64,000 bases of DNA from Chloroflexota bacterium (GTDB lineage Bacteria > Chloroflexota > Anaerolineae > Anaerolineales > DRMV01), in NCBI GenBank assembly GCA_011322445.1, contig DRMV01000041.1, forward strand, positions 62,001 to 126,000, given 5' to 3'. How positions within the stretch are numbered: position 1 is the stretch's first letter; the number at the start of each line of letters is the position of its first letter. The translations under genes and the position numbers were made by a program. The notes beneath the pieces were generated by a model. That model did not search any database. It was not told where the DNA came from and worked only from the letters and a program-made list of their open reading frames with translations. Below, piece after piece: positions 1-64,000 of the stretch.

Positions 1-3000
1 GCCTCGGTGGGGTTCGAGACGCTGCAACCCTTCCGATGGGACGACCTGAGCCTGTTGCTGGAAGACCGCTTCCAGCGCGGCGGGGTGTACTTCATCCCCC
101 GTGAGGAACGCCCCCCCTTGCCGGCCAGCCTGGCCCTGCCGCGCGTGAGCCGGCCCATGCCCGCCCGTGCCGATGCGCAAACCTGGCACCCGCGGGACCT
201 GTTGATGGTCCCCTTGCGCACCACGCAGGGTGAGCCGTTGGGGTTGCTTTACCTCGATGCGCCTCGCGATGCCCGCCGCCCCGATGCCCCCACGCAAGAT
301 ATTCTGCGGCTGCTGGCTGCCACCGCGGCCTTGCTGCTCGAAATGCAGCAATTGGCCGTCGCGTGGGATGCCGAGCGTCAGCACCTCACCGGCCGGGTGG
401 AAGAAGCCGAAGCCACCGCCCGTCAGGCGCAGAACGACATCCCCCGCTGGTTGCACAAAGATCTGCAACAAACGCTGGACCGGTATGCCCTTTCCCGCCA
501 GGCCGAGCGCCTGCGCATTAGCCTGGAAATCACCACCCTGCTCAACCGCCAGCCCAGCCATACCAGTGTGCTGCATGCTCTGGGCCGCCAGTTGATGGAG
601 CGTTTTGGCTTCAACTACGTTTTGATTGCCGAACCGACGCCCTTCGTGCCGGGGGGGACGGAAGAAGGCGGCGTGCGGTTGCTGCACACTTTTGGGGAAT
701 TGCCCCCTGCGCTCAAACTCGACATGCTCTTGGGGCAACGCAACCCCCTGGCCGAAGTATTCCATCAAAAACAAGTTTTGGTCGTCCCCGACATTGACCG
801 GGCGGCAGAATGGCAGCGTTCCCCGTTGCTGCAACGCCTGCAAGCGCAGAGTTTCGTGGCCTTCCCGGTGCTGGTCGAGCCGCAAGGTGGAAACGGCCAG
901 GCCGCGCTGGTCAGTCACATTGTGCTGGCGACCTCCACCACGCCCACGCCTTCCTTTGCCACGCAGGACGAGATGATCTTCAGCCTGCTGGGGCGGCAGG
1001 TGGGCATTGTGCTCCAGAACCTCGATTTGCTGGCGCACACCTCCCGCCGCTTGCAAGAGGTAGACCTGCTGTTGACCTTTAGCCGCCAGTTGGGCGTGCT
1101 TGACCCCGAGCGCATTTTGCAAACCTTGATGGAAAGCACGTTGGGGGCTTTGCAACATGCCCACGCTGGTTTCATTGCCCTTTGGAACCCCGAGCGGGAA
1201 GAGTTGCAGCCCCAGGTCGCCGGTGGCTATGCCGACGCGGAGGCCATGCTCGCCATCACCTTCCCCAAAGAGAGCCTGCCCGTACAGGTGATGCTGGAAG
1301 GGCAGGCGCGGCGCATCGGCGAGTTGGATTTCGCCGCGGCCTATCCCCTTTCGCCGGAAGCCCTGACGGCTTACCGCCGTGCCACGGCCGATCGCATTCC
1401 GGTTTCCAGCATGATGGTGCCCATTCGCGCCGGTGAACGCCCCCTGGGCGTGATAGTGTTGGATAATTTTAACGCTACGGCGGCGTTTACCCGTGAAGAC
1501 CAATCGCTGGTGGTTTCGCTGGCCGGGCAAACGGCACTTTCCCTGGAAAACGCCCACCTGCTGCACACCGCGGAGCGGCGCGCTTCCCAGTTGCACGCTC
1601 TGGCCAATGCTTCGGCGGGGCTGGTGGCGCGCAGCCTGTCGCTGGAAGAGGTCGAAGCCTCGCTGCTGGAACAACTGGCGGCGGTATTGCCTTACGATGG
1701 CGGCACCCTCTGGCTGCGGGAAGGCAACCGCCTGCGGGTTCGGGATGCGCGCGGCTTCCCCAATGCCGATGAACTCATTGGCATCACGATTGCAGTGGAA
1801 GACAGCCGCTTGTTCCAGGAAATGCTGGCCTCGGGCAAGGCGCTGGCCGTGGAAGACACCCACGCCGACGATCGTTTCCCAGCCCCGGAAGCCATGCCCA
1901 ACCGTTCCTGGCTGGGGTTGCCGCTGCGGTTCAAAGACGAGGTGCTGGGCGTCATCGCTCTCGAGAAGCGCGAGCCGGGCTTCTTCACGCGCGACTGGGT
2001 GGAAACGGCCGAGACCTTTGCCGGTCAGGCGGCAGCAGCGTTGGGCAATGCCCGCCTTTATGAAGAAGTCCGCCGCCACGCCGAAGAACTGGACCACCGC
2101 ACCCGCCGCCTGGCGCTGGTTTATGAAGTGACGGCCGAACTTTCGGCTTCCCTCGACCCCACTTACATTGCCGAATACACCACCCGTCGCCTGCACGAGG
2201 CGCTGGCGGGGCGAGCGGTTTCCTTTGTGCTGCTGGAAGATGAAACGCCTACCCTGCTGGCGGCAGCGCCCGCGCCGGAAGGTGAAACGCTGCCCCAACC
2301 CTGGCCTGCTGCGCCGGTTTTCACCCACCTGGCCGAAACGTTGGGTGTGCTGGCCGACGCCGACGTTCACGCCGACCCGCGTTTAGCCCCGCTGGAAGAC
2401 ATCCTCGCACGGCACGCGCCGAAGGTCACGGTGGTGCCGTTGCCGGCAGGGCAAGACCTGTTTGGGGCGTTGTTCATTCACCTGCCGGCGCAAGAAAGCC
2501 TTACCAGCGACGAGGTTGAACTTGCCCAAACCCTGGCCAAGCAGGCCGCGGTGGCTTTGCAAAACGCCCGCCTCTATGCTGCCAGCCGTCGCTTCACCGA
2601 GGAACTCGAAGCCCGTGTCGCCGAGCGCACCCGCCAGTTGCAACAAGAACACCACCGCGCGCAAACGCTGTTGCACATCATTACCGAACTTTCGGCCAGC
2701 CTCGACCTTGACCAGGTGCTCAACCGCACCCTTGACCTGCTCAACGAGGCATTGAGCGCCGAGCAAAGCAGCATTTTGCTAAAACGCGCCGATGCGCCAA
2801 CGCTCTTCTTGCGTGCGGGGCGTGGCTATGCCGAGCAGCCGCCCCTCGGTGGGCGCCCTACCGATGTCTCGGCGAGCGATTCCCTGGCTGGCTGGGTGAT
2901 CGAGCACAACCAGCCTGTGCTGGTGCCCGACCTGGAAAAAGACCCCCGCTGGCGCAAAAAGCCGCATGGTCTGCCGATTTCCCACCGAAGCGTCATCGGG

Positions 3001-4305
3001 GTGCCGCTGGTGGTGGCGCAAGATGTGCTTGGCGCGTTGCTGCTTTTCCATTCACAACCTCATCACTTCACCGAATATCACCTCGACCTGGCCTCGGCGA
3101 CGGCCCGGCAAATTGCCGTTGCCATCAACAACGCCGAACTCTTCAACCTGATCCGTGAGCAGGCCGAGCGCCTGGGCAAACTGCTGCGCCAGCAGGAAGT
3201 GGAAGCCAGCCGCGCACGCGCCATCCTCGAGGCTATTGCCGACGGCGTGTTGGTGACCGACCGCAAGGGCACGATTACCCTTTTCAACCCCTCTGCCGAG
3301 CGCATCTTGGGGCTGCCGGCCGAGCAAACCCTCGACCGCCCCCTCGACCATTTCGTTGGCCTTTTTGGCAGCGCCGGCCGCCAATGGATGGAAACTATCC
3401 ATCACTGGTCGGCTGACCCCGAAAGTTACCGTGACCAGGATGTGGCCTACGAAGAACGCCTGGAGTTGGAAGACGGTCGGGTGATTTCGGTGCATCTGGC
3501 GCCGGTGTTCTTCCGCAGAGATTTCCTGGGCACGGTCTCAGTCTTCCGCGACATTACCCATCAGGTAGAAGTGGATCGCCTGAAGTCGGAGTTCGTGGCA
3601 ACGGTTTCCCACGAGTTGCGCACCCCCATGACGGCCATCAAAGGCTATGTGGATATTCTGCTCATGGGTGCGGCGGGGCCGCTTACCGACCAGCAGCGGC
3701 GCTTCTTGGAGACCGTCAAGAACAACACCGACCGCCTCAACCTGCTCGTCGGCGACCTGTTGGATATTTCCCGCATCGAGGCCGGGCGCGTCTCGCTGAT
3801 GCCCGAAGCGGTGGGCCTGGTTGCCTTGCTGCGCGACGTACTGGCTGAACAACAGCGGCGGGCTGCCGAGGAAGGCCGTGAAATGACCTTCACCGCTGAA
3901 ATCCCCGCCGATTTGCCGCCGGTGTATGGCGACCGGGAGCGCATTCGCCAGATTGCCGAAAACCTGGTCGAAAATGCCTACCGCTACACCCCTGATGGCG
4001 GCCATGTGTGGGTGCGGGCGCATCGGGAAGGCGATGAAGTGCAGATCGACGTGCAAGACACCGGCGTGGGGATTCCCCCCGAAGAGCAACCACGGGTGTT
4101 CGAGCGGTTCTACCGGGGTGAAAATTCCCTGGTGATGGCTTCTGCCGGCACCGGCCTGGGGCTGGCGATTGTCAAGACCCTGGTCGAAATGCACGGCGGG
4201 CGCATTTGGCTGGAAAGCACCGGTGTGCCCGGCGAGGGAAGCACCTTCTCGTTCACTTTACCGGTTTTTACCCCCGAGCACGAAGATTCCGCTGGAGAGG
4301 CTTGA
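1..4305 (+). CDS. Multi-GAF/PAS sensor histidine kinase, 5' partial
   Basis: The frame is open from the window edge, so the true start lies upstream; the GTG at 7 is only the first start-like codon (residues numbered from it). About six GAF-type domains follow each other (roughly 30-115, 185-340, 355-520, 535-690, 705-865, 890-1050). A PAS domain follows (about 1070-1185, with ILEAIADGVLVTD), then a HisKA dimerisation domain with H-box SHELRTP (His about 1202) and a HATPase domain with N box NLVENAYRYTPDGG, G1 DTGVGIP and G2 GTGLGLAIVK. No membrane segment is visible in this part, so it is probably a cytosolic sensor that phosphorylates the response regulator starting 3 bases after its stop. 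The signal cannot be told from sequence. Serial GAF kinases of this size are common in Chloroflexota and cyanobacteria. Confidence 0.93.
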   Translation, partial: ASVGFETLQPFRWDDLSLLLEDRFQRGGVYFIPREERPPLPASLALPRVSRPMPARADAQTWHPRDLLMVPLRTTQGEPLGLLYLDAPRDARRPDAPTQDILRLLAATAALLLEMQQLAVAWDAERQHLTGRVEEAEATARQAQNDIPRWLHKDLQQTLDRYALSRQAERLRISLEITTLLNRQPSHTSVLHALGRQLMERFGFNYVLIAEPTPFVPGGTEEGGVRLLHTFGELPPALKLDMLLGQRNPLAEVFHQKQVLVVPDIDRAAEWQRSPLLQRLQAQSFVAFPVLVEPQGGNGQAALVSHIVLATSTTPTPSFATQDEMIFSLLGRQVGIVLQNLDLLAHTSRRLQEVDLLLTFSRQLGVLDPERILQTLMESTLGALQHAHAGFIALWNPEREELQPQVAGGYADAEAMLAITFPKESLPVQVMLEGQARRIGELDFAAAYPLSPEALTAYRRATADRIPVSSMMVPIRAGERPLGVIVLDNFNATAAFTREDQSLVVSLAGQTALSLENAHLLHTAERRASQLHALANASAGLVARSLSLEEVEASLLEQLAAVLPYDGGTLWLREGNRLRVRDARGFPNADELIGITIAVEDSRLFQEMLASGKALAVEDTHADDRFPAPEAMPNRSWLGLPLRFKDEVLGVIALEKREPGFFTRDWVETAETFAGQAAAALGNARLYEEVRRHAEELDHRTRRLALVYEVTAELSASLDPTYIAEYTTRRLHEALAGRAVSFVLLEDETPTLLAAAPAPEGETLPQPWPAAPVFTHLAETLGVLADADVHADPRLAPLEDILARHAPKVTVVPLPAGQDLFGALFIHLPAQESLTSDEVELAQTLAKQAAVALQNARLYAASRRFTEELEARVAERTRQLQQEHHRAQTLLHIITELSASLDLDQVLNRTLDLLNEALSAEQSSILLKRADAPTLFLRAGRGYAEQPPLGGRPTDVSASDSLAGWVIEHNQPVLVPDLEKDPRWRKKPHGLPISHRSVIGVPLVVAQDVLGALLLFHSQPHHFTEYHLDLASATARQIAVAINNAELFNLIREQAERLGKLLRQQEVEASRARAILEAIADGVLVTDRKGTITLFNPSAERILGLPAEQTLDRPLDHFVGLFGSAGRQWMETIHHWSADPESYRDQDVAYEERLELEDGRVISVHLAPVFFRRDFLGTVSVFRDITHQVEVDRLKSEFVATVSHELRTPMTAIKGYVDILLMGAAGPLTDQQRRFLETVKNNTDRLNLLVGDLLDISRIEAGRVSLMPEAVGLVALLRDVLAEQQRRAAEEGREMTFTAEIPADLPPVYGDRERIRQIAENLVENAYRYTPDGGHVWVRAHREGDEVQIDVQDTGVGIPPEEQPRVFERFYRGENSLVMASAGTGLGLAIVKTLVEMHGGRIWLESTGVPGEGSTFSFTLPVFTPEHEDSAGEA

Positions 4306-4308
4306 GCC

Positions 4309-4686
4309 ATGGCGAAAATTGTGATAGCCGAAGACGAACGCGATATCCGCGACCTGATCACCTTCACCCTGCAATTTGCAGGGCATGAGGTCATCCCGAC
4401 GGCCAACGGCGCTGAGGCAGTGGAAGCCGTGCGCCGGGAACAGCCGGACATTGTGTTGATGGATGTGCGAATGCCCCGCCTGACCGGTTACGAAGCCTGC
4501 CGTCAGTTGAAGGCTGATGAAGCCACGAAAGATATTCCCGTCGTGTTCCTCTCGGCCAAAGGGCAGGAAAGCGAGGTCAAGGAAGGCCTCGCGGCGGGTG
4601 CGGTTGATTACATTTTGAAGCCCTTTTCTCCCGACCAGTTGACGGCTCGCGTGGCCGAACTGCTGCAGCAGCACGGCCGCGGCTAA
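4309..4686 (+). CDS. Single-domain response regulator (CheY-like receiver)
   Basis: 125 aa, one receiver domain and no output domain. Key residues are visible: acidic pair E8-D9, phospho-acceptor D52 in LMDVRMP, S82 in FLSAK and K104 in ILKPF. It starts 3 bases after the kinase stop, so the two are a cognate pair in one transcript. Without an effector domain it probably acts by protein-protein contact or as a phosphorelay intermediate; the output partner is not evident in the window. Confidence 0.93.
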   Translation: MAKIVIAEDERDIRDLITFTLQFAGHEVIPTANGAEAVEAVRREQPDIVLMDVRMPRLTGYEACRQLKADEATKDIPVVFLSAKGQESEVKEGLAAGAVDYILKPFSPDQLTARVAELLQQHGRG

Positions 4687-4722
4687 GCCTTGCGCACAGG
4701 CAAGAGGTAAAAAGGTGGCCCC

Positions 4723-5511
4723 ATGAGCGCCATTATCATCAAAGACCATATTGTCCATTACGAAGTGTTGGGACGCGGCCGCCCCGTGCTCTTTTTGCAC
4801 GGCTGGGTGGGGTCGTGGCGCTATTGGGTGCCCGCGATGCAAAGCGCCTCTCAGCGCTATCGCGCCTATGCGTTGGATTTGTGGGGCTTTGGCGATAGCG
4901 ACAAGCACGCCGAGCATTACGCCCTGGCTTCTCAAATTCACCTGCTGGCCGCCTTTTTGGAAGAAATGGGCATTGGGAAAGTCGCACTCATCGGCCATGG
5001 GCTGGGGGCTGTGGTGGGGCTGTTTTTTGCCCTGCAATATCCGTTGGCGGTGGACCGCATGGCTATGGTGGCGATGCCCAGCACGGTGGAGGCCATTCAC
5101 CCGCGGTTGCAGAGCGACCCGCCGGAGCGGCTGGCTTCCTGGTTGCTCACGCCGACCCTTTCCACCGAAACGGCCCGCAAGGAAGCCCCTAAGACCGACC
5201 CTGCAGCGATTACCACCTCGCTGGCCGAAATTCAGGCGATGGATTTACTGGCCGAGGTGATGCGCGTGGAAGCGCCCTGCCTGCTGGTGCACGGGCGGAA
5301 TGACCCCCTCATCGGCCTGCCCGCTGAAGACACGCTCACCCGCCTGCCGGAAAATATGCACCAGATTATTTTCGAGAAGTCGGGGCACTTCCCGATGCTC
5401 GACGAGCCCAGCAAGTTCAACCGTTTGATGTATGACTTTTTGCTGCTGGAATCGGGCGTCAGCCCGCGGCAGTTGCAGTTGAAGGAAGAATGGAAACGGC
5501 GCGTACGTTGA
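4723..5511 (+). CDS. Alpha/beta-hydrolase-fold protein with Gly at the nucleophile position
   Basis: 262 aa with a full alpha/beta-hydrolase fold: oxyanion strand VLFLHGW (22-28), DLWGFGDSD after strand 4, and the nucleophile-elbow region LIGHGLGAVVG. The elbow normally reads G-x-S-x-G; here G91-H92-G93-L94-G95 has glycine where the serine should be. The acid (D194 in HGRNDPLI) and the histidine (H222 in KSGHFPMLDEP) are kept. It probably cannot form an acyl-enzyme, so it may be a binding or sensor protein, or use another chemistry. It lies 36 bases after the receiver gene and overlaps the next gene by 22 bases, suggesting one operon. Confidence 0.85.
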   Translation: MSAIIIKDHIVHYEVLGRGRPVLFLHGWVGSWRYWVPAMQSASQRYRAYALDLWGFGDSDKHAEHYALASQIHLLAAFLEEMGIGKVALIGHGLGAVVGLFFALQYPLAVDRMAMVAMPSTVEAIHPRLQSDPPERLASWLLTPTLSTETARKEAPKTDPAAITTSLAEIQAMDLLAEVMRVEAPCLLVHGRNDPLIGLPAEDTLTRLPENMHQIIFEKSGHFPMLDEPSKFNRLMYDFLLLESGVSPRQLQLKEEWKRRVR

Positions 5512-6491
5512 GGTCGAAGCGGTTTCGTAAGTGGTTCCAGCGGCCAGGCCGGTGGCCCCGCTTTGCAGCAGCCCGATGGTGGTTACTCGTCGGGCTTTTG
5601 TTGTTGGGGGGCTGTGCCTCTGCCCATGCCGTTGCCACGGGCACGGCATGGGTGCCGCCCACCCCTGCGGCAACGGTGCAGCCTTCCCCTTTGGCGACGC
5701 CTTCGCCCACGCCGACGCGCACACCTACACCCACACCTGCCGCGACGGCCACCCCCACCCCCAACCCTACCCCCGCATGCTGGTATGCCGGTGGGGAGAT
5801 CGTGAGCGCCAGCCTGCCTTCCCGTTACCTCACGTACCGTATGCCGGTGCTGGTGTACCTGCCGCCTTGCTACGACCAGCAGCCCACCCGCCGCTATCCG
5901 GTGCTTTACCTCATTCACGGCCAGAATTTTGACCAGACCCAGTGGGTGCGGCTGGGGGCGCCTGCGGTGGCCGACCGCCTGATCGCTTCCGGCCAGGCGC
6001 CGCCTTTCATCATTGTGATGCCCGGCGAGCGCACATGGGAGCAGCCCCGCAACACCGGTTGGGATGAAACCTTTTTGCAGGTGCTCATGCCGTGGGTGGA
6101 AAGCCACTTCCGCACCCGCAACGACCGCTACGACCGGGCGATCGGGGGGCTTTCACGCGGGGCGTCGTGGGCCATTCATCTCGGGCTTTCCCATTGGGAA
6201 CTGTTTGGCAGCATTGGCGGCCATAGCCCCCCGGTGTTTTGGGAAGATGTGCCGCACGTCCGCTCCTGGCTGCGCGAAATCCCGCCTGGCGAGTGGCCGC
6301 GGATTTATCTGGATATCGGCGACGCGGACCAGCAGCAAATTACCGAGTCGGCGCGCTGGTTCGAGGGGGTGCTCACGCAGGAAGGTGTTCCTCATGAGTG
6401 GCATTTCAACATCGGGCGGCACAATGAGGCCTACTGGCACCGCCACGTGGAAGCCTACATCCGGTGGTACGTTGCGCCCTGGAAGCCGTAG
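5490..6491 (+). CDS. Lipoprotein esterase, Esterase-D/enterochelin-esterase-like fold
   Basis: 333 aa. A basic N-terminus and hydrophobic helix (about 29-41) end in a lipobox LGGC, indicating an exported lipoprotein. A Thr/Pro-rich linker (about 50-93) then leads to a putative-esterase domain: YPVLYLIHGQ, a conserved GGLSRGASWA nucleophile elbow (G-L-S-R-G) and a late His in IGRHNEAYW. The likely role is extracellular ester hydrolysis; the substrate is unknown. The start overlaps the end of the preceding hydrolase gene by 22 bases. The long TPTPTP-type linker is typical of secreted Chloroflexota proteins. Confidence 0.85.
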   Translation: METARTLRSKRFRKWFQRPGRWPRFAAARWWLLVGLLLLGGCASAHAVATGTAWVPPTPAATVQPSPLATPSPTPTRTPTPTPAATATPTPNPTPACWYAGGEIVSASLPSRYLTYRMPVLVYLPPCYDQQPTRRYPVLYLIHGQNFDQTQWVRLGAPAVADRLIASGQAPPFIIVMPGERTWEQPRNTGWDETFLQVLMPWVESHFRTRNDRYDRAIGGLSRGASWAIHLGLSHWELFGSIGGHSPPVFWEDVPHVRSWLREIPPGEWPRIYLDIGDADQQQITESARWFEGVLTQEGVPHEWHFNIGRHNEAYWHRHVEAYIRWYVAPWKP

Positions 6492-6537
6492 GCGGGCCCC
6501 GAAGCCGTTGTGCTGTGTGTGAGCCGTTAAAAGGCTC

Positions 6538-6564
6538 CGGGGCGGGATGTTCATCCCTGCCCCG
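6538..6564. terminator. Hairpin between convergent genes
   Basis: The arms CGGGGCGGGATG and CATCCCTGCCCCG pair with one bulged T around a 2-base loop. It lies between the esterase (plus) and ATPase (minus) 3' ends, so it could end transcription from both sides. There is no clear T-run, so it is only a candidate. Confidence 0.4.
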
Positions 6565-6604
6565 AGTAACGACCGGAAACGGTGCGTAGGGAAGGCCGGT
6601 GGTT

Positions 6605-8902
6605 TTAGCCGCGGTAGCCCAGCAACCGCAAGCCGTTGAGCACAACCAGCACGGTGCTGCCTTCGTGGCCCACGACGCCCCACGGCAGGGTGAGGCCCGC
6701 GCCAAAGGCCGAGGCCACCAGCAACACAATGACGCCCATCGCAAAGGTGAGGTTCTGCCACACCACCCGGCGGGCTTTGCGCGCCAGACCGATGGCGTAG
6801 GGCAAATGGTGGAGGTTGTCGGCCATCAGCACGACGTCGGCGGTTTCCAGGGCCACGTCGGTGCCGGCGCCGCCCATCGCAATGCCGACATCGGCTAATG
6901 CCAGCGCTGGCGCGTCGTTCACGCCGTCGCCCACCATCGCGGTGGGGCCGTATTGCTTTTGCAGGCGTTCCAGCACGCGCACTTTGTCTTTGGGCAGCAG
7001 TTCGGCGTAAAATTCGTCCACGCCCACCTTGGCAGCAATGGCCGCTGCCACTTGCTCGTTATCGCCGGTGAGCATGACCACATGCTTGACGCCCAGGTCG
7101 TGCAGTTTCTTGACCACATCCGCGGCCTCGGGGCGCAGCGAATCGGCCACGGCAATCATCCCCAGCCAGCGCCGTGTCTCGGGACGGTAGGCGATGACCA
7201 CGGTTTGCCCCTGGGCTTCCAGGGCGGTGATTTGCCCGGCCAGTGAGGCCGGCAGGGGCACCTCGCGCTCGTGGAACATGCGCACGTTGCCGACCCAAAG
7301 GGTAGCCCCTTCGACCGTCCCCTGCACGCCTTGCCCCACCACGGCGCGGAAATCGGCCGAAGGGGGGATTTCCAGGCCGCGTTGTTGGGCTGCATGCACC
7401 AGGGCGCGGGCGATGGGGTGTTCTGAGCGGGCTTCCAGCGCCGCGACCAGGCGCAGCAATTCGTCTTCGTTTATGCCCTCGGCCGGGTGCACGCCCTGCA
7501 CCTGGGGCTCGCCTACGGTCAGCGTGCCGGTTTTGTCGAAGGCGACCACTTCCAGCGTGGCGGTGCGTTCCAGGTGGGCGCCGCCTTTGAACAGCACCCC
7601 TTTGCGCGCCCCGTTGGCGATGGCCGAGAGAATGGTCGCGGGGGTGGAAATCACCAGTGCGCAGGGGGAAGCCACCACAAGCCATGTCATCGCCCGGTAA
7701 AAGGCGGTGTCGAAGGGTTCGTGGAATACCAGCGGCGGCACGGCGGTCAGCAAGACAGCGCCACCGAGCACAAACTTGGCATAGTTGCGCTCGAAGGTTT
7801 CCAGGGCGCGCTGGGTTTTGGCCTTGGCTTCCTGGGCTTCTTCCACCATTTGCACAATTTTCGCCAAGGTAGATTCCTGGGCCAGGTGGGTGACGCGCAC
7901 TTCAACCGTGCCGGTGGTGTTGACGGTGGCAGCGAAGACTTTGTCGCCCGGCTCTTTGAGCACCGGCACCGATTCGCCGGTGATGGGCGACTGGTCAACT
8001 TCGGTGGTGCCGGCCACCACTTCGCCATCGATGGGGAAGCGTTCGCCCGGCCGCACCATGACGATATCGCCCAGGCGCAGTTGCTCGACGGGCAGGGTTT
8101 CCCAGCCTTTTTCGGTTTTGACCGTGGCGGTGGGGGGGCGCAGGTCCATCAGGCTTTCGATGGCGCGGCGGGTGCGCCCGAGCGCGTAAGATTGCAAGGT
8201 GTTGGAAAGCGAGAAGAGGAAGAGCAGCACCGCGCCGTCAGCGGGCTGGCCTGCCAGCGCGGCCCCTAAGGCCGCCACGACCATCAGCAGGTCGACGTCG
8301 ATTTCTCGCTCGGTAATCAGCAGTTCGATGCCCTCGATAGAACCGAAGTAGCCGCCTGCGGCGTAGGCGAGGACGAACAGCGCGGTGGAAACCCACGGCG
8401 GCGCGGCCAGGTGGTTGGCTGCCAGCGCCCCTAACAGCGCAACCAGGGTGGTAATGGTCAGCACGGTTTCCCACGTCAGTTTGCTCCAGCCGCGACGGGC
8501 AGGGGCGGGCTGAGGCGGCGGCGTGATTTCGGCTTCCACCACCGCCGTGAGCGGTGCGTGGCGGGGCAGGCGTGCCACCAGGGTGCCGTCGTCTTGCAGC
8601 ACCACTTTGGGCGGCTGACCAAAAAATTGGGCCAGATCTTTGGCTAAGTGGGCCGCGCAATCGTTGCAGGTCTTGGTTCCAGCGAGGGGGCAGTGCTGCA
8701 CGCGCGCCCATGCTCGGTGGGCGGCTTCTTGCGCGATTTCCTGCGCCTGGGCGTCTTCCAGCAGGCGCGGGTCGTAGGTAATTTGCAGGCGGGCGTGTTC
8801 GTAGTCCAGACGGGTTTCCAACACGCCGTCGTAGCCGATGAGGGTATCGCCGACGATGTCGGTACAACGTCCGTTAGGGAATTGGGGGTCGTGAGTGCTC
8901 AT
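6605..8902 (-). CDS. P1B-type heavy-metal-transporting ATPase (SPC type, P1B-4-like)
   Basis: 765 aa from the ATG at 8902, which overlaps the Fur-family gene by ATGA; an upstream in-frame extension is rejected. A Cys-containing soluble N-terminus (CPLAGTKTC, CNDC) is followed by membrane helices, the actuator motif TGES, the transmembrane metal motif SPC in VVASPCALVIS (about 410), the phosphorylation motif DKTGT (D456), HP in SEHPIARAL, and GDGVNDAPAL. It ends with HEGSTVLVVLNGLRLL. SPC together with HEGxT is the signature of P1B-4 pumps, known to export Co2+, Zn2+ or Fe2+. Its coupling to a PerR-like regulator makes Fe2+ export (as in PfeT) attractive, but this is inference. Confidence 0.93.
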   Translation of the reverse strand: MSTHDPQFPNGRCTDIVGDTLIGYDGVLETRLDYEHARLQITYDPRLLEDAQAQEIAQEAAHRAWARVQHCPLAGTKTCNDCAAHLAKDLAQFFGQPPKVVLQDDGTLVARLPRHAPLTAVVEAEITPPPQPAPARRGWSKLTWETVLTITTLVALLGALAANHLAAPPWVSTALFVLAYAAGGYFGSIEGIELLITEREIDVDLLMVVAALGAALAGQPADGAVLLFLFSLSNTLQSYALGRTRRAIESLMDLRPPTATVKTEKGWETLPVEQLRLGDIVMVRPGERFPIDGEVVAGTTEVDQSPITGESVPVLKEPGDKVFAATVNTTGTVEVRVTHLAQESTLAKIVQMVEEAQEAKAKTQRALETFERNYAKFVLGGAVLLTAVPPLVFHEPFDTAFYRAMTWLVVASPCALVISTPATILSAIANGARKGVLFKGGAHLERTATLEVVAFDKTGTLTVGEPQVQGVHPAEGINEDELLRLVAALEARSEHPIARALVHAAQQRGLEIPPSADFRAVVGQGVQGTVEGATLWVGNVRMFHEREVPLPASLAGQITALEAQGQTVVIAYRPETRRWLGMIAVADSLRPEAADVVKKLHDLGVKHVVMLTGDNEQVAAAIAAKVGVDEFYAELLPKDKVRVLERLQKQYGPTAMVGDGVNDAPALALADVGIAMGGAGTDVALETADVVLMADNLHHLPYAIGLARKARRVVWQNLTFAMGVIVLLVASAFGAGLTLPWGVVGHEGSTVLVVLNGLRLLGYRG

Positions 8903-9363
8903 GATCCTTGGCTTTCGTTTCGCTGGCAGTCGGGGCAGAGGCCGTAATAGACTACCCGCGCGCCCAGGATGTGAAAGCCGGTGCGTGCTGCGGCCACTTG
9001 CTCCAGTTCGGCGACGGCCTCGTGGGGCAGGTCGACGATGCGGTGGCAGCGGACGCACACCAGGTTGATGTGCGGCGCGATGTCGGCGTCGTAGTGCGTG
9101 GTGTCGTCACCGGCGTCACCCAGGGCATGGATGGCACCCAGTTCCACCAGCGCGCTGAGGGTGTTGTACACGGTCGCGAGGCTCAGGGAAGGGTATTCCG
9201 GCTTCAGCGCGCGATAGATTTCTTGTGTGGTGGGGTGGGTATCGGTGTTCGCCAGGTAGCGGCAGATGGCCAGCCGCTGCGGGGTAAGCCGTAAGCCGGC
9301 CTCACGCAGGGCTTGAATCAGACGCTCTTCCGGGACTGCCGTGGTATGCGGGTGTGAGTTCAT
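8899..9363 (-). CDS. Fur-family regulator, PerR-like
   Basis: 154 aa: winged helix (about 14-82, TPQRLAICRYL and SLATVYNTLSALVELG) and a dimerisation/metal domain. The structural zinc site has two CxxC pairs (C103/C106 and C143/C146). H90, D92 and H98 fit the regulatory metal site. The residue after CxxCHRIV is Asp (D111), as in PerR, rather than Glu as in Fur/Zur. The stop overlaps the ATPase start by 4 bases, so the regulator and pump are translated together. A good promoter and an inverted repeat lie directly upstream (see separate entries), consistent with autoregulation. Confidence 0.92.
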   Translation of the reverse strand: MNSHPHTTAVPEERLIQALREAGLRLTPQRLAICRYLANTDTHPTTQEIYRALKPEYPSLSLATVYNTLSALVELGAIHALGDAGDDTTHYDADIAPHINLVCVRCHRIVDLPHEAVAELEQVAAARTGFHILGARVVYYGLCPDCQRNESQGS

Positions 9364-9371
9364 GGTTTTTT

Positions 9372-9390
9372 CCTTGTAACGCTATCAAGG
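9372..9390 (-). promoter_or_regulatory. Inverted repeat upstream of the PerR-like gene (candidate operator)
   Basis: Arms CCTTG and CAAGG are separated by 9 bases, between the predicted transcription start and the start codon at 9363; one arm overlaps the AAGGA ribosome-binding site. The position fits an autoregulatory operator. It does not match the classical PerR box closely. Confidence 0.35.
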
Positions 9391-9398
9391 TTAGAGAG

Positions 9399-9427
9399 AT
9401 TATAAATTAGAAATGTGAAAAAAGCAA
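9399..9427 (-). promoter_or_regulatory. Promoter of the regulator-ATPase operon
   Basis: On the minus strand, -35 TTGCTT (9427-9422) and -10 TATAAT (9404-9399) with exactly 17 bases between them, 36 bases before the PerR-like start codon. AT-rich surroundings support it. Confidence 0.7.
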
Positions 9428-9616
9428 GGCTTTCTGCTCGGTGCGCGGCAAAAATCCCTTGCTCGGTGCCCATCCGAAAGCACTTGCCGCTCAGGGAACG
9501 CGCGATGGCATTCCCCGCGTGGGTTTTCGAAGCGGTCCTTAGCGGGCAAGGAGAGGAAGGTTGCCGTGGTGGGAGGGCTTTTGCCTTGCTTTTATCGCCG
9601 ACACGCGTTGGCGTTG

Positions 9617-10627
9617 TTAATCTTCTTCCGGTGCAATGCGCAGCACGGCCTCGCCGTTGATGCGGCTGGCTTTCAGATCTTGCAGCGCCTTTTGGGCGGC
9701 TTCTAAGGGGTATTCCTGCACCGTGGTCTGCACCGGGATTTCGGCGGCGAGTTTCAGGAATTCCACGCCATCTTGATAAGTGGCGTTGGCGACGCTGCGC
9801 AGAGTGCGTTCCCAATAGATGAGGGGGTAGGGCATTTCGGGGATGGGGCTCATATGGATGGCGTTGATGGCCACGGTGCCGCCGCGGCGGAGGTTTGCCA
9901 GCGCCGCGTGGACGACTTTGCCCGCGGGGGCGAAGATGACAGCGCGGTCCAGCGGTTTGGGGGCCTTCTCGTCGGGGCTTCCCACCCATGCGGCGCCGAG
10001 TTCGCGCGCGTGGTCCTGGTGGTTGGGCGAGCGGGTGAACACGTAGACTTCACAGCCCCAGTAGCGCGCCACCTGAATGGCAATGTGCGCACTGGCGCCA
10101 AAACCGAACAGCCCTAACCGTTCACCCGGTTGCAGGTCGGCTTTCTTGAGGGCGCGATAGCCGATGATGCCCGCGCAGAGCAGCGGGGCAGCGTGCAGGT
10201 CGTCCATTTTTTCAGGGATGGGCAGGGCGTAGCGGGCTTCGGCCAGCATGTATTCGGCGTAGCCGCCATCCACGTGGAAGCCGGTGAAGCGGGCGTTGGG
10301 GCACAGGTTTTCTTCACCGTGCTGGCAATATTCGCACTGGCCGCAAGCGTCGTAAAACCACGGCACGCCGACGCGGTCGCCGATTTTGAGGTTGGTGACG
10401 CCTTCGCCGAGTTCATCTACAATGCCGACGACCTGGTGCCCCACCGTGATGGGCAGGCGTGGGGGGTGGATGTCGCCTTCGACGGTGTGCAGGTCGGTGT
10501 GGCACACGCCGCAGACGCGAATTTTGAGCCGCACCTGGCCCGGGCCGGGCTCGGGGGTCGGCACGTCTTCCAGGCGCATGGGTTCGTTTTCGATGAGATC
10601 GTGGGCATACAATCGCCAGGCACGCAT
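9617..10627 (-). CDS. Zinc-dependent alcohol dehydrogenase (MDR superfamily)
   Basis: 336 aa from the ATG at 10627, preceded by GGAGGTG. Catalytic zinc ligands are in CGVCHTD and GHQVVG, and structural zinc cysteines in CGQCEYCQHGEENLC. The coenzyme domain has GLFGFGASAHIA in place of the usual GxGGxG. It resembles AdhA/AdhP-like NAD(P)-dependent alcohol dehydrogenases. It is separated from the regulator gene by about 250 bases and from the epimerase gene by 56 bases, so co-transcription with the epimerase is possible. Substrate not determinable. Confidence 0.9.
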   Translation of the reverse strand: MRAWRLYAHDLIENEPMRLEDVPTPEPGPGQVRLKIRVCGVCHTDLHTVEGDIHPPRLPITVGHQVVGIVDELGEGVTNLKIGDRVGVPWFYDACGQCEYCQHGEENLCPNARFTGFHVDGGYAEYMLAEARYALPIPEKMDDLHAAPLLCAGIIGYRALKKADLQPGERLGLFGFGASAHIAIQVARYWGCEVYVFTRSPNHQDHARELGAAWVGSPDEKAPKPLDRAVIFAPAGKVVHAALANLRRGGTVAINAIHMSPIPEMPYPLIYWERTLRSVANATYQDGVEFLKLAAEIPVQTTVQEYPLEAAQKALQDLKASRINGEAVLRIAPEED

Positions 10628-10683
10628 GACGCACCTCCGGGAAGTGGTGTGGGCCTTCAAGGGGAAGGCAGTGCCGCGGCTGG

Positions 10684-11628
10684 TTAGGCGGGCTGGGCTT
10701 CCTTGGGCTGGAAGCGGGGGTCGCGTGTCAGGGTGAGCCGCAGCCCTTCGGCCAGCCCGACTCGCGGGTGATAGTTCAAAATGTGGGCTGCTTTGCTGAG
10801 GTCGGCGCACATGCGGGGTACGCCGCCGCCGCTGCGGGGATTGTACACAATTTGGGCGTGGCTGTGGGCAATTTCCAGCACCAGGTTGGCAAGTTGGCGG
10901 ACGCTGGTTTCCTTGCCACTGCCCACGTTGATGATTTCGCCGGCTGCCTGCGGGGCTGTGGCCGCGGCCACCAGCGCATCGACCACATCATCCACGAAAA
11001 CATAGTCGCGCGTTTGGCTGCCATCGCCGTGAACGACCAGCGTGCCGCCGCGCACGGCCTGGTAAAGGAAGTTGGGAATGACCGGCGGGTGAGAGGGCGG
11101 CAGGTGCTGCCCTGGGCCGTAAGCGTTGAAAACTCGCAGCACCACGGTTTCCATGCCCCACAGCAGCCCAATGGTGCGCACATAGTGCTCGGCTGCGAGT
11201 TTGGAAACCGCATAAGGTGAGCGGGGGTTAGGCATCATGGCCTCGTGTAGCGGCTGGGTTTCCTGGAAGCCATACACCGCGCCGGAAGACACCAGCACTA
11301 CCCGCCGCACGCCGACATCGCGCATTGCTTCCATCAACGCTACCGTGCCGCCGACATTGACGGCGTTGTATTCGCGCGGGTAGAGCACCGATTCCGGCAC
11401 CGAGACGCGGGCGGCGAGATGATAGACGCAATCGACGCCTTGCAGCAAGGTCCACAGCTTGGGGCGGTCGTTGATGTCGCCGCGGGTGAACATGACCTCG
11501 GGCGAAAGGGCTTCGCGGTCGCCCGCCGAAAGGTCGTCTAACCCGCGTACCTGGTGGCCTTCCCGCACCAGGCGGTTGGCTAACGCTGCCCCCAGGAAAC
11601 CGGCTGCGCCGGTGATGAGAAAGTTCAT
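10684..11628 (-). CDS. NAD-dependent nucleotide-sugar epimerase/dehydratase (extended SDR)
   Basis: 314 aa from the ATG at 11628; the much longer upstream open frame has no coding character. Rossmann motif GAAGFLG (6-13), YHLAARVSVPES, catalytic SSGAVYG and YAVSK (Y-x3-K), and a C-terminal GDGSQTRDYVFVDDVVDA as in GalE/WbpP-type 4-epimerases. It probably interconverts UDP- or GDP-sugars for the polysaccharide locus that begins divergently at 11.9 kb. Confidence 0.9.
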   Translation of the reverse strand: MNFLITGAAGFLGAALANRLVREGHQVRGLDDLSAGDREALSPEVMFTRGDINDRPKLWTLLQGVDCVYHLAARVSVPESVLYPREYNAVNVGGTVALMEAMRDVGVRRVVLVSSGAVYGFQETQPLHEAMMPNPRSPYAVSKLAAEHYVRTIGLLWGMETVVLRVFNAYGPGQHLPPSHPPVIPNFLYQAVRGGTLVVHGDGSQTRDYVFVDDVVDALVAAATAPQAAGEIINVGSGKETSVRQLANLVLEIAHSHAQIVYNPRSGGGVPRMCADLSKAAHILNYHPRVGLAEGLRLTLTRDPRFQPKEAQPA

Positions 11629-11964
11629 ACCGTGACCTCGTGTGCTGCGCGGCCGGAGCCGCGAGGATGTGCCCCTGCTCATTATAGCACTGCAGAGAAC
11701 GTCCAGAGCAGAAATCCTACCGCCGACCACCATGCCAGATGGCCAAAGATGGGGAAACCGTCGGGGCGAGAGGCTTACCTTTGGGGCAGGGAGGCGGTCG
11801 TGGCGGGGCCGGTGCGGTGGCTTTAGCCCGGCTGACCCGCGTCCTGACAATGCTTCTTGCTGTCGGTGGCGCGCCGCTGGGGCGGGAAAGCGTGGGTATA
11901 ATATGTGTATTGTTGGCATCGATGGGGCTCTCTGGGCAAAGCGGCCGCGACGCGCGAGGTTTTC
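11629..11964. other. Divergent intergenic region, 336 bases
   Basis: Separates the minus-strand epimerase from the plus-strand GT-C-like gene. The only signal is TATAAT at 11897-11902, with no convincing -35 at 16-18 bases, followed by GAGG just before the ATG at 11965. No RNA gene or conserved short ORF was recognised. Confidence 0.4.
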
Positions 11965-14841
11965 ATGAATGCTACCGTTTCGGACAAATTTGAAAGGCGC
12001 ACTTGGCTGTGGTGGGCTGTGTGGGCAACCTTGGGCAGCGTGCTGGGGGGCGGATATTTCCTCAGCCGCCCGTGGTGGTTTGGGCATCCGGTGCCCCTGA
12101 GCGTGTGGGGTGGTGAAGTGGCCGCCATTGCCCTGGGCACGCTGGCGATCTGGTGGCTTGCGTGGCAACAGCGGCGGGGAGGCGTTGCCGCGATGCAACG
12201 GGCTGCGCAGCGCCCGTTGTGGCTGTGGGGCTGGGGGTGGCTGACGTGGTTGAGCCTGGGGCTGGCGCTGACCCCTTCCGCTTTTTGGGAAGGCAACTTT
12301 CGCGCAGCCGTATTGTGGCAGCATGGCCTCTTGCTGTGGTTCTGGCTGGTGTGGGTGGGGGGAAGCGCCTGGTTCCTCGGCTGGAAGCAGCAGGGCGTTT
12401 TTCACCGCCCCGCATTCACGGGCTGGAAAACGTTTACTGCCATCCTTGCCCTGTGGGGGGTTGCAGCCTTGTTCATCATCCTTACCGGCTGGGGGTGGCG
12501 GGCGTCCTTTTACTGGCAGGGCGTGGGGGTGCCCATCCTCAGCGGGCAGGTGTGGCTTTTACTGACTTTCCTGGGGCTTGGCATCACGGTGGCGCGGTGG
12601 ATGCCTTCCCGTTTTTGGAAACGGGTCAAGGCGCGCGACGCCATCGTGGTGGTCGTTCTGTGGTTGGTGGCCTTCGGAATTTGGTGGCGCACCACCCCTG
12701 CGCCGACCCATTTCCAACCGGCCGCATTCCCTCCGAACTACCAGCGTTACCCTTTCTCGGACGCGGAACGCTATGGCCTTGCCGGTGAGCAAGCGGTGTT
12801 GGGCTATGGTTATTTCGCCAGCGCGAGTGCGCCGCGCGGAGCCCTGGTCAACACTCATCTGGGACTGGCCGGTCTGCTGGCTTTGATTCAAGTGTGGGCC
12901 AGGCGTGCGTCTGCCATCACCACGGTGCTCCTGCTCCTGCTTGCGTGGATGCCCGCGCTGTTGTACCTGCTGGGGGCTCTCGTGCATTCACGCGCCGCGG
13001 GGCTGTTGCTGGCCGGCTTTGAAATTTTGCACGAAAGGAACGCGATTCTGCACGCCGACCTTTTTCATGTTACCTCGCACGTCCACATGTGGGCTACCGA
13101 ACCCCTGCTGCGGGAAACTTTCGTGCTCCTGACGCTGGCAGCGGTGCTTTTCTTGCAACGCCCGTGGAAGCGCAAAGCGTGGCTGTTTGCCGTGGGGGCG
13201 CTGCTGGCCTTTGGTTTGCTCGTCCGGCGGGAGGTCCTGGTACTGGCAGCACTCTCGCCGCTCTTGGTATTCCCCATATTGTTTTCGGGCGGCCGGCAAA
13301 GACAACGAATCATCCGGGCTATTGCCTTAATGGGGATACTTGTGGCAGGAATTGCCGCTGTGTTAGTACCATGGGTGGGCCGGGGGCATATTCTCTCATT
13401 GAGGCCTCCCGGGGCGCGCTCAAAGATATCAACGGTTTCTATAATCCGCGGGTGGTTGCTTGGCCCGGTAAACACCGTGCTTTCCCCAAAATTTAGAATG
13501 GACGTCTTTCAAAATGTTGCCGCAGGCCCCCCTTCTTCGGTGCCTTCCCCCTCGTCGGGCACAACCCTCATTGTGCCCTCCACTTTGCCTGCAGCAACGC
13601 CTTCCAAGACAAGCGCTTCCCTCTCCGCCACTCCTACCCCTGAACCGGTGCCAACTGCCACTGCCCAAGCCACACCGCTTCCTCGTCACACGGCGTTGGC
13701 CACCCAAACTGCCTCAACTTCTTCGTCAGGCCCTACGTCAACAGGGTTTTGGGAACGCCTTGCTCAATGGCATGAGGGATTGCTCGTTGCCATCGGCGAT
13801 TTGTTCATCCGCAACATCCTGGCGCTCGTGCTGGCGTTCCCGCCGGTGGCGCGCTTTTACCCCATGACGTGGGTCGTGGGCGAGAAAGTTCCTCTCTGGC
13901 GGGACTTCCTCTCCTCCCCCTGGTATCGGTTGCCGGGGGAAACCACGTTGTTACTACTCTTGCAAATGGGGGTGCTTTCCGCAGGCATGGCGGCGCTGTG
14001 GCGCAAACGGCGGGAGGCCGTAGTCTTTCCGCTCGGGTTGATGGTTTTCTATTTGGGTGTTAGCGCCGTGGCGCGCGACGCTGGGGGGCGGTATATCGTG
14101 CCGCTGGACTGGGTGCTGCCGCTCTTCGCCGCGGTGGGGGGCGTCACATTGCTGCGCGAAGGCGCGGCGATGCTGGGCGGCACGCTGCCGGCATGGTTGC
14201 AAACACCGCTTGACTTGGCGGAAAACACGCCACGGCTTGCCCGCCGCGGATGGCAACTGGGCGGCGGCGTGGCGCTGCTTTCTCTGGCCATGGTTGTGCT
14301 GGAGTTTGGCGCTATGGGATGGGTGGCTTATTCCGGGCAGGCTGGCGCGAGCACTTGGCCGGCCACCACGCCGCCCCGCTGGCGCCCCACCACCTCCGAT
14401 GAAATCCTGCGCCGCCTGGATATGCTCCACGCGTGGTCAAGCCTTCCCTGGTCACGCGAAGAGGTGCAGCAGGCGTTAGTGCAGCACAAGGTGTGGGGCA
14501 GTTGGGGGTATCTCTTTTACCCCCGCTATGTGCAACCCACCGACGATTGCGGCGGGCCTTGCTGGCCTGGGGGGATAGAATCACCTTCTCTGCTCTTCGC
14601 TGGTGTGCTGGGAGGTATAGGGCAAATGCGTTTCCGGCTGCCACTGGCGACACCACCGCCCGCGATTCAGGATGGGAGCGAAGTGCTGGTGCTCTTTTGC
14701 AAACCGCTGAGAGATCATGGCTTCATTCATGCAAAAGCGCAGGTTTTGATCCAGATCGAGCGGGGGGGGAAGGCACCGCTCGCGGGGAGTGTGAGGGTCT
14801 TTGTGCCGGCAGAGGCCACGCTGGCTTGTCCTCAGCCCTGA
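11965..14841 (+). CDS. Large multi-spanning membrane protein, probable GT-C-type glycosyltransferase
   Basis: 958 aa from the ATG at 11965 (GAGG 5 bases upstream). It has about a dozen hydrophobic segments (first at about 9-30), a loop with E-R-N-A-I-L-H-A-D after a transmembrane pair, and a C-terminal soluble domain (about 800-958). The size and topology resemble membrane glycosyltransferases of the GT-C fold (PMT/ArnT-like), but no diagnostic motif is certain. An unusual stretch at about 515-595 is almost only Ser, Thr, Pro and Ala, inserted between membrane segments and presumably extracytoplasmic. It opens the polysaccharide locus; a role in glycan assembly is inference. Confidence 0.65.
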   Translation: MNATVSDKFERRTWLWWAVWATLGSVLGGGYFLSRPWWFGHPVPLSVWGGEVAAIALGTLAIWWLAWQQRRGGVAAMQRAAQRPLWLWGWGWLTWLSLGLALTPSAFWEGNFRAAVLWQHGLLLWFWLVWVGGSAWFLGWKQQGVFHRPAFTGWKTFTAILALWGVAALFIILTGWGWRASFYWQGVGVPILSGQVWLLLTFLGLGITVARWMPSRFWKRVKARDAIVVVVLWLVAFGIWWRTTPAPTHFQPAAFPPNYQRYPFSDAERYGLAGEQAVLGYGYFASASAPRGALVNTHLGLAGLLALIQVWARRASAITTVLLLLLAWMPALLYLLGALVHSRAAGLLLAGFEILHERNAILHADLFHVTSHVHMWATEPLLRETFVLLTLAAVLFLQRPWKRKAWLFAVGALLAFGLLVRREVLVLAALSPLLVFPILFSGGRQRQRIIRAIALMGILVAGIAAVLVPWVGRGHILSLRPPGARSKISTVSIIRGWLLGPVNTVLSPKFRMDVFQNVAAGPPSSVPSPSSGTTLIVPSTLPAATPSKTSASLSATPTPEPVPTATAQATPLPRHTALATQTASTSSSGPTSTGFWERLAQWHEGLLVAIGDLFIRNILALVLAFPPVARFYPMTWVVGEKVPLWRDFLSSPWYRLPGETTLLLLLQMGVLSAGMAALWRKRREAVVFPLGLMVFYLGVSAVARDAGGRYIVPLDWVLPLFAAVGGVTLLREGAAMLGGTLPAWLQTPLDLAENTPRLARRGWQLGGGVALLSLAMVVLEFGAMGWVAYSGQAGASTWPATTPPRWRPTTSDEILRRLDMLHAWSSLPWSREEVQQALVQHKVWGSWGYLFYPRYVQPTDDCGGPCWPGGIESPSLLFAGVLGGIGQMRFRLPLATPPPAIQDGSEVLVLFCKPLRDHGFIHAKAQVLIQIERGGKAPLAGSVRVFVPAEATLACPQP

Positions 14842-14855
14842 GGAGGGAGTATAAT
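14826..14855 (+). promoter_or_regulatory. Candidate promoter before the Wzz-like gene, -10 inside a hairpin loop
   Basis: TTGTCC (14826-14831), 18 bases, TATAAT (14850-14855). The -10 sits between arms GAGGGAG and CTCCCTC, so the same segment can form a 7-bp hairpin. Located across the end of the preceding gene. Confidence 0.4.
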
Positions 14856-14923
14856 GGCTCCCTCTCGCCCTGAGAATGAAACAGCAGCAGGCAGGGAGAT
14901 GCCCAGGCGTGGAGGATAACGGT

Positions 14924-16198
14924 ATGGAAAACCAAGTCGTGGATCTTTGTGAAGACGAAATCGATCTGCGAGAACTGGTGCTTACCCTTTGGCGTGGAAA
15001 GTGGATCATTGTGGCTGTTACGCTGGCGGCCGCCGTGGCGGCTCTGGTGGTGAGTCTGGCATTGCCTGAGCAATATCAGGCCGAAGCGGATTTGGTGCTG
15101 ACCCAACCCGAATTGGAGAACCAGGTCAGCGAAGGTCTTTCTTTACATATTATAGTGCCGGACGTGAAAACAGTGACAGTCATGGCACAAGCACCTAAAT
15201 TGTTCCAGCGTTTGAGCGAGGATCCGGCTGTTCAGGCCGCGTGGGCGCAAGAAGAAAAGTCGTTGACATGGCAACGTCTTGCTGGTAGCGCTGAAGTGAA
15301 AGAGCAAGGGAAAGATGGATTGCAGTTGTTGTTCAAGGATACGGATCCGGCCCGGGCGGCGTTGGTCGCAAACCATTGGGCTAAGTTGGTTGCAGATGAC
15401 ATCAATGCGCGTTATGGGTGGGAGGCGTTAGATGCCCAACTTGCGCCTCAAATTCGGTCGGCATGGGAGAATTACCAAAAAACGCAGGATAATTATCTTC
15501 AGGTACTGGACGGGAGTAAGGCAACTGCTTTGAGTGTCCAACTGGAAAATGTAAAAAGTACTTTGGATTGTGTTCTTTCCCTTTCCCGCAGTCTAGAGCG
15601 TTTGCGGGCCAGTGTGGCCTCTTTTGAAAAATACCTGAACGGGTTAGAGACAACCGCGGCGTTTTCTCCTAGTGATGCTTTGACTTTGGTGATGTTGCAA
15701 CAACAGGTGTGGGCCCTTCAAGTGTGCGCCTCCAGTACCATCAATGTCCAAGTGCAGTGGCCAGCAGACGCTTTGTCCTCATTGACGGTTGGGGAAGCAA
15801 AAGGACTCATAAAAGAATTGCAGACTGCGATCGAAGAGCGCGAGCAGGGTTTGACAGAGCAGCAGAAATCTTTAGAGGCTGAGACGGTAAACCTTAAAAA
15901 GACGTTGGAAGAAGAGCAGGCTCGCGTGCGCGAGGCGGCTCAACAACGGGATACGGCATGGGAGACTTATCGTTCACTGACTGCATTGCGTTCCCAAACC
16001 CAGGCCTTGGCGTCGTCGGAGAACCAGGTGGCCTTGCTGTCGGCGCAAGCGGTACCGCCAGAGGAACCTGTTTCGCCGCGAACAAAGATGAATGTGGCGC
16101 TGGCGGCGGTGCTGGGCGTGATACTTGGCATGATGGGTGTGTGGGTGAAGGCGTGGTGGCAGCCGTTGGAAGAGAGCGCTCCCCAAGAGAAAGCATGA
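14924..16198 (+). CDS. Wzz/chain-length determinant-like protein
   Basis: 424 aa from the ATG at 14924 (GGAGG 8 bases upstream). Typical Wzz topology: short cytosolic start (IDLRELVLTLWRGKW), first membrane helix at about 27-47, a long extracytoplasmic region rich in coiled coil (about 140-370, with heptad-like runs of Glu, Lys, Leu and Gln), and a second membrane helix at about 390-410 preceded by the Pro-rich PPEEPVSPRT, as in polysaccharide co-polymerases. No tyrosine-kinase domain is fused. It probably sets polymer length together with the Wzy-like protein at 27.1 kb. Confidence 0.85.
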   Translation: MENQVVDLCEDEIDLRELVLTLWRGKWIIVAVTLAAAVAALVVSLALPEQYQAEADLVLTQPELENQVSEGLSLHIIVPDVKTVTVMAQAPKLFQRLSEDPAVQAAWAQEEKSLTWQRLAGSAEVKEQGKDGLQLLFKDTDPARAALVANHWAKLVADDINARYGWEALDAQLAPQIRSAWENYQKTQDNYLQVLDGSKATALSVQLENVKSTLDCVLSLSRSLERLRASVASFEKYLNGLETTAAFSPSDALTLVMLQQQVWALQVCASSTINVQVQWPADALSSLTVGEAKGLIKELQTAIEEREQGLTEQQKSLEAETVNLKKTLEEEQARVREAAQQRDTAWETYRSLTALRSQTQALASSENQVALLSAQAVPPEEPVSPRTKMNVALAAVLGVILGMMGVWVKAWWQPLEESAPQEKA

Positions 16199-16733
16199 TG
16201 CGTTCTCAAACATGATTTTGGTCATTCAAAAAGCACAATTGGCCTCGCTTGTGGCAGGACCTTGCTCACCCCCGATGAGCCTCGCTTGGCCTTTGGCTTT
16301 GTTCAGGCCAGGTGCTTGGGTCACTTGTCCCCTTTCCTCGCCTTAATAAAAGGAGGGCGGGGGACGATTACGGTGACGCGGCAGTGACGCCGCATTTTGT
16401 GTTTGCGCTTATCGTCACACTGAACGAGGCCTGCAAATCTTTTGCTCGAGCAGGGCAAGGCTTTCCTCTTTTCTCCCCAGGCTATCCATGAAGTGGGGAT
16501 GGGCAGAGGCGCCGGTTTCCCCTTTTGCTTCCCTTTCTTCAAGTAGTGGGTAAAATCAGCCTTTGGGCGAGGGCAGGGAGAGCACGGAAAAAGGAACACC
16601 TGAGGCATTTTTCAACTCACAACCGTGGGGAAAAGGAGGAAACTCTTGTGCCAGCCAGTAGCAGAATTTTTTCCCCTCTTGGTGAATGCGCCACCCTTTG
16701 CCTGATACGCTTCTTGGTCAGAAGGATTCCTGA
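16199..16733. other. Intergenic region, 535 bases, no gene seen
   Basis: Lies between the Wzz-like and the dehydratase genes. Short open frames here have no recognisable features. Composition drifts towards AT near its right end. No strong promoter, tRNA or terminator hairpin with a T-run was found. Confidence 0.4.
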
Positions 16734-18653
16734 ATGAAGAAAAGATATACCCTCTCGAGAAAAGTGATGGCGGTCAAGTTCCTGCTTGATGCCTTATTGT
16801 GGCTGCTTGCTGCGCCTTTGGCTTTTATCCTCCGGGTGGATTCCCCTCGTCTCTTTTTGACTTCCATACTTTTCTACACTTTAGTTTCCGCTCCTATCAA
16901 AATTGGCCTCCTATGGCTTAATGAGCTCTATCGGCAAGCCTGGCGGCGAGCAGGCATGCATGACCTCTATATTGTGGGACGAGCCGTGGGGGTTTACAGT
17001 GTCATCATGCTCTCCCTGGTGTGGCTATGGCACATTTTTCAATTAGGACGCCCGGGCCTTCTTTTGCCTCGAAGCATTCCTCTTATCGAAGGCACCTTGA
17101 GCATTCTGCTTTTAGGGGGTGTGCGGTTTCTCCGCCGGTGGGTGGATGAAAGGCGCATTCGCGCCCAAAGCCCGCAGCCTCGCCAACGCGTTTTACTGAT
17201 TGGCGCTGGCGAAGCCGGTTCACTCATTGTTCGAGAAATGCAACGACATCCCGATATAGGTTTGTTGCCGGTGGCTTTCCTGGATGATGATCCAGCAAAA
17301 CAAGGCTTGACCATATTGGGTGTTCCTGTTGTGGGCACTTTGTCTGCTTTGCCTCAAATCATCAAAGGCTATCGGGTTAATGAGGTGCTTATTTCTATGC
17401 CTTCTGCTCCCGGGAAGGTGATCCGGCAGATTACTGAGGTGTGTCGGGTAGAAGGGGTGGCTTGTCGTACAATTCCGGCTTTGCATGAGGTCATTTCAGG
17501 ACGAGTGCTTATTCGTCAGATCCGCGAAGTTCGCCTTGAGGATTTGCTGCGACGCGAGCCTATTCGTCTGGACCTGGATACCATTGCTTCATACCTTAGT
17601 GGCAAAACTGTGCTGGTGACGGGAGCGGGCGGTTCTATTGGGTCGGAGATTGTGCGCCAGGTGATTCGCTTTCGCCCACGCTTAATTGTGCTTTTGGGAC
17701 GCGGCGAAAACAGTCTTTATGAGATGGAGAAAGAAATTCGATTCGAGTGGCCGGGGGTACGTTACCAGGTTATCGTTGCTGATGTGAGGGATGCTGAACG
17801 ACTAATGCTTGTCTTCCAGCGGGTACAACCTCAAATTGTATTTCATGCTGCTGCTCATAAACATGTCCCTCTGATGGAAATGAACCCCGAAGAAGCCATT
17901 CTCAACAATGTGTTTGGAACGCTCAATGTTGTGCGCGCGGCCCAAGCGGTTGGCGTTGAGCGCCTAGTGAATATTTCTACCGATAAGGCTGTCAATCCAA
18001 CTTCGGTGATGGGGGCTTCAAAACGGGTGGCTGAATATGTGGTGCAAAGTGCTTCTGCCCAAGCCAAACCAGGGCAGGTTTTCGTTTCGGTCCGGTTTGG
18101 CAATGTGCTGGGCAGCCGAGGGAGCGTAGTTCCTCTGTTTCAGGAACAAATTCGCCGGGGAGGCCCTATTACTGTGACCCACCCGGAGATCAAACGCTAT
18201 TTTATGACTATTCCAGAAGCCGCGCAATTGGTTCTGCAAGCAGGAGGGTTGGGAGATAATGGAGCCGTCTATGTTTTGGACATGGGAGAGCCTATCAAAA
18301 TAGCAGATCTCGCCCGAGATCTTATCCACCTATCCGGCCTTACAGAAAAGGACATTCCCATTGTGTTTACGGGGCTTCGACCTGGGGAAAAATTATTCGA
18401 AGAACTTCTGACGGCTGAAGAAGGCGTGTCCAGTAGCCAACACGAGAAAATCTTTGTGGCCCGTATCACGCCAGTAGACGCTACCTGGTTGGCTAAATAC
18501 CTTGATCTTCTTCGACAAGCGGCTCGTGCCGGGGACGGTCGGCGTATTCGAGAGATCTTGCGGATGATGATACCTACTTACCGCCCCTGGTTTTTGAAGC
18601 ATTCCAGTCCGGATAACGTTGGAGAAGACTGGAGCAGGGAAGGTGAGCCCTGA
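16734..18653 (+). CDS. Membrane-bound nucleotide-sugar 4,6-dehydratase (PglF/CapD/WbpM family)
   Basis: 639 aa: four N-terminal membrane helices (about 13-125), a CoA-binding-like Rossmann domain (LLIGAGEAGSLIVREM, about 145-160), then the SDR catalytic domain with GAGGSIGSE (about 293), FHAAAHKHVPLMEMNPEEA, and the catalytic segment STDKAVNPTSVMGASKR in which Met replaces the usual SDR Tyr, as in PglF/FlaA1. Known reaction: UDP-GlcNAc to UDP-4-keto-6-deoxy-GlcNAc. With the PglE-, PglD- and PglC-like genes at 33-35 kb it completes a diacetylbacillosamine pathway in this window. Confidence 0.92.
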   Translation: MKKRYTLSRKVMAVKFLLDALLWLLAAPLAFILRVDSPRLFLTSILFYTLVSAPIKIGLLWLNELYRQAWRRAGMHDLYIVGRAVGVYSVIMLSLVWLWHIFQLGRPGLLLPRSIPLIEGTLSILLLGGVRFLRRWVDERRIRAQSPQPRQRVLLIGAGEAGSLIVREMQRHPDIGLLPVAFLDDDPAKQGLTILGVPVVGTLSALPQIIKGYRVNEVLISMPSAPGKVIRQITEVCRVEGVACRTIPALHEVISGRVLIRQIREVRLEDLLRREPIRLDLDTIASYLSGKTVLVTGAGGSIGSEIVRQVIRFRPRLIVLLGRGENSLYEMEKEIRFEWPGVRYQVIVADVRDAERLMLVFQRVQPQIVFHAAAHKHVPLMEMNPEEAILNNVFGTLNVVRAAQAVGVERLVNISTDKAVNPTSVMGASKRVAEYVVQSASAQAKPGQVFVSVRFGNVLGSRGSVVPLFQEQIRRGGPITVTHPEIKRYFMTIPEAAQLVLQAGGLGDNGAVYVLDMGEPIKIADLARDLIHLSGLTEKDIPIVFTGLRPGEKLFEELLTAEEGVSSSQHEKIFVARITPVDATWLAKYLDLLRQAARAGDGRRIREILRMMIPTYRPWFLKHSSPDNVGEDWSREGEP

Positions 18654-18755
18654 AAAACGACGCTATCGTTCCCATCAGGGGCAAGGGCGAAACATCACTT
18701 CTACAACATCTGGGCGCTCCCGCGAGGGCAATCTTCACGGGAGCGGTCGAACCTG

Positions 18756-18764
18756 TGCTAAAAT
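18756..18764 (+). promoter_or_regulatory. Extended -10 promoter element
   Basis: TGCTAAAAT fits the extended -10 form TGnTATAAT. No good -35 hexamer is seen. It lies 10 bases before the palindrome at 18775. Confidence 0.4.
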
Positions 18765-18774
18765 AGCCGCAATT

Positions 18775-18792
18775 ACGGACAAAGTTGTCCGT
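18775..18792. promoter_or_regulatory. 18-base palindromic operator-like site
   Basis: ACGGACAA, AG, TTGTCCGT: perfect 8-base arms. This form is typical of TetR-family operators, and its place just after a -10 element fits repression by road-block. No TetR gene is in the window. Confidence 0.5.
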
Positions 18793-18955
18793 TACGTTGT
18801 AACAGGGACGGCTGTCATGCCGTCCCTTGCGCCTTGGCGTTTCACCGACGATCGCTGTAAAATTGTGAGCCTTTCAATTACAGAAAGACGCCTTGACCAC
18901 GGAAGGAAGGCTTGTTCTGGTTTTGAGACTTTTTTGCCATCTCTCTTCTCATTTA

Positions 18956-19152
18956 ACCTGAGTTGCGGATAAACGCGTTGAGCGGAGATTGCGGAGCAAT
19001 CGTCGTTAAAGCGCGCTGTTAGCAGCGTTTCGCACTTCGGCAGCTCAGTGCGGGCACTTTGACGTGGCTCAGTGCAGGCACTTCGGCATGGCTCCCCTTG
19101 GTCGCTTCGCTCAGCACGGAACGCTACCAGAGATATTATCCGAAACTGAGGT
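18956..19152. mobile_element. MITE-like element, copy 1 (197 bases)
   Basis: Left end ACCTGAGTTGCGGATAA (18956-18972) and right end TTATCCGAAACTGAGGT (19136-19152) form 17-base terminal inverted repeats with two mismatches. The flanks carry CATTTA (or TCATTTA) on both sides, a likely target-site duplication of 6-7 bases. The sub-terminal sequence matches copy 2 at 54310-54417. The middle holds three imperfect tandem units of about 22 bases that each begin GCACTT (19031-19100). It has no coding capacity, so a transposase must act in trans. Confidence 0.75.
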
Positions 19153-19438
19153 CATTTAGAGCGAGGCCTGTGTGCCCTGCGGTCTTATGCACAAAGTCAA
19201 GATGATGAAGTGGCTTCATGCAGGGATTGCTGAGAACAAGTGTGGCAATGGCTCTTGCTCATGCGCCAAAAGACCTGCCCCCCAAGTGTGGAAATCTTCC
19301 TTTTCCCTTGTCCCCTCTATACTCGCATCGTTTGGTGCTGAACCTTCTCTGTGCAACGGTGCTGAGATTGGGTAAGGGGATCATAATTTTGAGAAAGACG
19401 GGATGGTTGCATTATTCTGACAATTCACGGAGAAGCAT
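19153..19438. other. Intergenic region before the uronic-acid genes
   Basis: 286 bases between the MITE-like element and the dehydrogenase start. GGAGAAG precedes the ATG at 19439. No other feature is supported. Confidence 0.4.
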
Positions 19439-20767
19439 ATGGCGGCTAAGAAAGGATGTTCAGAGAATCAGCAACCCTTACTCGAGCGCATCCAGGCACG
19501 TTCGGCGCGCGTTGGTGTGGTTGGGTTGGGATACGTTGGCTTGCCTTTTGCACTGGAAGCCGCGCAAGCGGGCTTTCAGGTGACCGGTATCGAGCGCAAC
19601 CCAGCGCGGGTAGCCATGGTCAACCGGGGGGAAAACTACATCGACGACATCCGGGAAGAAGACTTGCAAGCCGCGGTGCAGGCCGGGCAGTTGCGCGCCC
19701 AGGTGAGTTTCGACGGCGTGGAAGACCTAGATGTGGTCGTCATCGCTGTGCCCACGCCGCTTACCCGTCATCTGACGCCCGATTTGCAATACATCGTGGG
19801 TGTCACCGAGGCGCTGAGCGCGCACATCCGGCCGGGGCAACTGATCAGCCTGGAATCGACCACCTACCCCGGCACCACTGAAGAGGTGATGAAGCCCATT
19901 CTGGAAAAAAGCGGTCTGAAGGCGGAAGAAGACTTCTTCCTCGCCCACTCGCCCGAGCGGGTCGATCCTGGCAACAAGCGCTGGAAGACCAAGAACACCA
20001 CCAAGGTGGTAGGCGGCGTGGGGCCGCGTTCCTTAGAGGTCGCACAGGCCTTTTACGGGCAAATCATCGAAAAAGTGGTGCCGGTTTCCTCAGCCAAGGC
20101 CGCCGAATTGGTCAAGGTGTTCGAGAACACCTTTCGGGCAGTCAACATCGCGCTGGTCAACGAAATGGCCCTGTTGTGCGACCGCATGGGGCTGGACGTG
20201 TGGGAAGTGTTGGACGCGGCCTTCACCAAGCCTTTCGGCATCATGCCCTTTTACCCGGGCCCCGGCGTAGGCGGGCATTGCATTCCCCTCGACCCGCATT
20301 ATCTGGAATGGAAGGCGCGCGAATACAACTTTTTCACCCACTTCATCACCCTGGCCGGGGAAATCAACCGCAAGATGCCGGAATTCGTGCGTGAAAAGGC
20401 ATATCGGTTGCTGAACCAAATGGGCAAAGCGCCTTCCCAGTCTAAGGTGTTGCTGTTGGGGTTGGCGTATAAGAACGACATCAGCGACTGGCGAGAATCC
20501 CCTGCCCTGGAAGTCGCCCATCTGCTGCAGGCCGATGGGGTGGAAGTGCATTACCACGACCCTTACATTCCAGACGCGCAACAGGCAGGGCTGAACTTGT
20601 ACAGCGAACCGCTGAACGCCGCCCTGCTGGAAGCCATGGATCTGGTTATCATCACCACTGCGCACCAAACGGTGGATTACGCCTTCGTGGTCAAACACGC
20701 TCGCCGGGTGCTGGATACCCGTAATGCCACTCACGGCCTCGAAAGTGACAAGGTGGTGCTGTTATGA
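19439..20767 (+). CDS. UDP-sugar 6-dehydrogenase (WbpA/WecC family)
   Basis: 442 aa: N-terminal Rossmann motif VGVVGLGYVGLPFA (about 24-37), the LESTTYPGTTEE segment, the hinge VKVFENTFRAVNIALVNEMA, and the catalytic cysteine C281 in GGHCIPLDP. A C-terminal UDP-binding domain has GLAYKNDISDWRESPAL. The family performs two NAD-dependent oxidations of C6, here most likely UDP-GlcNAc to UDP-GlcNAcA because the next three genes match WbpB, WbpD and WbpE. Its stop overlaps the next start by ATGA. Codon use is GC-rich, unlike the block from 23.4 kb. Confidence 0.92.
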   Translation: MAAKKGCSENQQPLLERIQARSARVGVVGLGYVGLPFALEAAQAGFQVTGIERNPARVAMVNRGENYIDDIREEDLQAAVQAGQLRAQVSFDGVEDLDVVVIAVPTPLTRHLTPDLQYIVGVTEALSAHIRPGQLISLESTTYPGTTEEVMKPILEKSGLKAEEDFFLAHSPERVDPGNKRWKTKNTTKVVGGVGPRSLEVAQAFYGQIIEKVVPVSSAKAAELVKVFENTFRAVNIALVNEMALLCDRMGLDVWEVLDAAFTKPFGIMPFYPGPGVGGHCIPLDPHYLEWKAREYNFFTHFITLAGEINRKMPEFVREKAYRLLNQMGKAPSQSKVLLLGLAYKNDISDWRESPALEVAHLLQADGVEVHYHDPYIPDAQQAGLNLYSEPLNAALLEAMDLVIITTAHQTVDYAFVVKHARRVLDTRNATHGLESDKVVLL

Positions 20768-21702
20768 AACGTTTTGGCCTCACCGGTGCGGCGGGTTATG
20801 TGGCTCCCCGCCACCTCAAAGCCATCAAAGAAACCGGCAATCGCCTGGTGGCCGCGCTGGATATTGCTGAAGCGGTAGGTGTGCTGGATGCTTATTTCCC
20901 AGAGGCAGAATTTTTTACCCAGCCGGAGATTTTCGAGCAATATCTGGAAGACCTGCGTGATGCAAACGAGGGCGTCGATTACCTTTCTATTTGTACGCCC
21001 AATTACCTGCACGAGCCGCACATTCGGATGGCGTTTCGCCAGGGCGCCGACGCCATTTGTGAAAAACCTTTGGTGACCGATTATCAACGGCTGGAGCGTC
21101 TGCGAGAAGCCGAGGCCCGTAGCGGCCGCCGCGTATGGACAATTTTGCAACTGCGGGTGCATCCGGTGCTGCTAACCCTGCGGGAGCAACTGCTACGAGA
21201 AGGCGGCACCAAAGATGTGGTGCTGACTTATATCACCGGCCGCGGACGCTGGTATCACAATACCTGGAAAACACGCTCCGAACAGAGCGGTGGTTTGGCA
21301 GCCAATATCGGGGTGCACTTCTTCGACCTGTTGGGATGGCTGTTTGGGAAAGTAGAACACCTGGAAGTCCATGCCCGTTCGCGGCAGCGGGTGGCTGGCT
21401 TCCTGACCCTGGAGCGGGCGCGGGTGCGCTGGCTGCTTTCCATTGCTTTGGACGACGTGCCCCGGGAGCGGCTGGCGCAGGGGCAACGCGCCTATCGCAC
21501 GATTACGGTGGATGGCGAGCCGGTGGAGTTTTCAGGTGGCTTCACCGACCTGCACACCAGGGTTTACGAGCGCGTGCTGGCAGGTCAGGGCTTTGGCATC
21601 GACGACGTCGCACAGGCTATCTGGCTGGTACATCAAATTCGGGAAATGCCCCTCACACTGCCCAAAGCCGAAGTGCGGCACCCGCTGTTGGCAGAGGCGT
21701 AA
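20764..21702 (+). CDS. Gfo/Idh/MocA oxidoreductase, WbpB-like
   Basis: 312 aa: [18 protein letters not shown] (4-21) in the NAD-binding site, [20 protein letters not shown], and CEKPLV (the EKP lysine of the family) at about 100. The C-terminal domain has [37 protein letters not shown]. Orthologues named WbpB/WlbA oxidise C3 of UDP-GlcNAcA and recycle NAD+ with 2-oxoglutarate. It is coupled to the upstream dehydrogenase by ATGA and followed one base later by the acetyltransferase start. Confidence 0.9.
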
Positions 21703-21703
21703 C

Positions 21704-22300
21704 ATGACCGATTACTTTGTGCATGAATCGTCGTATGTGGACGAAGGCGCCCGTATTGGTAAGGGCACCAAAATCTGGCATTTTTGTCATGTGATGCCCG
21801 GCGCGCAAATTGGCCAAAACTGCGTATTAGGGCAAAACGTTTTCATCGGGAAAAACGTGCATATTGGCAATGGCGTCAAAATTCAAAACAACGTCTCAGT
21901 TTACGAAGGCGTGGAAGTGGAAGACGACGCCTTCCTGGGCCCCAGCGCGGTGTTTACCAACGTGCGCAACCCCCGCTCGCCGTTCCCGGTTCACGGGCAA
22001 TATCAGCGTACCCTGGTCAAGCGCGGGGCGACCATTGGGGCCAACGCGACCATTGTCACTGGCGTGACGTTGGGCGAGTGGTGCTTCATCGCTGCTGGCG
22101 CGGTGGTGACCAAAAACGTGCCTCCCTATGCCCTGATGGCCGGGGTGCCCGCCCGCCGCATCGGCTGGGCGTGCCGCTGCGGGGCCGTATTGCATTTTGA
22201 TGAGGAAAAGGAAACGGTCTGCCCGAAATGCGGTCGCCGTTACCGGCAGATCGATGCCGAGCACATCGAGCCAATCTCTTCCCCGGGGGGAGAAAAATGA
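21704..22300 (+). CDS. Left-handed beta-helix N-acetyltransferase (WbpD/WlbB-like) with zinc-ribbon tail
   Basis: 198 aa. Hexapeptide repeats run from about 10 to 150 ([49 protein letters not shown]), and [17 protein letters not shown] closes the helix. A C-terminal tail with CRCG and CPKCG (about 160-185) looks like a small zinc ribbon, as in many WlbB homologues. Expected role: acetyl transfer from acetyl-CoA to the 3-amino group of UDP-GlcNAc3NA. The stop overlaps the aminotransferase start by ATGA. Confidence 0.9.
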
Positions 22301-23424
22301 GCGAGAACATCCGCATTCCCATTTACGACCCCCGCCCCGAAGTCGAAGCACTGTGGGGGGAATTGCACGAGGCCATCGATAGGGTACTGCGCTCCGGGCG
22401 TTTCATCCTGGGGCCAGAGGTGGAGGCTTTTGAAGAGGAAGTGGCCGGGTACCTTGGCGTGCGCTATGCCGTGGGCGTCAATTCGGGCACCGATGCTTTG
22501 GTGATTGCCTTGCGGGCGTTGGGTATTGGCCCGGGGGATGAGGTTATCACCACGCCCTTCACCTTTTTCGCCACCGCGGAAGCCATCAGCATGGTGGGGG
22601 CCAAGCCGGTGTTTGTGGATATTGAACCTCGAACCTATAACATTGACCCGGCATTAATTCCTCAGGCCATCACCCCGCGCACGAAGGCCATCCTGCCGGT
22701 GCATCTTTACGGGCACGCGGCCAATATGGGGCCGATTCTGGAACTTGCCCGTGCGCACAGCCTGAAAGTGGTGGAAGATGTGGCCCAGGCTTTTGGCGGT
22801 GAATACAAGGGCCGCAAACTCGGCTCATTGGGCGATGCAGGCGCTTTCTCGTTCTTCCCCACAAAAAACCTGGGCGGTTTTGGCGATGGCGGGCTGATTG
22901 CCACCAACAACCCCGAAGTGGCTGAAATGGCGCGGGCGCTGCGGGCGCATGGCGCGCGCAAGAAATACCACAACGAGATGTTGGGCTATAATTCGCGGCT
23001 GGATGCCCTGCAGGCAGCCCTGTTGCGCGTCAAATTGCGCCACATTGACGAGTGGAATGCGCGGCGGCGGGCCGTGGCGGCGCGTTATCACGAAGCCCTG
23101 GCCGGTGTGGAGGGTTTGATGCTTCCCGTGGAAGCAGAATACGCCCACCATGTGTACCATCAGTACACGGTGCGGGTGAAGCACGGCCGCAGGGATGCTC
23201 TGCGGGCTCGCCTGGCCGAAGCCGGCATTGGCACCATGGTGTACTATCCGGTGCCAGTGCATCGCTTGCCCGTTTACGCCTGGCCTGAAGGCTCGCTGCC
23301 ACAGGCTGAGGCCGCGGCTGAGGAGGTGGTGGCGTTGCCGATCTTTCCAGCATTTAAACAATGTTCTGCTCTTGCTTATATTAGGGAGCAAGTTGGGGAT
23401 TGTCTATCCCAATTGTCAAGCTAA
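22297..23424 (+). CDS. DegT/DnrJ/EryC1 aminotransferase, WbpE-like
   Basis: 375 aa from the ATG at 22297 (coupled by ATGA; a longer upstream frame overlaps the previous gene and is rejected). It has [34 protein letters not shown], the PLP aspartate region [11 protein letters not shown], and the Schiff-base lysine K190 in FFPTKNLGG. The family converts the 3-keto sugar to the 3-amino sugar. The last about 25 codons become AT-rich, coinciding with the start of the AT-rich glycosyltransferase block; the family fold is nevertheless complete. Confidence 0.9.
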
Positions 23425-23486
23425 AATGTCATTGCTCTTTAGTGGAAGTAATAGGCATAATTACTTGTGCTTATGGGGTAACTACC

Positions 23487-24455
23487 ATGGAATTACTCTC
23501 TAGAAGTGGTGAACCCAAACCCCTTTTGATCACAGGAATAGAGTATTTTGTTCAACATTTTATTGAATCTTTTTCAAGAATATATCAAGGGCGAATATTT
23601 GCTCCTGAGCTGGCTCAAGAGATGTCTCGTTTTCGCAAATTGTCTACTTTAGCTAAATATTTGCCGAAAGTTAATCTCTGGTATCAAATTGGTGGCTCTA
23701 TTGGCCCTGGTAGGGTCTTCAAATTGGCAAATCTGTTTAATACCCCTGTGGTCTTGCATTGGGTTGGTACAGATGTGTTAGTGGCGCAGGATTACTTTAG
23801 TAAACATTCTGAACATTTACAAGTACAATCAAAAATAGTCCACTGGGCAGGAGCGCCTTGGCTTGCCGACGAGCTTAAACAAATAGGCATTAATGCTCAG
23901 TTTGTCCCTTTGCCTTTAAAAACGGTAGGCTATTTTCTCTCCCAAGAGCCCCCTCCTTTACCTCGCCAATTTAAGATATTGACTTATATTCCTGAGCGCC
24001 GGGCAGCATTTTACGGATGGGAACATATTCTACGTTTAGCCGAAGATTTTCCGACCCTTGACATTCTCGTTATTGGAGCACGAGGGCGTTTTGTCTCTTC
24101 TCCCCCTCCAAATATACACTTTTTAGGGTGGCTTCATGATACAGCCAATATTTTTGCGGAGTGTAGTGTCGTGGTTCGGATGACAACACATGATGGCTAC
24201 GGAGGAACTATTCAGGAAGGATTATCGCTGGGGAGATACGCTATTTGGACTTACCCATTTCCTGGGGCTTTTCTCGCTAAGGATTATGTGTCATTGCGTG
24301 CCCACATTGATAGTCTGTACACATTACACCGGAGAAATTTGCTAACCTTGAACGAAAAGGGACGAGCGTATATGTTGCAGCATATGCGTCCGGAGAATTT
24401 AACGGCGAATATTCTGCGTAGATTTCAGAATTTGTTGAGCCCTGGCACTCAATAA
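23487..24455 (+). CDS. Putative glycosyltransferase (GT-B-like), function unassigned
   Basis: 322 aa from the ATG at 23487; an in-frame ATG at 23400 overlaps the preceding gene and has no ribosome-binding site. Two halves are visible: VVLHWVGTDVLV in the first, and ILTYIPERRAAFYGWEHILRLAEDFP, VIGARG, HFLGWLHD and DGYGGTIQEGLSLGRY in the second, arranged like the donor-binding domain of GT4-type enzymes. The match is weak, so the sugar is unknown. First gene of the AT-richer block that also carries Wzx and Wzy. Confidence 0.65.
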   Translation: MELLSRSGEPKPLLITGIEYFVQHFIESFSRIYQGRIFAPELAQEMSRFRKLSTLAKYLPKVNLWYQIGGSIGPGRVFKLANLFNTPVVLHWVGTDVLVAQDYFSKHSEHLQVQSKIVHWAGAPWLADELKQIGINAQFVPLPLKTVGYFLSQEPPPLPRQFKILTYIPERRAAFYGWEHILRLAEDFPTLDILVIGARGRFVSSPPPNIHFLGWLHDTANIFAECSVVVRMTTHDGYGGTIQEGLSLGRYAIWTYPFPGAFLAKDYVSLRAHIDSLYTLHRRNLLTLNEKGRAYMLQHMRPENLTANILRRFQNLLSPGTQ

Positions 24456-24509
24456 GAGTAACAGTAGCGCATTCAAAGGATACTTCAAAAAGTACGATTA
24501 AGAGCCACT

Positions 24510-25844
24510 ATGAATAAATTCTCAACAGGAGTGGGAATTACCTCCATTTCGCAGGTAATTAACTTGTCTTTAGGGGTATTTTCCTCTGTTATTTTGGCCA
24601 GAGTACTGGGGCCGGAAGGACGGGGAATTTATGGGTTGGCGATACTTTTACCATCTCTCATTGTAACTTTTGGAAATTTAGGCATTGGCTCGGCAACAGT
24701 TTACTACGTCGCCAGCAATGAGTTCTCCCGCCAAGAGATATTGGGGACGAATGTATTGTTGAGCATTCTTATTAGTGGGATTGGAATTGGTGTGGGGATA
24801 GTTATTGCTTTAGTTTTCCAAGACCCTCTTTTTTCAGGCGTACCCTTAAAATACCTTTTGCTGGCATTATCTCTCGTCCCTCTAAATTTGCTTTTCGCTT
24901 CTACCAGATACATTTTACTGGGTGCTCAGCACATTAAAGCATTCAATTATGTGCAAATTATTCGGTCTGTTGTGTTCCTTGCTTCTTTGGTGATCTCCCT
25001 GTTGGGGCTAAAAGGCAAAGTGAGTGGAGCAATCCTTGCGAATATAGTAACTTGGACAATTGTGGATATCTTTCTGCTTTACGTTGCGAAGAAGGTGGCT
25101 GGTGGAATTAAACTAGGGATCAATACTGTTTACCTGAAAAGGGCACTGACTTACGGTATCCAAGCACATGTCTCCAATGTTCTTAGTTTTCTTAACTATC
25201 GTGCAGATATGTTTCTTGTTAACGGTTTTTTGGGGCCATCTGCTGTAGGATTATATGCTGTAGGGGTAGGATTGGCAGAGAAAGTTTGGATGGTTTCTCA
25301 ATCGGCCGGCACAGTGCTTTTCCCACGGGTAGCAAGCGAGCAAAAGGAAGAACGCCGCAAGCATTTCACGCCATTGGTAGCTCGTACTGTCCTTTGGGTT
25401 ACGATAATTGGATCGTTGGTGCTCTTTTTTTTGAGCCGTTGGCTTATTCTTTTCCTCTACTCTAAGCCCTTTTTGCCCGCTGTAGGTGTGTTGCGCGCCT
25501 TGTTGGTTGGAATTACAGCGCTTAGCGTCAGTCGGGTCTTAGCTAATGATATCGCGGGACGTGGCCGCCCAATTTTAAATACCTATAGTGGAGCAGTTGT
25601 GGTTGCCTCTAATATCATTTTGAACCTGCTTTGGCTTCCTCGCTATGGAATTCTGGGCGCAGCATGGGCCTCTACAATCTCTTACAATATTTCTTTTGTG
25701 TTAGTTCTTTACTTCTACTCTCGTCTTTCGGGCAACCCCTGGTGGAAAGTTGTTTTGCCCCAGCGGGGCGATTGGGCACTGTATCTCAAGATGGGAAAGG
25801 CGCTCTTTCGATGGGGTTGGGGCAAAATTGGGATAAGGTCATGA
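24510..25844 (+). CDS. Wzx-like polysaccharide flippase (MOP superfamily)
   Basis: 444 aa with about 12 hydrophobic segments and no large loops. The N-terminal SQVINLSLGVFSSVILARVLGPEGRGIYGLAI is the classic start of Wzx/polysaccharide-exporter proteins, and a second GLYAVGVGLAEKVWMVSQSAGTVLFPRVA segment matches the family. Known role: flipping undecaprenyl-PP-linked repeat units across the membrane. The stop overlaps the next start by ATGA. AT-rich relative to flanks. Confidence 0.88.
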   Translation: MNKFSTGVGITSISQVINLSLGVFSSVILARVLGPEGRGIYGLAILLPSLIVTFGNLGIGSATVYYVASNEFSRQEILGTNVLLSILISGIGIGVGIVIALVFQDPLFSGVPLKYLLLALSLVPLNLLFASTRYILLGAQHIKAFNYVQIIRSVVFLASLVISLLGLKGKVSGAILANIVTWTIVDIFLLYVAKKVAGGIKLGINTVYLKRALTYGIQAHVSNVLSFLNYRADMFLVNGFLGPSAVGLYAVGVGLAEKVWMVSQSAGTVLFPRVASEQKEERRKHFTPLVARTVLWVTIIGSLVLFFLSRWLILFLYSKPFLPAVGVLRALLVGITALSVSRVLANDIAGRGRPILNTYSGAVVVASNIILNLLWLPRYGILGAAWASTISYNISFVLVLYFYSRLSGNPWWKVVLPQRGDWALYLKMGKALFRWGWGKIGIRS

Positions 25845-27115
25845 ATGGACCAATGAGAAAAAACAAAAGCACGAAAAGCAATAGCGGAAAGCGTTCCATT
25901 TTATTTATCTCCGCTCTTGATTTCTGGTCCTTGGGAAAAGGCAAAGGGGGGCCTGCTTTATATAAGGCATTGACAGGCTATGCCCAGCGTGGATGGGAGG
26001 TGTATTTCATTACTGGAAACCGCGCTAATGGTGATAATGAAGCCCACCATCTTAATATTCAAGTGATTCGATTTGATGCCCCCTGGTTGAAACGGCTAAT
26101 GAAGATCAGAAAGGTAGGATTTTTTACCAGGGCCGTATGGTGGCTATACTTTCAAGTTGTGGCTTTCTTGAAAGCAATAAAACTGCATAGAACTGTGAAA
26201 TTTGATGTGGTATACGGATATGAAATTTATGGGACTCCGGTGGCGAAGGTTTTGTCGAAGTTGTGGAGCACGCCTATGGTTGCGCGGTTTCAGGGGAGCA
26301 TTGTGCAGTTGTTATGGAAGGGAAAACCCTTTTGGAGGATTAGGGCATGGGAACACGTCTTGGCCTTTAAGACATCAAGATTTTCTGATATCGTGATAAT
26401 GACCAACGATGGTTCGCAGGGTGATCAATTGTTATCACAAATGAATGTAGATGCTAGAAAAATCCGTTTTTGGATGAATGGAGTGGATTGGTCACTTTTT
26501 GAGGAAATGCTTGGTTATAGTGATGCCAAAAAAAAGTTGAATATCAATGCTAAAAATGTACTTCTGGTAATTAGCCGACTTGTGAGCATCAAGCGGGTTG
26601 ACCGTAGCATTCAGGCTCTCCCGGAAGTTCTGAAAGAATTTCCAGACGTACTTTTATTGATTGTAGGTGATGGTAATGAGCGCGAGCGCCTTGAGAAATT
26701 GGCAGAAGAATTGGGGGTGAGTGATAATGTGCGCTTTGAAGGGGCTGTCCCTCATAAAGATGTCCCTTTATACCTTGCGGCTGCAGACGTCTTCCTTTCT
26801 TTTTATGATTGGTCGAATGTAGGCAATCCTTTGCTTGAGGCCATGATGGCAGGCAAGAGCATCATAACACTCAATAATGGTGATACGGGGCAATTCATAA
26901 CGAATGGCGTGAATGGAATCTTGTTGGAATATGAAGACATCCCCAACCTCCCTACTATCATTAAAAACTTACTTTCCGATAGGGGCCTCAGGGAGCGTTT
27001 AGGTGGTAATGCCCGCAAATTTGCTGAGGAACACTTCTGGAGCTGGGAGGAACGCATAGAGGCTGAAATCAGAGAAGTGCGGATGTTGGTGGAAAAGAGG
27101 AGGGAGAGAGAATGA
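25841..27115 (+). CDS. Glycosyltransferase family 4-type
   Basis: 424 aa from the ATG at 25841, coupled to the flippase by ATGA; the longer in-frame extension overlaps wzx and is rejected. N-terminal acceptor domain with GKGKGGPALYKALTGYAQRGWEVYFITG; donor domain with LLVISRLVSIKRVDRSIQALPEVLKEFPDVLLLIVGDGNERERLEKLAEELGV and the nucleotide-sugar glutamates in NVGNPLLEAMMAGKSIIT. Adds one sugar to the lipid-linked repeat unit; sugar unknown. Confidence 0.88.
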   Translation: MNGPMRKNKSTKSNSGKRSILFISALDFWSLGKGKGGPALYKALTGYAQRGWEVYFITGNRANGDNEAHHLNIQVIRFDAPWLKRLMKIRKVGFFTRAVWWLYFQVVAFLKAIKLHRTVKFDVVYGYEIYGTPVAKVLSKLWSTPMVARFQGSIVQLLWKGKPFWRIRAWEHVLAFKTSRFSDIVIMTNDGSQGDQLLSQMNVDARKIRFWMNGVDWSLFEEMLGYSDAKKKLNINAKNVLLVISRLVSIKRVDRSIQALPEVLKEFPDVLLLIVGDGNERERLEKLAEELGVSDNVRFEGAVPHKDVPLYLAAADVFLSFYDWSNVGNPLLEAMMAGKSIITLNNGDTGQFITNGVNGILLEYEDIPNLPTIIKNLLSDRGLRERLGGNARKFAEEHFWSWEERIEAEIREVRMLVEKRRERE

Positions 27116-28425
27116 CCCTGCGCACGTTGGGAGGGGAAAAGCGGCATCAAATCGTTATGGCTTTGCCAAAGTGTAAAAGGAACGTAACGCCAGTGCTTCT
27201 TGTGCTCTCTGTGCTTTTTCCATACATTCGCCTTCCCGGAAGCATTCCTGATGTTCGCCCAGAGTTTGTTCTCATTTTGCTCACCTGGTCTTTGCTCTTC
27301 ATTAACTTCATAAGAACCGGGCACCTTTGGCTTCGTGCCCAACCTGCCTATAAGTGGTTTGGGCTGTTTGGTGTTTCTATAGTGTTGTCTATGGCGTATG
27401 CTGGAATGTTCAAGGGGGAACCTGTCATCGCGCGCGATTGGTGGGAAGTGGTTAAGGTTTTCTTGTACTTTCTGCTTTTTGCTTTTGTTGCCAGTCAACG
27501 AGTGGGTCTGAAGACTTTCCGGCGATATTATCGGTTGTCATTGATTCTTTTTATGGTTTCTGCTTTTGTGGGATTTCTGCAGTATTTTAACTTTGCCGGG
27601 ATCAATGAGGTTGTTTCTCCCTACTATGCCCCTACCCAGATGCGAGGATTGTTGGTTCATAGACGGATTACAGGGACTACACCCAACCCCAACGAATTCG
27701 GTGCGCTTATGGTTTTGTCCGTTTCTCTGGCATTGGCCGGCGTACTGTTTTTCAGAGATAAAAAATTCAGGCGATTAAGTTGGGCAAGTCTGATAATCTC
27801 TTGGGTGGCTCTTGTGCTAACTTTGTCCAGAACGTCTTTGGTCTCAGCCCTCGTAAGCACGGGTATTATTTTGGGGATATTTACGAAACAGCGAGGCGTG
27901 TGTTTGAAATGGAAATTTAGAAGATGGATGTTGCTTTTGCTTTTTGGGGTTATTGCAGGGGGAATAACTGTTTATGTTTTGCCCCAGAGAAGTCTGGCTC
28001 GCTATGCCCAACTTTCTAATATTTCCGGAGCAACAAGCTGGCAAGCGAGACTTGTTAACTGGCGCAATAATGTTGGCATATGGCAAACATCGCCTGTCTT
28101 TGGCTGGGGCCCTGGCAAGGCCAACATGGGCACAATCGTAGATAACGAATGGTTGCTTTTGCTAAGAAGGTATGGCGTTGTCGGCCTATCCGTTTTTCTA
28201 ACCTTATTCTTGAGCCTATTCTTTGGCCTTTCACGCATCCGTGCGAGAAATCCCCAGTTTGAAATTATGGCTTATACAACAGCCTTGCAGGGTACATTTA
28301 TCGGTTACGGGGTGTATATGGTCTTGGCCTCCGTGTATCACTCTTTTCAGTTGATGGCGGTCTTTATCGTGTTCTTAGGTTTGGCTTATTCGCAAAATCT
28401 GTCTCCACAAAGGGGATTGAGATGA
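27112..28425 (+). CDS. Wzy/O-antigen-ligase-like polymerase
   Basis: 437 aa with about 10-12 membrane helices and one larger outer loop (about 295-345) holding ATSWQARLVNWRNNVGIWQTSPVFGWGPG, the arrangement of the Wzy_C/WaaL family. Expected role: polymerisation (or ligation) of flipped repeat units outside the membrane, with the Wzz-like protein controlling length. Overlaps both neighbours by ATGA. In the AT-rich block. Confidence 0.85.
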   Translation: MTLRTLGGEKRHQIVMALPKCKRNVTPVLLVLSVLFPYIRLPGSIPDVRPEFVLILLTWSLLFINFIRTGHLWLRAQPAYKWFGLFGVSIVLSMAYAGMFKGEPVIARDWWEVVKVFLYFLLFAFVASQRVGLKTFRRYYRLSLILFMVSAFVGFLQYFNFAGINEVVSPYYAPTQMRGLLVHRRITGTTPNPNEFGALMVLSVSLALAGVLFFRDKKFRRLSWASLIISWVALVLTLSRTSLVSALVSTGIILGIFTKQRGVCLKWKFRRWMLLLLFGVIAGGITVYVLPQRSLARYAQLSNISGATSWQARLVNWRNNVGIWQTSPVFGWGPGKANMGTIVDNEWLLLLRRYGVVGLSVFLTLFLSLFFGLSRIRARNPQFEIMAYTTALQGTFIGYGVYMVLASVYHSFQLMAVFIVFLGLAYSQNLSPQRGLR

Positions 28426-29618
28426 AGAGAGTGCTTCATATCACGCATCTATACCCGAAACCATACGATCCAATGCTGGGTATTACAATGCATCATCAAG
28501 TCAAAACTTTGCAAGAATTTGGGTGGTTCTCCAAAGTCATAGCGCCTGTCCCGTGGTCTCCTTTCCCTGTAAATCGCTTTTCTCAGAAGTGGGAGGCTTA
28601 TTCTAGGGTCCCAAGGTATGATGTAATTGAGGGAATAGAAGTATACTATCCCCGCTATTTGGCTTTTCCTAAAGCGTGGTTTTTTACGATATCGGCTCGC
28701 TTTATGTACTTTAGTATTTTGTCCGTTGCGAAAAAGATAAGGGAGGCGTTCTCTTTTGACTTGATACATGCCCACATGGCTTTACCCGATGGCTTTGCCG
28801 CGATGTTACTGAGTGAGCTGTTTGGAATCCCTTTTGTCGTCACCTACCAAGCCACCGACACGGATATTACATTACAACGGGGCACAGGCTGCGCCAGCAT
28901 GTTGCATACAGTGTTCAAATCCGCCGCGGCCGTTATTTCCCCAAGCCCCCGTCTTACTCAAGACTTTGTCGCTCTTTTTGGTTTTAAGCCTACAGATGTG
29001 CCTTATGGAATCTATCTAGAGGATATTGTGGATGCGCCGTCTTCTTTTCCTTTGACAAAGTATCAAGATAAGCGAGTATTGTTAAGTGTGTCTCGATTGC
29101 TTCCCACAAAGGGTATCGATTTAGTTCTTAGAGCCTTGCCTTATTTAGTGCAAAAATATGATAATTTGCAGTATGTAATTGTGGGAGATGGGGGAGAACG
29201 TGTGAAATTAGAAGAAATGACACGAGATTTAAATCTAACCCAGTATGTCGACTTCATAGGGTGGGTACCGCACGAAAGAGCGATGGAATATATGGCTCGT
29301 GCTGACGTTTTTACCTTGCCCAGTTGGCAGGAAACTTTTGGATTGGTTTACATTGAAGCAATGGCGCACGGAAAACCTATTGTGGCGGTCAAAGGACAAG
29401 GGGTTGATGGTATCGTGAGACATGGTGAAACGGGGCTCCTTGTGAAACCGCGCGATGTAAACGCCCTCGTTAAAGCCATAGATTTTCTCTTTAGTCACCC
29501 AGAGGAAGCACGAGCCATGGGCAAACGAGCCCGCAAACTTGTTCTGGAAAACTACACTTGGGAGAAAAATGCTGAAAAGACAATCAAAGTTTATGAAGAG
29601 GTGTTGAATGGCGCCTAA
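28422..29618 (+). CDS. Glycosyltransferase family 4-type
   Basis: 398 aa: HITHLYPKPYDPMLGITMHHQVKTLQEFGW at the N-terminus, DLIHAHMALPDGFAA in the acceptor domain, RVLLSVSRLLPTKGIDLVLRALPYL and IVGDGGERVKLEEM in the donor domain, then LPSWQETFGLVYIEAMAHGKPIVAVKGQG with the two E of the EX7E motif. Coupled to the polymerase by ATGA and overlapping the next gene by 11 bases. Specificity unknown. Confidence 0.9.
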   Translation: MKRVLHITHLYPKPYDPMLGITMHHQVKTLQEFGWFSKVIAPVPWSPFPVNRFSQKWEAYSRVPRYDVIEGIEVYYPRYLAFPKAWFFTISARFMYFSILSVAKKIREAFSFDLIHAHMALPDGFAAMLLSELFGIPFVVTYQATDTDITLQRGTGCASMLHTVFKSAAAVISPSPRLTQDFVALFGFKPTDVPYGIYLEDIVDAPSSFPLTKYQDKRVLLSVSRLLPTKGIDLVLRALPYLVQKYDNLQYVIVGDGGERVKLEEMTRDLNLTQYVDFIGWVPHERAMEYMARADVFTLPSWQETFGLVYIEAMAHGKPIVAVKGQGVDGIVRHGETGLLVKPRDVNALVKAIDFLFSHPEEARAMGKRARKLVLENYTWEKNAEKTIKVYEEVLNGA

Positions 29619-30717
29619 GGTGTGCGTTTTAACCACCGTCCATCCTCCTTTCGACACCCGCATCTTCCACAAAGAGGCGCGGACTTTGGTCGCAGCAGGC
29701 TATGACGTAGCGCTAATTGCTCAGCACAAAGAAAATGGGGTTGTAGATGGTGTAAAGGTTGTCGCTCTCCCTAAACCGAAAAACAGGGTTACCCGCATTT
29801 TCGGCCTCACCTGGACTGCCTTCCGCCTGGCGCTGGGGCAAAGGGCAGATGTGTATCACTTCCACGATCCCGAATTGATACCCTTGGGACTGGCACTCAA
29901 GATCCTGACATCTGCACGGGTAGTGTACGATATCCACGAAGACTACCCCCGTCAGATTCTCTCCAAGCCGTGGATACCTTTTGCATTCCGCAAGCCCATC
30001 GCCTGGGGGATGGGGCTGTTGGAACGCCTGGCAGCCGGGTGCTTCGACGGTTTGGTTGCCGCCACGCCGGGAATTGCTCGCCGTTTTCCCCCTTCCAAAA
30101 CCGTGATTGTGCGCAATTTTCCCTGTGTAGAGGAATTAACCTTCGATCAGGAGGAAGCGATTCCGTACCCTGAACGCCCCCACTGGGTGGTTTACGTGGG
30201 TGGAATTGCTTCTGTTCGCGGTGCAATTGAAATGGTCAAGGCTATAGCACAGGCAAAGACACCTGCTCAACTTGTATTCGCGGGGCGTTTTGAATCGGCA
30301 ACTTTGCAAGACACTTTGACGTCTTTTCCAGGGTGGCAGCGCACTCGTTTCTTGGGGTGGTTGGGCCGCCCCCAGGTGAGGGATTTATTGGGAAAGGCGC
30401 GTGTGGGATTGGTGCTTCTCCATCCTCTTCCAAGGTATCGGGAAGCCTGGCCTGTCAAACTCTTTGAGTACATGGCCGCGGGCATTCCCTTTGTGGCTTC
30501 TGATTTCCCCCTCTGGCGCGAACTGGGTGAAGGCGCGGGGTTGTTCGTTGACCCTTTAGACCCATCGGCCATCGCCCAGGCCATCGACTGGCTACTTGCC
30601 CACCCTGAAGAGGCCGAGGCCATGGGCCAGCGGGGGCGTGAACGGGTTCTGAAGGAGTACAATTGGGATGCTGAGGCCCAAAAACTTTTGAAGTTGTATG
30701 AGAGGCTTTTGCCGTGA
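29608..30717 (+). CDS. Glycosyltransferase family 4-type
   Basis: 369 aa: VCVLTTVHPPFDTRIFHKEARTLVAAGYDVALIAQH is the N-terminal signature of this GT4 subgroup, followed by DVYHFHDPELIPLGL, ARVVYDIHEDYPRQI, VVYVGGIASVRGAIEMVKAI and VKLFEYMAAGIPFVASDFPLWRE. Composition returns towards GC-rich within this gene, marking the right edge of the AT-rich block. Overlaps both neighbours (11 and 4 bases). Confidence 0.9.
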   Translation: MAPKVCVLTTVHPPFDTRIFHKEARTLVAAGYDVALIAQHKENGVVDGVKVVALPKPKNRVTRIFGLTWTAFRLALGQRADVYHFHDPELIPLGLALKILTSARVVYDIHEDYPRQILSKPWIPFAFRKPIAWGMGLLERLAAGCFDGLVAATPGIARRFPPSKTVIVRNFPCVEELTFDQEEAIPYPERPHWVVYVGGIASVRGAIEMVKAIAQAKTPAQLVFAGRFESATLQDTLTSFPGWQRTRFLGWLGRPQVRDLLGKARVGLVLLHPLPRYREAWPVKLFEYMAAGIPFVASDFPLWRELGEGAGLFVDPLDPSAIAQAIDWLLAHPEEAEAMGQRGRERVLKEYNWDAEAQKLLKLYERLLP

Positions 30718-31799
30718 AAATTGTGTCGGTCGTCGGCGCTCGCCCCCAATTCGTCAAGGCCGCGGTGGTGTCGCGGGCTTTGCAGCAACGCCCCGAGGTG
30801 CAGGAGGCCCTGCTCCATACGGGGCAGCACTATGATAAGAATATGAGCCAGGTCTTCTTTGAAGAACTGGAAATTCCTCAGCCGGAATATAACCTGGGCA
30901 TTGGCGGCGGAACGCATGGCCAGAATACCGGGCGGATGATAGAGGCGATCGAGGCGGTGCTTCTTCAGGAGCGCCCCGATTGGGTGCTGGTGTACGGTGA
31001 CACCGATAGCACCCTGGCGGGCGCGCTGGCTGCAGTCAAACTGCACATTCCCATCGCGCATGTGGAAGCCGGGTTGCGCTCCTTCAACCGCCAGATGCCC
31101 GAAGAGATCAACCGGGTGCTCACCGACCATGCTGCCGATCTGCTCTTTGCCCCGACCCAAACGGCGGTGGCCAACCTGCAGCGGGAAGGCATCCCTGCAA
31201 AGCGTATCGCGATGGTGGGGGACGTGATGTACGATGCCGCCCTGTACTATGCCACTAAGGCGGAGCAGCGCTCGCGCATTCTCTCTGCCCTGGGGTTTGC
31301 GCCGCGGGGGTACATCCTTGCTACCGTCCATCGGGCGGAAAACACCGACGCCCCTGAACGGCTGCGGGCCATTGTCGTAGCCCTGGAGCGGGTGGCGCAG
31401 GAAATCCCGGTGGTGCTGCCTCTTCACCCGCGTACCCGCAAAGCCCTGGAAGCCCACAGTCTGTGGGGAAATATCCAGCACATCCGCCTGATCGACCCCG
31501 TAGGCTATCTGGACATGGTGATGCTGGAAAAGCACGCCCGGCTCATTGCCACTGATTCGGGTGGTGTGCAGAAGGAGGCTTACTTCCACCGGGTGCCCTG
31601 CGTGACCTTGCGCGCCGAGACGGAGTGGGTGGAGCTGGTAGAGACGGGCTGGAACGTACTCCTTCCGCCCATTTCAGCGGAAGCGGTCTGGCGGGGGATC
31701 CTTTCCCGCCTGGATCGCCCTGGTCAGGCTGGGGCACTGTATGGCGATGGCCACGCGGCCGAGAGGATCGTGCAATCCTTGTGGGGGGCCCGGCCATGA
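30714..31799 (+). CDS. wecB: Non-hydrolysing UDP-GlcNAc 2-epimerase (WecB/WbpI family)
   Basis: 361 aa: VVGARPQFVKAAVVSRAL, LLHTGQHYDKNMSQVFFEELEIPQPEYNLGIGGGTHGQNTGRM, YGDTDSTLAGALAA, HVEAGLRSFNRQMPEEINRVLTDH, TVHRAENTD and TDSGGVQKEA cover the whole family. Wording in the HTGQHYD and GGGTHG segments is close to WbpI-type enzymes acting on UDP-2,3-diacetamido-glucuronate, which fits the WbpA-B-D-E set at 19-23 kb; plain UDP-GlcNAc is the alternative. Coupled on both sides by ATGA. Confidence 0.9.
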   Translation: MKIVSVVGARPQFVKAAVVSRALQQRPEVQEALLHTGQHYDKNMSQVFFEELEIPQPEYNLGIGGGTHGQNTGRMIEAIEAVLLQERPDWVLVYGDTDSTLAGALAAVKLHIPIAHVEAGLRSFNRQMPEEINRVLTDHAADLLFAPTQTAVANLQREGIPAKRIAMVGDVMYDAALYYATKAEQRSRILSALGFAPRGYILATVHRAENTDAPERLRAIVVALERVAQEIPVVLPLHPRTRKALEAHSLWGNIQHIRLIDPVGYLDMVMLEKHARLIATDSGGVQKEAYFHRVPCVTLRAETEWVELVETGWNVLLPPISAEAVWRGILSRLDRPGQAGALYGDGHAAERIVQSLWGARP

Positions 31800-33016
31800 A
31801 GGTCTGGCTGGTCAATCACTATGCCCTGCCGCCGCAACGCTCCGGCGGCACCCGGCATTACTCTCTGGCCCGAGGGTTGATCCGCCGCGGACACGATGTC
31901 ACGTTGATTGCCTCCAGCGTGGACTATATGCGGCGCCAGGAAAGCCATTTGGCTCCAGGTGAGCAGGCTCGCCTGGAGATTCAGGATGAAGTACCTTTCC
32001 TTTGGCTACGTACTCCCCCTTACCAGGGCAATTCCTTGCGCCGGGTGGCGAATATGTTGGCCTTTGCCAGGCGGGTGCGCACCGTCGTGCCCCGCCGCCT
32101 GGCGCGCCCCGACGTCATCGTTGGCTCCACCCCCCATCTCTTTGGGGCCTGGGCGGCTTACCGCCTGGCCCGTCGTCTGGGCGTTCCTTTCGTGTTGGAA
32201 GTGCGGGACCTGTGGCCGCAGACTTTGATTGATTTGGGCGGTTTTTCCCCCTACCATCCCTTCATCTTGCTCCTGGCTGCCCTGGAGCGGACGCTGTATC
32301 GCCGCGCCCATGCCATCGTCTCCCTGCTTCCGGGAGGCCCGGACTATATCGCCCAAAAGGTGGGGCGGCAAGAGGGGGTGTTCTGGATTCCCAATGGCGT
32401 GGACTTTTCTCTGATCCCTGATCCGGTTCCCCCGCCACCTGGTGAGCCTTTCGTAGTGATGTACGCCGGTGCCCATGGTCTGGCCAATGGCCTGGACGTG
32501 GCTCTGGCGGCTGCCCGCCAACTTCAGCAACAGGGCTGGGGGGAGCGAGTGCAGTTTCGCTTTGTGGGCGATGGCCCGGAAAAGGCGCGCCTGATGGCGC
32601 AGGCCGCAGCGTGGCGGCTCACCAATGTACAATTCGAGCCGCCGGTGTCTAAAGCGGAGATATATCATTATTTGCAGGAGGCAGGTGCCTTTTTGTTAAT
32701 TGTGAGAAAATCTTCCTTGTATCAGTGGGGGTTCAGCATGAACAAACTTTTCGACTATTTAGCAATGGCGCGGCCCATTATCATCTCAAATGTCAGTAAA
32801 TATAATCCTGTAAAGAAGGATCAGGCAGGTATCGTTGTGCCTCCCGACGACCCCGACGCACTGGCCCGGGCTATCCAGCAACTGGCACAGACGTCTCCCG
32901 AGGAGCGCTGGGCTATGGGGCTGCGTGGCCGCGCCTATGTGGAGCAAGAGCACAACCTGGACCGGCTGGCCGAACGCCTGGAGCAGGTGCTACAATATGC
33001 CCAAACCGCGTTATAA
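31796..33016 (+). CDS. Glycosyltransferase family 4, WbuB-like
   Basis: 406 aa from the ATG at 31796. WLVNHYALPPQRSGGTRHYSLARGLIRRGHDVTLIAS, PDVIVGSTPHLFGAWAAYRLARRLGVPFVLEVRDLWPQTL and IPNGVDFSLI match the WbuB group that transfers N-acetyl-fucosamine-type sugars. The donor site holds GFSMNKLFDYLAMARPIIIS. Coupled to the epimerase by ATGA; overlaps the sugar-transferase start by 20 bases. A short stretch around 32690-32820 is AT-richer than the rest. Confidence 0.9.
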   Translation: MKVWLVNHYALPPQRSGGTRHYSLARGLIRRGHDVTLIASSVDYMRRQESHLAPGEQARLEIQDEVPFLWLRTPPYQGNSLRRVANMLAFARRVRTVVPRRLARPDVIVGSTPHLFGAWAAYRLARRLGVPFVLEVRDLWPQTLIDLGGFSPYHPFILLLAALERTLYRRAHAIVSLLPGGPDYIAQKVGRQEGVFWIPNGVDFSLIPDPVPPPPGEPFVVMYAGAHGLANGLDVALAAARQLQQQGWGERVQFRFVGDGPEKARLMAQAAAWRLTNVQFEPPVSKAEIYHYLQEAGAFLLIVRKSSLYQWGFSMNKLFDYLAMARPIIISNVSKYNPVKKDQAGIVVPPDDPDALARAIQQLAQTSPEERWAMGLRGRAYVEQEHNLDRLAERLEQVLQYAQTAL

Positions 33017-33626
33017 CCCTACTTTCAAACGGTTGCTGGATGTCATCGTGGCTTCGGTAGCCTTGCTGGTGCTGGCGCCATTGTTGCTTGTCCTTGCATT
33101 GCTCATCCGTTGGAAGTTGGGCACACCCATCCTCTTCCGCCAGCGCCGCCCTGGCTTGCACGGCAAACCTTTTATCCTTTACAAGTTCCGCACCATGACC
33201 GACGCGCACGATGCGCTGGGCAACCTTCTGCCCGACGAGCAGCGTCTTACCCGCCTGGGGCGCTTCCTGCGCAGCACCAGCCTGGACGAACTGCCGGAAC
33301 TGTGGAATGTCCTCAAGGGAGACATGAGCCTGGTAGGGCCTCGTCCACTACTTATGGAGTACCTGCCCCTGTACACCCCCGAACAGTTCCGGCGTCACGA
33401 GGTCAAACCGGGAATGACTGGCTGGGCACAGATCCACGGGCGCAACGCGCTGACATGGGAAGAGCGCTTTGCCCTGGACGTCTGGTACGTGGACCATCTC
33501 TCATTGTGGCTGGACATGAAAATTCTGGCCCTGACGCTTTGGAAAGTGTTGATGCAGGAAGGGATTTCCCACCCTGGCAGCAAAACCATGCCTAAATTTA
33601 CAGGAAGCAGCCGCCGTGAAACCTGA
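32997..33626 (+). CDS. Initiating sugar-phosphate transferase (PglC/bacterial sugar transferase family)
   Basis: 209 aa from the ATG at 32997. One re-entrant membrane helix at about 12-35 ([27 protein letters not shown]), then the soluble catalytic part: [57 protein letters not shown] and [28 protein letters not shown]. PglC-type enzymes move phospho-sugar (often diacetylbacillosamine) to undecaprenyl phosphate; short length and adjacency to PglD/PglE-like genes support that substrate. Overlaps the next gene by 11 bases. Confidence 0.92.
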
Positions 33627-34269
33627 AAGAATCCTTCTGATTGGAGCAGGCGGCCACGCGCAGGTCATCGCCGATGCCCTGATGGCAATGCAGACCACGG
33701 GCGCAGAGATTGAAATTGTCGGTTTTTTGGATGATGACCCTGCTTTACAAGGCCAAATGCTGATGGGGTTACCTATCTTAGGCCCCCTTGCTGTCTGGCG
33801 GCAGATAGCGCACGATGCGCTGATCGTTGCCATTGGACACAACGCTACGCGGGCGCGTTTACACCGAGCATTTCGCGCCGCAGGGGCCCGCTTTTTTACG
33901 GCCCGGCACCCACAAGCCGTGATCGCCCCCGGTGTTTCTCTGGGCGAAGGCACGGTGGTGATGGCGGGGGTGGTCGTCAATACAGGCAGCATAATTGGCG
34001 AGGGGGTTATCCTCAACACGGGATGTACTGTCGATCACCACAACCGCATCGGTGCTTTTGCACACATTGCCCCTGGGGCGCACTTAGCCGGTGAAGTCAG
34101 TGTAGGGGAAGGTGCTTTGATTGGTGTGGGCGCGGCTGTGATTCCACAACAACGCATCGGCTCTTGGGCTGTAGTGGGGGCCGGAGGAGTAGTCGTGCGC
34201 GAGGTGCCCCCTGAAACGACGGTGGTTGGCATACCGGCGCGGCCTTTCGCGGCGCGCGAGGAGACATAA
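33616..34269 (+). CDS. PglD-like sugar N-acetyltransferase
   Basis: 217 aa, GTG start at 33616. N-terminal sugar-binding Rossmann part (LLIGAGGHAQVIADAL, EIVGFLDDDPALQG) and a C-terminal left-handed beta-helix (GVSLGEGTVVMAGVVVNTGSIIGEGVILNTGCTVDHHNRIGAFAHIAPGAHL) with the conserved His pair of PglD/NeuD enzymes. Expected reaction: acetylation of the 4-amino group of UDP-4-amino-6-deoxy-GlcNAc. Followed after 3 bases by the aminotransferase gene. Confidence 0.92.
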   Translation: MKPERILLIGAGGHAQVIADALMAMQTTGAEIEIVGFLDDDPALQGQMLMGLPILGPLAVWRQIAHDALIVAIGHNATRARLHRAFRAAGARFFTARHPQAVIAPGVSLGEGTVVMAGVVVNTGSIIGEGVILNTGCTVDHHNRIGAFAHIAPGAHLAGEVSVGEGALIGVGAAVIPQQRIGSWAVVGAGGVVVREVPPETTVVGIPARPFAAREET

Positions 34270-34272
34270 ACC

Positions 34273-35418
34273 ATGGCAAACCCTCGACTGTACCTTTCCC
34301 CTCCTCACATGTCGGGGCTGGAATGGGAGTTCCTCAAAGAGGCTTTCGAAAGCGGCTGGATTGCACCGCTTGGCCCCCAGGTAGAAGCCTTTGAACAGGA
34401 ATTCGCGGCGAAGGTGGGGGCAAAACACGCTTTGGCTCTTAGCGCAGGCACTGCAGCCATTCATCTGGCATTGATTCACCTGGGCGTAGGGCCGGGGGAT
34501 GAAGTCTTCGTTTCTACACTGACCTTCGCTGCCAGCGCCAACCCCATCGTGTACCAGGGGGCACGGCCAGTCTTCATCGATAGCGAGCGCACTTCCTGGA
34601 ACATAGACCCTGATCTGTTGGAAGACGCTCTCAAACGCAAAGCCAGAGCAGGAAAATTACCCAAAGCGGTGATTGTCGTCCATCTTTACGGTCAACCGGC
34701 CAATATGGACGCGATCATGGAAATTTGTCAACGCTATCATATCCCTGTGGTGGAAGACGCTGCAGAGGCATTGGGGGCGACTTACAAAGGGCATTCACCA
34801 GGCACTTTTGGTGCGGCGGGTATTTTCTCCTTCAACGGGAACAAAATTATTACCACTTCTGGCGGGGGCATGTTGGTTTCCGACGATGCAGCATTCATTG
34901 CTCATGCACGCAAACTCGCAACCCAGGCCCGAGAGCCCGCCCCCCATTATGAACACAAGGAAATTGGATACAATTACCGTATGAGCAACATCCTGGCTGC
35001 AATAGGACGGGGGCAACTGCGGGTATTGGATGAGCGAGTTCGACAGAAACGGGAAATTTTTACTGCCTATAAGCAAGCCCTTGAAGACATTCCTGGCCTG
35101 AATTTCATGCCCGAGGCCCCGTGGGGGCGTGCAACCCGCTGGTTGACCGTTATCACCATCGACCCGAAGGAATTCGGAGCGACGCGCGAAGACATCCGTT
35201 TGGCGTTAGAAGCCGAGAATATCGAAGCCCGCCCTGTGTGGAAACCCATGCACTTGCAACCTGTATATCAAGCCTGCGAATACATTGGTCGGGGAATCTC
35301 CGATAATCTCTTTGCGAATGGGCTTTGTTTGCCCTCTGGGACCCAATTGACTTCCACAGATATTGAAAGGGTGGTTTCCGTGATTCGCAAAGTTCATTTC
35401 AACCGACCAAGCCAATAG
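34273..35418 (+). CDS. PglE-like DegT/DnrJ/EryC1 aminotransferase
   Basis: 381 aa: LYLSPPHMSGLEWEFLKEAFESGWIAPLGPQVEAFEQEFA at the start (typical of PglE), LSAGTAAIHLALIHLGVGPGDEV, VVEDAAEALGATYKG and the PLP lysine K191 in FSFNGNKIITTSGGGML. Expected reaction: 4-amination of UDP-4-keto-6-deoxy-GlcNAc with glutamate. Together with the dehydratase at 16.7 kb and the PglD/PglC-like genes it gives a full route to undecaprenyl-PP-diacetylbacillosamine. Last gene of the polysaccharide run. Confidence 0.92.
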   Translation: MANPRLYLSPPHMSGLEWEFLKEAFESGWIAPLGPQVEAFEQEFAAKVGAKHALALSAGTAAIHLALIHLGVGPGDEVFVSTLTFAASANPIVYQGARPVFIDSERTSWNIDPDLLEDALKRKARAGKLPKAVIVVHLYGQPANMDAIMEICQRYHIPVVEDAAEALGATYKGHSPGTFGAAGIFSFNGNKIITTSGGGMLVSDDAAFIAHARKLATQAREPAPHYEHKEIGYNYRMSNILAAIGRGQLRVLDERVRQKREIFTAYKQALEDIPGLNFMPEAPWGRATRWLTVITIDPKEFGATREDIRLALEAENIEARPVWKPMHLQPVYQACEYIGRGISDNLFANGLCLPSGTQLTSTDIERVVSVIRKVHFNRPSQ

Positions 35419-35758
35419 CCCCCGCACGCGGAAAAGAACAATTCAGGGGCCCCGTAATGACGTAAAACGTCTCCTTCATGACTGGGCTATCAAGCGTGTC
35501 AAACAATACCAGCATTCCTGGGAACAACAAAGAGGGAAATCGCGGGGGCAGCGACTTTTGTTCCCTTTCTGTGTTGTTTATGGTTGTTTGCGCTCAGACC
35601 AACAACGTCATGCCCCTGCGTTGTGACGACAGGTCGTTCCCAGCGCCCATCTTCTGGCTGCCCGCCAGAGGGGGTGACGGTGGTCGCATTCCTGTGCCTA
35701 TGCATGGGTACCGCTGGGAGGCAGGATTTTCCTCCTGCGGCGGCGTTTCTGCACTATG

Positions 35759-35786
35759 CCCCACCTTCGGGTGGGGTTTGGCGTTT
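35759..35786 (+). terminator. Intrinsic terminator
   Basis: Stem CCCCACC/GGTGGGG closed by a stable TTCG tetraloop, followed by TTTGGCGTTT. It probably ends transcripts leaving the polysaccharide operon, about 340 bases after its last stop. Confidence 0.6.
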
Positions 35787-35939
35787 AATGCGCAGCGCCA
35801 TTGCCTTGTAAAGAGAGAGCAGGCGCATAATTCCCTCAGAGAGCATCAATTCTCCAAAAGAACGTGTCGTTGGTGCAGAATACAACGATTCCAGTGTTTG
35901 TGAGCAGCGTTTGGCCGTAAAAGTGGAGAAAAAGCCCTG

Positions 35940-35960
35940 ATGTTGCAAACCCTGCAACAT
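35940..35960. promoter_or_regulatory. Palindromic operator-like site
   Basis: Perfect 8-base arms ATGTTGCA and TGCAACAT around AACCC, 43 bases before the winged-helix start codon; a plausible binding site for that protein or for the WYL part of the Cas3 fusion. Confidence 0.5.
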
Positions 35961-36000
35961 GCCACCTCTATCCTGAAGCAAAACCCTGGCTGGAGGTGGC
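35961..36000 (+). promoter_or_regulatory. Hairpin that would mask the ribosome-binding site of the winged-helix gene
   Basis: GCCACCTC (35961-35968) is exactly complementary to GAGGTGGC (35993-36000). The right arm contains most of the GGAGG ribosome-binding site for the ATG at 36004. In the folded state translation would be blocked; opening could be a control point. Confidence 0.5.
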
Positions 36001-36003
36001 AAA

Positions 36004-36219
36004 ATGCCTGTTTGGCGAAAACGAAACCAGGCCGAATATGAACGGATGGCCGCACTCATTCAGGAAAACCCCGGCATCAGGCCGGCTGCCCTGGCACAGC
36101 GCCTGGGGGTTGCCCGTTCTACGGTGCAAAGGCGCCTGCCATCTCTGGAAGAGATGGGATACCTGCTGTACGAAGACCAGAGCGGTCGCCTCTTTTTCTG
36201 GCGGAAGGTGAAACGATAA
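36004..36219 (+). CDS. Small winged-helix DNA-binding protein upstream of cas3
   Basis: 71 aa, start chosen by GGAGGTG 5 bases upstream. Nearly the whole length is one winged helix: YERMAALIQENPGIRPAALAQRLGVARSTVQRRLPSLEEMGYLLYEDQSGRLFFWRKV, with recognition helix about 38-50 and a beta wing at 56-68. No effector or dimerisation domain. It ends 80 bases before the WYL-Cas3 start on the same strand and so may control the cas operon. It resembles the N-terminal HTH of the downstream fusion in length and logic. Not a known cas gene. Confidence 0.75.
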   Translation: MPVWRKRNQAEYERMAALIQENPGIRPAALAQRLGVARSTVQRRLPSLEEMGYLLYEDQSGRLFFWRKVKR

Positions 36220-36254
36220 CCTGCGCCGTTGTTGCGGAATGGAAAGGCCTTCTG

Positions 36255-36263
36255 TGCTATAGT
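36255..36263 (+). promoter_or_regulatory. Extended -10 promoter of the WYL-cas3 gene
   Basis: TGCTATAGT fits TGnTATAAT. TTGCGG at 36232 is 20 bases upstream of the hexamer, too far for a good -35, so the extended -10 probably carries recognition. The transcript would start near 36270, about 30 bases before the TTG start. Confidence 0.5.
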
Positions 36264-36299
36264 GGTACAAAGCCACCATCTTGCTCAAAGGAGGGAACA

Positions 36300-39200
36300 T
36301 TGGCCGAAAAAAGCGCCAGCAAGGCAACCCGCTTGCAACAGATGCTGATGTTGCTGTTGGAGTATCCCGAGGGTCTCAGCCGCGCCGAGGTCGCCCGGCG
36401 GCTGGGCGTGCACCGTTCCACCGTGGGGCGCTATGTGGAAGACCTCTCGCAACTCGGCATCCCCATTTGGGAAGACGAGCGCCGCATTGGCATCCTGCGC
36501 GACCGCTATCAAGTGCGCATTAGCGTGAACATGCACGAGGCTTTGGCGCTGCACTTGGCCACGCGCCTGCTCACCACCCGCACTGACAAACACTACCCCC
36601 ACGCCGCCAGCGCGCTGCGCAAACTGGGCGAGGCATTGAAGCACCTGGCGCCTCTGATCAGCGAGCACATGATGCGCTCGGCGGCAGTGCTGGAAGGCCC
36701 CCATCGCCGCCACGACAGTGCGTTTTTGGAAGTGCTGGAAGCCCTGACCCGCGCCTGGTCGCGCGGCGAAAAGGTCAAAGTCACCCATGAGATGGAAGAC
36801 GGCCAGACCTTCGCCTACAAGTTTGCCCCCTATTTCATCGAGCCGTATGCCGTAGGCCGCACCATGCACGTCATCGGCTTCCGCGAGCCGCCGGGGGCCA
36901 TCCGCACTTTCAAGATTGAGCGCATTCGCACCGTGCGACCTTTGGGCGAAAAATACACCATCCCGCCGGACTTCGACCCCACCGAGTACCTCAAAGACGC
37001 CTGGGGCATCTGGGTATCGGAGAAAGCGCCGACCGAGATCGTGCTCCGCTTCAGCCCGCGGGTCGCCAAACGGGTGGGCGAGACGCTGTGGCATCACACC
37101 CAGGTGCTGGAACCCCAGCCCGATGGCGCGCTCGTCTGGCGGGCGTGGGTGGCCGACTGGCGTGAAATGCTCCCCTGGATTCGCGGCTGGGGGGCGGATG
37201 TGGAAGCACTGGCGCCCGAGGCGTTAAGGAAAAGGTTGCAGCAGGAGGTAGGCAAGTTGGCGAATTTGTATGGAATCTTAATTGAGCGAACACTTCCTCA
37301 ATTCATTGCACATACAAGAAATGAACAAGGTCAATATCATGATCTGGTGAAGCATTTGCTAAACGTAGCAAAATTAGCGTCCGCGTTTGCTGCAAACCTC
37401 CAAGCGGCAGATGTGGCCTATTACTTGGGTTTGTGGCATGACTTAGGCAAATTTCACCCAGATTTTCAGCGTTATTTATGGGATGCAGATGCTGGGATTA
37501 AGCGTAAAGGGCCTGATCATAAAGCCGCAGGCGCGCGGGTTGCTGTTAAGCATCTCGGGGACTTTTTGGGCATGTTGATACAGGGACACCACGGCGGTTT
37601 GCAGTCTCCCAGTGATTTTAGATCTTGGTATGAGCGAAATAAAGGTGCAGCAGAACAATCTTTAACGGTCGCAAGAACAGTGTTGGACTTTGAACCAACC
37701 AGTCCGATTTCTTTTCCTCAACATGTATTGAGAAATCACCGTAATGGGGAGAAAAATCGTCGGAGTGGGGAGTTCTTTGCCCGCATGTTATTTTCATCTC
37801 TGGTAGATGCTGATTTTTTGGATACAGAAGCGCACTTTAAACCGGCAAAAGCGAGGCAACGGGGTAATTGGGCTGATATTTCAGATCTGTGGGAGCGTTT
37901 TCAGAAAGATCAGCAACGGTTGGTAAAGAAAGCGAATCAGGCATTAAAAATCAACCGGATCCGATCTGAGATTTACGAAGAGGCCAAAAAGGCCGCCGAA
38001 TACCCTCCCGGTTTGTTTCGTTTGACGGTGCCCACTGGCGGGGGAAAAACGCGTTCGGCAATGGGGTTTGCCCTGCGCCATGCTGTTAAACATGGTCAGA
38101 ATCGTATCATTGTCGTTGTACCATATATAACGATTACGCAGCAGACGGCGAATACATATAGGGAAATTTTTGAAGTGGCTGGCGAAGATGGAATTGTTGT
38201 TCTAGAGCATCATAGCAACATATTCAGGAATGGAACAATCCCCGAAACTTGGCGATTGGCATCGGAAAATTGGGATGCTCCCATTATAGTGACGACAACA
38301 GTGCAGTTTTTTGAAAGCCTGTTTGCGAATAGCACAAGCCAGACTCGCAAATTACATCGCATTGCAAATAGCGTGGTGATTTTGGATGAAGCCCAATCCT
38401 TGCCCCCTCACTTATTAGAGCCGATGCTGGATGCTATTCAAGAGTTGTGTACACATTATCACACTACGGTCGTATTGTCGACCGCCACGCAACCCGCTTT
38501 TGAGGTCTTTGCTCCTTTCCGCAGCCTGGTGCAGGAATTGAACGCCCGAGAAATTGTTCCAAACTCTGAACGATATTTTCACGAATTGAAACGTGTTGAA
38601 TTTGAGTGGCATTTGAAACGGCCTTTGTCATGGGAGCAGGTGGCTGACATTATGCGAATGGAACGCCATTCGTTGGCAATCTGCAATACAAAAGATGATG
38701 CACTGGCCTTGTTGGATGCGCTAGACGACCCGAACGCGTTGCACCTTTCCACACGGCTTTGCGGAAAACACCGGGATGCCGTCATCAATGAGATTTTAAA
38801 CCGCTTACGTGAAGGGCAGCCTTGTCGTGTGGTTGCGACTCAAGTGGTTGAATCTGGTGTAGATATAGATTTTCCGTTAGTATTGCGCGCTTTAGGCCCT
38901 CTGGATGGCATTATTCAGGCTGCTGGGCGCGCAAATCGCGAAGGGAAGCGGCACAGAGGACGAGTCGTTGTCTTCGAGCCAGAGCAAGGCCATTTGCCAC
39001 GGGGTGTTTACAGGCAAGCGGTTGAGATCACACGCATGTTGTTGAAGGAATTGCCGGATATTTACAGTCCAGAGGCTATCCATGCATACTTTTCATCTTT
39101 GTATAAACTCGCTCAACAAGATCATAATGCTTTGGGGAAAACCATTCAGCAATACCGTGAGAATTGGGATTTCCCCGAGGTTGCCCGCCGTTTTCGGCTG

Positions 39201-39518
39201 ATACCAGACGATACGGTAAATGTGGTGATCACCTCATATGGGAGTGAGAAAGAACAGGCAGAAGTCCGCTCTATTTTGAGCGCTTTATATGCGGGCGCGC
39301 CACTTACACGCGAGAGAATGCGCGCTTTGCAGCCTTATTTGGTCACTTTGCCACGCTATCGGGCAGCAACATGTTTGCACGCCGGGCTCTTGATGCCTCA
39401 AACATCAGAAGGATTTGGAGGGCAAATGTGGGAATGGAAGGGAAATTATGATGAGCGTCGAGGCATTGTATTAAGTGACTGTGAACCTGGCGAAGGAAAA
39501 GCGGTGATCTTCTCTTGA
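36300..39518 (+). CDS. cas3: WYL-domain regulator fused to Cas3 nuclease-helicase (type I-C)
   Basis: 1072 aa, TTG start at 36300 supported by AAAGGAGGG just upstream. Residues about 8-62 are a winged HTH (LSRAEVARRLGVHRSTVGRYV), about 140-220 a WYL domain, about 230-325 the WCX-type tail ending LQQEVGKLANLYG, where free-standing WYL regulators normally stop. Cas3 begins at once (PQFIAHTRNEQGQYHDLVKHL): HD nuclease with H380-D381 in LWHDLGKFHPDFQ, HH in QGHHGG, Walker A VPTGGGKTRSA (about 575-585), DEAQ box (about 696), STAT motif, and QVVESGVDIDF with QAAGRANREGK. Base composition changes from GC-rich to AT-richer at about 37225 (residue 309), near the seam. It probably both cuts foreign DNA and senses a ligand or controls cas expression. 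Confidence 0.93.
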   Translation: MAEKSASKATRLQQMLMLLLEYPEGLSRAEVARRLGVHRSTVGRYVEDLSQLGIPIWEDERRIGILRDRYQVRISVNMHEALALHLATRLLTTRTDKHYPHAASALRKLGEALKHLAPLISEHMMRSAAVLEGPHRRHDSAFLEVLEALTRAWSRGEKVKVTHEMEDGQTFAYKFAPYFIEPYAVGRTMHVIGFREPPGAIRTFKIERIRTVRPLGEKYTIPPDFDPTEYLKDAWGIWVSEKAPTEIVLRFSPRVAKRVGETLWHHTQVLEPQPDGALVWRAWVADWREMLPWIRGWGADVEALAPEALRKRLQQEVGKLANLYGILIERTLPQFIAHTRNEQGQYHDLVKHLLNVAKLASAFAANLQAADVAYYLGLWHDLGKFHPDFQRYLWDADAGIKRKGPDHKAAGARVAVKHLGDFLGMLIQGHHGGLQSPSDFRSWYERNKGAAEQSLTVARTVLDFEPTSPISFPQHVLRNHRNGEKNRRSGEFFARMLFSSLVDADFLDTEAHFKPAKARQRGNWADISDLWERFQKDQQRLVKKANQALKINRIRSEIYEEAKKAAEYPPGLFRLTVPTGGGKTRSAMGFALRHAVKHGQNRIIVVVPYITITQQTANTYREIFEVAGEDGIVVLEHHSNIFRNGTIPETWRLASENWDAPIIVTTTVQFFESLFANSTSQTRKLHRIANSVVILDEAQSLPPHLLEPMLDAIQELCTHYHTTVVLSTATQPAFEVFAPFRSLVQELNAREIVPNSERYFHELKRVEFEWHLKRPLSWEQVADIMRMERHSLAICNTKDDALALLDALDDPNALHLSTRLCGKHRDAVINEILNRLREGQPCRVVATQVVESGVDIDFPLVLRALGPLDGIIQAAGRANREGKRHRGRVVVFEPEQGHLPRGVYRQAVEITRMLLKELPDIYSPEAIHAYFSSLYKLAQQDHNALGKTIQQYRENWDFPEVARRFRLIPDDTVNVVITSYGSEKEQAEVRSILSALYAGAPLTRERMRALQPYLVTLPRYRAATCLHAGLLMPQTSEGFGGQMWEWKGNYDERRGIVLSDCEPGEGKAVIFS

Positions 39519-39543
39519 CGTTTTCCTCGCTGCGTGCTATGAT
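39515..39543 (+). promoter_or_regulatory. Strong promoter overlapping the cas3 stop
   Basis: -35 TTGACG (39515-39520), 17 bases, extended -10 TGCTATGAT with hexamer TATGAT at 39538-39543. This is the best consensus match in the cas operon. The predicted start is G39550, the first base of the repeat-like element. It allows the cascade genes to be transcribed independently of cas3. Confidence 0.75.
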
Positions 39544-39549
39544 ACTTTT

Positions 39550-39593
39550 GTCTTTCCATTACCAACCAATCACATGGAAAGTGGATTGAAATC
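39550..39593 (+). promoter_or_regulatory. Diverged CRISPR-repeat-like stem-loop in the cas5c leader
   Basis: Layout 5'-GT, arm CTTTCCAT (39552-39559), 14-base loop, arm ATGGAAAG (39574-39581), then TGGATTGAAA (39582-39591) and TC. The array repeat is GT, CGCTCCCC, 5-base loop, GGGGAGCG, TGGATTGAAAC. Four of eight stem positions differ but all are compensated on the other arm, while the 3' handle is kept for 10 of 11 bases. Cas5c is the repeat-cutting enzyme in type I-C and leaves an 11-base handle, so this RNA could be recognised by it. What follows (from 39593) is a pseudo-spacer running into the cas5c ribosome-binding site. Confidence 0.6.
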
Positions 39594-39634
39594 ATGTTAT
39601 CGGCTGGTACATCTCAAGAAAGGAGGGCGGCTCT

Positions 39635-40288
39635 ATGTCCCAAAGTGATGATTTTCCCTTATTGAGCGTGCGGGTGTGGGGTCACTATGCCTGCTTTACC
39701 CGCCCCGAAATGAAGGCAGAGCGTGTTACTTATCCGGTGCCCCCCCCATCTGCGGCCCGCGGAATTTTGGAGGCTATTTTCTGGAAACCGGAATTCGTGT
39801 GGCGGGTGAGAGAAATTTGGGTGCTCAAACCAATTCGGTATTTCTCGATTCTGCGCAATGAAGTGAACGAACCTGCTAGTCATCGCGCTGCAAGGTCTTG
39901 GGTGGGGAGCCATAAAGGGTACGTTGCCCAATTTCATCGTGCTCAACGCCACACACTGGCATTGCGAGACGTAGAATACATTATTCGAGCCCGCATTGAT
40001 GTGAAGCCTTATGTTGACGCGAACCCGGCCAAATATGTTGCTCAATTTAAACGCCGGTTACGCCGTGGGGCGTGTTTCCATCGCCCTTATTTGGGCACGC
40101 GCGAGTTCGCAGCATATTTCTCTGAACCCATGGGGGATGAGCAGCCCATTGATCTTAGCATGGAGATCGGGCGCATGCTCTACGATTTGGACTACAAAGA
40201 TGACGGGCGCGGTACCCCTCGTTTTTTCTCTGCTCGTTTGGAAAGGGGGATACTGCGCGTCCCTGTGTTGTCTTCGGAGGGAGTTTAG
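39635..40288 (+). CDS. cas5c: Cas5c (Cas5d), type I-C crRNA endonuclease and Cascade subunit
   Basis: 217 aa, start chosen by AAAGGAGGG 7 bases upstream. N-terminal RAMP ferredoxin-like fold with LLSVRVWGHYACFTRPEMKAERVTYPVPPPSAARGILEAIFWKPEFVW, the conserved opening of Cas5d, and a second part with TREFAAYF and DLDYKDDGRGTPRFFSARLERG. In type I-C no Cas6 is present and Cas5 cuts the repeats, leaving an 11-base 5' handle; this locus likewise lacks cas6. The stop directly abuts the cas8c ATG. AT-richer than cas4-cas1-cas2. Confidence 0.95.
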   Translation: MSQSDDFPLLSVRVWGHYACFTRPEMKAERVTYPVPPPSAARGILEAIFWKPEFVWRVREIWVLKPIRYFSILRNEVNEPASHRAARSWVGSHKGYVAQFHRAQRHTLALRDVEYIIRARIDVKPYVDANPAKYVAQFKRRLRRGACFHRPYLGTREFAAYFSEPMGDEQPIDLSMEIGRMLYDLDYKDDGRGTPRFFSARLERGILRVPVLSSEGV

Positions 40289-41965
40289 ATGTTATTGCAA
40301 CAGCTCATTGAACTGGCGTCTCGATTGGAACAACAAGGCAATTTGGCCCCGCCCGTGCATCGCAATAAGGGGGTGCGCTATATGTTGAGCCTGGATAGCC
40401 AGGGCCGGTTGCGAAATCCTCACCCCATAGATTTAACTAAGGAAGACGGGACGTTGCCTCGTTGGATTTTGCCGGATACAGTGAAGGCCTCGGGCATTAA
40501 GCCTATCTTGTTGGCCGACAACGCAGAATATACCTTAGGTATCGGACGGTCTGAATCCAAACCGGAGCGAGTACGCAAGTGCCACGCCGCTTATCTGAGC
40601 CTGATTAGAGATTGTGCTGACCATACGCAAGAGCCGGCGGTCATGGCGGTGCTTCAATTTCTTGAAAATGACCCTCTGCAGCATCTTGTTTTACCTGATA
40701 ATTTCGATGCCGGCGGCATCATTGTGTTTGAAGTCGATGGAAAACTGGTGCATGAGATCACTGCTGTGCGCGATTTTTGGATTGAGCACAATATGCCTAG
40801 GGGCAACGTTATGGAGTGCATTGCGTGTGGAGAGCGTAAGCCTGTTTTGCCTAGACTCAAGGGAAAAATCAAAGGGATCCCTGGAGGGCAAAGTTCAGGT
40901 ACATCGCTTATTTCTGCCAACAAAACCGCATTCGAGTCTTATGGGCTTAAGAATTCCTTGATTGCTCCCATTTGCTTTGAGTGCAGTGAGCGCTTCACGA
41001 AAGCGTTGAATTTCTTGCTGGCAAATGATAAACATCATTTGGTCTTTGGACAGAAGTTGGTATTTGTGTTTTGGACGAGAGACCCCGTAGAGTGGAACCC
41101 TCTTTCCTTTTTGCAACGTCCCGATCCTCAAGATGTACAAAATCTACTGGACGCATCACAACGTCCCAGCAAATGGAATCCCAATTTGGATACTACGTCG
41201 TTTTACGCTGCTTCTCTCTCGGCTAGCGGAGGGCGCGCCGTCATTCGCGATTGGATTGATACGACGGTTGGCGAGGTGAAAGAACATTTGCGCCAATGGT
41301 TTGCTGCTCAAGCCATGGTAAATGCACACGGCGATTTATCTCAGCCTTTAAGCATTTATGCTTTGGCTGGAGCCACGGCTATGGATTTAGGCAAGGTAAC
41401 CACTTCGACTTACCAGACGTTGTTGCGGGCCAGTTTAATGGGGTCTCCATTACCCTGGAATCTATTGCAACAGGCTGTTAGGCGGAATGTGAGTGAACGG
41501 CGTGTAACGCATGCTCGCGCCGCTTTAATTAAACTCGTTTTTGTCACCCGTAACCTAATCAAGGAGGATGATATGTCGCAATTGGAAACTCCCCCTCCCG
41601 AGTTTTCTCTGGCTTATCATTGTGGCCGTTTGCTTGCAGTGTTGGAGAATATTCAATACGAAGCACTGGGTAAAACAAACACCACTATCGTCGATCGTGC
41701 TTATGGTGGCGCTTCTACATCCCCCGCGTATGTATTTGGGCGCTTACTCACCCGAGCCCAAAGCCATCTTTCCAAACTCCGTCGCCAGAAAAAATCGGCG
41801 TATGTTTTTGCGCAAAACGAACTGAGTGATGTGTTATCACACATCACTGTATTCCCGACCACACTGACCATGCAGGAGCAGGGCTTCTTCGCTCTTGGTT
41901 ACTACCACCAGCGCGCCCGCAAATGGCAACGTATTAGCGAACGTTCGACTGCCAATGAACAATGA
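40289..41965 (+). CDS. cas8c: Cas8c (Csd1), type I-C large subunit
   Basis: 558 aa, usual size for Csd1. N-terminal LLQQLIELASRLEQQGNLAPPVHRNKGVRYMLSLDSQGRL, PRWILPDTVKASGIKPILLADNAEYTLGI, and a zinc-type region with CIACGERKP followed by CFECSERF. GTSLISANKTAFESYGLKN is a strongly conserved Csd1 segment. The protein recognises the PAM and helps hold the target in Cascade. The C-terminal about 130 residues (from M429) are also made separately as Cas11c (next entry). Starts immediately after the cas5c stop. Confidence 0.95.
   Translation: MLLQQLIELASRLEQQGNLAPPVHRNKGVRYMLSLDSQGRLRNPHPIDLTKEDGTLPRWILPDTVKASGIKPILLADNAEYTLGIGRSESKPERVRKCHAAYLSLIRDCADHTQEPAVMAVLQFLENDPLQHLVLPDNFDAGGIIVFEVDGKLVHEITAVRDFWIEHNMPRGNVMECIACGERKPVLPRLKGKIKGIPGGQSSGTSLISANKTAFESYGLKNSLIAPICFECSERFTKALNFLLANDKHHLVFGQKLVFVFWTRDPVEWNPLSFLQRPDPQDVQNLLDASQRPSKWNPNLDTTSFYAASLSASGGRAVIRDWIDTTVGEVKEHLRQWFAAQAMVNAHGDLSQPLSIYALAGATAMDLGKVTTSTYQTLLRASLMGSPLPWNLLQQAVRRNVSERRVTHARAALIKLVFVTRNLIKEDDMSQLETPPPEFSLAYHCGRLLAVLENIQYEALGKTNTTIVDRAYGGASTSPAYVFGRLLTRAQSHLSKLRRQKKSAYVFAQNELSDVLSHITVFPTTLTMQEQGFFALGYYHQRARKWQRISERSTANEQ
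41573..41965 (+). CDS. cas11c: Cas11c small subunit from an internal start in cas8c
   Basis: 130 aa, same frame as cas8c (M429). A consensus ribosome-binding site AAGGAGG sits at 41561-41567, 5 bases before the ATG at 41573, inside the cas8c reading frame, a place where no such site is otherwise expected. The product (MSQLETPPPEFSLAYHCGRL...) is mostly alpha-helical and of Cas11 size. Internal translation of Cas11 from cas8 is established for several type I systems including I-C; this is the same arrangement, seen directly. Confidence 0.88.
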   Translation: MSQLETPPPEFSLAYHCGRLLAVLENIQYEALGKTNTTIVDRAYGGASTSPAYVFGRLLTRAQSHLSKLRRQKKSAYVFAQNELSDVLSHITVFPTTLTMQEQGFFALGYYHQRARKWQRISERSTANEQ

Positions 41966-42011
41966 GATTTGAGTCTTTTGTCCAATTTCACGCTATCTGA
42001 GGAGGTTTCTC

Positions 42012-42920
42012 ATGTCAACAAAATCTTATCTCGATGTCAACCGTCGCCATGACTTTGTGCTGTTCTTTGATGTACAAGATGGCAACCCAAACGGCGATCC
42101 TGATGCGGATAATATGCCTCGCGTCGATCCGGAGACGATGCAAGGGCTTGTAACCGATGTTTCCATAAAGCGCCGTGTTAGAGACTGGGTTGACGCCATA
42201 CGCGGTTCAGAGGAAAAATACAAAATCTATGTACAAAGTGGCGAAGCATTGATCACTAAACACAAGCGAGCATATACGGCGCTGGGGCTTGAATCTACTG
42301 GTTCAAAGCAAGCCCGGGAAGACGTTGAAAAAGCCCGCCGGTGGATGTGTGAAAACTTCTATGACATTCGTGCTTTTGGCGCGGTAATGACGGTCGGCGT
42401 AAATTGCGGACAAGTGCGCGGCCCGATTCAACTAACGTTTGCCCGTTCCATTCATCCTATTGCCCCGCTGGATATTTCCATTACACGCGTCGCAGTTACG
42501 AAGGAAGAGGACTTGGTGGCAGTGACGGAAGATGGCAAAACAAAAGGCAAGGTAAGCGAAATGGGACGAAAGCCTATCTTGCCGTACGGGTTGTACCGTG
42601 CACATGGTTTTTTCAATCCCTACTTTGCCAGGCAGACAGGTTTTACATCAGAAGACTTGGAACTGTTTTGGAACGCTTTGCAAAACATGTGGGATTTCGA
42701 CCGCTCTTCCTCTCGCGGTTTGATGGCTTTCCGCGGCCTTTATATTTTCTCCCATGAGAAAATGCTGGGGAATGCGCCCGCTCATAAATTATTCGATTTG
42801 GTTCACGTCTCGCTTGTTGAAGATAAAGACGTTGCCGTGCCGCGCAAATTCTCGGACTATATCATCACCGTTGACCATCCCAATCTTCCCCCCGGCGTTG
42901 AACTGACCGAGATACTCTGA
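42012..42920 (+). CDS. cas7c: Cas7c (Csd2), type I-C backbone subunit
   Basis: 302 aa, GAGGAGG upstream of the ATG. HDFVLFFDVQDGNPNGDPDADNMPRVDPETMQGLVTDVSIKRRVRDWV is the Csd2 signature, RAFGAVMTVGVNCGQVRGPIQLTFARSIHPI follows, and DRSSSRGLMAFRGLYIFSHE lies near the end. Multiple copies line the crRNA spacer in Cascade. Last gene of the AT-richer effector block; a strong hairpin follows its stop. Confidence 0.95.
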   Translation: MSTKSYLDVNRRHDFVLFFDVQDGNPNGDPDADNMPRVDPETMQGLVTDVSIKRRVRDWVDAIRGSEEKYKIYVQSGEALITKHKRAYTALGLESTGSKQAREDVEKARRWMCENFYDIRAFGAVMTVGVNCGQVRGPIQLTFARSIHPIAPLDISITRVAVTKEEDLVAVTEDGKTKGKVSEMGRKPILPYGLYRAHGFFNPYFARQTGFTSEDLELFWNALQNMWDFDRSSSRGLMAFRGLYIFSHEKMLGNAPAHKLFDLVHVSLVEDKDVAVPRKFSDYIITVDHPNLPPGVELTEIL

Positions 42921-42929
42921 CCTTTTCTG

Positions 42930-42960
42930 GGGGATGCCGGAGTTCCTGGCCGGCGTCCCC
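42930..42960 (+). terminator. Hairpin between cas7c and cas4
   Basis: GGGGATGCCGG pairs with CCGGCGTCCCC (11 bp, one T-G wobble) around a 9-base loop, 10 bases after the cas7c stop. There is no T-run, so it may be an attenuator or RNA-processing/stability element rather than a full terminator. It separates effector from adaptation genes. Confidence 0.5.
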
Positions 42961-42973
42961 TCGCCGCCTACCC

Positions 42974-43642
42974 ATGAGCACATACCCGCCCGACGAATGG
43001 CTTCCCCTCTCCGGCATCCAGCACTTCGTCTTTTGCCGACGGCAGTGGGCGCTGATCCACATTGAAGGCCAGTGGGCCGAAAACGCGCTCACCGCCGAAG
43101 GCCGCCTGTTGCACCGCCGGGCCGATGAGCCGTTCATCACCGAAAAGCGCGGCGATGTGCTCATCGCCCGCGCGGTGCCGGTGGCTTCCCCCACCCTGGG
43201 CCTCAGCGGCATCTGCGATGTGGTGGAATTTGTGCGCGCCGCGGAGGGTGTCCAGCTTCCCGGGCAGGAAGGCCGCTGGCAGCCCGTGCCCGTGGAATAC
43301 AAACGCGGGCGCAAGAAACACGGCCCCGAAGACGAAGCCCAACTCTGCGCCCAGGCCATGTGCCTGGAAGAAATGCTGCTGACGGAGATCCCCCAAGGCT
43401 ACATTTTCTACGCCCAAACCCGCCGTCGTGAGCCAGTGGCCTTTACCCCTGAACTGCGCGACCTGGTGCGCAAAGCGGCGCAGGAAATGCACCAATACTT
43501 TCGTCGTGGCTACACCCCGCGCGTCAAACCTTCCAAAGCCTGCCGCTCGTGTTCCCTGGCCGACATCTGCCTGCCCAGCCTGCAAAACCGCCGCCTCACC
43601 GCCTCGGCCTACATCCAAAAATACCTGGACGACCTGGCATGA
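42974..43642 (+). CDS. cas4: Cas4 (type I-C adaptation exonuclease)
   Basis: 222 aa. Iron-sulfur cysteines: C21 in FVFCRRQWALIH and the trio in CRSCSLADIC near the end; RecB-like nuclease residues in GLSGICDVVEF and VPVEYKRGR, plus a QLCAQAMCLEEML helix. Cas4 trims prespacers and selects the PAM with Cas1-Cas2. No ribosome-binding site precedes the ATG; the CCCC-rich leader follows the hairpin, so expression may be low. Clearly GC-richer than cas3-cas7c. Stop overlaps cas1 by ATGA. Confidence 0.93.
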   Translation: MSTYPPDEWLPLSGIQHFVFCRRQWALIHIEGQWAENALTAEGRLLHRRADEPFITEKRGDVLIARAVPVASPTLGLSGICDVVEFVRAAEGVQLPGQEGRWQPVPVEYKRGRKKHGPEDEAQLCAQAMCLEEMLLTEIPQGYIFYAQTRRREPVAFTPELRDLVRKAAQEMHQYFRRGYTPRVKPSKACRSCSLADICLPSLQNRRLTASAYIQKYLDDLA

Positions 43643-44670
43643 AGAAACTCGGCAACGTGCTCTATGTCACCACCCCCGAAGCCTACCTCTCGCTGGAAGG
43701 CGAAACCGTGGTGGTCAAAAAAGAAGAGGGCAAGGCACTCAAACTGCCGCTGCATAACCTGGAAGCCATCGTGTGCTTCAACTACCCCGGCATCAGCCCG
43801 GCCCTGATGGGCGCCTGCGCCGCGCGCGGCATCGGCCTGACCTTCCTGCGCCCCAGCGGGCGCTTTCTGGCGCGGGTGGTGGGGCCGGTCAAGGGCAACC
43901 TGCTTCTGCGCAAGAAGCAATACCAGGTCGCCGCAGACGAGGCCGCGCGCCTGCCCATTGCAGTTTCCTGCGTGCTGGCGAAAATCGCCAACAGCCGCGT
44001 GGTCATCGAGCGGGCGCTACGCGACCATGCCATGCTGGTAGACACTCAGGCCTTGCTGGAGGCTTCCACCTTCCTGAAAGCCACCTTGCCTGCCGTACGC
44101 GATGCCGACAGCCTGGAAACCCTGCGCGGCCTGGAGGGCAGCGCCGCCAAGCAATACTTCCGCGTCTTCGGCAAACTGGTGCTCAAGCAAAAGGAAGACT
44201 TTCCCTTCAAGGAACGCAACCGCAGGCCGCCGCGCGACAACCTCAACGCGCTGCTTTCCTTCCTGTACTCCCTTTTGACCTACGAGGTCGCCTCCGCGCT
44301 GGAAGGTGTGGGGCTGGACCCCCAGGTGGGATTCCTGCACGCCGATCGTCCCGGACGCCCCTCGTTAGCGCTGGATTTGATGGAAGAACTGCGCCCCATG
44401 CTGGCCGACCGCCTGGCGCTCACCCTGATCAACCGCAGGCAAATCAAGGGCAGTGGTTTCACCCGCAAGGAAAGCGGCGGCGTGCTGATGGACGACGACA
44501 CCCGCAAGAAAGTGATTACCGCTTGGCAGGAACGCAAGCGGGAGCCAATCATGCACCCTTTCCTGAAAGAGCGTATCCCCATTGGGTTGATTCCCCATGT
44601 GCAGGCGCAACTGCTTGCCCGCCACCTGCGGGGCGATTTGGACGCGTATCCGCCTTTCTTTTGGAGTTGA
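43639..44670 (+). CDS. cas1: Cas1 integrase
   Basis: 343 aa, usual size. N-terminal beta domain (GNVLYVTTPEAYLSLEGETVVVKKEEGKALKLPLHNLEAIVCF) and helical catalytic domain with LRGLEGSAAKQYF (metal Glu), VGFLHADRPGRPSLALDLMEELRPMLADR (metal His and acidic residues) and INRRQIKGSGFTRKESGGVLM. Forms the spacer-integration complex with Cas2. Coupled to cas4 by ATGA. Confidence 0.96.
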   Translation: MKKLGNVLYVTTPEAYLSLEGETVVVKKEEGKALKLPLHNLEAIVCFNYPGISPALMGACAARGIGLTFLRPSGRFLARVVGPVKGNLLLRKKQYQVAADEAARLPIAVSCVLAKIANSRVVIERALRDHAMLVDTQALLEASTFLKATLPAVRDADSLETLRGLEGSAAKQYFRVFGKLVLKQKEDFPFKERNRRPPRDNLNALLSFLYSLLTYEVASALEGVGLDPQVGFLHADRPGRPSLALDLMEELRPMLADRLALTLINRRQIKGSGFTRKESGGVLMDDDTRKKVITAWQERKREPIMHPFLKERIPIGLIPHVQAQLLARHLRGDLDAYPPFFWS

Positions 44671-44684
44671 ACGAGGAGCCTGAA

Positions 44685-44975
44685 ATGATGGTACTGGTCA
44701 CTTACGATGTCAACACCGAAAGCCCGGCCGGGCAGGCGCGTCTGCGCAAGGTGGCCAAAATCTGCGAAGACTACGGCCAGCGGGTGCAAAACTCGGTATT
44801 TGAGTGCCTGATAGACACTGCCCAACTGAAAGTGTTGAAAGCGCGGCTAAGCGACGTCATCAACCCGGAAACAGACAGCCTGCGGTTCTACCTTCTGGGC
44901 AACAACTGGAAAGGGAAAATAGAGCACATTGGCGCCAAAGCGCCGGTAGACCTGGAAGGCACCCTCGTGGTGTAG
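44685..44975 (+). CDS. cas2: Cas2
   Basis: 96 aa: MMVLVTYDVNTESPAGQARLRKVAKICEDYGQRVQNSVFECL with the conserved D8 after the first strand, then LRFYLLGNNWKGKIEHIG. ACGAGGAG precedes tandem ATG codons at 44685 and 44688. Scaffold protein of the Cas1-Cas2 integrase. Last gene before the array leader. Confidence 0.95.
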   Translation: MMVLVTYDVNTESPAGQARLRKVAKICEDYGQRVQNSVFECLIDTAQLKVLKARLSDVINPETDSLRFYLLGNNWKGKIEHIGAKAPVDLEGTLVV

Positions 44976-45145
44976 AAAAAGGCACCTGCGAACCGCAAGC
45001 GATCATAAAAATGTGCGGAGGTTCGCAGGTCAAAAGGCACCTTAACAACCGAACAGCCCCACAAACAAGGGGCATTCTGGGATAAAATAGCGGAAGCCAG
45101 CGCCATATCTGGCGGCGTTGGTGTTTTTGAACGCCAGATGTTGCG
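44976..45145 (+). promoter_or_regulatory. CRISPR leader with three inverted repeats
   Basis: Directly after the cas2 stop: an 11-bp inverted repeat ACCTGCGAACC/GGTTCGCAGGT (44984-44994 and 45020-45030), itself between two direct copies of AAAAGGCACCT (44977-44987 and 45032-45042). Next CCCC/GGGG around 45056-45071, a possible -10 TAAAAT at 45083-45088, and ATCTGGCG (45107-45114) complementary to CGCCAGAT (45132-45139) just before the first repeat. The degenerate repeats are at the far end, so this is the leader side. Confidence 0.65.
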
Positions 45146-48100
45146 GTCGCTCCCCCTCGCGGGGAGCGTGGATTGAAACTGCCTATTTGGGCATAACCTG
45201 GCAGAAATTGGCAAGTCGCTCCCCCTCGCGGGGAGCGTGGATTGAAACCCGTGCGCTCCCATATTCCCGATAGTTGAAATTATGTCGCTCCCCCTCGCGG
45301 GGAGCGTGGATTGAAACGGGCCGTGAACTGGAAAAACCAGCGGGGCCGGAAGGTCGCTCCCCCTCGCGGGGAGCGTGGATTGAAACCTTGTAAGGTAATT
45401 GTAAAGTACGAAATTTTCAGTCGCTCCCCCTCGCGGGGAGCGTGGATTGAAACTTCTCCATTTTTATGCCTCCTTATATCTCAACATAGTCGCTCCCCCT
45501 CGCGGGGAGCGTGGATTGAAACTGCCAGGTTATGCCTGAATGAGCAGAAGTAGGGCTGTCGCTCCCCCTCGCGGGGAGCGTGGATTGAAACGCTTTTGTG
45601 GCGTTTATCGCCCTGGTGTTTGTGCGTCGCTCCCCCTCGCGGGGAGCGTGGATTGAAACTTAGGGAAATTGTTAAAGATTTCCATGAGGATAAGTCGCTC
45701 CCCCTCGCGGGGAGCGTGGATTGAAACCTCGAAGCCTTGAAAAATGCCAATGTTATCGCTTGTCGCTCCCCCTCGCGGGGAGCGTGGATTGAAACCTCGA
45801 AGCCCTGAAGAAGGCCGAAAGCATTGAGTAGTCGCTCCCCCTCGCGGGGAGCGTGGATTGAAACTCTCCTTTGGTGGTGGGTGGTGGAATGAGGAAAGCG
45901 TCGCTCCCCCTCGCGGGGAGCGTGGATTGAAACATCGCCGCCCAATGAGGGCGGGTAGAACGCAGTCGGTCGCTCCCCCTCGCGGGGAGCGTGGATTGAA
46001 ACCGTCCAAAACACCCAACCGCCGAAACTCGTCTTACGTCGCTCCCCCTCGCGGGGAGCGTGGATTGAAACGCCGCTCGCAAGGCGGATTTTCAAAACCT
46101 CGCTTGTCGCTCCCCCTCGCGGGGAGCGTGGATTGAAACTAAAATCTGCGATAACTTCGCCACTATCCGTATCATGTCGCTCCCCCTCGCGGGGAGCGTG
46201 GATTGAAACAAGGCCACATTGTCGGGCGACATGCCACGCAGGGCGTCGCTCCCCCTCGCGGGGAGCGTGGATTGAAACAATGCCAATTGCGCCGATGGTT
46301 CGCGAGGCCACCTGTCGCTCCCCCTCGCGGGGAGCGTGGATTGAAACAGTTTGATGTCGGTCACCGCGCTCCTGACATCAGCGTGTCGCTCCCCCTCGCG
46401 GGGAGCGTGGATTGAAACGGGCATAGAGCGCCCAACTATTTTTTAAGCGTCTAAGTCGCTCCCCCTCGCGGGGAGCGTGGATTGAAACTATATACCGTTT
46501 TTGCCAATTTTTGACAATCTCCGGTCGCTCCCCCTCGCGGGGAGCGTGGATTGAAACGCTGGCGAAACGGCGACGGTGGTCGAAGCGGTCATGGTCGCTC
46601 CCCCTCGCGGGGAGCGTGGATTGAAACACCTTCCATATTACCCCGGGTGACGCCTATATCTCGTCGCTCCCCCTCGCGGGGAGCGTGGATTGAAACGGGT
46701 TCTTTTCGGCAATGCAGCGGAGCTAACACCGTCGCTCCCCCTCGCGGGGAGCGTGGATTGAAACCTTGTAATTACCAGACAAGAAATGATTCTGGATAGT
46801 CGCTCCCCCTCGCGGGGAGCGTGGATTGAAACCGGTCGGTTGGCTGGAAAAATCAGCGTGGGCGGAAGTCGCTCCCCCTCGCGGGGAGCGTGGATTGAAA
46901 CGTTGTAGTGTTTTTCGCAGTAATAAACGCCATTATGTCGCTCCCCCTCGCGGGGAGCGTGGATTGAAACAGCGGCCTGCTGATGATAGGCTTGCAGGTG
47001 GGGCGTCGCTCCCCCTCGCGGGGAGCGTGGATTGAAACACATAATTCCCGCTTGTAGATACTCTGTATTGCCAGTCGCTCCCCCTCGCGGGGAGCGTGGA
47101 TTGAAACGCGGTAGTAGCACACTAACCACCTATTCCCAATCTGTCGCTCCCCCTCGCGGGGAGCGTGGATTGAAACGAGCCACCACCTGGAAAAATCAGC
47201 GTGGGCGGAAAGTCGCTCCCCCTCGCGGGGAGCGTGGATTGAAACCATATTACCTCACCACAATCATGTATGCTCCAGATGTCGCTCCCCCTCGCGGGGA
47301 GCGTGGATTGAAACCTCCAAGCTGCCTACTGCAAGCAGCATGTGAAGAGTCGCTCCCCCTCGCGGGGAGCGTGGATTGAAACCTCGCATGCGAGAAAATA
47401 TGAACGCACAAAAGCGGTCGCTCCCCCTCGCGGGGAGCGTGGATTGAAACCCGCAATCCATACGGGAACCGTACCCGTTCCCTGTGTCGCTCCCCCTCGC
47501 GGGGAGCGTGGATTGAAACAGCGCCCATCGCGCGCGCCCACCAGGTCGTAGCACGGGTCGCTCCCCCTCGCGGGGAGCGTGGATTGAAACTTGGGCGCGA
47601 GATGTGACCGAGTTGGAGCAGTTTGTCGCTCCCCCTCGCGGGGAGCGTGGATTGAAACCTCGCCCTCCGGCGGATACCACTCCAAATCCAACGTCGCTCC
47701 CCCTCGCGGGGAGCGTGGATTGAAACCCTGCAAGTGAATGGCAAAGACCAACCTCAGCCGTCGCTCCCCCTCGCGGGGAGCGTGGATTGAAACCGAGAGA
47801 AAATTGAAGAATTATAAGAAAAACCCAAAAGTCGCTCCCCCTCGCGGGGAGCGTGGATTGAAACAATATAGTCATCAATATTATCTACGATAATGCACGT
47901 CGCTCCCCCTCGCGGGGAGCGTGGATTGAAACACTTCCAACCTGTAAATTTTAATTCCTGAGTATTGTCGCTCCCCCTCGCGGGGAGCGTGGATTGAAAC
48001 GCCAGCGAAACCGCCCCGATTGTGGACGCAGTGTTGGTCGCTCCCCCTCGCGGGGAGCGTGGATTGAAACCCGTATTTTGCCGCCTGCCAACTGCGCGGG

Positions 48101-50132
48101 CCAGGTCGCTCCCCCTCGCGGGGAGCGTGGATTGAAACTGGTGAGACCTCGAAGGCTTGACGAAAGGCTTCTGTCGCTCCCCCTCGCGGGGAGCGTGGAT
48201 TGAAACCGCTCAGGTTGAGGAGCGCTGCACCAAGAGCGTCGTCGCTCCCCCTCGCGGGGAGCGTGGATTGAAACACCCCCGGCACGTACGAAAACACCAG
48301 CGACAGGGTCGCTCCCCCTCGCGGGGAGCGTGGATTGAAACTGGATAGCATGCGTCTTGATGTACTCGCGATCCTGTCGCTCCCCCTCGCGGGGAGCGTG
48401 GATTGAAACAGTTCAGCAGGCGGCGTGTAGTACCGCTCCATCACGTCGCTCCCCCTCGCGGGGAGCGTGGATTGAAACTGGGGTGGTGTATTGGTTGTCG
48501 GCGCGGGCGGTGGTGGTCGCTCCCCCTCGCGGGGAGCGTGGATTGAAACAATTGGATTGTTTTGTTGCTCGGACATGATTCCCTCGTCGCTCCCCCTCGC
48601 GGGGAGCGTGGATTGAAACCCCCGCAATGGCGGCCCAAGCGTTCGCCCGCGAAGTCGCTCCCCCTCGCGGGGAGCGTGGATTGAAACACCTTCGACGTCC
48701 GCTGGGTGGACGGCGAATACATGTCGCTCCCCCTCGCGGGGAGCGTGGATTGAAACATGCTGACGCAGCGGCGGAATTGCGGGCGGCGTTAGTCGCTCCC
48801 CCTCGCGGGGAGCGTGGATTGAAACTGAGAAAACTGACGCCAAGCGCCGTCTGGCGACGTGTCGCTCCCCCTCGCGGGGAGCGTGGATTGAAACGGGGCT
48901 CCTGCTGCGGTGCGTCATCTGGCGGCACCGTCGCTCCCCCTCGCGGGGAGCGTGGATTGAAACGAATTGGAGGCCGAGGAAACCTACCTGCGCATGATGT
49001 CGCTCCCCCTCGCGGGGAGCGTGGATTGAAACGATGCTGCGCTGGCGAGGCGAGATGAGGCGCTGGCGAGTCGCTCCCCCTCGCGGGGAGCGTGGATTGA
49101 AACGTTGCTCAAATTGGTTTGCGTAATCCTCGCCGAGTCGCTCCCCCTCGCGGGGAGCGTGGATTGAAACATCTGCCACGCAAACCAAAAACGCTAATAC
49201 TCCAGTCGCTCCCCCTCGCGGGGAGCGTGGATTGAAACGGCGTTCCGGCGGGCAGCGTTCCCACCGGCATTGGCGGTCGCTCCCCCTCGCGGGGAGCGTG
49301 GATTGAAACCCATCCGCTCCCTGGGGTTGCGTCATGTATAGATGTCGCTCCCCCTCGCGGGGAGCGTGGATTGAAACTATTTGTTTTCAACACTCTTGAC
49401 AAGAGTTGAAAGTCGCTCCCCCTCGCGGGGAGCGTGGATTGAAACCAATCTTCACAAAGGGAGTTGACCAATGTCACAATGTCGCTCCCCCTCGCGGGGA
49501 GCGTGGATTGAAACTGGCCTGGGCAGTGACCGCCCCTCAGCGTGCTAACTGTCGCTCCCCCTCGCGGGGAGCGTGGATTGAAACGTCGACCTGGGGAATG
49601 TATTGCCGGGAATACCAGTCGCTCCCCCTCGCGGGGAGCGTGGATTGAAACTCGTGCCCGCTCCACTTTATGCCCTCTCTTTGCGTGTCGCTCCCCCTCG
49701 CGGGGAGCGTGGATTGAAACCTGCTGAGGGTTTGGTTAGCAACGGTGCTGGCACATGTCGCTCCCCCTCGCGGGGAGCGTGGATTGAAACAACCGCACCC
49801 AAAACGCACCGCCGCCGCCCAGCGGGTCGCTCCCCCTCGCGGGGAGCGTGGATTGAAACGGGTTCGTGGCCGGGCGTGGCGGGGCATGTTGACGTCGCTC
49901 CCCCTCGCGGGGAGCGTGGATTGAAACCTCCCTCGCGGCGGGCGAAGTGGCACAGGTTGAGGTCGCTCCCCCTCGCGGGGAGCGTGGATTGAAACACGCC
50001 CGGTCGTTGACGAATTATAGATCGTAGCCGGTCGCTCCCCTCGCGGGGAGCGTGGATTGAAACGCCTCGGTGTACTCCTTCACCACATAGAGCGCCTTGT
50101 CGCTCCCCCTCGCGGGGAGCGTGGATTGAAGA
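45146..50132 (+). CRISPR. Type I-C CRISPR array, 73 repeats and 72 spacers
   Basis: Counted by hand: 73 copies of a 34-base repeat (GTCGCTCCCC...TGGATTGAAAC; stem CGCTCCCC/GGGGAGCG, 5-base loop) with spacers of 33-37 bases. The first 71 repeats look identical. Repeat 72 (50031-50063) has lost one C, and repeat 73 (50099-50132) ends in GA instead of AC, marking the old, distal end; the new end faces cas2. Repeat size and handle are those of type I-C. Several spacers are in-register relatives of each other (see findings). On the minus strand the repeats contain no stop, giving long false reading frames rich in SIHAPREGER-like motifs. Confidence 0.99.
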
Positions 50133-50274
50133 CGTGGGGAGGATGGATATAGCCATTGCTCCTGACCGAGGGCTTGCACAAGGGCATTGAACGCACAAAC
50201 GCCCGCGGATTTTCCGCGGGCGTCGATGCTGGCAAGAAAGGGGCGAAGCCCCAAAACCATGTTGGGGAAGTTAG
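50133..50274. other. Array trailer region
   Basis: No gene. Contains the hairpin at 50199-50223 that could end both the array transcript and the tRNA-Pro transcript. Confidence 0.4.
50199..50223 (-). terminator. Strong hairpin after the array and after tRNA-Pro
   Basis: Perfect 11-bp stem ACGCCCGCGGA/TCCGCGGGCGT with a 3-base loop. On the minus strand it is followed by TTTGTGCGTT, so it most likely terminates tRNA-Pro; on the plus strand it could stop array transcripts. Confidence 0.6.
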
Positions 50275-50348
50275 TCGGGGCGGGCGGATTTGAACCGCCG
50301 ACCTCACGGACCCGAACCGTGCGCTCTTCCGGGCTGAGCCACGCCCCG
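50275..50348 (-). tRNA. tRNA-Pro(CGG)
   Basis: Complete cloverleaf on the minus strand: acceptor CGGGGCG/CGCCCCG, D stem GCTC/GAGC, anticodon stem CACGG/CCGTG with loop TTCGGGT (anticodon CGG), T arm GGCGG-TTCAAAT-CCGCC, discriminator A at 50275. The 3' CCA is not encoded. Confidence 0.95.
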
Positions 50349-50360
50349 ATAGCGGGGCGG

Positions 50361-50389
50361 ATTATAACCCAATCTCTCCGATTTGACAA
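50361..50389 (-). promoter_or_regulatory. Promoter of tRNA-Pro
   Basis: Minus strand: TTGTCA (50389-50384), 17 bases, TATAAT (50366-50361), 12 bases before the tRNA 5' end. Its -35 hexamer overlaps the -35 of the divergent promoter on the plus strand. Confidence 0.75.
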
Positions 50390-50411
50390 TCCTCACTCGA
50401 AGGCTTATACT
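50383..50411 (+). promoter_or_regulatory. Promoter of the SWIM-gene leader
   Basis: TTGACA (50383-50388), 17 bases, TATACT (50406-50411). Near-consensus. It shares its -35 bases with the divergent tRNA-Pro promoter, so both polymerases cannot bind at once. Confidence 0.7.
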
Positions 50412-50417
50412 TAGGCA

Positions 50418-50515
50418 ACCTTCTTGTTCTGGAGAATGCCCCGCCATGCGAGTTCCCGCTTCTCCCAACTGTTGAGCCGTGAGTCACAGGCACGCCCGCG
50501 CGTGCCTGTGTTTTT
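50418..50515 (+). ncRNA. Short leader RNA ending in an intrinsic terminator (attenuator or sRNA)
   Basis: From the predicted start near 50418 the RNA can pair GGAGAA with TTCTCC (around 50431-50466) and ends with a 10-bp stem CACAGGCACG/CGTGCCTGTG (50485-50510) plus TTTTT. The terminator lies 21 bases before the SWIM gene start, so that gene needs read-through or antitermination. It matches no RNA family I recognise (not 4.5S or 6S). Confidence 0.55.
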
Positions 50516-50536
50516 ATCCCACGAAAGGAGCGACTT

Positions 50537-50782
50537 ATGGATTCTGGGATGGTTCGGAAGATTGAAAAGGCCAAACGCTATGCACAGGAGCGCGATCGGT
50601 TGCGCTTCGAGGGCCTCAAGGTCACTTTTCAGGGCGCGAACAACCCCCATGTGGTCACTTTTGAGCAAGGGCAGTGGCATTGCGATTGCGATTTCTTTCA
50701 AATGCGCGGCCGCTGCAGCCATACGATGGCACTGGAATACATTTTCGAGGAATGCCGCCTGACGCTGGCGGAAGAAGCCTGA
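50537..50782 (+). CDS. Small SWIM zinc-finger protein
   Basis: 81 aa, AAAGGAG upstream. The SWIM motif CxCxnCxH is clear: CDCDFFQMRGRCSHTMALEYI (about 49-70). A short basic N-terminus (VRKIEKAKRYAQERDRLRF) precedes a small beta segment (VTFQGANNPHVVTFEQGQW). Stand-alone SWIM proteins of this size occur in Chloroflexota and cyanobacteria; they bind DNA or proteins but have no defined role. Preceded by an attenuator-like leader and followed by a terminator hairpin. Confidence 0.85.
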   Translation: MDSGMVRKIEKAKRYAQERDRLRFEGLKVTFQGANNPHVVTFEQGQWHCDCDFFQMRGRCSHTMALEYIFEECRLTLAEEA

Positions 50783-50816
50783 GACCCCCGTTTGAAATAG
50801 TGTTGCAGAAAGCAAA

Positions 50817-50940
<124 letters not shown>

Positions 50941-50981
50941 GTAAAGGGCAGACTGGGGGGAGTGCCTGCCTGGGCAGCCGA

Positions 50982-50990
50982 ATTATACCA
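50982..50990 (-). promoter_or_regulatory. Extended -10 promoter of tRNA-Ser
   Basis: Minus strand TGGTATAAT, hexamer at 50987-50982, 41 bases before the tRNA 5' end. No clear -35. It overlaps the stop codon of the upstream gene. Confidence 0.5.
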
Positions 50991-51420
50991 GAATTTCCCC
51001 CGAATTGTTGTTCTTCAAAGCCATGCGCACGCGGTTTTCGATGGCAATGGCTTCGCGTTCCAGGTCAATGCCGTGCTGCGGATGGTGGGTAGGAATGCCC
51101 TCCCGCCGGGTGCGGAAGTATTCCCGCAGGTAGCGCCGCAGGAAGCGCCACGCCCCTAATTGCTGCCATTGCCGAATGTGCACGGCTTCGTGCGCCAGCA
51201 AAGCGGCTTGTTTGGCGGGGTTGAGGCTGGCAAAATAGGCCGCATCGGGCACGAACACCGTGCGCCCCAGGGTCACCGCGGCCGGCGGTGCATCCCACAG
51301 GCGCACCAGGAAGCCCACCAGCCGCGCGCGGGGCGTGCCAACCACCAGGCGGGCATCGGCGGGCCAGCCAAAGCCTGCCGCTTGCAAAAGTGCGGCTGCG
51401 GTGGGGGGCGGTTTCGTCAT
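50983..51420 (-). CDS. Small metalloprotease-like protein (HExxH, DUF4157-like)
   Basis: 145 aa from the ATG at 51420, which overlaps the dinG stop by ATGA. The central segment FASLNPAKQAALLAHEAVHIRQWQQLGAWRFLRRYL has HEAVH, the zinc-binding HExxH core, placed as in DUF4157/M48-like mini-peptidases. A further Glu in DLEREAIAIENRV could be the third ligand. No signal peptide is seen. Role unknown; translational coupling to dinG is the only context. Confidence 0.75.
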   Translation of the reverse strand: MTKPPPTAAALLQAAGFGWPADARLVVGTPRARLVGFLVRLWDAPPAAVTLGRTVFVPDAAYFASLNPAKQAALLAHEAVHIRQWQQLGAWRFLRRYLREYFRTRREGIPTHHPQHGIDLEREAIAIENRVRMALKNNNSGEILV

Positions 51421-54227
51421 TCCCCGCCCCCCTTGGTTTCGGGGATGCCTCGCGCCAGCCAGCGGGAAGCCACGGCCGGCAGCCGGTGCATGGGGCCCTG
51501 ATGCCGGGTGCACGGCGGCAAGGAATCCAAGAAAACCTGGCCATAGCGACGGCTAAGCAAGCGTTTGTCTAACACCACCACCACCCCGCGGTCGGTTTTG
51601 GTGCGGATGAGCCGCCCAAACCCTTGTCGAAAGGCCAGAATGGCTTCCGGGAGCTGGTATTCGTTGAAAGGGTCTTCGAACGTTTCGGCGCGGGCGGCCA
51701 CCAGCGGGTCGCTGGGCACGGCAAAGGGAAGTTTGACAATGACGAGCACCGAAAGCGCCTCGCCGGGAATGTCCACGCCTTCCCAAAACGAGCGGGTGCC
51801 CAGCAGCACGGCGCCGTCGCTGGTGCGAAAATCTTCGAGCAGCGCCTGGGGAGAGGCGCCGCCGCCTTGTTCGTACACGGCCAGCCCGGCTTCTTCCAGC
51901 GCAGGGCGAATGGCGCGAGCGGTGCGTTGCAACTGGGCGTAGGAGGTGAAAAGCGCCATCATGCGCCCGCGCGTGGCTTTGGCGAGGTGGGTCAGGGTGC
52001 GTTCTACGGCCTGCTGGTAGCCAGGACGGTTCGGCTCGGGGATGTCGTTGACGACGTACAACAGGGCGGCGTGTTCGTAGTCGAAAGGCGAACCGAGGAT
52101 GAGTTCGTCGGCATCTTCGGCAGCAAGCCGCTGGCGCAGGTAATCCATTTCGCCGCCGGTGGTCAGTGTGGCCGAGGTGAGCACCACGGTTTCCTTCTTC
52201 TCCCAGATGTGCTTGCGGATGCCCTCGCCCACTTCCAACGGCGCGCCGTGCAGGGCCAGCCACCGCCCCCGCGGGCGCAGTTCCGCCCAATAGACCATGT
52301 TGTCTTCCGGCGCGGCAATCAGGGTGTGCAACATTTGCCCGCTTTCTTCCAGCCGCTGGCGGATGTTGGCGAGTTCGTTGGCTAAGTCGAGGGTCTTTTC
52401 ATCGGAAGGCACCCGGCCGGAAGCCAGAGCCTCGCGCAGGTTGTGCAGAGCGCGGTTGAGGTTGGCGAGAGCGCGAGACGCGTCGTCCCAGGCGATTTCC
52501 ACGGCTTCCCACTGGGGTTGGCTGCGCATGGCGGGGGTGAGGCGCACTTGCTGGGCATATTGCCCCAAGGGGCGGCCTTCGCGGGCTTCTTCCATAAAGT
52601 CGGCGAGGGCGCGGAAGGTGTCGTTGAGGGCTTCCTGAAGTACGAAGGCGCGGCTGGTGATGTCGTCGATGCTGGCCATGATTTCTTCGCGCACTGCGAG
52701 CGGCCAGCCGCGAGCCTGCGCGGCGAGCGCCCCCAGCAGACCGGCCCGCGGGCCACCCAGTTCTGAGAGCATACGGCGCAGGTCTTCGCGCGTGATTTCG
52801 AAGCCCAGGGCGTGTGTGAGGGCGCTTTCCAGGTGGTGGGCTTCGTCGACGATGAGGTAGTTGTATTCGGGCAGCACGCGGTTACCGGTGGCGGCATCGC
52901 TGAGCAGCAGGGCGTGGTTGACCACCAGCAGGTGGGCGTGCTCGGCCGCGGTGCGCGCCCGCTGGAAAGGACACTGGCCGCTGCTGTAACGCATGCAGTT
53001 GTCGGCCGTGCAGGCAGGGGCATCGGCGGAAATGCGCTGCCACACGGCATTTTCGGCTGCGCCGCGCAGGTTGATTTCCGCGCGGTCGCCGCTGCCGCCT
53101 CCGTGCAGCCACACCAGCACCTTGGCGAGCACCCGTGCCTCTTCGGGCGTTTTCTGACGCTTGTTGAGCAACGCGTGCAGACGGTGGGGGCAAAGGTAGT
53201 TGGCGCGCCCTTTCAGCACGGCGGCCTGCAAGGGCTTGCCCAGCACTTCTTGCACCAGCGGAATGTCTTTTTGAATGAGTTGGTCTTGCAGGTTTTTGGT
53301 GTTGGTAGAGATGACCACGCGGGTGTTGTGTTGCCACGCGAAGGCCGCCGCAGGCAGCAGGTAGGCCAGCGACTTGCCGGTGCCGGTGCCGGCTTCCACA
53401 ATCAGGTGGCGTCGGCGGTCGAAGGCTTCGCTGACGGCTTGAGCCATCTGCACCTGGTGCTGCCGGTGCTCAAACTGGGGGAAGCGTTGCTCCAGCGCGC
53501 CGCCCGGTTCCAACAACGCCGTCACCGCGCTGGCATCCAGCCCCCCCTCGGTGGTGGCTTCGCGAGCGCCGGGGGCGACCTGGAGCGGTTCGGGTTGCCA
53601 CAGGGAAGGAGCGCTTTTGGGCGGGCGTTCCCCCGCGCGGGTGCGGCGCATCAGCACTTGCTGGAACGGCCATGTACCCAGCCAGGCGGCATCCACCCCC
53701 ATTTCGACGATGTTGGCGAGCAGCGGCAGCGGCAGGTCGTCGATCATTTCGGCCAGGCGCAGGTAAAGGTGCGCGTTGACACGGGCGTCGTCTAAGGCTC
53801 GATGGGTGGCTTGAAAGGGAATGCCCAGCGCGTGCCCCAGCGCGCCCAGGCCGTAACGGCTGGCCGAGGGCATGAGCACCGAGGCCAGTTCGTAAGTGTC
53901 GACCACTTCGTTGGTGAAGACCATGCCCGCGGCTTCCAGGAAGCCCAGGTCGAAGCGGATGTTATGGCCGATGATGATGGCATCGCCGAGGAAGTCGGCC
54001 AGGTCGTCGAGCACGTCGTCCAGCCGCGGGGCGCGGGCGACCATCGCGTCGCTAATGCCGGTCAGGCGGGTGATGAAACCGGAAATGTGGCCGGTTGGGC
54101 GGACGAGGGTGGCGAATTCGTCTTCAATGCGCCGCGCGGTGAAGCGCACCGCACCGATGTCGATGATTTCGTCCGCACGCGGGTCGAGGCCGGTGGTTTC
54201 CAGGTCGAGGGCAACAAAAGTGGTCAT
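51417..54227 (-). CDS. dinG: DnaQ-type exonuclease fused to DinG/XPD-family helicase
   Basis: 936 aa from the ATG at 54227 (the longer frame upstream crosses the MITE-like element). N-terminal DEDD exonuclease (FVALDLETTGLDPRADEIIDIG, HNIRFDLGFL, HRALDDARVNAHL, about 1-170). The helicase has Walker A EAGTGTGKSLAYLLPA, four cysteines that fit an iron-sulfur cluster (YLCPHR, then ACTADNC and GQC), DEAH in YLIVDEAHHLES, and motif VI region FRQGFGRLIRTKTDRG. This exonuclease-DinG layout is the Firmicutes/Chloroflexota form. Probably involved in repair of structured DNA or R-loops. Confidence 0.93.
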   Translation of the reverse strand: MTTFVALDLETTGLDPRADEIIDIGAVRFTARRIEDEFATLVRPTGHISGFITRLTGISDAMVARAPRLDDVLDDLADFLGDAIIIGHNIRFDLGFLEAAGMVFTNEVVDTYELASVLMPSASRYGLGALGHALGIPFQATHRALDDARVNAHLYLRLAEMIDDLPLPLLANIVEMGVDAAWLGTWPFQQVLMRRTRAGERPPKSAPSLWQPEPLQVAPGAREATTEGGLDASAVTALLEPGGALEQRFPQFEHRQHQVQMAQAVSEAFDRRRHLIVEAGTGTGKSLAYLLPAAAFAWQHNTRVVISTNTKNLQDQLIQKDIPLVQEVLGKPLQAAVLKGRANYLCPHRLHALLNKRQKTPEEARVLAKVLVWLHGGGSGDRAEINLRGAAENAVWQRISADAPACTADNCMRYSSGQCPFQRARTAAEHAHLLVVNHALLLSDAATGNRVLPEYNYLIVDEAHHLESALTHALGFEITREDLRRMLSELGGPRAGLLGALAAQARGWPLAVREEIMASIDDITSRAFVLQEALNDTFRALADFMEEAREGRPLGQYAQQVRLTPAMRSQPQWEAVEIAWDDASRALANLNRALHNLREALASGRVPSDEKTLDLANELANIRQRLEESGQMLHTLIAAPEDNMVYWAELRPRGRWLALHGAPLEVGEGIRKHIWEKKETVVLTSATLTTGGEMDYLRQRLAAEDADELILGSPFDYEHAALLYVVNDIPEPNRPGYQQAVERTLTHLAKATRGRMMALFTSYAQLQRTARAIRPALEEAGLAVYEQGGGASPQALLEDFRTSDGAVLLGTRSFWEGVDIPGEALSVLVIVKLPFAVPSDPLVAARAETFEDPFNEYQLPEAILAFRQGFGRLIRTKTDRGVVVVLDKRLLSRRYGQVFLDSLPPCTRHQGPMHRLPAVASRWLARGIPETKGGGE

Positions 54228-54309
54228 GGAAAACTCGCTTGATAGGAAGCACAGAAATAAGGCTGTTGTTTTTTGTGCACAGGCCGGAACAAGGCCTTTC
54301 TGAAGTATA

Positions 54310-54417
54310 ACCTCAGTGGCGGATAATCTCTCTGGCGGTGTTTCGTGCTGCGCGGAGCGGCCTTCGACCGCGATGGCTCCGCATTCTCCGCTCAACGCGC
54401 TGATCCGAAACTCAGGT
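54310..54417. mobile_element. MITE-like element, copy 2 (108 bases)
   Basis: Ends ACCTCAGTGGCGGATAA (54310-54326) and TGATCCGAAACTCAGGT (54401-54417) are inverted repeats. AAGTATA occurs directly on both sides (54303-54309 and 54418-54424), a 7-base target-site duplication. Inverted relative to copy 1 at 18956; after reverse-complementing, both ends align for about 35-40 bases. It lacks the internal tandem units of copy 1 and sits just upstream of dinG. Confidence 0.8.
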
Positions 54418-54440
54418 AAGTATAACTTACGCTCGCCGGG

Positions 54441-54478
54441 AAAAACGCCCCCGCACCGGCTTCCAGCGGTGGGGGGCG
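54441..54478 (-). terminator. Terminator of the phosphohexomutase gene
   Basis: On the minus strand a GC-rich stem (CGCCCCC and CACCG paired with CGGTG and GGGGGCG, one bulge) is followed by TTTTT. Located 34 bases after the stop. Confidence 0.75.
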
Positions 54479-54511
54479 AGGGAAGGGCGGAAACGCCGGG
54501 GCATAGAGGCC

Positions 54512-55951
54512 CTACGCGACCTCTTGCGCTATATGCTCGCCGAAGGCCAGTAGGGCTTTTACCATCTCGGGCGAGCGCCCTTCGGCATACACCCGCAGCA
54601 CTGGCTCGGTGCCCGAGGGGCGAATCAGCAGCCAGGAATCGTCGGCCAGGATGTATTTGCAGCCGTCCAGCGTGCTGACTTCCGTTACGGCTTCCCCGCC
54701 GATGGCCTGGGGGGCGTTTTCGGCCAGGCGCTGCGTCATGCGGCTTTTGGAAACCGGATGCCGCAGGCGTAGATCGGTGCGGGCGTAGTGCGCCGGGCCA
54801 ACTTCCGCCAGCAAGTCTTCCACCAGCGCGGAGAGCGGCTCGCGATAGTAGGCCAGCATTTCCAGCATCAGCAGCCCCATCAGCACGCCGTCGCCTTCGG
54901 GAATGTGTCCCTGGAAGGCAATGCCGCCGGATTCTTCGCCGCCGATGAGGACGTTTTCGCTGAGCATGTAGTCGGCAATGTGGTTGAAGCCGACCGGGGT
55001 TTCGTGCACCGTGAAGCTATATTTTGCCGCCAGGCGATCGATCATCCGGGTGGTGGACACGGTGCGTACCACCGAGCCGCGCAGACCGCGCTCCTCGGCC
55101 AGGTAGCGCAGGCTGAGGGCCATGATTTTGTGCGGGTCCACGAAGTTGCCGCGCTCGTCCATCGCGCCAATGCGGTCGGCGTCGCCGTCGGTGGCAAGGC
55201 CCACGTCGCCGCGGCCGCTGGCAATGGCCGTGGCCAGCGCGCCGAGGTAACGGGCAATGGGTTCCGGATGCACGCCGCCGAAGCCGGGGTTCATCTCGGC
55301 GCGGATTTCGTGCACTTCCACACCCGTGCCCTGCAGGAAGGCGCGCATCACGCCCCGCCCGGAGCCGTACATGGAATCCACCACGGCGCGCAGCTTGCCT
55401 TCGGCAATGCGACCGGCATCGATGAGGGTGTGCAGGTGAGCAAAATAGTCGGGCAGGGGGTTGAAACGTTCCAGCAGGCCGAGTTTGCGGGCTTTTTCGT
55501 AATCCATCAGATTGGGGCCGCGGCCGCGTTCTTCGTTGTCGTTGAGGTAAACCTCCACGCGGCGCGCCTGTTCGGGCGGCGCCGAGCCACCATAGGCGGC
55601 TTTGAGTTTCACGCCGTTGTAGCGCGGCGCGTTGTGGGAAGCCGTGATCATCACCCCCGCGGCCGCTCCTTTGTGCTTCACCGCGTAGGAAATGGCCGGC
55701 GTGGGGGCGTCGGCGTGCGCCAGCCAGACCTTGATGCCGTTGGCCGCCAGCACACGCGCCACTTCGCGGGCGTAACGGTCGGAAAGAAAGCGGGTGTCGA
55801 AGCCAACGACCGCGGTCAGGTCGCCTTCGTTGCCGTTGGCGTCGGCCTGCATGGCGTCGGCGATGGCTTGAGCCACCAGGCGCAGGTTGTGGAAGGTGAA
55901 AGTGTCGGAGATGACGGCGCGCCAGCCGTCGGTGCCAAAGTGAATGGGCAT
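54512..55951 (-). CDS. Phosphoglucomutase/phosphomannomutase family protein
   Basis: 479 aa, start MPIHFGTDGWRAVIS as usual. The phosphoserine loop GVMITASHNAPRYNGVK (Ser at about 105), the metal loop ATDGDADRIGA, the sugar loop GGEESGGIAF and the phosphate-binding C-terminal LIRPSGTEPVLRVYAE are all intact. Catalyses 1,6-phosphate exchange on hexoses; glucose, mannose or glucosamine phosphate cannot be distinguished. It could supply hexose-1-phosphate to the polysaccharide locus. Confidence 0.92.
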   Translation of the reverse strand: MPIHFGTDGWRAVISDTFTFHNLRLVAQAIADAMQADANGNEGDLTAVVGFDTRFLSDRYAREVARVLAANGIKVWLAHADAPTPAISYAVKHKGAAAGVMITASHNAPRYNGVKLKAAYGGSAPPEQARRVEVYLNDNEERGRGPNLMDYEKARKLGLLERFNPLPDYFAHLHTLIDAGRIAEGKLRAVVDSMYGSGRGVMRAFLQGTGVEVHEIRAEMNPGFGGVHPEPIARYLGALATAIASGRGDVGLATDGDADRIGAMDERGNFVDPHKIMALSLRYLAEERGLRGSVVRTVSTTRMIDRLAAKYSFTVHETPVGFNHIADYMLSENVLIGGEESGGIAFQGHIPEGDGVLMGLLMLEMLAYYREPLSALVEDLLAEVGPAHYARTDLRLRHPVSKSRMTQRLAENAPQAIGGEAVTEVSTLDGCKYILADDSWLLIRPSGTEPVLRVYAEGRSPEMVKALLAFGEHIAQEVA

Positions 55952-56067
55952 GGGGAAACCTCGGGATTAGGGGATTGGCTGCTTGGTGTCGTATTTGCGC
56001 GCTTTGCCTTCCTGGCGCGCTTTGCGTTAACCTCTTTGCGGCTTTGGCGGCATCTTGACGCTTGGCG
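55952..56067. repeat. Degenerate CTTTGCG-type intergenic repeat, copy 1
   Basis: Short, quasi-periodic segments such as GCGCTTTGC, CTTTGCGGCTTTGGCGGC and TTGGCGTTACG. A related tract lies at 56830-56930 after the paralogous gene start. Low-complexity GC-rich intergenic repeat; no function assigned. Confidence 0.4.
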
Positions 56068-56796
56068 TTACGCTTTTGCCGCTTGTTCTTCTTTCCAGTT
56101 GTTGAGGGCTTGCACGAGCAAGGCCGTAGCGGTGCTGCGGTGCGCTTCAGCGGCTTCCCACGGGTCTTGGCCCGCGGCTTCCAGCAGGTCATCGGCGAGG
56201 GCATCGGTCAGCCCTTCGCGGCCCAGGCGGGCGAGAAAGCGTTGCTTAGCGTCGGGCGGCAGGTCACTGCGTTCCAGCAGGCGGCGCACTTCGGCAGGCG
56301 AGGTGTGCATGTTCAGCAGGCGGTAGCGCAGGAAGGTACGGAAGCGGAAGCCGAGGGAGGCGTTGGCAAGGAAGCGCAGGGCGTAAATGGTGCCCACGAA
56401 CCAGCCGAGCCAAGTGGCTGCAAGGAGCGGCTTGCCGAGCCAAAACGGCAGGTGGGGAAGCAGCCACCGGAAGATGGCGTGCGTCATCACAAACAGCACG
56501 CCGGTATCGGCGGTAAAGACGAAAGCCGTAGCCGCCCCGGCCATCAGAAAAAGCAGCCATTGGCTGACCTCGTGGGCGGGCGGCACCTCGGGCGGCAAAG
56601 GGGTGGCGCTGATCTCCACCGTGGCATCCAGCGCGACCAGCGCCAACGCGACCACAGCCGCCCCGGCGTACCAGGCCCAGCCCACGCCCAGGATAGCGAA
56701 GGGGTAAAGCCGCCACAACGCCACCACCAGCGCGGTGCTTACGGCTGCGCCCAGCCACAGGGCAGCGAAATAAAGCCAGCGCAAGAAACGCCACAT
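56068..56796 (-). CDS. Membrane protein of unknown function, paralogue of the next gene
   Basis: 242 aa. MWRFLRWLYFAALWLGAAVSTALVVALW is the first membrane helix, a second at about 36-57, and two more at about 80-125 and 130-150, followed by a cytosolic helical tail (about 160-242, SPAEVRRLLERSDLPPDAKQRFLARLGREG). Start, helix pattern and ALDATVEI / ALDLRQHP segments match the neighbour at 56924-57685, so the pair arose by tandem duplication. No known domain recognised. Confidence 0.75.
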   Translation of the reverse strand: MWRFLRWLYFAALWLGAAVSTALVVALWRLYPFAILGVGWAWYAGAAVVALALVALDATVEISATPLPPEVPPAHEVSQWLLFLMAGAATAFVFTADTGVLFVMTHAIFRWLLPHLPFWLGKPLLAATWLGWFVGTIYALRFLANASLGFRFRTFLRYRLLNMHTSPAEVRRLLERSDLPPDAKQRFLARLGREGLTDALADDLLEAAGQDPWEAAEAHRSTATALLVQALNNWKEEQAAKA

Positions 56797-56829
56797 TCAA
56801 AGTACCTTCTGGGGTTGAGGAAGAACTGC

Positions 56830-56923
56830 AGAAAACACAGAGCGTTTTCTCGGCGTCCTTTGCTTTCTTCGCGCCTCGGCGTCAACCTCTTGGCGCCTTT
56901 GGCGGCTTTTTTGCGGCTTTGCG
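56830..56923. repeat. Degenerate CTTTGCG-type intergenic repeat, copy 2
   Basis: Shares CCTCTT(G)GCG, CTTTGGCGGC and CTTTGCGTTACG-like blocks in the same order with the tract at 55952-56067. Both follow the 3' end of one paralogue, so the spacer may have been duplicated with the gene. Confidence 0.4.
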
Positions 56924-57685
56924 TTACGAAAAGGCCGAAGTGGAAAGATCTTCATCGTCCGGGTGCGTTTCCTGCCACACGGCCAGGCTTTGGGAAAGCG
57001 CAGCGAAGCGGGAAAGCACCGCCCCGTCGTCGGCAGCCTCGATGTAGGGGGCAATGGCGTCCTGGATTTCCTGCACCATTTCCCGCGTCAGACCGCGCAA
57101 TTGTACCTTACTGGTGAGGTCGGCTTTGACTCTTTCCGGCAGGGGCGCGTTTTGGAGCAAGGCAATGACGTCTTTCGGTGAAGGCGCTATCAGGCGGTCA
57201 AAGTGGCGGCGGAACCATTGGGTGAAATTGCGCTCGCCGAGCCACGCGCTGCCCATGAGAACGCCCATGAACCAGCCCATCCACATGGCGAAGACAGCCA
57301 GGAAGCCGACGGTGTAGGCGACCTCAGGCCAGCGCCCCAGCAGGGCTTCCGACCATATGGTCAGGGCGCGGGTGAGCACGATAGGGATGCCGACGACCAC
57401 GGCGAAAACGCTCGCGACGAGGAAAATGAGGATGAGGTGGAAAATCCAGCGGCGTACTTCGGCCGATGCGGGCACGTCGGGCGGCGCGGGGTGCTGGCGG
57501 AGATCCAGTGCGGCGTTGAGAACCATGACCGCCGCGCCCAGGATAAACGCGCCGGCCAACCACACCCATCCCACACCGAGAACTTTCCCCGGTGCCACAT
57601 GCCAGGCCAGCGTCACAAGGGCAATGGCTGCCAGCACACCCAGCCCAAGAGACCAAAGGAACAACCGTCGCAGAAAGTGCCACAT
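56924..57685 (-). CDS. Membrane protein of unknown function, paralogue of the previous gene
   Basis: 253 aa from the ATG at 57685; the longer frame upstream overlaps sbcD and is rejected. MWHFLRRLFLWSLGLGVLAAIALVTLAWHV is the first helix, VWLAGAFILGAAVMVLNAAL the second, and a helix pair lies at about 80-145. The tail (SPKDVIALLQNAPLPERVKADLTSKVQLRG) parallels that of the neighbouring paralogue. 19 bases after the sbcD stop, so probably in the same transcript. Confidence 0.75.
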   Translation of the reverse strand: MWHFLRRLFLWSLGLGVLAAIALVTLAWHVAPGKVLGVGWVWLAGAFILGAAVMVLNAALDLRQHPAPPDVPASAEVRRWIFHLILIFLVASVFAVVVGIPIVLTRALTIWSEALLGRWPEVAYTVGFLAVFAMWMGWFMGVLMGSAWLGERNFTQWFRRHFDRLIAPSPKDVIALLQNAPLPERVKADLTSKVQLRGLTREMVQEIQDAIAPYIEAADDGAVLSRFAALSQSLAVWQETHPDDEDLSTSAFS

Positions 57686-57704
57686 GGAAAACACTCCCCA
57701 ACCG

Positions 57705-58943
57705 TTACCCCGCGGTTTCGCTGGGGCGGTCCAGAATTTCCCGCGCCAGGTCCAGCAAGGCCTTGCGTTCTTCACCCTCGACCCCCCTGGCAAGCAAGTA
57801 TTTGTCTACCAGTTCCAGAGGCGTCAGGCGTTCCAGGGGTTCATTGCCGAGGCGGGCGCGGGCTTCCACCTGAGGACGCTTGATGAGGTGGAATTCCAAC
57901 GCGTGTTTGGTATGGGCATAAAGCGCAGCGTCGTCGATGTGGGCTTCCAGTTCTTGGGGGTAGGTCACAACCAGACGCACCACCGCGCCCTCCAGGGCCT
58001 CTTGTGGGCCGAGCGCCTCAATCAGCCGCTGCGTGGGGCTGACTTCGTTGGTGAGGGTTACACGGTGGTCGATGACCGGGCGAGTGGGTAGTTTGCGCCA
58101 TGAGACCTGAGTGGGTTTTCCCGGCTCGATGGTGGCAATCACGAAAAACTTGTCTTCGTGCGCTTCGCCAAAATCCACCCGCTCAATGGAACCAGGGTAA
58201 ATCACAGGGGGTTGATGGCCTTCGTTCAGGTCCTGTGCCTTGTGGATGTGGCCGAGGGCCACGTAAGCCCAGCGGGGGTTTTTGACGAGGGAAGCGGGCA
58301 GCACCAGGTCGTTGCCCAGCATAACCAGCCGCTCTGCGCCATATTTAGCCCCCTGCACCGAAGCATGAGCGGTGAGCACCAGGGGCAGTTCGGGAGTGGC
58401 CTGCTCAATGAGGTTTTCCACGCCGCTGGTGATCAGGTCGGCCATCCGGCTATAGACCTCTTCCAGCGACAGCCCTTCGGCCTGGTCGCCCAAAAAGGCC
58501 AACATGCCGCTGCGGGAAACCCACGGCAGGGCCACGATTTGCAGCGGCAGGCCGTCCAGGTCGTTGGGGGTGAGCAACGTGGGCCGGTCGACGACGTGCA
58601 CATGGGGCACTTCGAAGGTATTGAAAGGGTCGAGGGCATGGGCGCGGCCCAGGGCGGGCGAAAGGTCATGGTTGCCCACCAGCAGCACGGTGGGAATGCC
58701 AGCCCGCGACAGCCGCATGATGCGCTTGCCCCACTCACGAATGAACGTTGGGGCGGGCGAGCGGTCTTTGAACGCGTCGCCCGCGAAGAGCACCAGATCC
58801 ACCTTTTCTTCGATGGCTGTCTCGACAATGACATCCAGCGAGCGCAGGAAATCCATCACCCGCACGGGCAGGCCGGTTTCGGGGTCGTGCTTGCCCCGGT
58901 TGAGCATGTCGATGTGGGCATCGGCAAAATGGAGAATGCGCAT
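57705..58943 (-). CDS. sbcD: SbcD/Mre11-family DNA exonuclease subunit
   Basis: 412 aa from the ATG at 58943. All phosphoesterase motifs are present: FADAHID (D7, H9 region), LFAGDAFKD, VGNHDLSPALGRAH, LTAHASVQG, ALGHIHKAQDL. The C-terminal part (about 280-410) is the capping/SbcC-binding region. Works with the SbcC ATPase on hairpins and double-strand ends; no sbcC is adjacent in the window. Overlaps the stop of the upstream dehydrogenase by one base (TGATG). Confidence 0.92.
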   Translation of the reverse strand: MRILHFADAHIDMLNRGKHDPETGLPVRVMDFLRSLDVIVETAIEEKVDLVLFAGDAFKDRSPAPTFIREWGKRIMRLSRAGIPTVLLVGNHDLSPALGRAHALDPFNTFEVPHVHVVDRPTLLTPNDLDGLPLQIVALPWVSRSGMLAFLGDQAEGLSLEEVYSRMADLITSGVENLIEQATPELPLVLTAHASVQGAKYGAERLVMLGNDLVLPASLVKNPRWAYVALGHIHKAQDLNEGHQPPVIYPGSIERVDFGEAHEDKFFVIATIEPGKPTQVSWRKLPTRPVIDHRVTLTNEVSPTQRLIEALGPQEALEGAVVRLVVTYPQELEAHIDDAALYAHTKHALEFHLIKRPQVEARARLGNEPLERLTPLELVDKYLLARGVEGEERKALLDLAREILDRPSETAG

Positions 58944-59965
58944 CAGTAGCCTCGCTCGGGATGGTAGCGGTTGAAAAGCGGCTGCCCTTTGAGGTAGCGG
59001 GTCAGGTTGGCAGCAAACAACTTCATGGCGCGGGCATGGTAATGGGGGGTGTTGCCGGCAATGTGGGGGGAAAGGATGACGTTGGGCATCTCCCAAAGAG
59101 GGCTTTCGGGGGGCAGCGGTTCGTGGGGGAAGACGTCTAACGCCGCCCCGGCGAGTCGCCCGCTTTCCAACGCAGCAATCAAGGCTTCGTGGTCCACCAC
59201 GCCGCCGCGAGAAACATCGACCAGGAAAGCGCCCGGCTTGAGGGCGTCGAACACCTCGGCGTTCACCATGCCGCGCGTTTCGGGCGTGAGCGGCACGGTG
59301 ACCACCAGGAAATCGCACTCCCGCGCCATGCTGCGCAGGGCCTGGGGTGGGTAAAGGCGGCGGACGAAAGCCCCCTGCGGGTCGCCGTGGCCGGTGGGAA
59401 TGTAGCCGCGGTCTTTGGGGTGCCTGACGTCGCGCTTGGTTGCCAGCACGGTCGCGCCAAAAGCGCGCACCAGGCGGGCGACTTCCCGCCCCAGGCTGCC
59501 GTAGCCCACGATGCCTACCGTGCTGGTGTTCAGTTCCACCGGCATGAAGCGCTGCCAGCGGTCTTGGGGCCACACCTTGCGCCGCTGGGCTTCCATCAAC
59601 GCTGGCAGGCGGTGGCCCAAGGCCAGCAGCATCATCAGCACATATTCGCCCATTTGCGGCACAGCCGCGCCGCTCATCGTGGTGGCAATGACCTTGCCGC
59701 TGCGGATGAGCGGATGGTCGGCGACGTGGTCAATGCCCGCGAGGTGAAATTGCACCCACTTCAGGTTGGGCGCGGCTTCGGGGTCTGGCAGGGCGCTCCA
59801 GGTGTAGAGGATTTCCACCCGCTCCCAGAGCGCGGGGGGCACTTCCTGGGCGTCGCGCGCCGGGTGGACGATGATTTCGGCTTCCGGCGCGGCGGCCTTG
59901 AGCGGCTGCAAATGCGTTTCATCGATGGGCAGGGTGATCAAAATGACGGGGTTTCCCATGATCAT
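58943..59965 (-). CDS. D-isomer-specific 2-hydroxyacid dehydrogenase
   Basis: 340 aa. NAD site VGIVGYGSLGREVARLVRAFGATVLA (about 150-175), catalytic Arg in VDVSRGGVVDHEAL, Glu in DVFPHEPLPPES and His in ILSPHIAGNTPHY. N-terminal ILITLPIDETHLQPLKAAAPE as in phosphoglycerate-dehydrogenase-like enzymes. Reduces or oxidises a small 2-hydroxyacid; the adjacent lactate-permease-family gene makes lactate or glycolate plausible. Start overlaps the preceding small gene by ATGA. Confidence 0.92.
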   Translation of the reverse strand: MIMGNPVILITLPIDETHLQPLKAAAPEAEIIVHPARDAQEVPPALWERVEILYTWSALPDPEAAPNLKWVQFHLAGIDHVADHPLIRSGKVIATTMSGAAVPQMGEYVLMMLLALGHRLPALMEAQRRKVWPQDRWQRFMPVELNTSTVGIVGYGSLGREVARLVRAFGATVLATKRDVRHPKDRGYIPTGHGDPQGAFVRRLYPPQALRSMARECDFLVVTVPLTPETRGMVNAEVFDALKPGAFLVDVSRGGVVDHEALIAALESGRLAGAALDVFPHEPLPPESPLWEMPNVILSPHIAGNTPHYHARAMKLFAANLTRYLKGQPLFNRYHPERGY

Positions 59966-60138
59966 ACCGTCAGGATGAGGGCGTTGGCGAGCGCGAACAA
60001 GAAGAGCAAGCCGGTTTCGGCGGTGCGGGCATGGGCTTGCGCGGCAGGGTAAAGCGCTGCGGCGCTGCCCAGCATCAGCACCAGGGCGAGGGTGTGAACG
60101 GCAAACTTGCGATTGGCTTTTCGGGAAGGTTGAGACAT
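59962..60138 (-). CDS. Small membrane protein (58 aa)
   Basis: Not a shadow: the ATG at 60138 follows GGAGG by 9 bases and its stop overlaps the dehydrogenase start. Basic N-terminus MSQPSRKANRKFAVHT, then two hydrophobic segments (LALVLMLGSAAALYPAA and LLFLFALANALILTV) joined by QAHARTAETG. Sits between the permease and the dehydrogenase, so it may be an accessory of the permease. No family recognised. Confidence 0.7.
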   Translation of the reverse strand: MSQPSRKANRKFAVHTLALVLMLGSAAALYPAAQAHARTAETGLLFLFALANALILTV

Positions 60139-60166
60139 GGCACGGTCCTCCGGCGGGGGCGTGGGG

Positions 60167-61726
60167 CTACCACAGGCCCACGGCCAGCGCCGCGACTGTG
60201 AGAACGCTGACCAGGGCCACCAGCAGCAGGATGTATTTGCCCAACGCGGCCATGACGTCGCCTTCCCGCCCGGCCATGCCGGTGGTGCTGGCGCCGACCA
60301 CGACTTTGGTGGGGGCGAACACCGACGCCAGCGCGCCGCCGCTGCTCTGGGCGGCCAGAATGACCGCGACACTATACCCCAGCAGGTCGGCGGTGCGCTG
60401 TTGCAACGCGGCAAAGACGACGTTGGAATTGGTGTTGCTGCCGGTCATAAAGGCACCCAGCGCCCCCACCCAGGGCGCGACCAGCGGGTAGGCGCGCCCG
60501 ACCGCGTCGGCCAGGCCGCGGGCCAGGGTCTCGGTCATGCCGGCGTGCTGCATCACCATCGCCATCGCGACCATCGAGGCAATGCCCACGCTGGAACCCA
60601 TGACCCGGCGCACCGTGCCGCCGGCGATGCGCTTCAGCGCACCGGGCCGGTACCAGCCCGCCCGGCGGTAGAACAGGTAAGCCACCACCGCCGAATAAAA
60701 CAGCACCGCCCCTGCGTGCCGAAAAAGCGGGATTTTCCGGCCCAGGCCAGCCGGGGTCACGAAGCCACGGGCGGTCTTCACAGCAGGGAAGGGCACTTGA
60801 ATCACCAGCAGGCTTTCCAGGAAAGCCCGCACAGGGTGCACCAGTTGGACGGTGAGGGTGATGACCACCAGCGCGAGGTAGCCGGAGAGCGCGATGAAGA
60901 GCGTGCGGTTGTCGGGGCGGGGGGCGCTTTCCGCTGCAGGAGAAGCGGGGGAAGGCGCAGCCGCGGGCTGCCGCATGGCGAGCAACACGCCCACCAGCAA
61001 CCCCGCCAGTCCGCCCCCCAACGCGCCGATGTTCCAGAGGTGGTGCGTTGCCAGCAGGTATTGCGTGCCGCCCATCACCGCGCCCATCACCAGCACGGTC
61101 GGCCACAGCCGTTTGACGGCTTCCCACCCTCCGGCTGTATGGGCCACCATCAGCCCCACCAGCAGGCCGGAAAGCCCCAAAAAGGTGGCCGTGGGTGGTG
61201 CCAGCAGCGTGCCCGGAAGGCCGGTGGCGGCCATGAGCGCCTGGAACGAGGTGGCCAGCGAGCCGAAACTGACAGCCCACGCGTGCCCCACCGAGGGCGC
61301 GACCACCGCCGTGAGGGGCGAGAACCCCAGCCCCACCAGCAGCGGTGCGGTCACGGCCACCGGCACGCCGAACCCGCCCACGCCTTGCAAGAACGAGGCA
61401 AAGGCCCATGCCAGCAGCAGCGCCTGCATCCCGCGATCGGCGGTCAGGCCGGGCAGCGCGCGCCCAATGGTTTCGATCGCGCCTGCCTCGTCGGCCACAC
61501 GGTAGAGCAGGAAGGCCGCCCACACGATGAGCAGCACATCCAGCGTCAGAAAGAGGGCTTTGGCGTGGGCGTAGGCCAGCAGGCGCGGCCCGGCGCCAAA
61601 GTAGCCCACCGCCACGGCCAAAGCAGTGAGGTAGCCAGCGCCTCCCGCGCGGGATGCTCCCCACCGCTTGCCGATCATCAACCCCAGGATGACCAGAATG
61701 GGCAGCGATGCTAAGAGGAAAGCCAT
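60167..61726 (-). CDS. L-lactate permease family transporter (LctP)
   Basis: 519 aa with about 12-13 membrane helices. FASFLQGVGGFGVPVAVTAPLLVGLGFSPLTAVVAPSVGHAWAVSFGSLATSFQAL is the hallmark of the LctP family, and a late GALGAFMTGSNTNSNVVFAALQ segment matches the second repeat. Imports lactate or glycolate with protons in characterised members. Downstream come the 58-aa protein and the 2-hydroxyacid dehydrogenase, making a likely uptake-and-oxidation unit. Confidence 0.9.
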   Translation of the reverse strand: MAFLLASLPILVILGLMIGKRWGASRAGGAGYLTALAVAVGYFGAGPRLLAYAHAKALFLTLDVLLIVWAAFLLYRVADEAGAIETIGRALPGLTADRGMQALLLAWAFASFLQGVGGFGVPVAVTAPLLVGLGFSPLTAVVAPSVGHAWAVSFGSLATSFQALMAATGLPGTLLAPPTATFLGLSGLLVGLMVAHTAGGWEAVKRLWPTVLVMGAVMGGTQYLLATHHLWNIGALGGGLAGLLVGVLLAMRQPAAAPSPASPAAESAPRPDNRTLFIALSGYLALVVITLTVQLVHPVRAFLESLLVIQVPFPAVKTARGFVTPAGLGRKIPLFRHAGAVLFYSAVVAYLFYRRAGWYRPGALKRIAGGTVRRVMGSSVGIASMVAMAMVMQHAGMTETLARGLADAVGRAYPLVAPWVGALGAFMTGSNTNSNVVFAALQQRTADLLGYSVAVILAAQSSGGALASVFAPTKVVVGASTTGMAGREGDVMAALGKYILLLVALVSVLTVAALAVGLW

Positions 61727-61733
61727 GACCGTC

Positions 61734-62360
61734 TCAGCCGGTGCCGAATTGCCGGTCGCCGGCGTCGCCGAGGCCGGGCAGGATGTAGCCGTTTTCGTTC
61801 AGCCGCTCGTCGATGGCCGCCAGGTGAATAGGCACGTCGGGGTGGCGTTCCTGCATGTGGGCGATGCCTTCCGGCGCACCGATGATACCCATGAACTTGA
61901 TGCGCTTGACGCCCCAGCGCTTGAGGATGTCCACTGTCGCCACTGCCGAGCCGCCGGTCGCCAGCATGGGGTCGAGCACCAGGCAGAGGGTCACGGTAGG
62001 GGCAACGGGCAATTTGTTGTAGTATTCCACAGGCCGCAAGGTGCGCTCATCGCGATAGAGCCCAATGTGCCACACCTGTGCGCCGGGGAGCAGGTTCCAC
62101 ACACCTTCTACCATCCCCAGCCCGGCGCGCAAAATCGGCACCAGGCCAATGGTGTCGCTCACGGCTGTGCCGGTCATGGAAGCAAGGGGCGTTTCCACCG
62201 GTTTGGGATGGGTGGGCAGGTCGGCGGTGGCTTCGTAGGTCAGCAGGGTGGCGATTTCGCGCACCAGCGCCCGGAAGGTTTGGGGGTCGGTGCGTTTGTC
62301 GCGCAGCAAGGTGAGTTTGTGCGCGACCAAAGGATGCCGGGAAGGGAAAACATTCTCCAT
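61734..62360 (-). CDS. upp: Uracil phosphoribosyltransferase
   Basis: 208 aa from the ATG at 62360. PRPP-binding loop [20 protein letters not shown], the uracil-contacting C-terminus [17 protein letters not shown], and the early [21 protein letters not shown] are all canonical. Makes UMP from uracil and PRPP (pyrimidine salvage). A TATAAT lies at 62393-62388 on the minus strand upstream. Confidence 0.96.
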
Positions 62361-62417
62361 AGACTGCTCCGAAAGCAAGGTGCTTCCATTATAGCCCAAA
62401 AGAGGGAGGGGGTGCTG

Positions 62418-62426
62418 TGGTAAAAT
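62418..62426 (+). promoter_or_regulatory. Extended -10 promoter of the MFS gene
   Basis: TGGTAAAAT fits the extended -10 pattern; 41 bases before the start codon. No clear -35. Confidence 0.45.
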
Positions 62427-62439
62427 CCCCTATCCCAAC

Positions 62440-62453
62440 TTACCAGATGGTAA
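62440..62453 (+). promoter_or_regulatory. Palindromic operator between promoter and MFS start
   Basis: TTACCA, GA, TGGTAA: perfect 6-base arms located just after the predicted transcription start and before the AGGAG ribosome-binding site. Fits a repressor (TetR/MarR/PadR type) controlling the exporter; its gene is not in the window. Confidence 0.55.
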
Positions 62454-62467
62454 ACAGGAGCGGGTCA

Positions 62468-63841
62468 ATGAAACAACGCAATCCGGTATTGTGGGTGCTT
62501 TTTCTTGGGGTGTTGATGGCGGCGCTGGATATCGCCATCATTGGCCCGGCATTACCTGCGATTCGCGACGGCTTCCACACGACCGACCGCGCGGTAGTGT
62601 GGGTTTTTACTACTTACCTGCTTTTCAACCTCATCGGAACGCCCCTGATGGCGAAACTTTCCGACCGGCTGGGGCGGCGCGATGTGTATATTGCCGATGT
62701 CTTGTTGTTCGTGTTCGGTTCCGTGGTGGTGGCGCTGGCTCCTTCGCTGACGTGGGTGGTAGTGGGGCGTGGCATCCAGGGCTTTGGGGCGGGGGGCATC
62801 TTCCCGGTGGCCTCGGCAGTGATTGGCGACACCTTCCCGCCGGAACGCCGCGGCCGCGCGTTAGGCATCATCGGCTCGGTGTTTGGGGTGGCCTTCTTGA
62901 TTGGGCCGGTGCTGGCGGGGGTGGTGCTCAAGTTCTTCTCGTGGCACATGCTCTTCTGGGGGCCCGTGCCGTTCGCACTGTTGCTGATACCCGCCGCATG
63001 GCGTTGGCTGCCTGCCACGGGCAAAGCGGGCAACGGGAAAGCCGACTGGCAGGGCATGTTGCTGCTGGCGGCCTTGCTCAGCAGCCTGGCTTATGCGCTC
63101 AACCAACTCGACGCTGCCGACCTGGCCGCCAGCCTGCGCTCGCCCCGCGTGATGGGCTTTTTGCTGTTGGGGGTGGTGCTGTTGCCGGTGCTGGCGTGGG
63201 TGGAACGCCGTGCTTCTGACCCCATCATCCACCCGCGGTTGTTCGGCGGCCGTCAACTGGTGCTGGCCAATACCCTGGCTTTTGGAGCGGGCGTGATCGA
63301 GGGAAGTATGGTGTTCATCCCCGCGCTGCTGGTGGCGGCCTTTGGGGTTACTGAATCGAAGGCCAGTTTCATGCTGCTGCCGGTGGTGGCCACACTTTCC
63401 ATCGGCGCGCCGCTTTTTGGGCACGGCCTGGACAAGGTCGGCTCCCGCTGGGTCATCATGTTGGGCACGGCACTGGCGGCGGTGGGCACAGCCATGTTAG
63501 GCTTCGTGCATCTGAGCACGGCAGTGTTCTACGTGGCGGCGGGTTTAATCGGCTTTGGGCTTTCGGCGCTGTTGGGGGCACCGTTGCGCTACATCATGCT
63601 GGCGGAAGCCCCGGCCGAAGAGCGCGCCTCGGCCCAGGCACTGATTTCGGTGATGACCAAAGTGGGGCAGATGATGACCGGCGCGGTGGTCGGCGCTGTG
63701 GCAGCCAGCATGGGCGGCGGCGTGCGAGGTTACGCCGCTTCGTTCCGGGTGCTGGGCGGCATTGCCGTGGTGCTCTTCTTGCTTTCCCTGCTGCTCAAGA
63801 ACCGGGAAGCCGAGCAAGCCGCCCAACGTCAAACGGTCTGA
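62468..63841 (+). CDS. MFS drug-exporter-like transporter (DHA2 type)
   Basis: 457 aa from the ATG at 62468 (AGGAG upstream). Helix 1 contains LGVLMAALDIAIIGPALPAIRDGF, the DHA2 start (MxxLDxxIVNxALP-like). Motif A in the second loop is GTPLMAKLSDRLGRRDVYI; motif C-like GSVFGVAFLIGPVLAGVV lies in helix 5. About 14 helices fit the length, including an extra pair around 200-240. Probably proton-coupled export of drugs or metabolites; substrate unknown. An operator-like palindrome precedes it. Confidence 0.88.
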   Translation: MKQRNPVLWVLFLGVLMAALDIAIIGPALPAIRDGFHTTDRAVVWVFTTYLLFNLIGTPLMAKLSDRLGRRDVYIADVLLFVFGSVVVALAPSLTWVVVGRGIQGFGAGGIFPVASAVIGDTFPPERRGRALGIIGSVFGVAFLIGPVLAGVVLKFFSWHMLFWGPVPFALLLIPAAWRWLPATGKAGNGKADWQGMLLLAALLSSLAYALNQLDAADLAASLRSPRVMGFLLLGVVLLPVLAWVERRASDPIIHPRLFGGRQLVLANTLAFGAGVIEGSMVFIPALLVAAFGVTESKASFMLLPVVATLSIGAPLFGHGLDKVGSRWVIMLGTALAAVGTAMLGFVHLSTAVFYVAAGLIGFGLSALLGAPLRYIMLAEAPAEERASAQALISVMTKVGQMMTGAVVGAVAASMGGGVRGYAASFRVLGGIAVVLFLLSLLLKNREAEQAAQRQTV

Positions 63842-63910
63842 GGCACGTGATGAGGTTTCCCCCTTCTGTGAGCATTTTGTTAAAACCTCCGACCGGGGGA
63901 AGACGGCTGG

Positions 63911-63916
63911 TATAAT
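63911..63916 (+). promoter_or_regulatory. Candidate -10 of a gene beyond the window
   Basis: TATAAT about 70 bases after the MFS stop; no convincing -35. A GGAGG at 63992-63996 right at the window end looks like the ribosome-binding site of a gene that starts just outside. Confidence 0.4.
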
Positions 63917-63925
63917 TTGCAGGTA

Positions 63926-64000
63926 ATGATGGACATCCTTCAACAGTCTCGCACCGCTTTGGCGGGTGAGCGTTGTTGCTACTTAAGTGAACGGAGGTTT
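63926..64000 (+). CDS. Possible 5' partial ORF at the window end
   Basis: ATGATG at 63926 opens a frame that stays open to the edge (25 codons). It starts only about 3 bases after the predicted transcription start and has no proper ribosome-binding site, so it may instead be untranslated leader of a gene starting beyond 64000. Nothing recognisable. Confidence 0.2.
   Translation, partial: MMDILQQSRTALAGERCCYLSERRF

Follow-up and report, generated by a model that had tools for sequence, protein, structure and literature searches.

A complete type I-C CRISPR-Cas locus was found to carry, in the gap between cas3 and cas5c, a single degenerate CRISPR repeat preceded by a promoter-like sequence and followed by a guide that partly matches the DNA of the repeat's own loop. 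We propose that this element works in the manner of a CreR, as an autorepressor of the Cascade operon cas5c-cas8c-cas7c, and that it does so in a compact form, having only one repeat and carrying the operator within that pseudo-repeat. This reading was derived from sequence comparisons, and we put its probability at about three in four (0.76). The CRISPR complex would then probably use a guide to switch down its own production, a predicted feedback loop seen in several related I-C loci. A preliminary description of the same DNA had regarded the element either as a Cas5c-processed guide or as a repeat mimic in the cas5c mRNA; taken as a whole, that description was partly supported.

The Type I-C Locus

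The window analyzed is a stretch of 64,000 nucleotides and is part of contig C41 of a 2.63-Mb draft genome. It contains cas3, cas5c, cas8c, cas7c, cas4, cas1, a cas2-like frame and a CRISPR array. The window features given with coordinates are on the forward strand unless stated otherwise. The cas3 gene (36300-39518) is a single fused frame of 1072 amino acids, in which HTH-WYL-WCX transcription-regulator domains are joined in frame to the HD-Cas3 N-terminus. Deinococcus radiophilus pRadio2 (L118) has a separate WYL gene with a 4-nt overlap with the cas3 start, and cas3 frames of like length, compared by length alone, were seen in G355, G377, G1094, G1095 and Allomeiothermus silvanus. The gap between cas3 and cas5c is 116 bp. 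The cas5c gene (39635-40288), which encodes the pre-crRNA processing nuclease, heads the putatively controlled operon and is followed by cas8c/csd1 (40289-41965) and cas7c/csd2 (42012-42920). The nearest relatives of the window Cas5c were found in Chloroflexota genomes, e.g., Anaerolinea sp.

The cognate array (about 45146-50130) has 73 copies of the repeat GTCGCTCCCCCTCGCGGGGAGCGTGGATTGAAAC, laid out as GT, CGCTCCCC, CTCGC, GGGGAGCG and TGGATTGAAAC. No array spacer was found to match the window, and a search with the array spacers for the system's own PAM gave no credible phage protospacer. The spacers at 45318 and 47177 are identical at 26 of 35 positions, a resemblance that acquisition from equivalent sites in related phages would produce.

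A Putative Promoter and a Degenerate Repeat Between cas3 and cas5c

The sigma-70-type promoter (TTGACG, 17 bases, TATGAT) claimed between cas3 and cas5c is present as a consensus match at 39515-39543, both by direct reading and in a promoter scan, where it scored 10 of 12 (three sites on both strands vs. 0.4 expected). The -35 box TTGACG (39515-39520) overlaps the cas3 stop codon (39516-39518) and is separated by the 17-base spacer from an extended -10 box, TGC-TATGAT, with the hexamer at 39538-39543. The promoter sequence predicts a transcription start at about 39550.

The degenerate repeat occupies 39550-39592 and is laid out like the array repeat. It consists of GT and a left arm CTTTCCAT (39552-39559), a loop of 14 nt (39560-39573), a right arm ATGGAAAG (39574-39581) and a handle TGGATTGAAAT (39582-39592) that is identical to the array-repeat handle in 10 of 11 positions. 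The geometry of the array repeat had been claimed for this element, and this holds for the GT, the 8-bp stem and the handle but not for the loop, which is not 5 nt. Direct comparison with the array repeat confirmed that stem pairs 2, 3, 7, and 8 are changed and that all four changes are compensated. The compensated pairs are in favor of a selected RNA stem, as had been suggested, while the minimum-energy calculation favors another fold. For the 43-nt element, the repeat-like stem was at -6.7 kcal/mol vs. -8.6 kcal/mol for the minimum-energy fold, and with the leader included the values were -13.4 and -17.3 kcal/mol, respectively. The reason is that the loop has better pairing partners in the guide or the handle, so that another structure is favored over the repeat-like stem.

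A canonical array has at least two near-identical repeats, whereas the window element has just one, which is degenerate and lies some 5.5 kb away from the array. No second handle-like sequence was found within one spacer length downstream of it, and no second repeat marks the 3' end of the guide. The element gave no match in an Rfam search, even at E=1, and viral contigs yielded no relative.

The Guide Matches the Element's Own Loop

The matching part of the guide, CATGTTATCGGCTGGTA, lies at 39593-39609. The predicted operator, CATGTGATTGGTTGGTA, lies at 39560-39576 on the reverse strand, i.e., on the opposite strand of the element's own loop, and is flanked by the PAM TTC (39577-39579; GAA on the forward strand). 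Guide and operator agree in 14 of 17 positions, with mismatches at positions 6, 9, and 12 only. TTC is the experimentally confirmed PAM of the Xanthomonas I-C system (PMC8406640). In Class 1 complexes each sixth guide base is flipped out (PMC11127173); positions 6 and 12 were for this reason deemed tolerant and left uncounted in our target score. With this 6/12-aware score, the element itself was the top site for the guide in the 11 kb around the locus. Its score of 12.5 with TTC was not equaled in any of 4000 dinucleotide shuffles of the surrounding region, whether any PAM or none was required. No other site in the 2.63-Mb genome was as close as the operator to the criterion of one mismatch or none apart from positions 6 and 12, which the operator alone satisfied, and a search for a second target elsewhere gave just one hit with three mismatches, which is at chance level. 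When every position was scored and the PAM was not counted, the window match was modest (p=0.008).

The pseudo-spacer had been proposed to start at 39593, as the guide part of a Cas5c-processed RNA. This option was strengthened by the PAM-flanked partial match and by the same plan in independent loci. A match near a cas promoter had also been envisaged; the PAM-flanked match was indeed found, but at the element's own promoter and leader and not at a distant cas promoter.

Recurrence in Related Loci

Cas5c loci were gathered from about 1,950 genome look-ups and the surrounding DNA was retrieved. Among 40 related loci with a measurable gap, the cas3-cas5c gaps contained five strict handles in 5,005 bp, whereas the cas coding DNA on either side, 194,864 bp in all, contained two (Poisson p ~3e-9). 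The density in gaps is thus about 100 times that of coding DNA.

Four further Chloroflexota loci of this first set were found to have a promoter-like sequence, a degenerate repeat, a handle and a guide, all in the cas3-cas5c gap, and in each of them the guide matches the DNA immediately preceding the handle. In G405 (L057) the target is on the minus strand (PAM TTC, mismatches 3, 6, and 12). It is on the plus strand in the other three, lying in the loop in G883 (L097; PAM TTG, mismatch 6) and across the right arm in G893 (L100; PAM TTT, mismatches 6, 9, and 12), while G913 (L101), with the handle GGGATTGCAAC, has the PAM GTG and mismatches at 2 and 6. The G893 match surfaces only under the 6/12-aware score.

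Ten more loci were fetched as a hold-out once the pattern had been formulated. In one of these, G1095 (L156), TTGACA at the cas3 stop is accompanied by a pseudo-repeat, the handle AGGATTGAAAC and the guide TATTTCGTGGATGTACA, and its loop holds TTT-TATTTAGTGGATGTACA, which agrees with its own guide in 16 of 17 positions, the mismatch being at position 6 alone. G1095 carries tandem handles 90 and 59 nt before the cas5c match, with the guide in two versions, TATTTCGTGGATGTACA and the shortened TATTTCGTATGTACACA. Tandem handles with versions of one guide suggest local duplication as the origin of such guides.

Two more loci have the guide upstream of cas3 and its target nearby. G446 (L061) has a mini-array of three degenerate repeats (about 2200-2620), and the last guide matches the cas3-proximal region, in the stretch that separates this guide from cas3 and 204 bp past the handle (PAM CTC, mismatches at exactly 6 and 12). 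As judged from its sequence, this layout is classic CreR-like, in type I-C. For the perfect handle before cas5c in the same locus no target was detected. In G383 (L064) a full repeat lies upstream of cas3, with a target 319 bp upstream of the handle (PAM TTA, mismatches 6, 12, and 15). The matches are in direct orientation in G883, G893, G913 and G1095, all in the gap, and in G446 and G383, upstream of cas3.

The guides of these loci bear no relation to one another in sequence, and still the self-match persists; it has therefore been retained, or has formed anew, independently. In the window, G405, G883, G893 and Tistrella the handle follows the -35 box at a distance of 67-77 nt, and in G913 at 99 nt, a spacing by which the predicted transcript would begin close to the first bases of the pseudo-repeat.

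The Tistrella element was the only one found in a survey of plasmid I-C loci (1 of 22). It is located in the cas3-cas5c gap of Tistrella mobilis pTM3 (L124, 8775-8900) and has a TTGACG promoter-like sequence, a stem and the handle TGGGTTGAAAC. Its guide has a TTC-flanked match on the minus strand, upstream of the promoter, with mismatches at 3, 6, 12, and 15. This 6/12-aware match is weak, since its score of 9.5 was equaled by about 2% of shuffled guides and the all-position scan prefers another site. The copy is thus plausible but weaker; the strain that carries it, Tistrella mobilis KA081020-065, is a named one with a complete record.

Overall, the element is patchy: about 7 of 50 clade loci had a gap handle, or a near-handle plus a self-match. 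It was absent from most I-C loci, the closest Cas5c relatives among them (L010, 67%; G259, 68%), and likewise from distant ones (43-49%). Handle and stem had been expected to be retained wherever cas5c is retained, and this expectation failed, as they are lost in most orthologues. The patchiness makes it less likely that the element serves an essential function of Cas5c, but a regulatory accessory could well be distributed in this way. None of the same-genus genomes was found to have cas5c, so that there were no close orthologues for covariation.

More solitary or paired degenerate I-C repeats were seen in the cas loci of G271 (L053, about 2740-2880), G316 (L051, about 3320-3400), G312 (L054, reverse strand, about 8300-8440) and G1006 (L115, 4072 nt after the start of the cas5c match). 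G271 and G316 show partial conservation of the guide that follows the last repeat. A local target search found none for the pseudo-repeats of these four loci. Mini-arrays of two or three repeats elsewhere in the locus are present in G271, G312 and G446.

Mismatch Positions and PAMs

With positions 6 and 12 ignored, 7 of 17 pseudo-repeats scored at least 10, compared to three to four when any other pair of positions six apart was ignored. Among shuffled guides, 1 of 1020 reached 10.5 or more. As a scan that is blind to positions 6 and 12 favors mismatches there, it was repeated with all positions scored. G883, G913, G446 and G1095 then exceeded every one of 2,250 shuffled guides (p<1/2250). These four loci have six mismatches in positions 1-15, five of which are at position 6 or 12 (binomial p 2e-4). 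A pooled Fisher test (mismatches 13/16 vs. 5/104) was replaced by this all-position analysis, because ignoring positions 6 and 12 in the scan had inflated its value.

Guide position 6 was mismatched in all eight loci, i.e., the window (39598), G405, G883, G893, G913, G1095, G446 and G383, with a guide C opposite an operator A in four of them. A neutral flipped base should match in a quarter of cases, and selection may therefore maintain the mismatch, e.g., to avoid Cas3 attack or primed adaptation. All eight loci have T at PAM position -2. Outside the window the PAMs were mostly not TTC (TTG, TTT, TTT, GTG, TTA, and CTC), although a weak PAM would fit with binding that does not proceed to cleavage.

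A Model for Autorepression of the Cascade Operon

From the promoter-like sequence, the pseudo-repeat, the guide-operator-PAM match and the recurrence with unrelated guides, all of which were computed, we infer transcription, Cas5c cutting, Cascade loading, repression and competition with crRNAs. The promoter at 39515-39543 would give rise to a cas5c mRNA with the pseudo-repeat at its 5' start. Cas5c would recognize the pseudo-repeat and cut at the stem base to leave the 11-nt handle UGGAUUGAAAU followed by the guide, beginning with CAUGUUAUCGGCUGGUA. In Cascade, this guide would bind the operator, which corresponds to about +11 to +27 of the predicted cas5c transcript and thus closely follows the start site from which the guide itself is transcribed. 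Counted from the PAM, a full Cascade footprint would extend upstream roughly as far as the -10 box, and transcription would be blocked. Repression would lift once Cascade is taken up by array crRNAs or by anti-CRISPRs.

Type I-C killing in Xanthomonas requires a match of at least 27 nt (PMC8406640), and in an I-B system matches of at most 26 nt repress without cleavage (PMC10551041). Since the match described here ends at 17 nt, far below the ~27 nt for Cas3 attack, repression rather than cleavage is expected.

Repression may be reinforced in cis, through cutting of the leader and assembly of Cascade over the Shine-Dalgarno-like sequence AAGGAGG of cas5c (39620-39626). Such effects are likely because a cut at the stem base would remove the 5' leader and because a guide of 34 nt would reach and overrun this sequence. 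It is possible, although somewhat short of probable, that one RNA serves as mRNA leader, pre-guide and source of the operator, that cis and trans repression are in this way linked in I-C, and that such elements arose more than once, through local duplications that copied the operator as a direct or an inverted repeat. The cis arm would consist in loss of the leader and the ribosome binding site, and the trans arm in a promoter block by guide-directed Cascade at the DNA encoding the loop.

Weighing the Alternatives

The element could act in cis only, as a repeat mimic through which Cas5c binds or cuts its own mRNA leader and lowers its own translation, the downstream sequence being no guide. 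The location in the cas5c 5' UTR, the array-like GT, stem and handle with all stem changes compensated, and the role of Cas5d in processing pre-crRNA in I-C (PMC11127173) agree with this. We nevertheless consider it unlikely, as it leaves unexplained the PAM-flanked self-match, its recurrence with unrelated sequences and the mismatches at positions 6 and 12, and as G405, G893 and G446 have kept the handle although their stems are poor. Binding or cutting of the leader by Cas5c would rather be a likely side effect under the guide reading.

In the window the two matching segments (39560-39576 and 39593-39609, 17 nt) are inverted and are paired in the minimum-energy fold of the leader, and the adjoining cas3 carries an HTH-WYL domain. 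The inverted repeat might accordingly be an RNA hairpin (an attenuator or ribosome binding site switch) or a palindromic operator for WYL, with the handle a coincidence. We find this very unlikely: neither form is possible with the direct repeats of G883, G893, G913, G1095, G446 and G383, the 85-nt leader folds no better than its shuffles (z=0.58), and a coincidental handle does not agree with the excess of strict handles in gaps. As the match is direct in most loci, an RNA hairpin was excluded as a general explanation. Least probable of all, in our judgment, is a decayed relic of an old array or a misplaced repeat with no present function. The patchy distribution, the degenerate repeat and the lack of cas5c in same-genus genomes would fit a relic, but the perfectly compensated stem, the kept guide-operator match with its PAM and a promoter positioned, in several loci, so that the predicted transcript begins at the pseudo-repeat would not.

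Relation to Known Systems

CreRs autorepress I-B, I-E, and V-A systems (PMC13131331, PMC12737573). They resemble the proposed autorepressor in being crRNA-like RNAs with a degenerate repeat and their own promoter, encoded near cas genes, and in a predicted autorepression that is relieved by crRNAs or anti-CRISPRs. As in a CreR, the window element has by its sequence a degenerate repeat that the nuclease could recognize (GT, compensated stem, and handle 10/11), a putative promoter of its own, and a guide partly complementary to a cas promoter region beside a PAM (TTC). The second repeat of a mini-CRISPR, common among CreRs but deemed unnecessary, is missing. The window element further differs in belonging to subtype I-C, in its lone pseudo-repeat, in that the guide doubles as leader of the very mRNA to be repressed, in the operator lying in its own loop just past the start site, and in the processing nuclease being the first gene of the operon. 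Shmakov et al. (2023; doi 10.1093/nar/gkad495) are reported to have predicted standalone-repeat crRNA-like elements in the cas loci of type I and V-A systems, the spacers of which show partial complementarity to cas promoters. The I-C cas3-cas5c elements with a self-contained operator may already be among those predictions, which would make them a known member.

CreA of CreTA/CrePA is a crRNA-like RNA that by partial complementarity directs Cascade to repress a promoter. Here the gene repressed would be cas5c and not a toxin; no toxin target of the CreTA/CrePA kind was found, and apart from the leader of the element itself the genome has no near-perfect target. Racrs such as RacrIC1 are phage- or plasmid-borne inhibitors consisting of a solitary repeat unit outside an array (PMC10651486). 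RacrIC1 is likewise a solitary type I-C repeat unit, whereas the window element sits in the host cas operon between cas3 and cas5c, has a self-matching guide and does not qualify as a Racr. A type II-A natural single guide RNA is mentioned in a passage of PMC10651486 as autoregulating Cas9 (Workman et al., 2021, cited therein). It is alike in that a natural guide uses the effector to repress the effector's own expression, and unlike in being based on Cas9 and tracrRNA, with unrelated parts.

If the proposed autorepression is true, type I-C, a common and compact system with Cas5c processing, would sense free Cascade through a single-repeat guide that silences its own operon, and anti-CRISPRs or an excess of crRNAs would be predicted to raise the levels of Cas5c, Cas8c and Cas7. 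A handle together with a self-match that has sixth-base mismatches is offered as a rule for finding such elements. Type I-C would thereby join the systems with RNA-guided autorepression, in a minimal version whose operator is contained in the pseudo-repeat.
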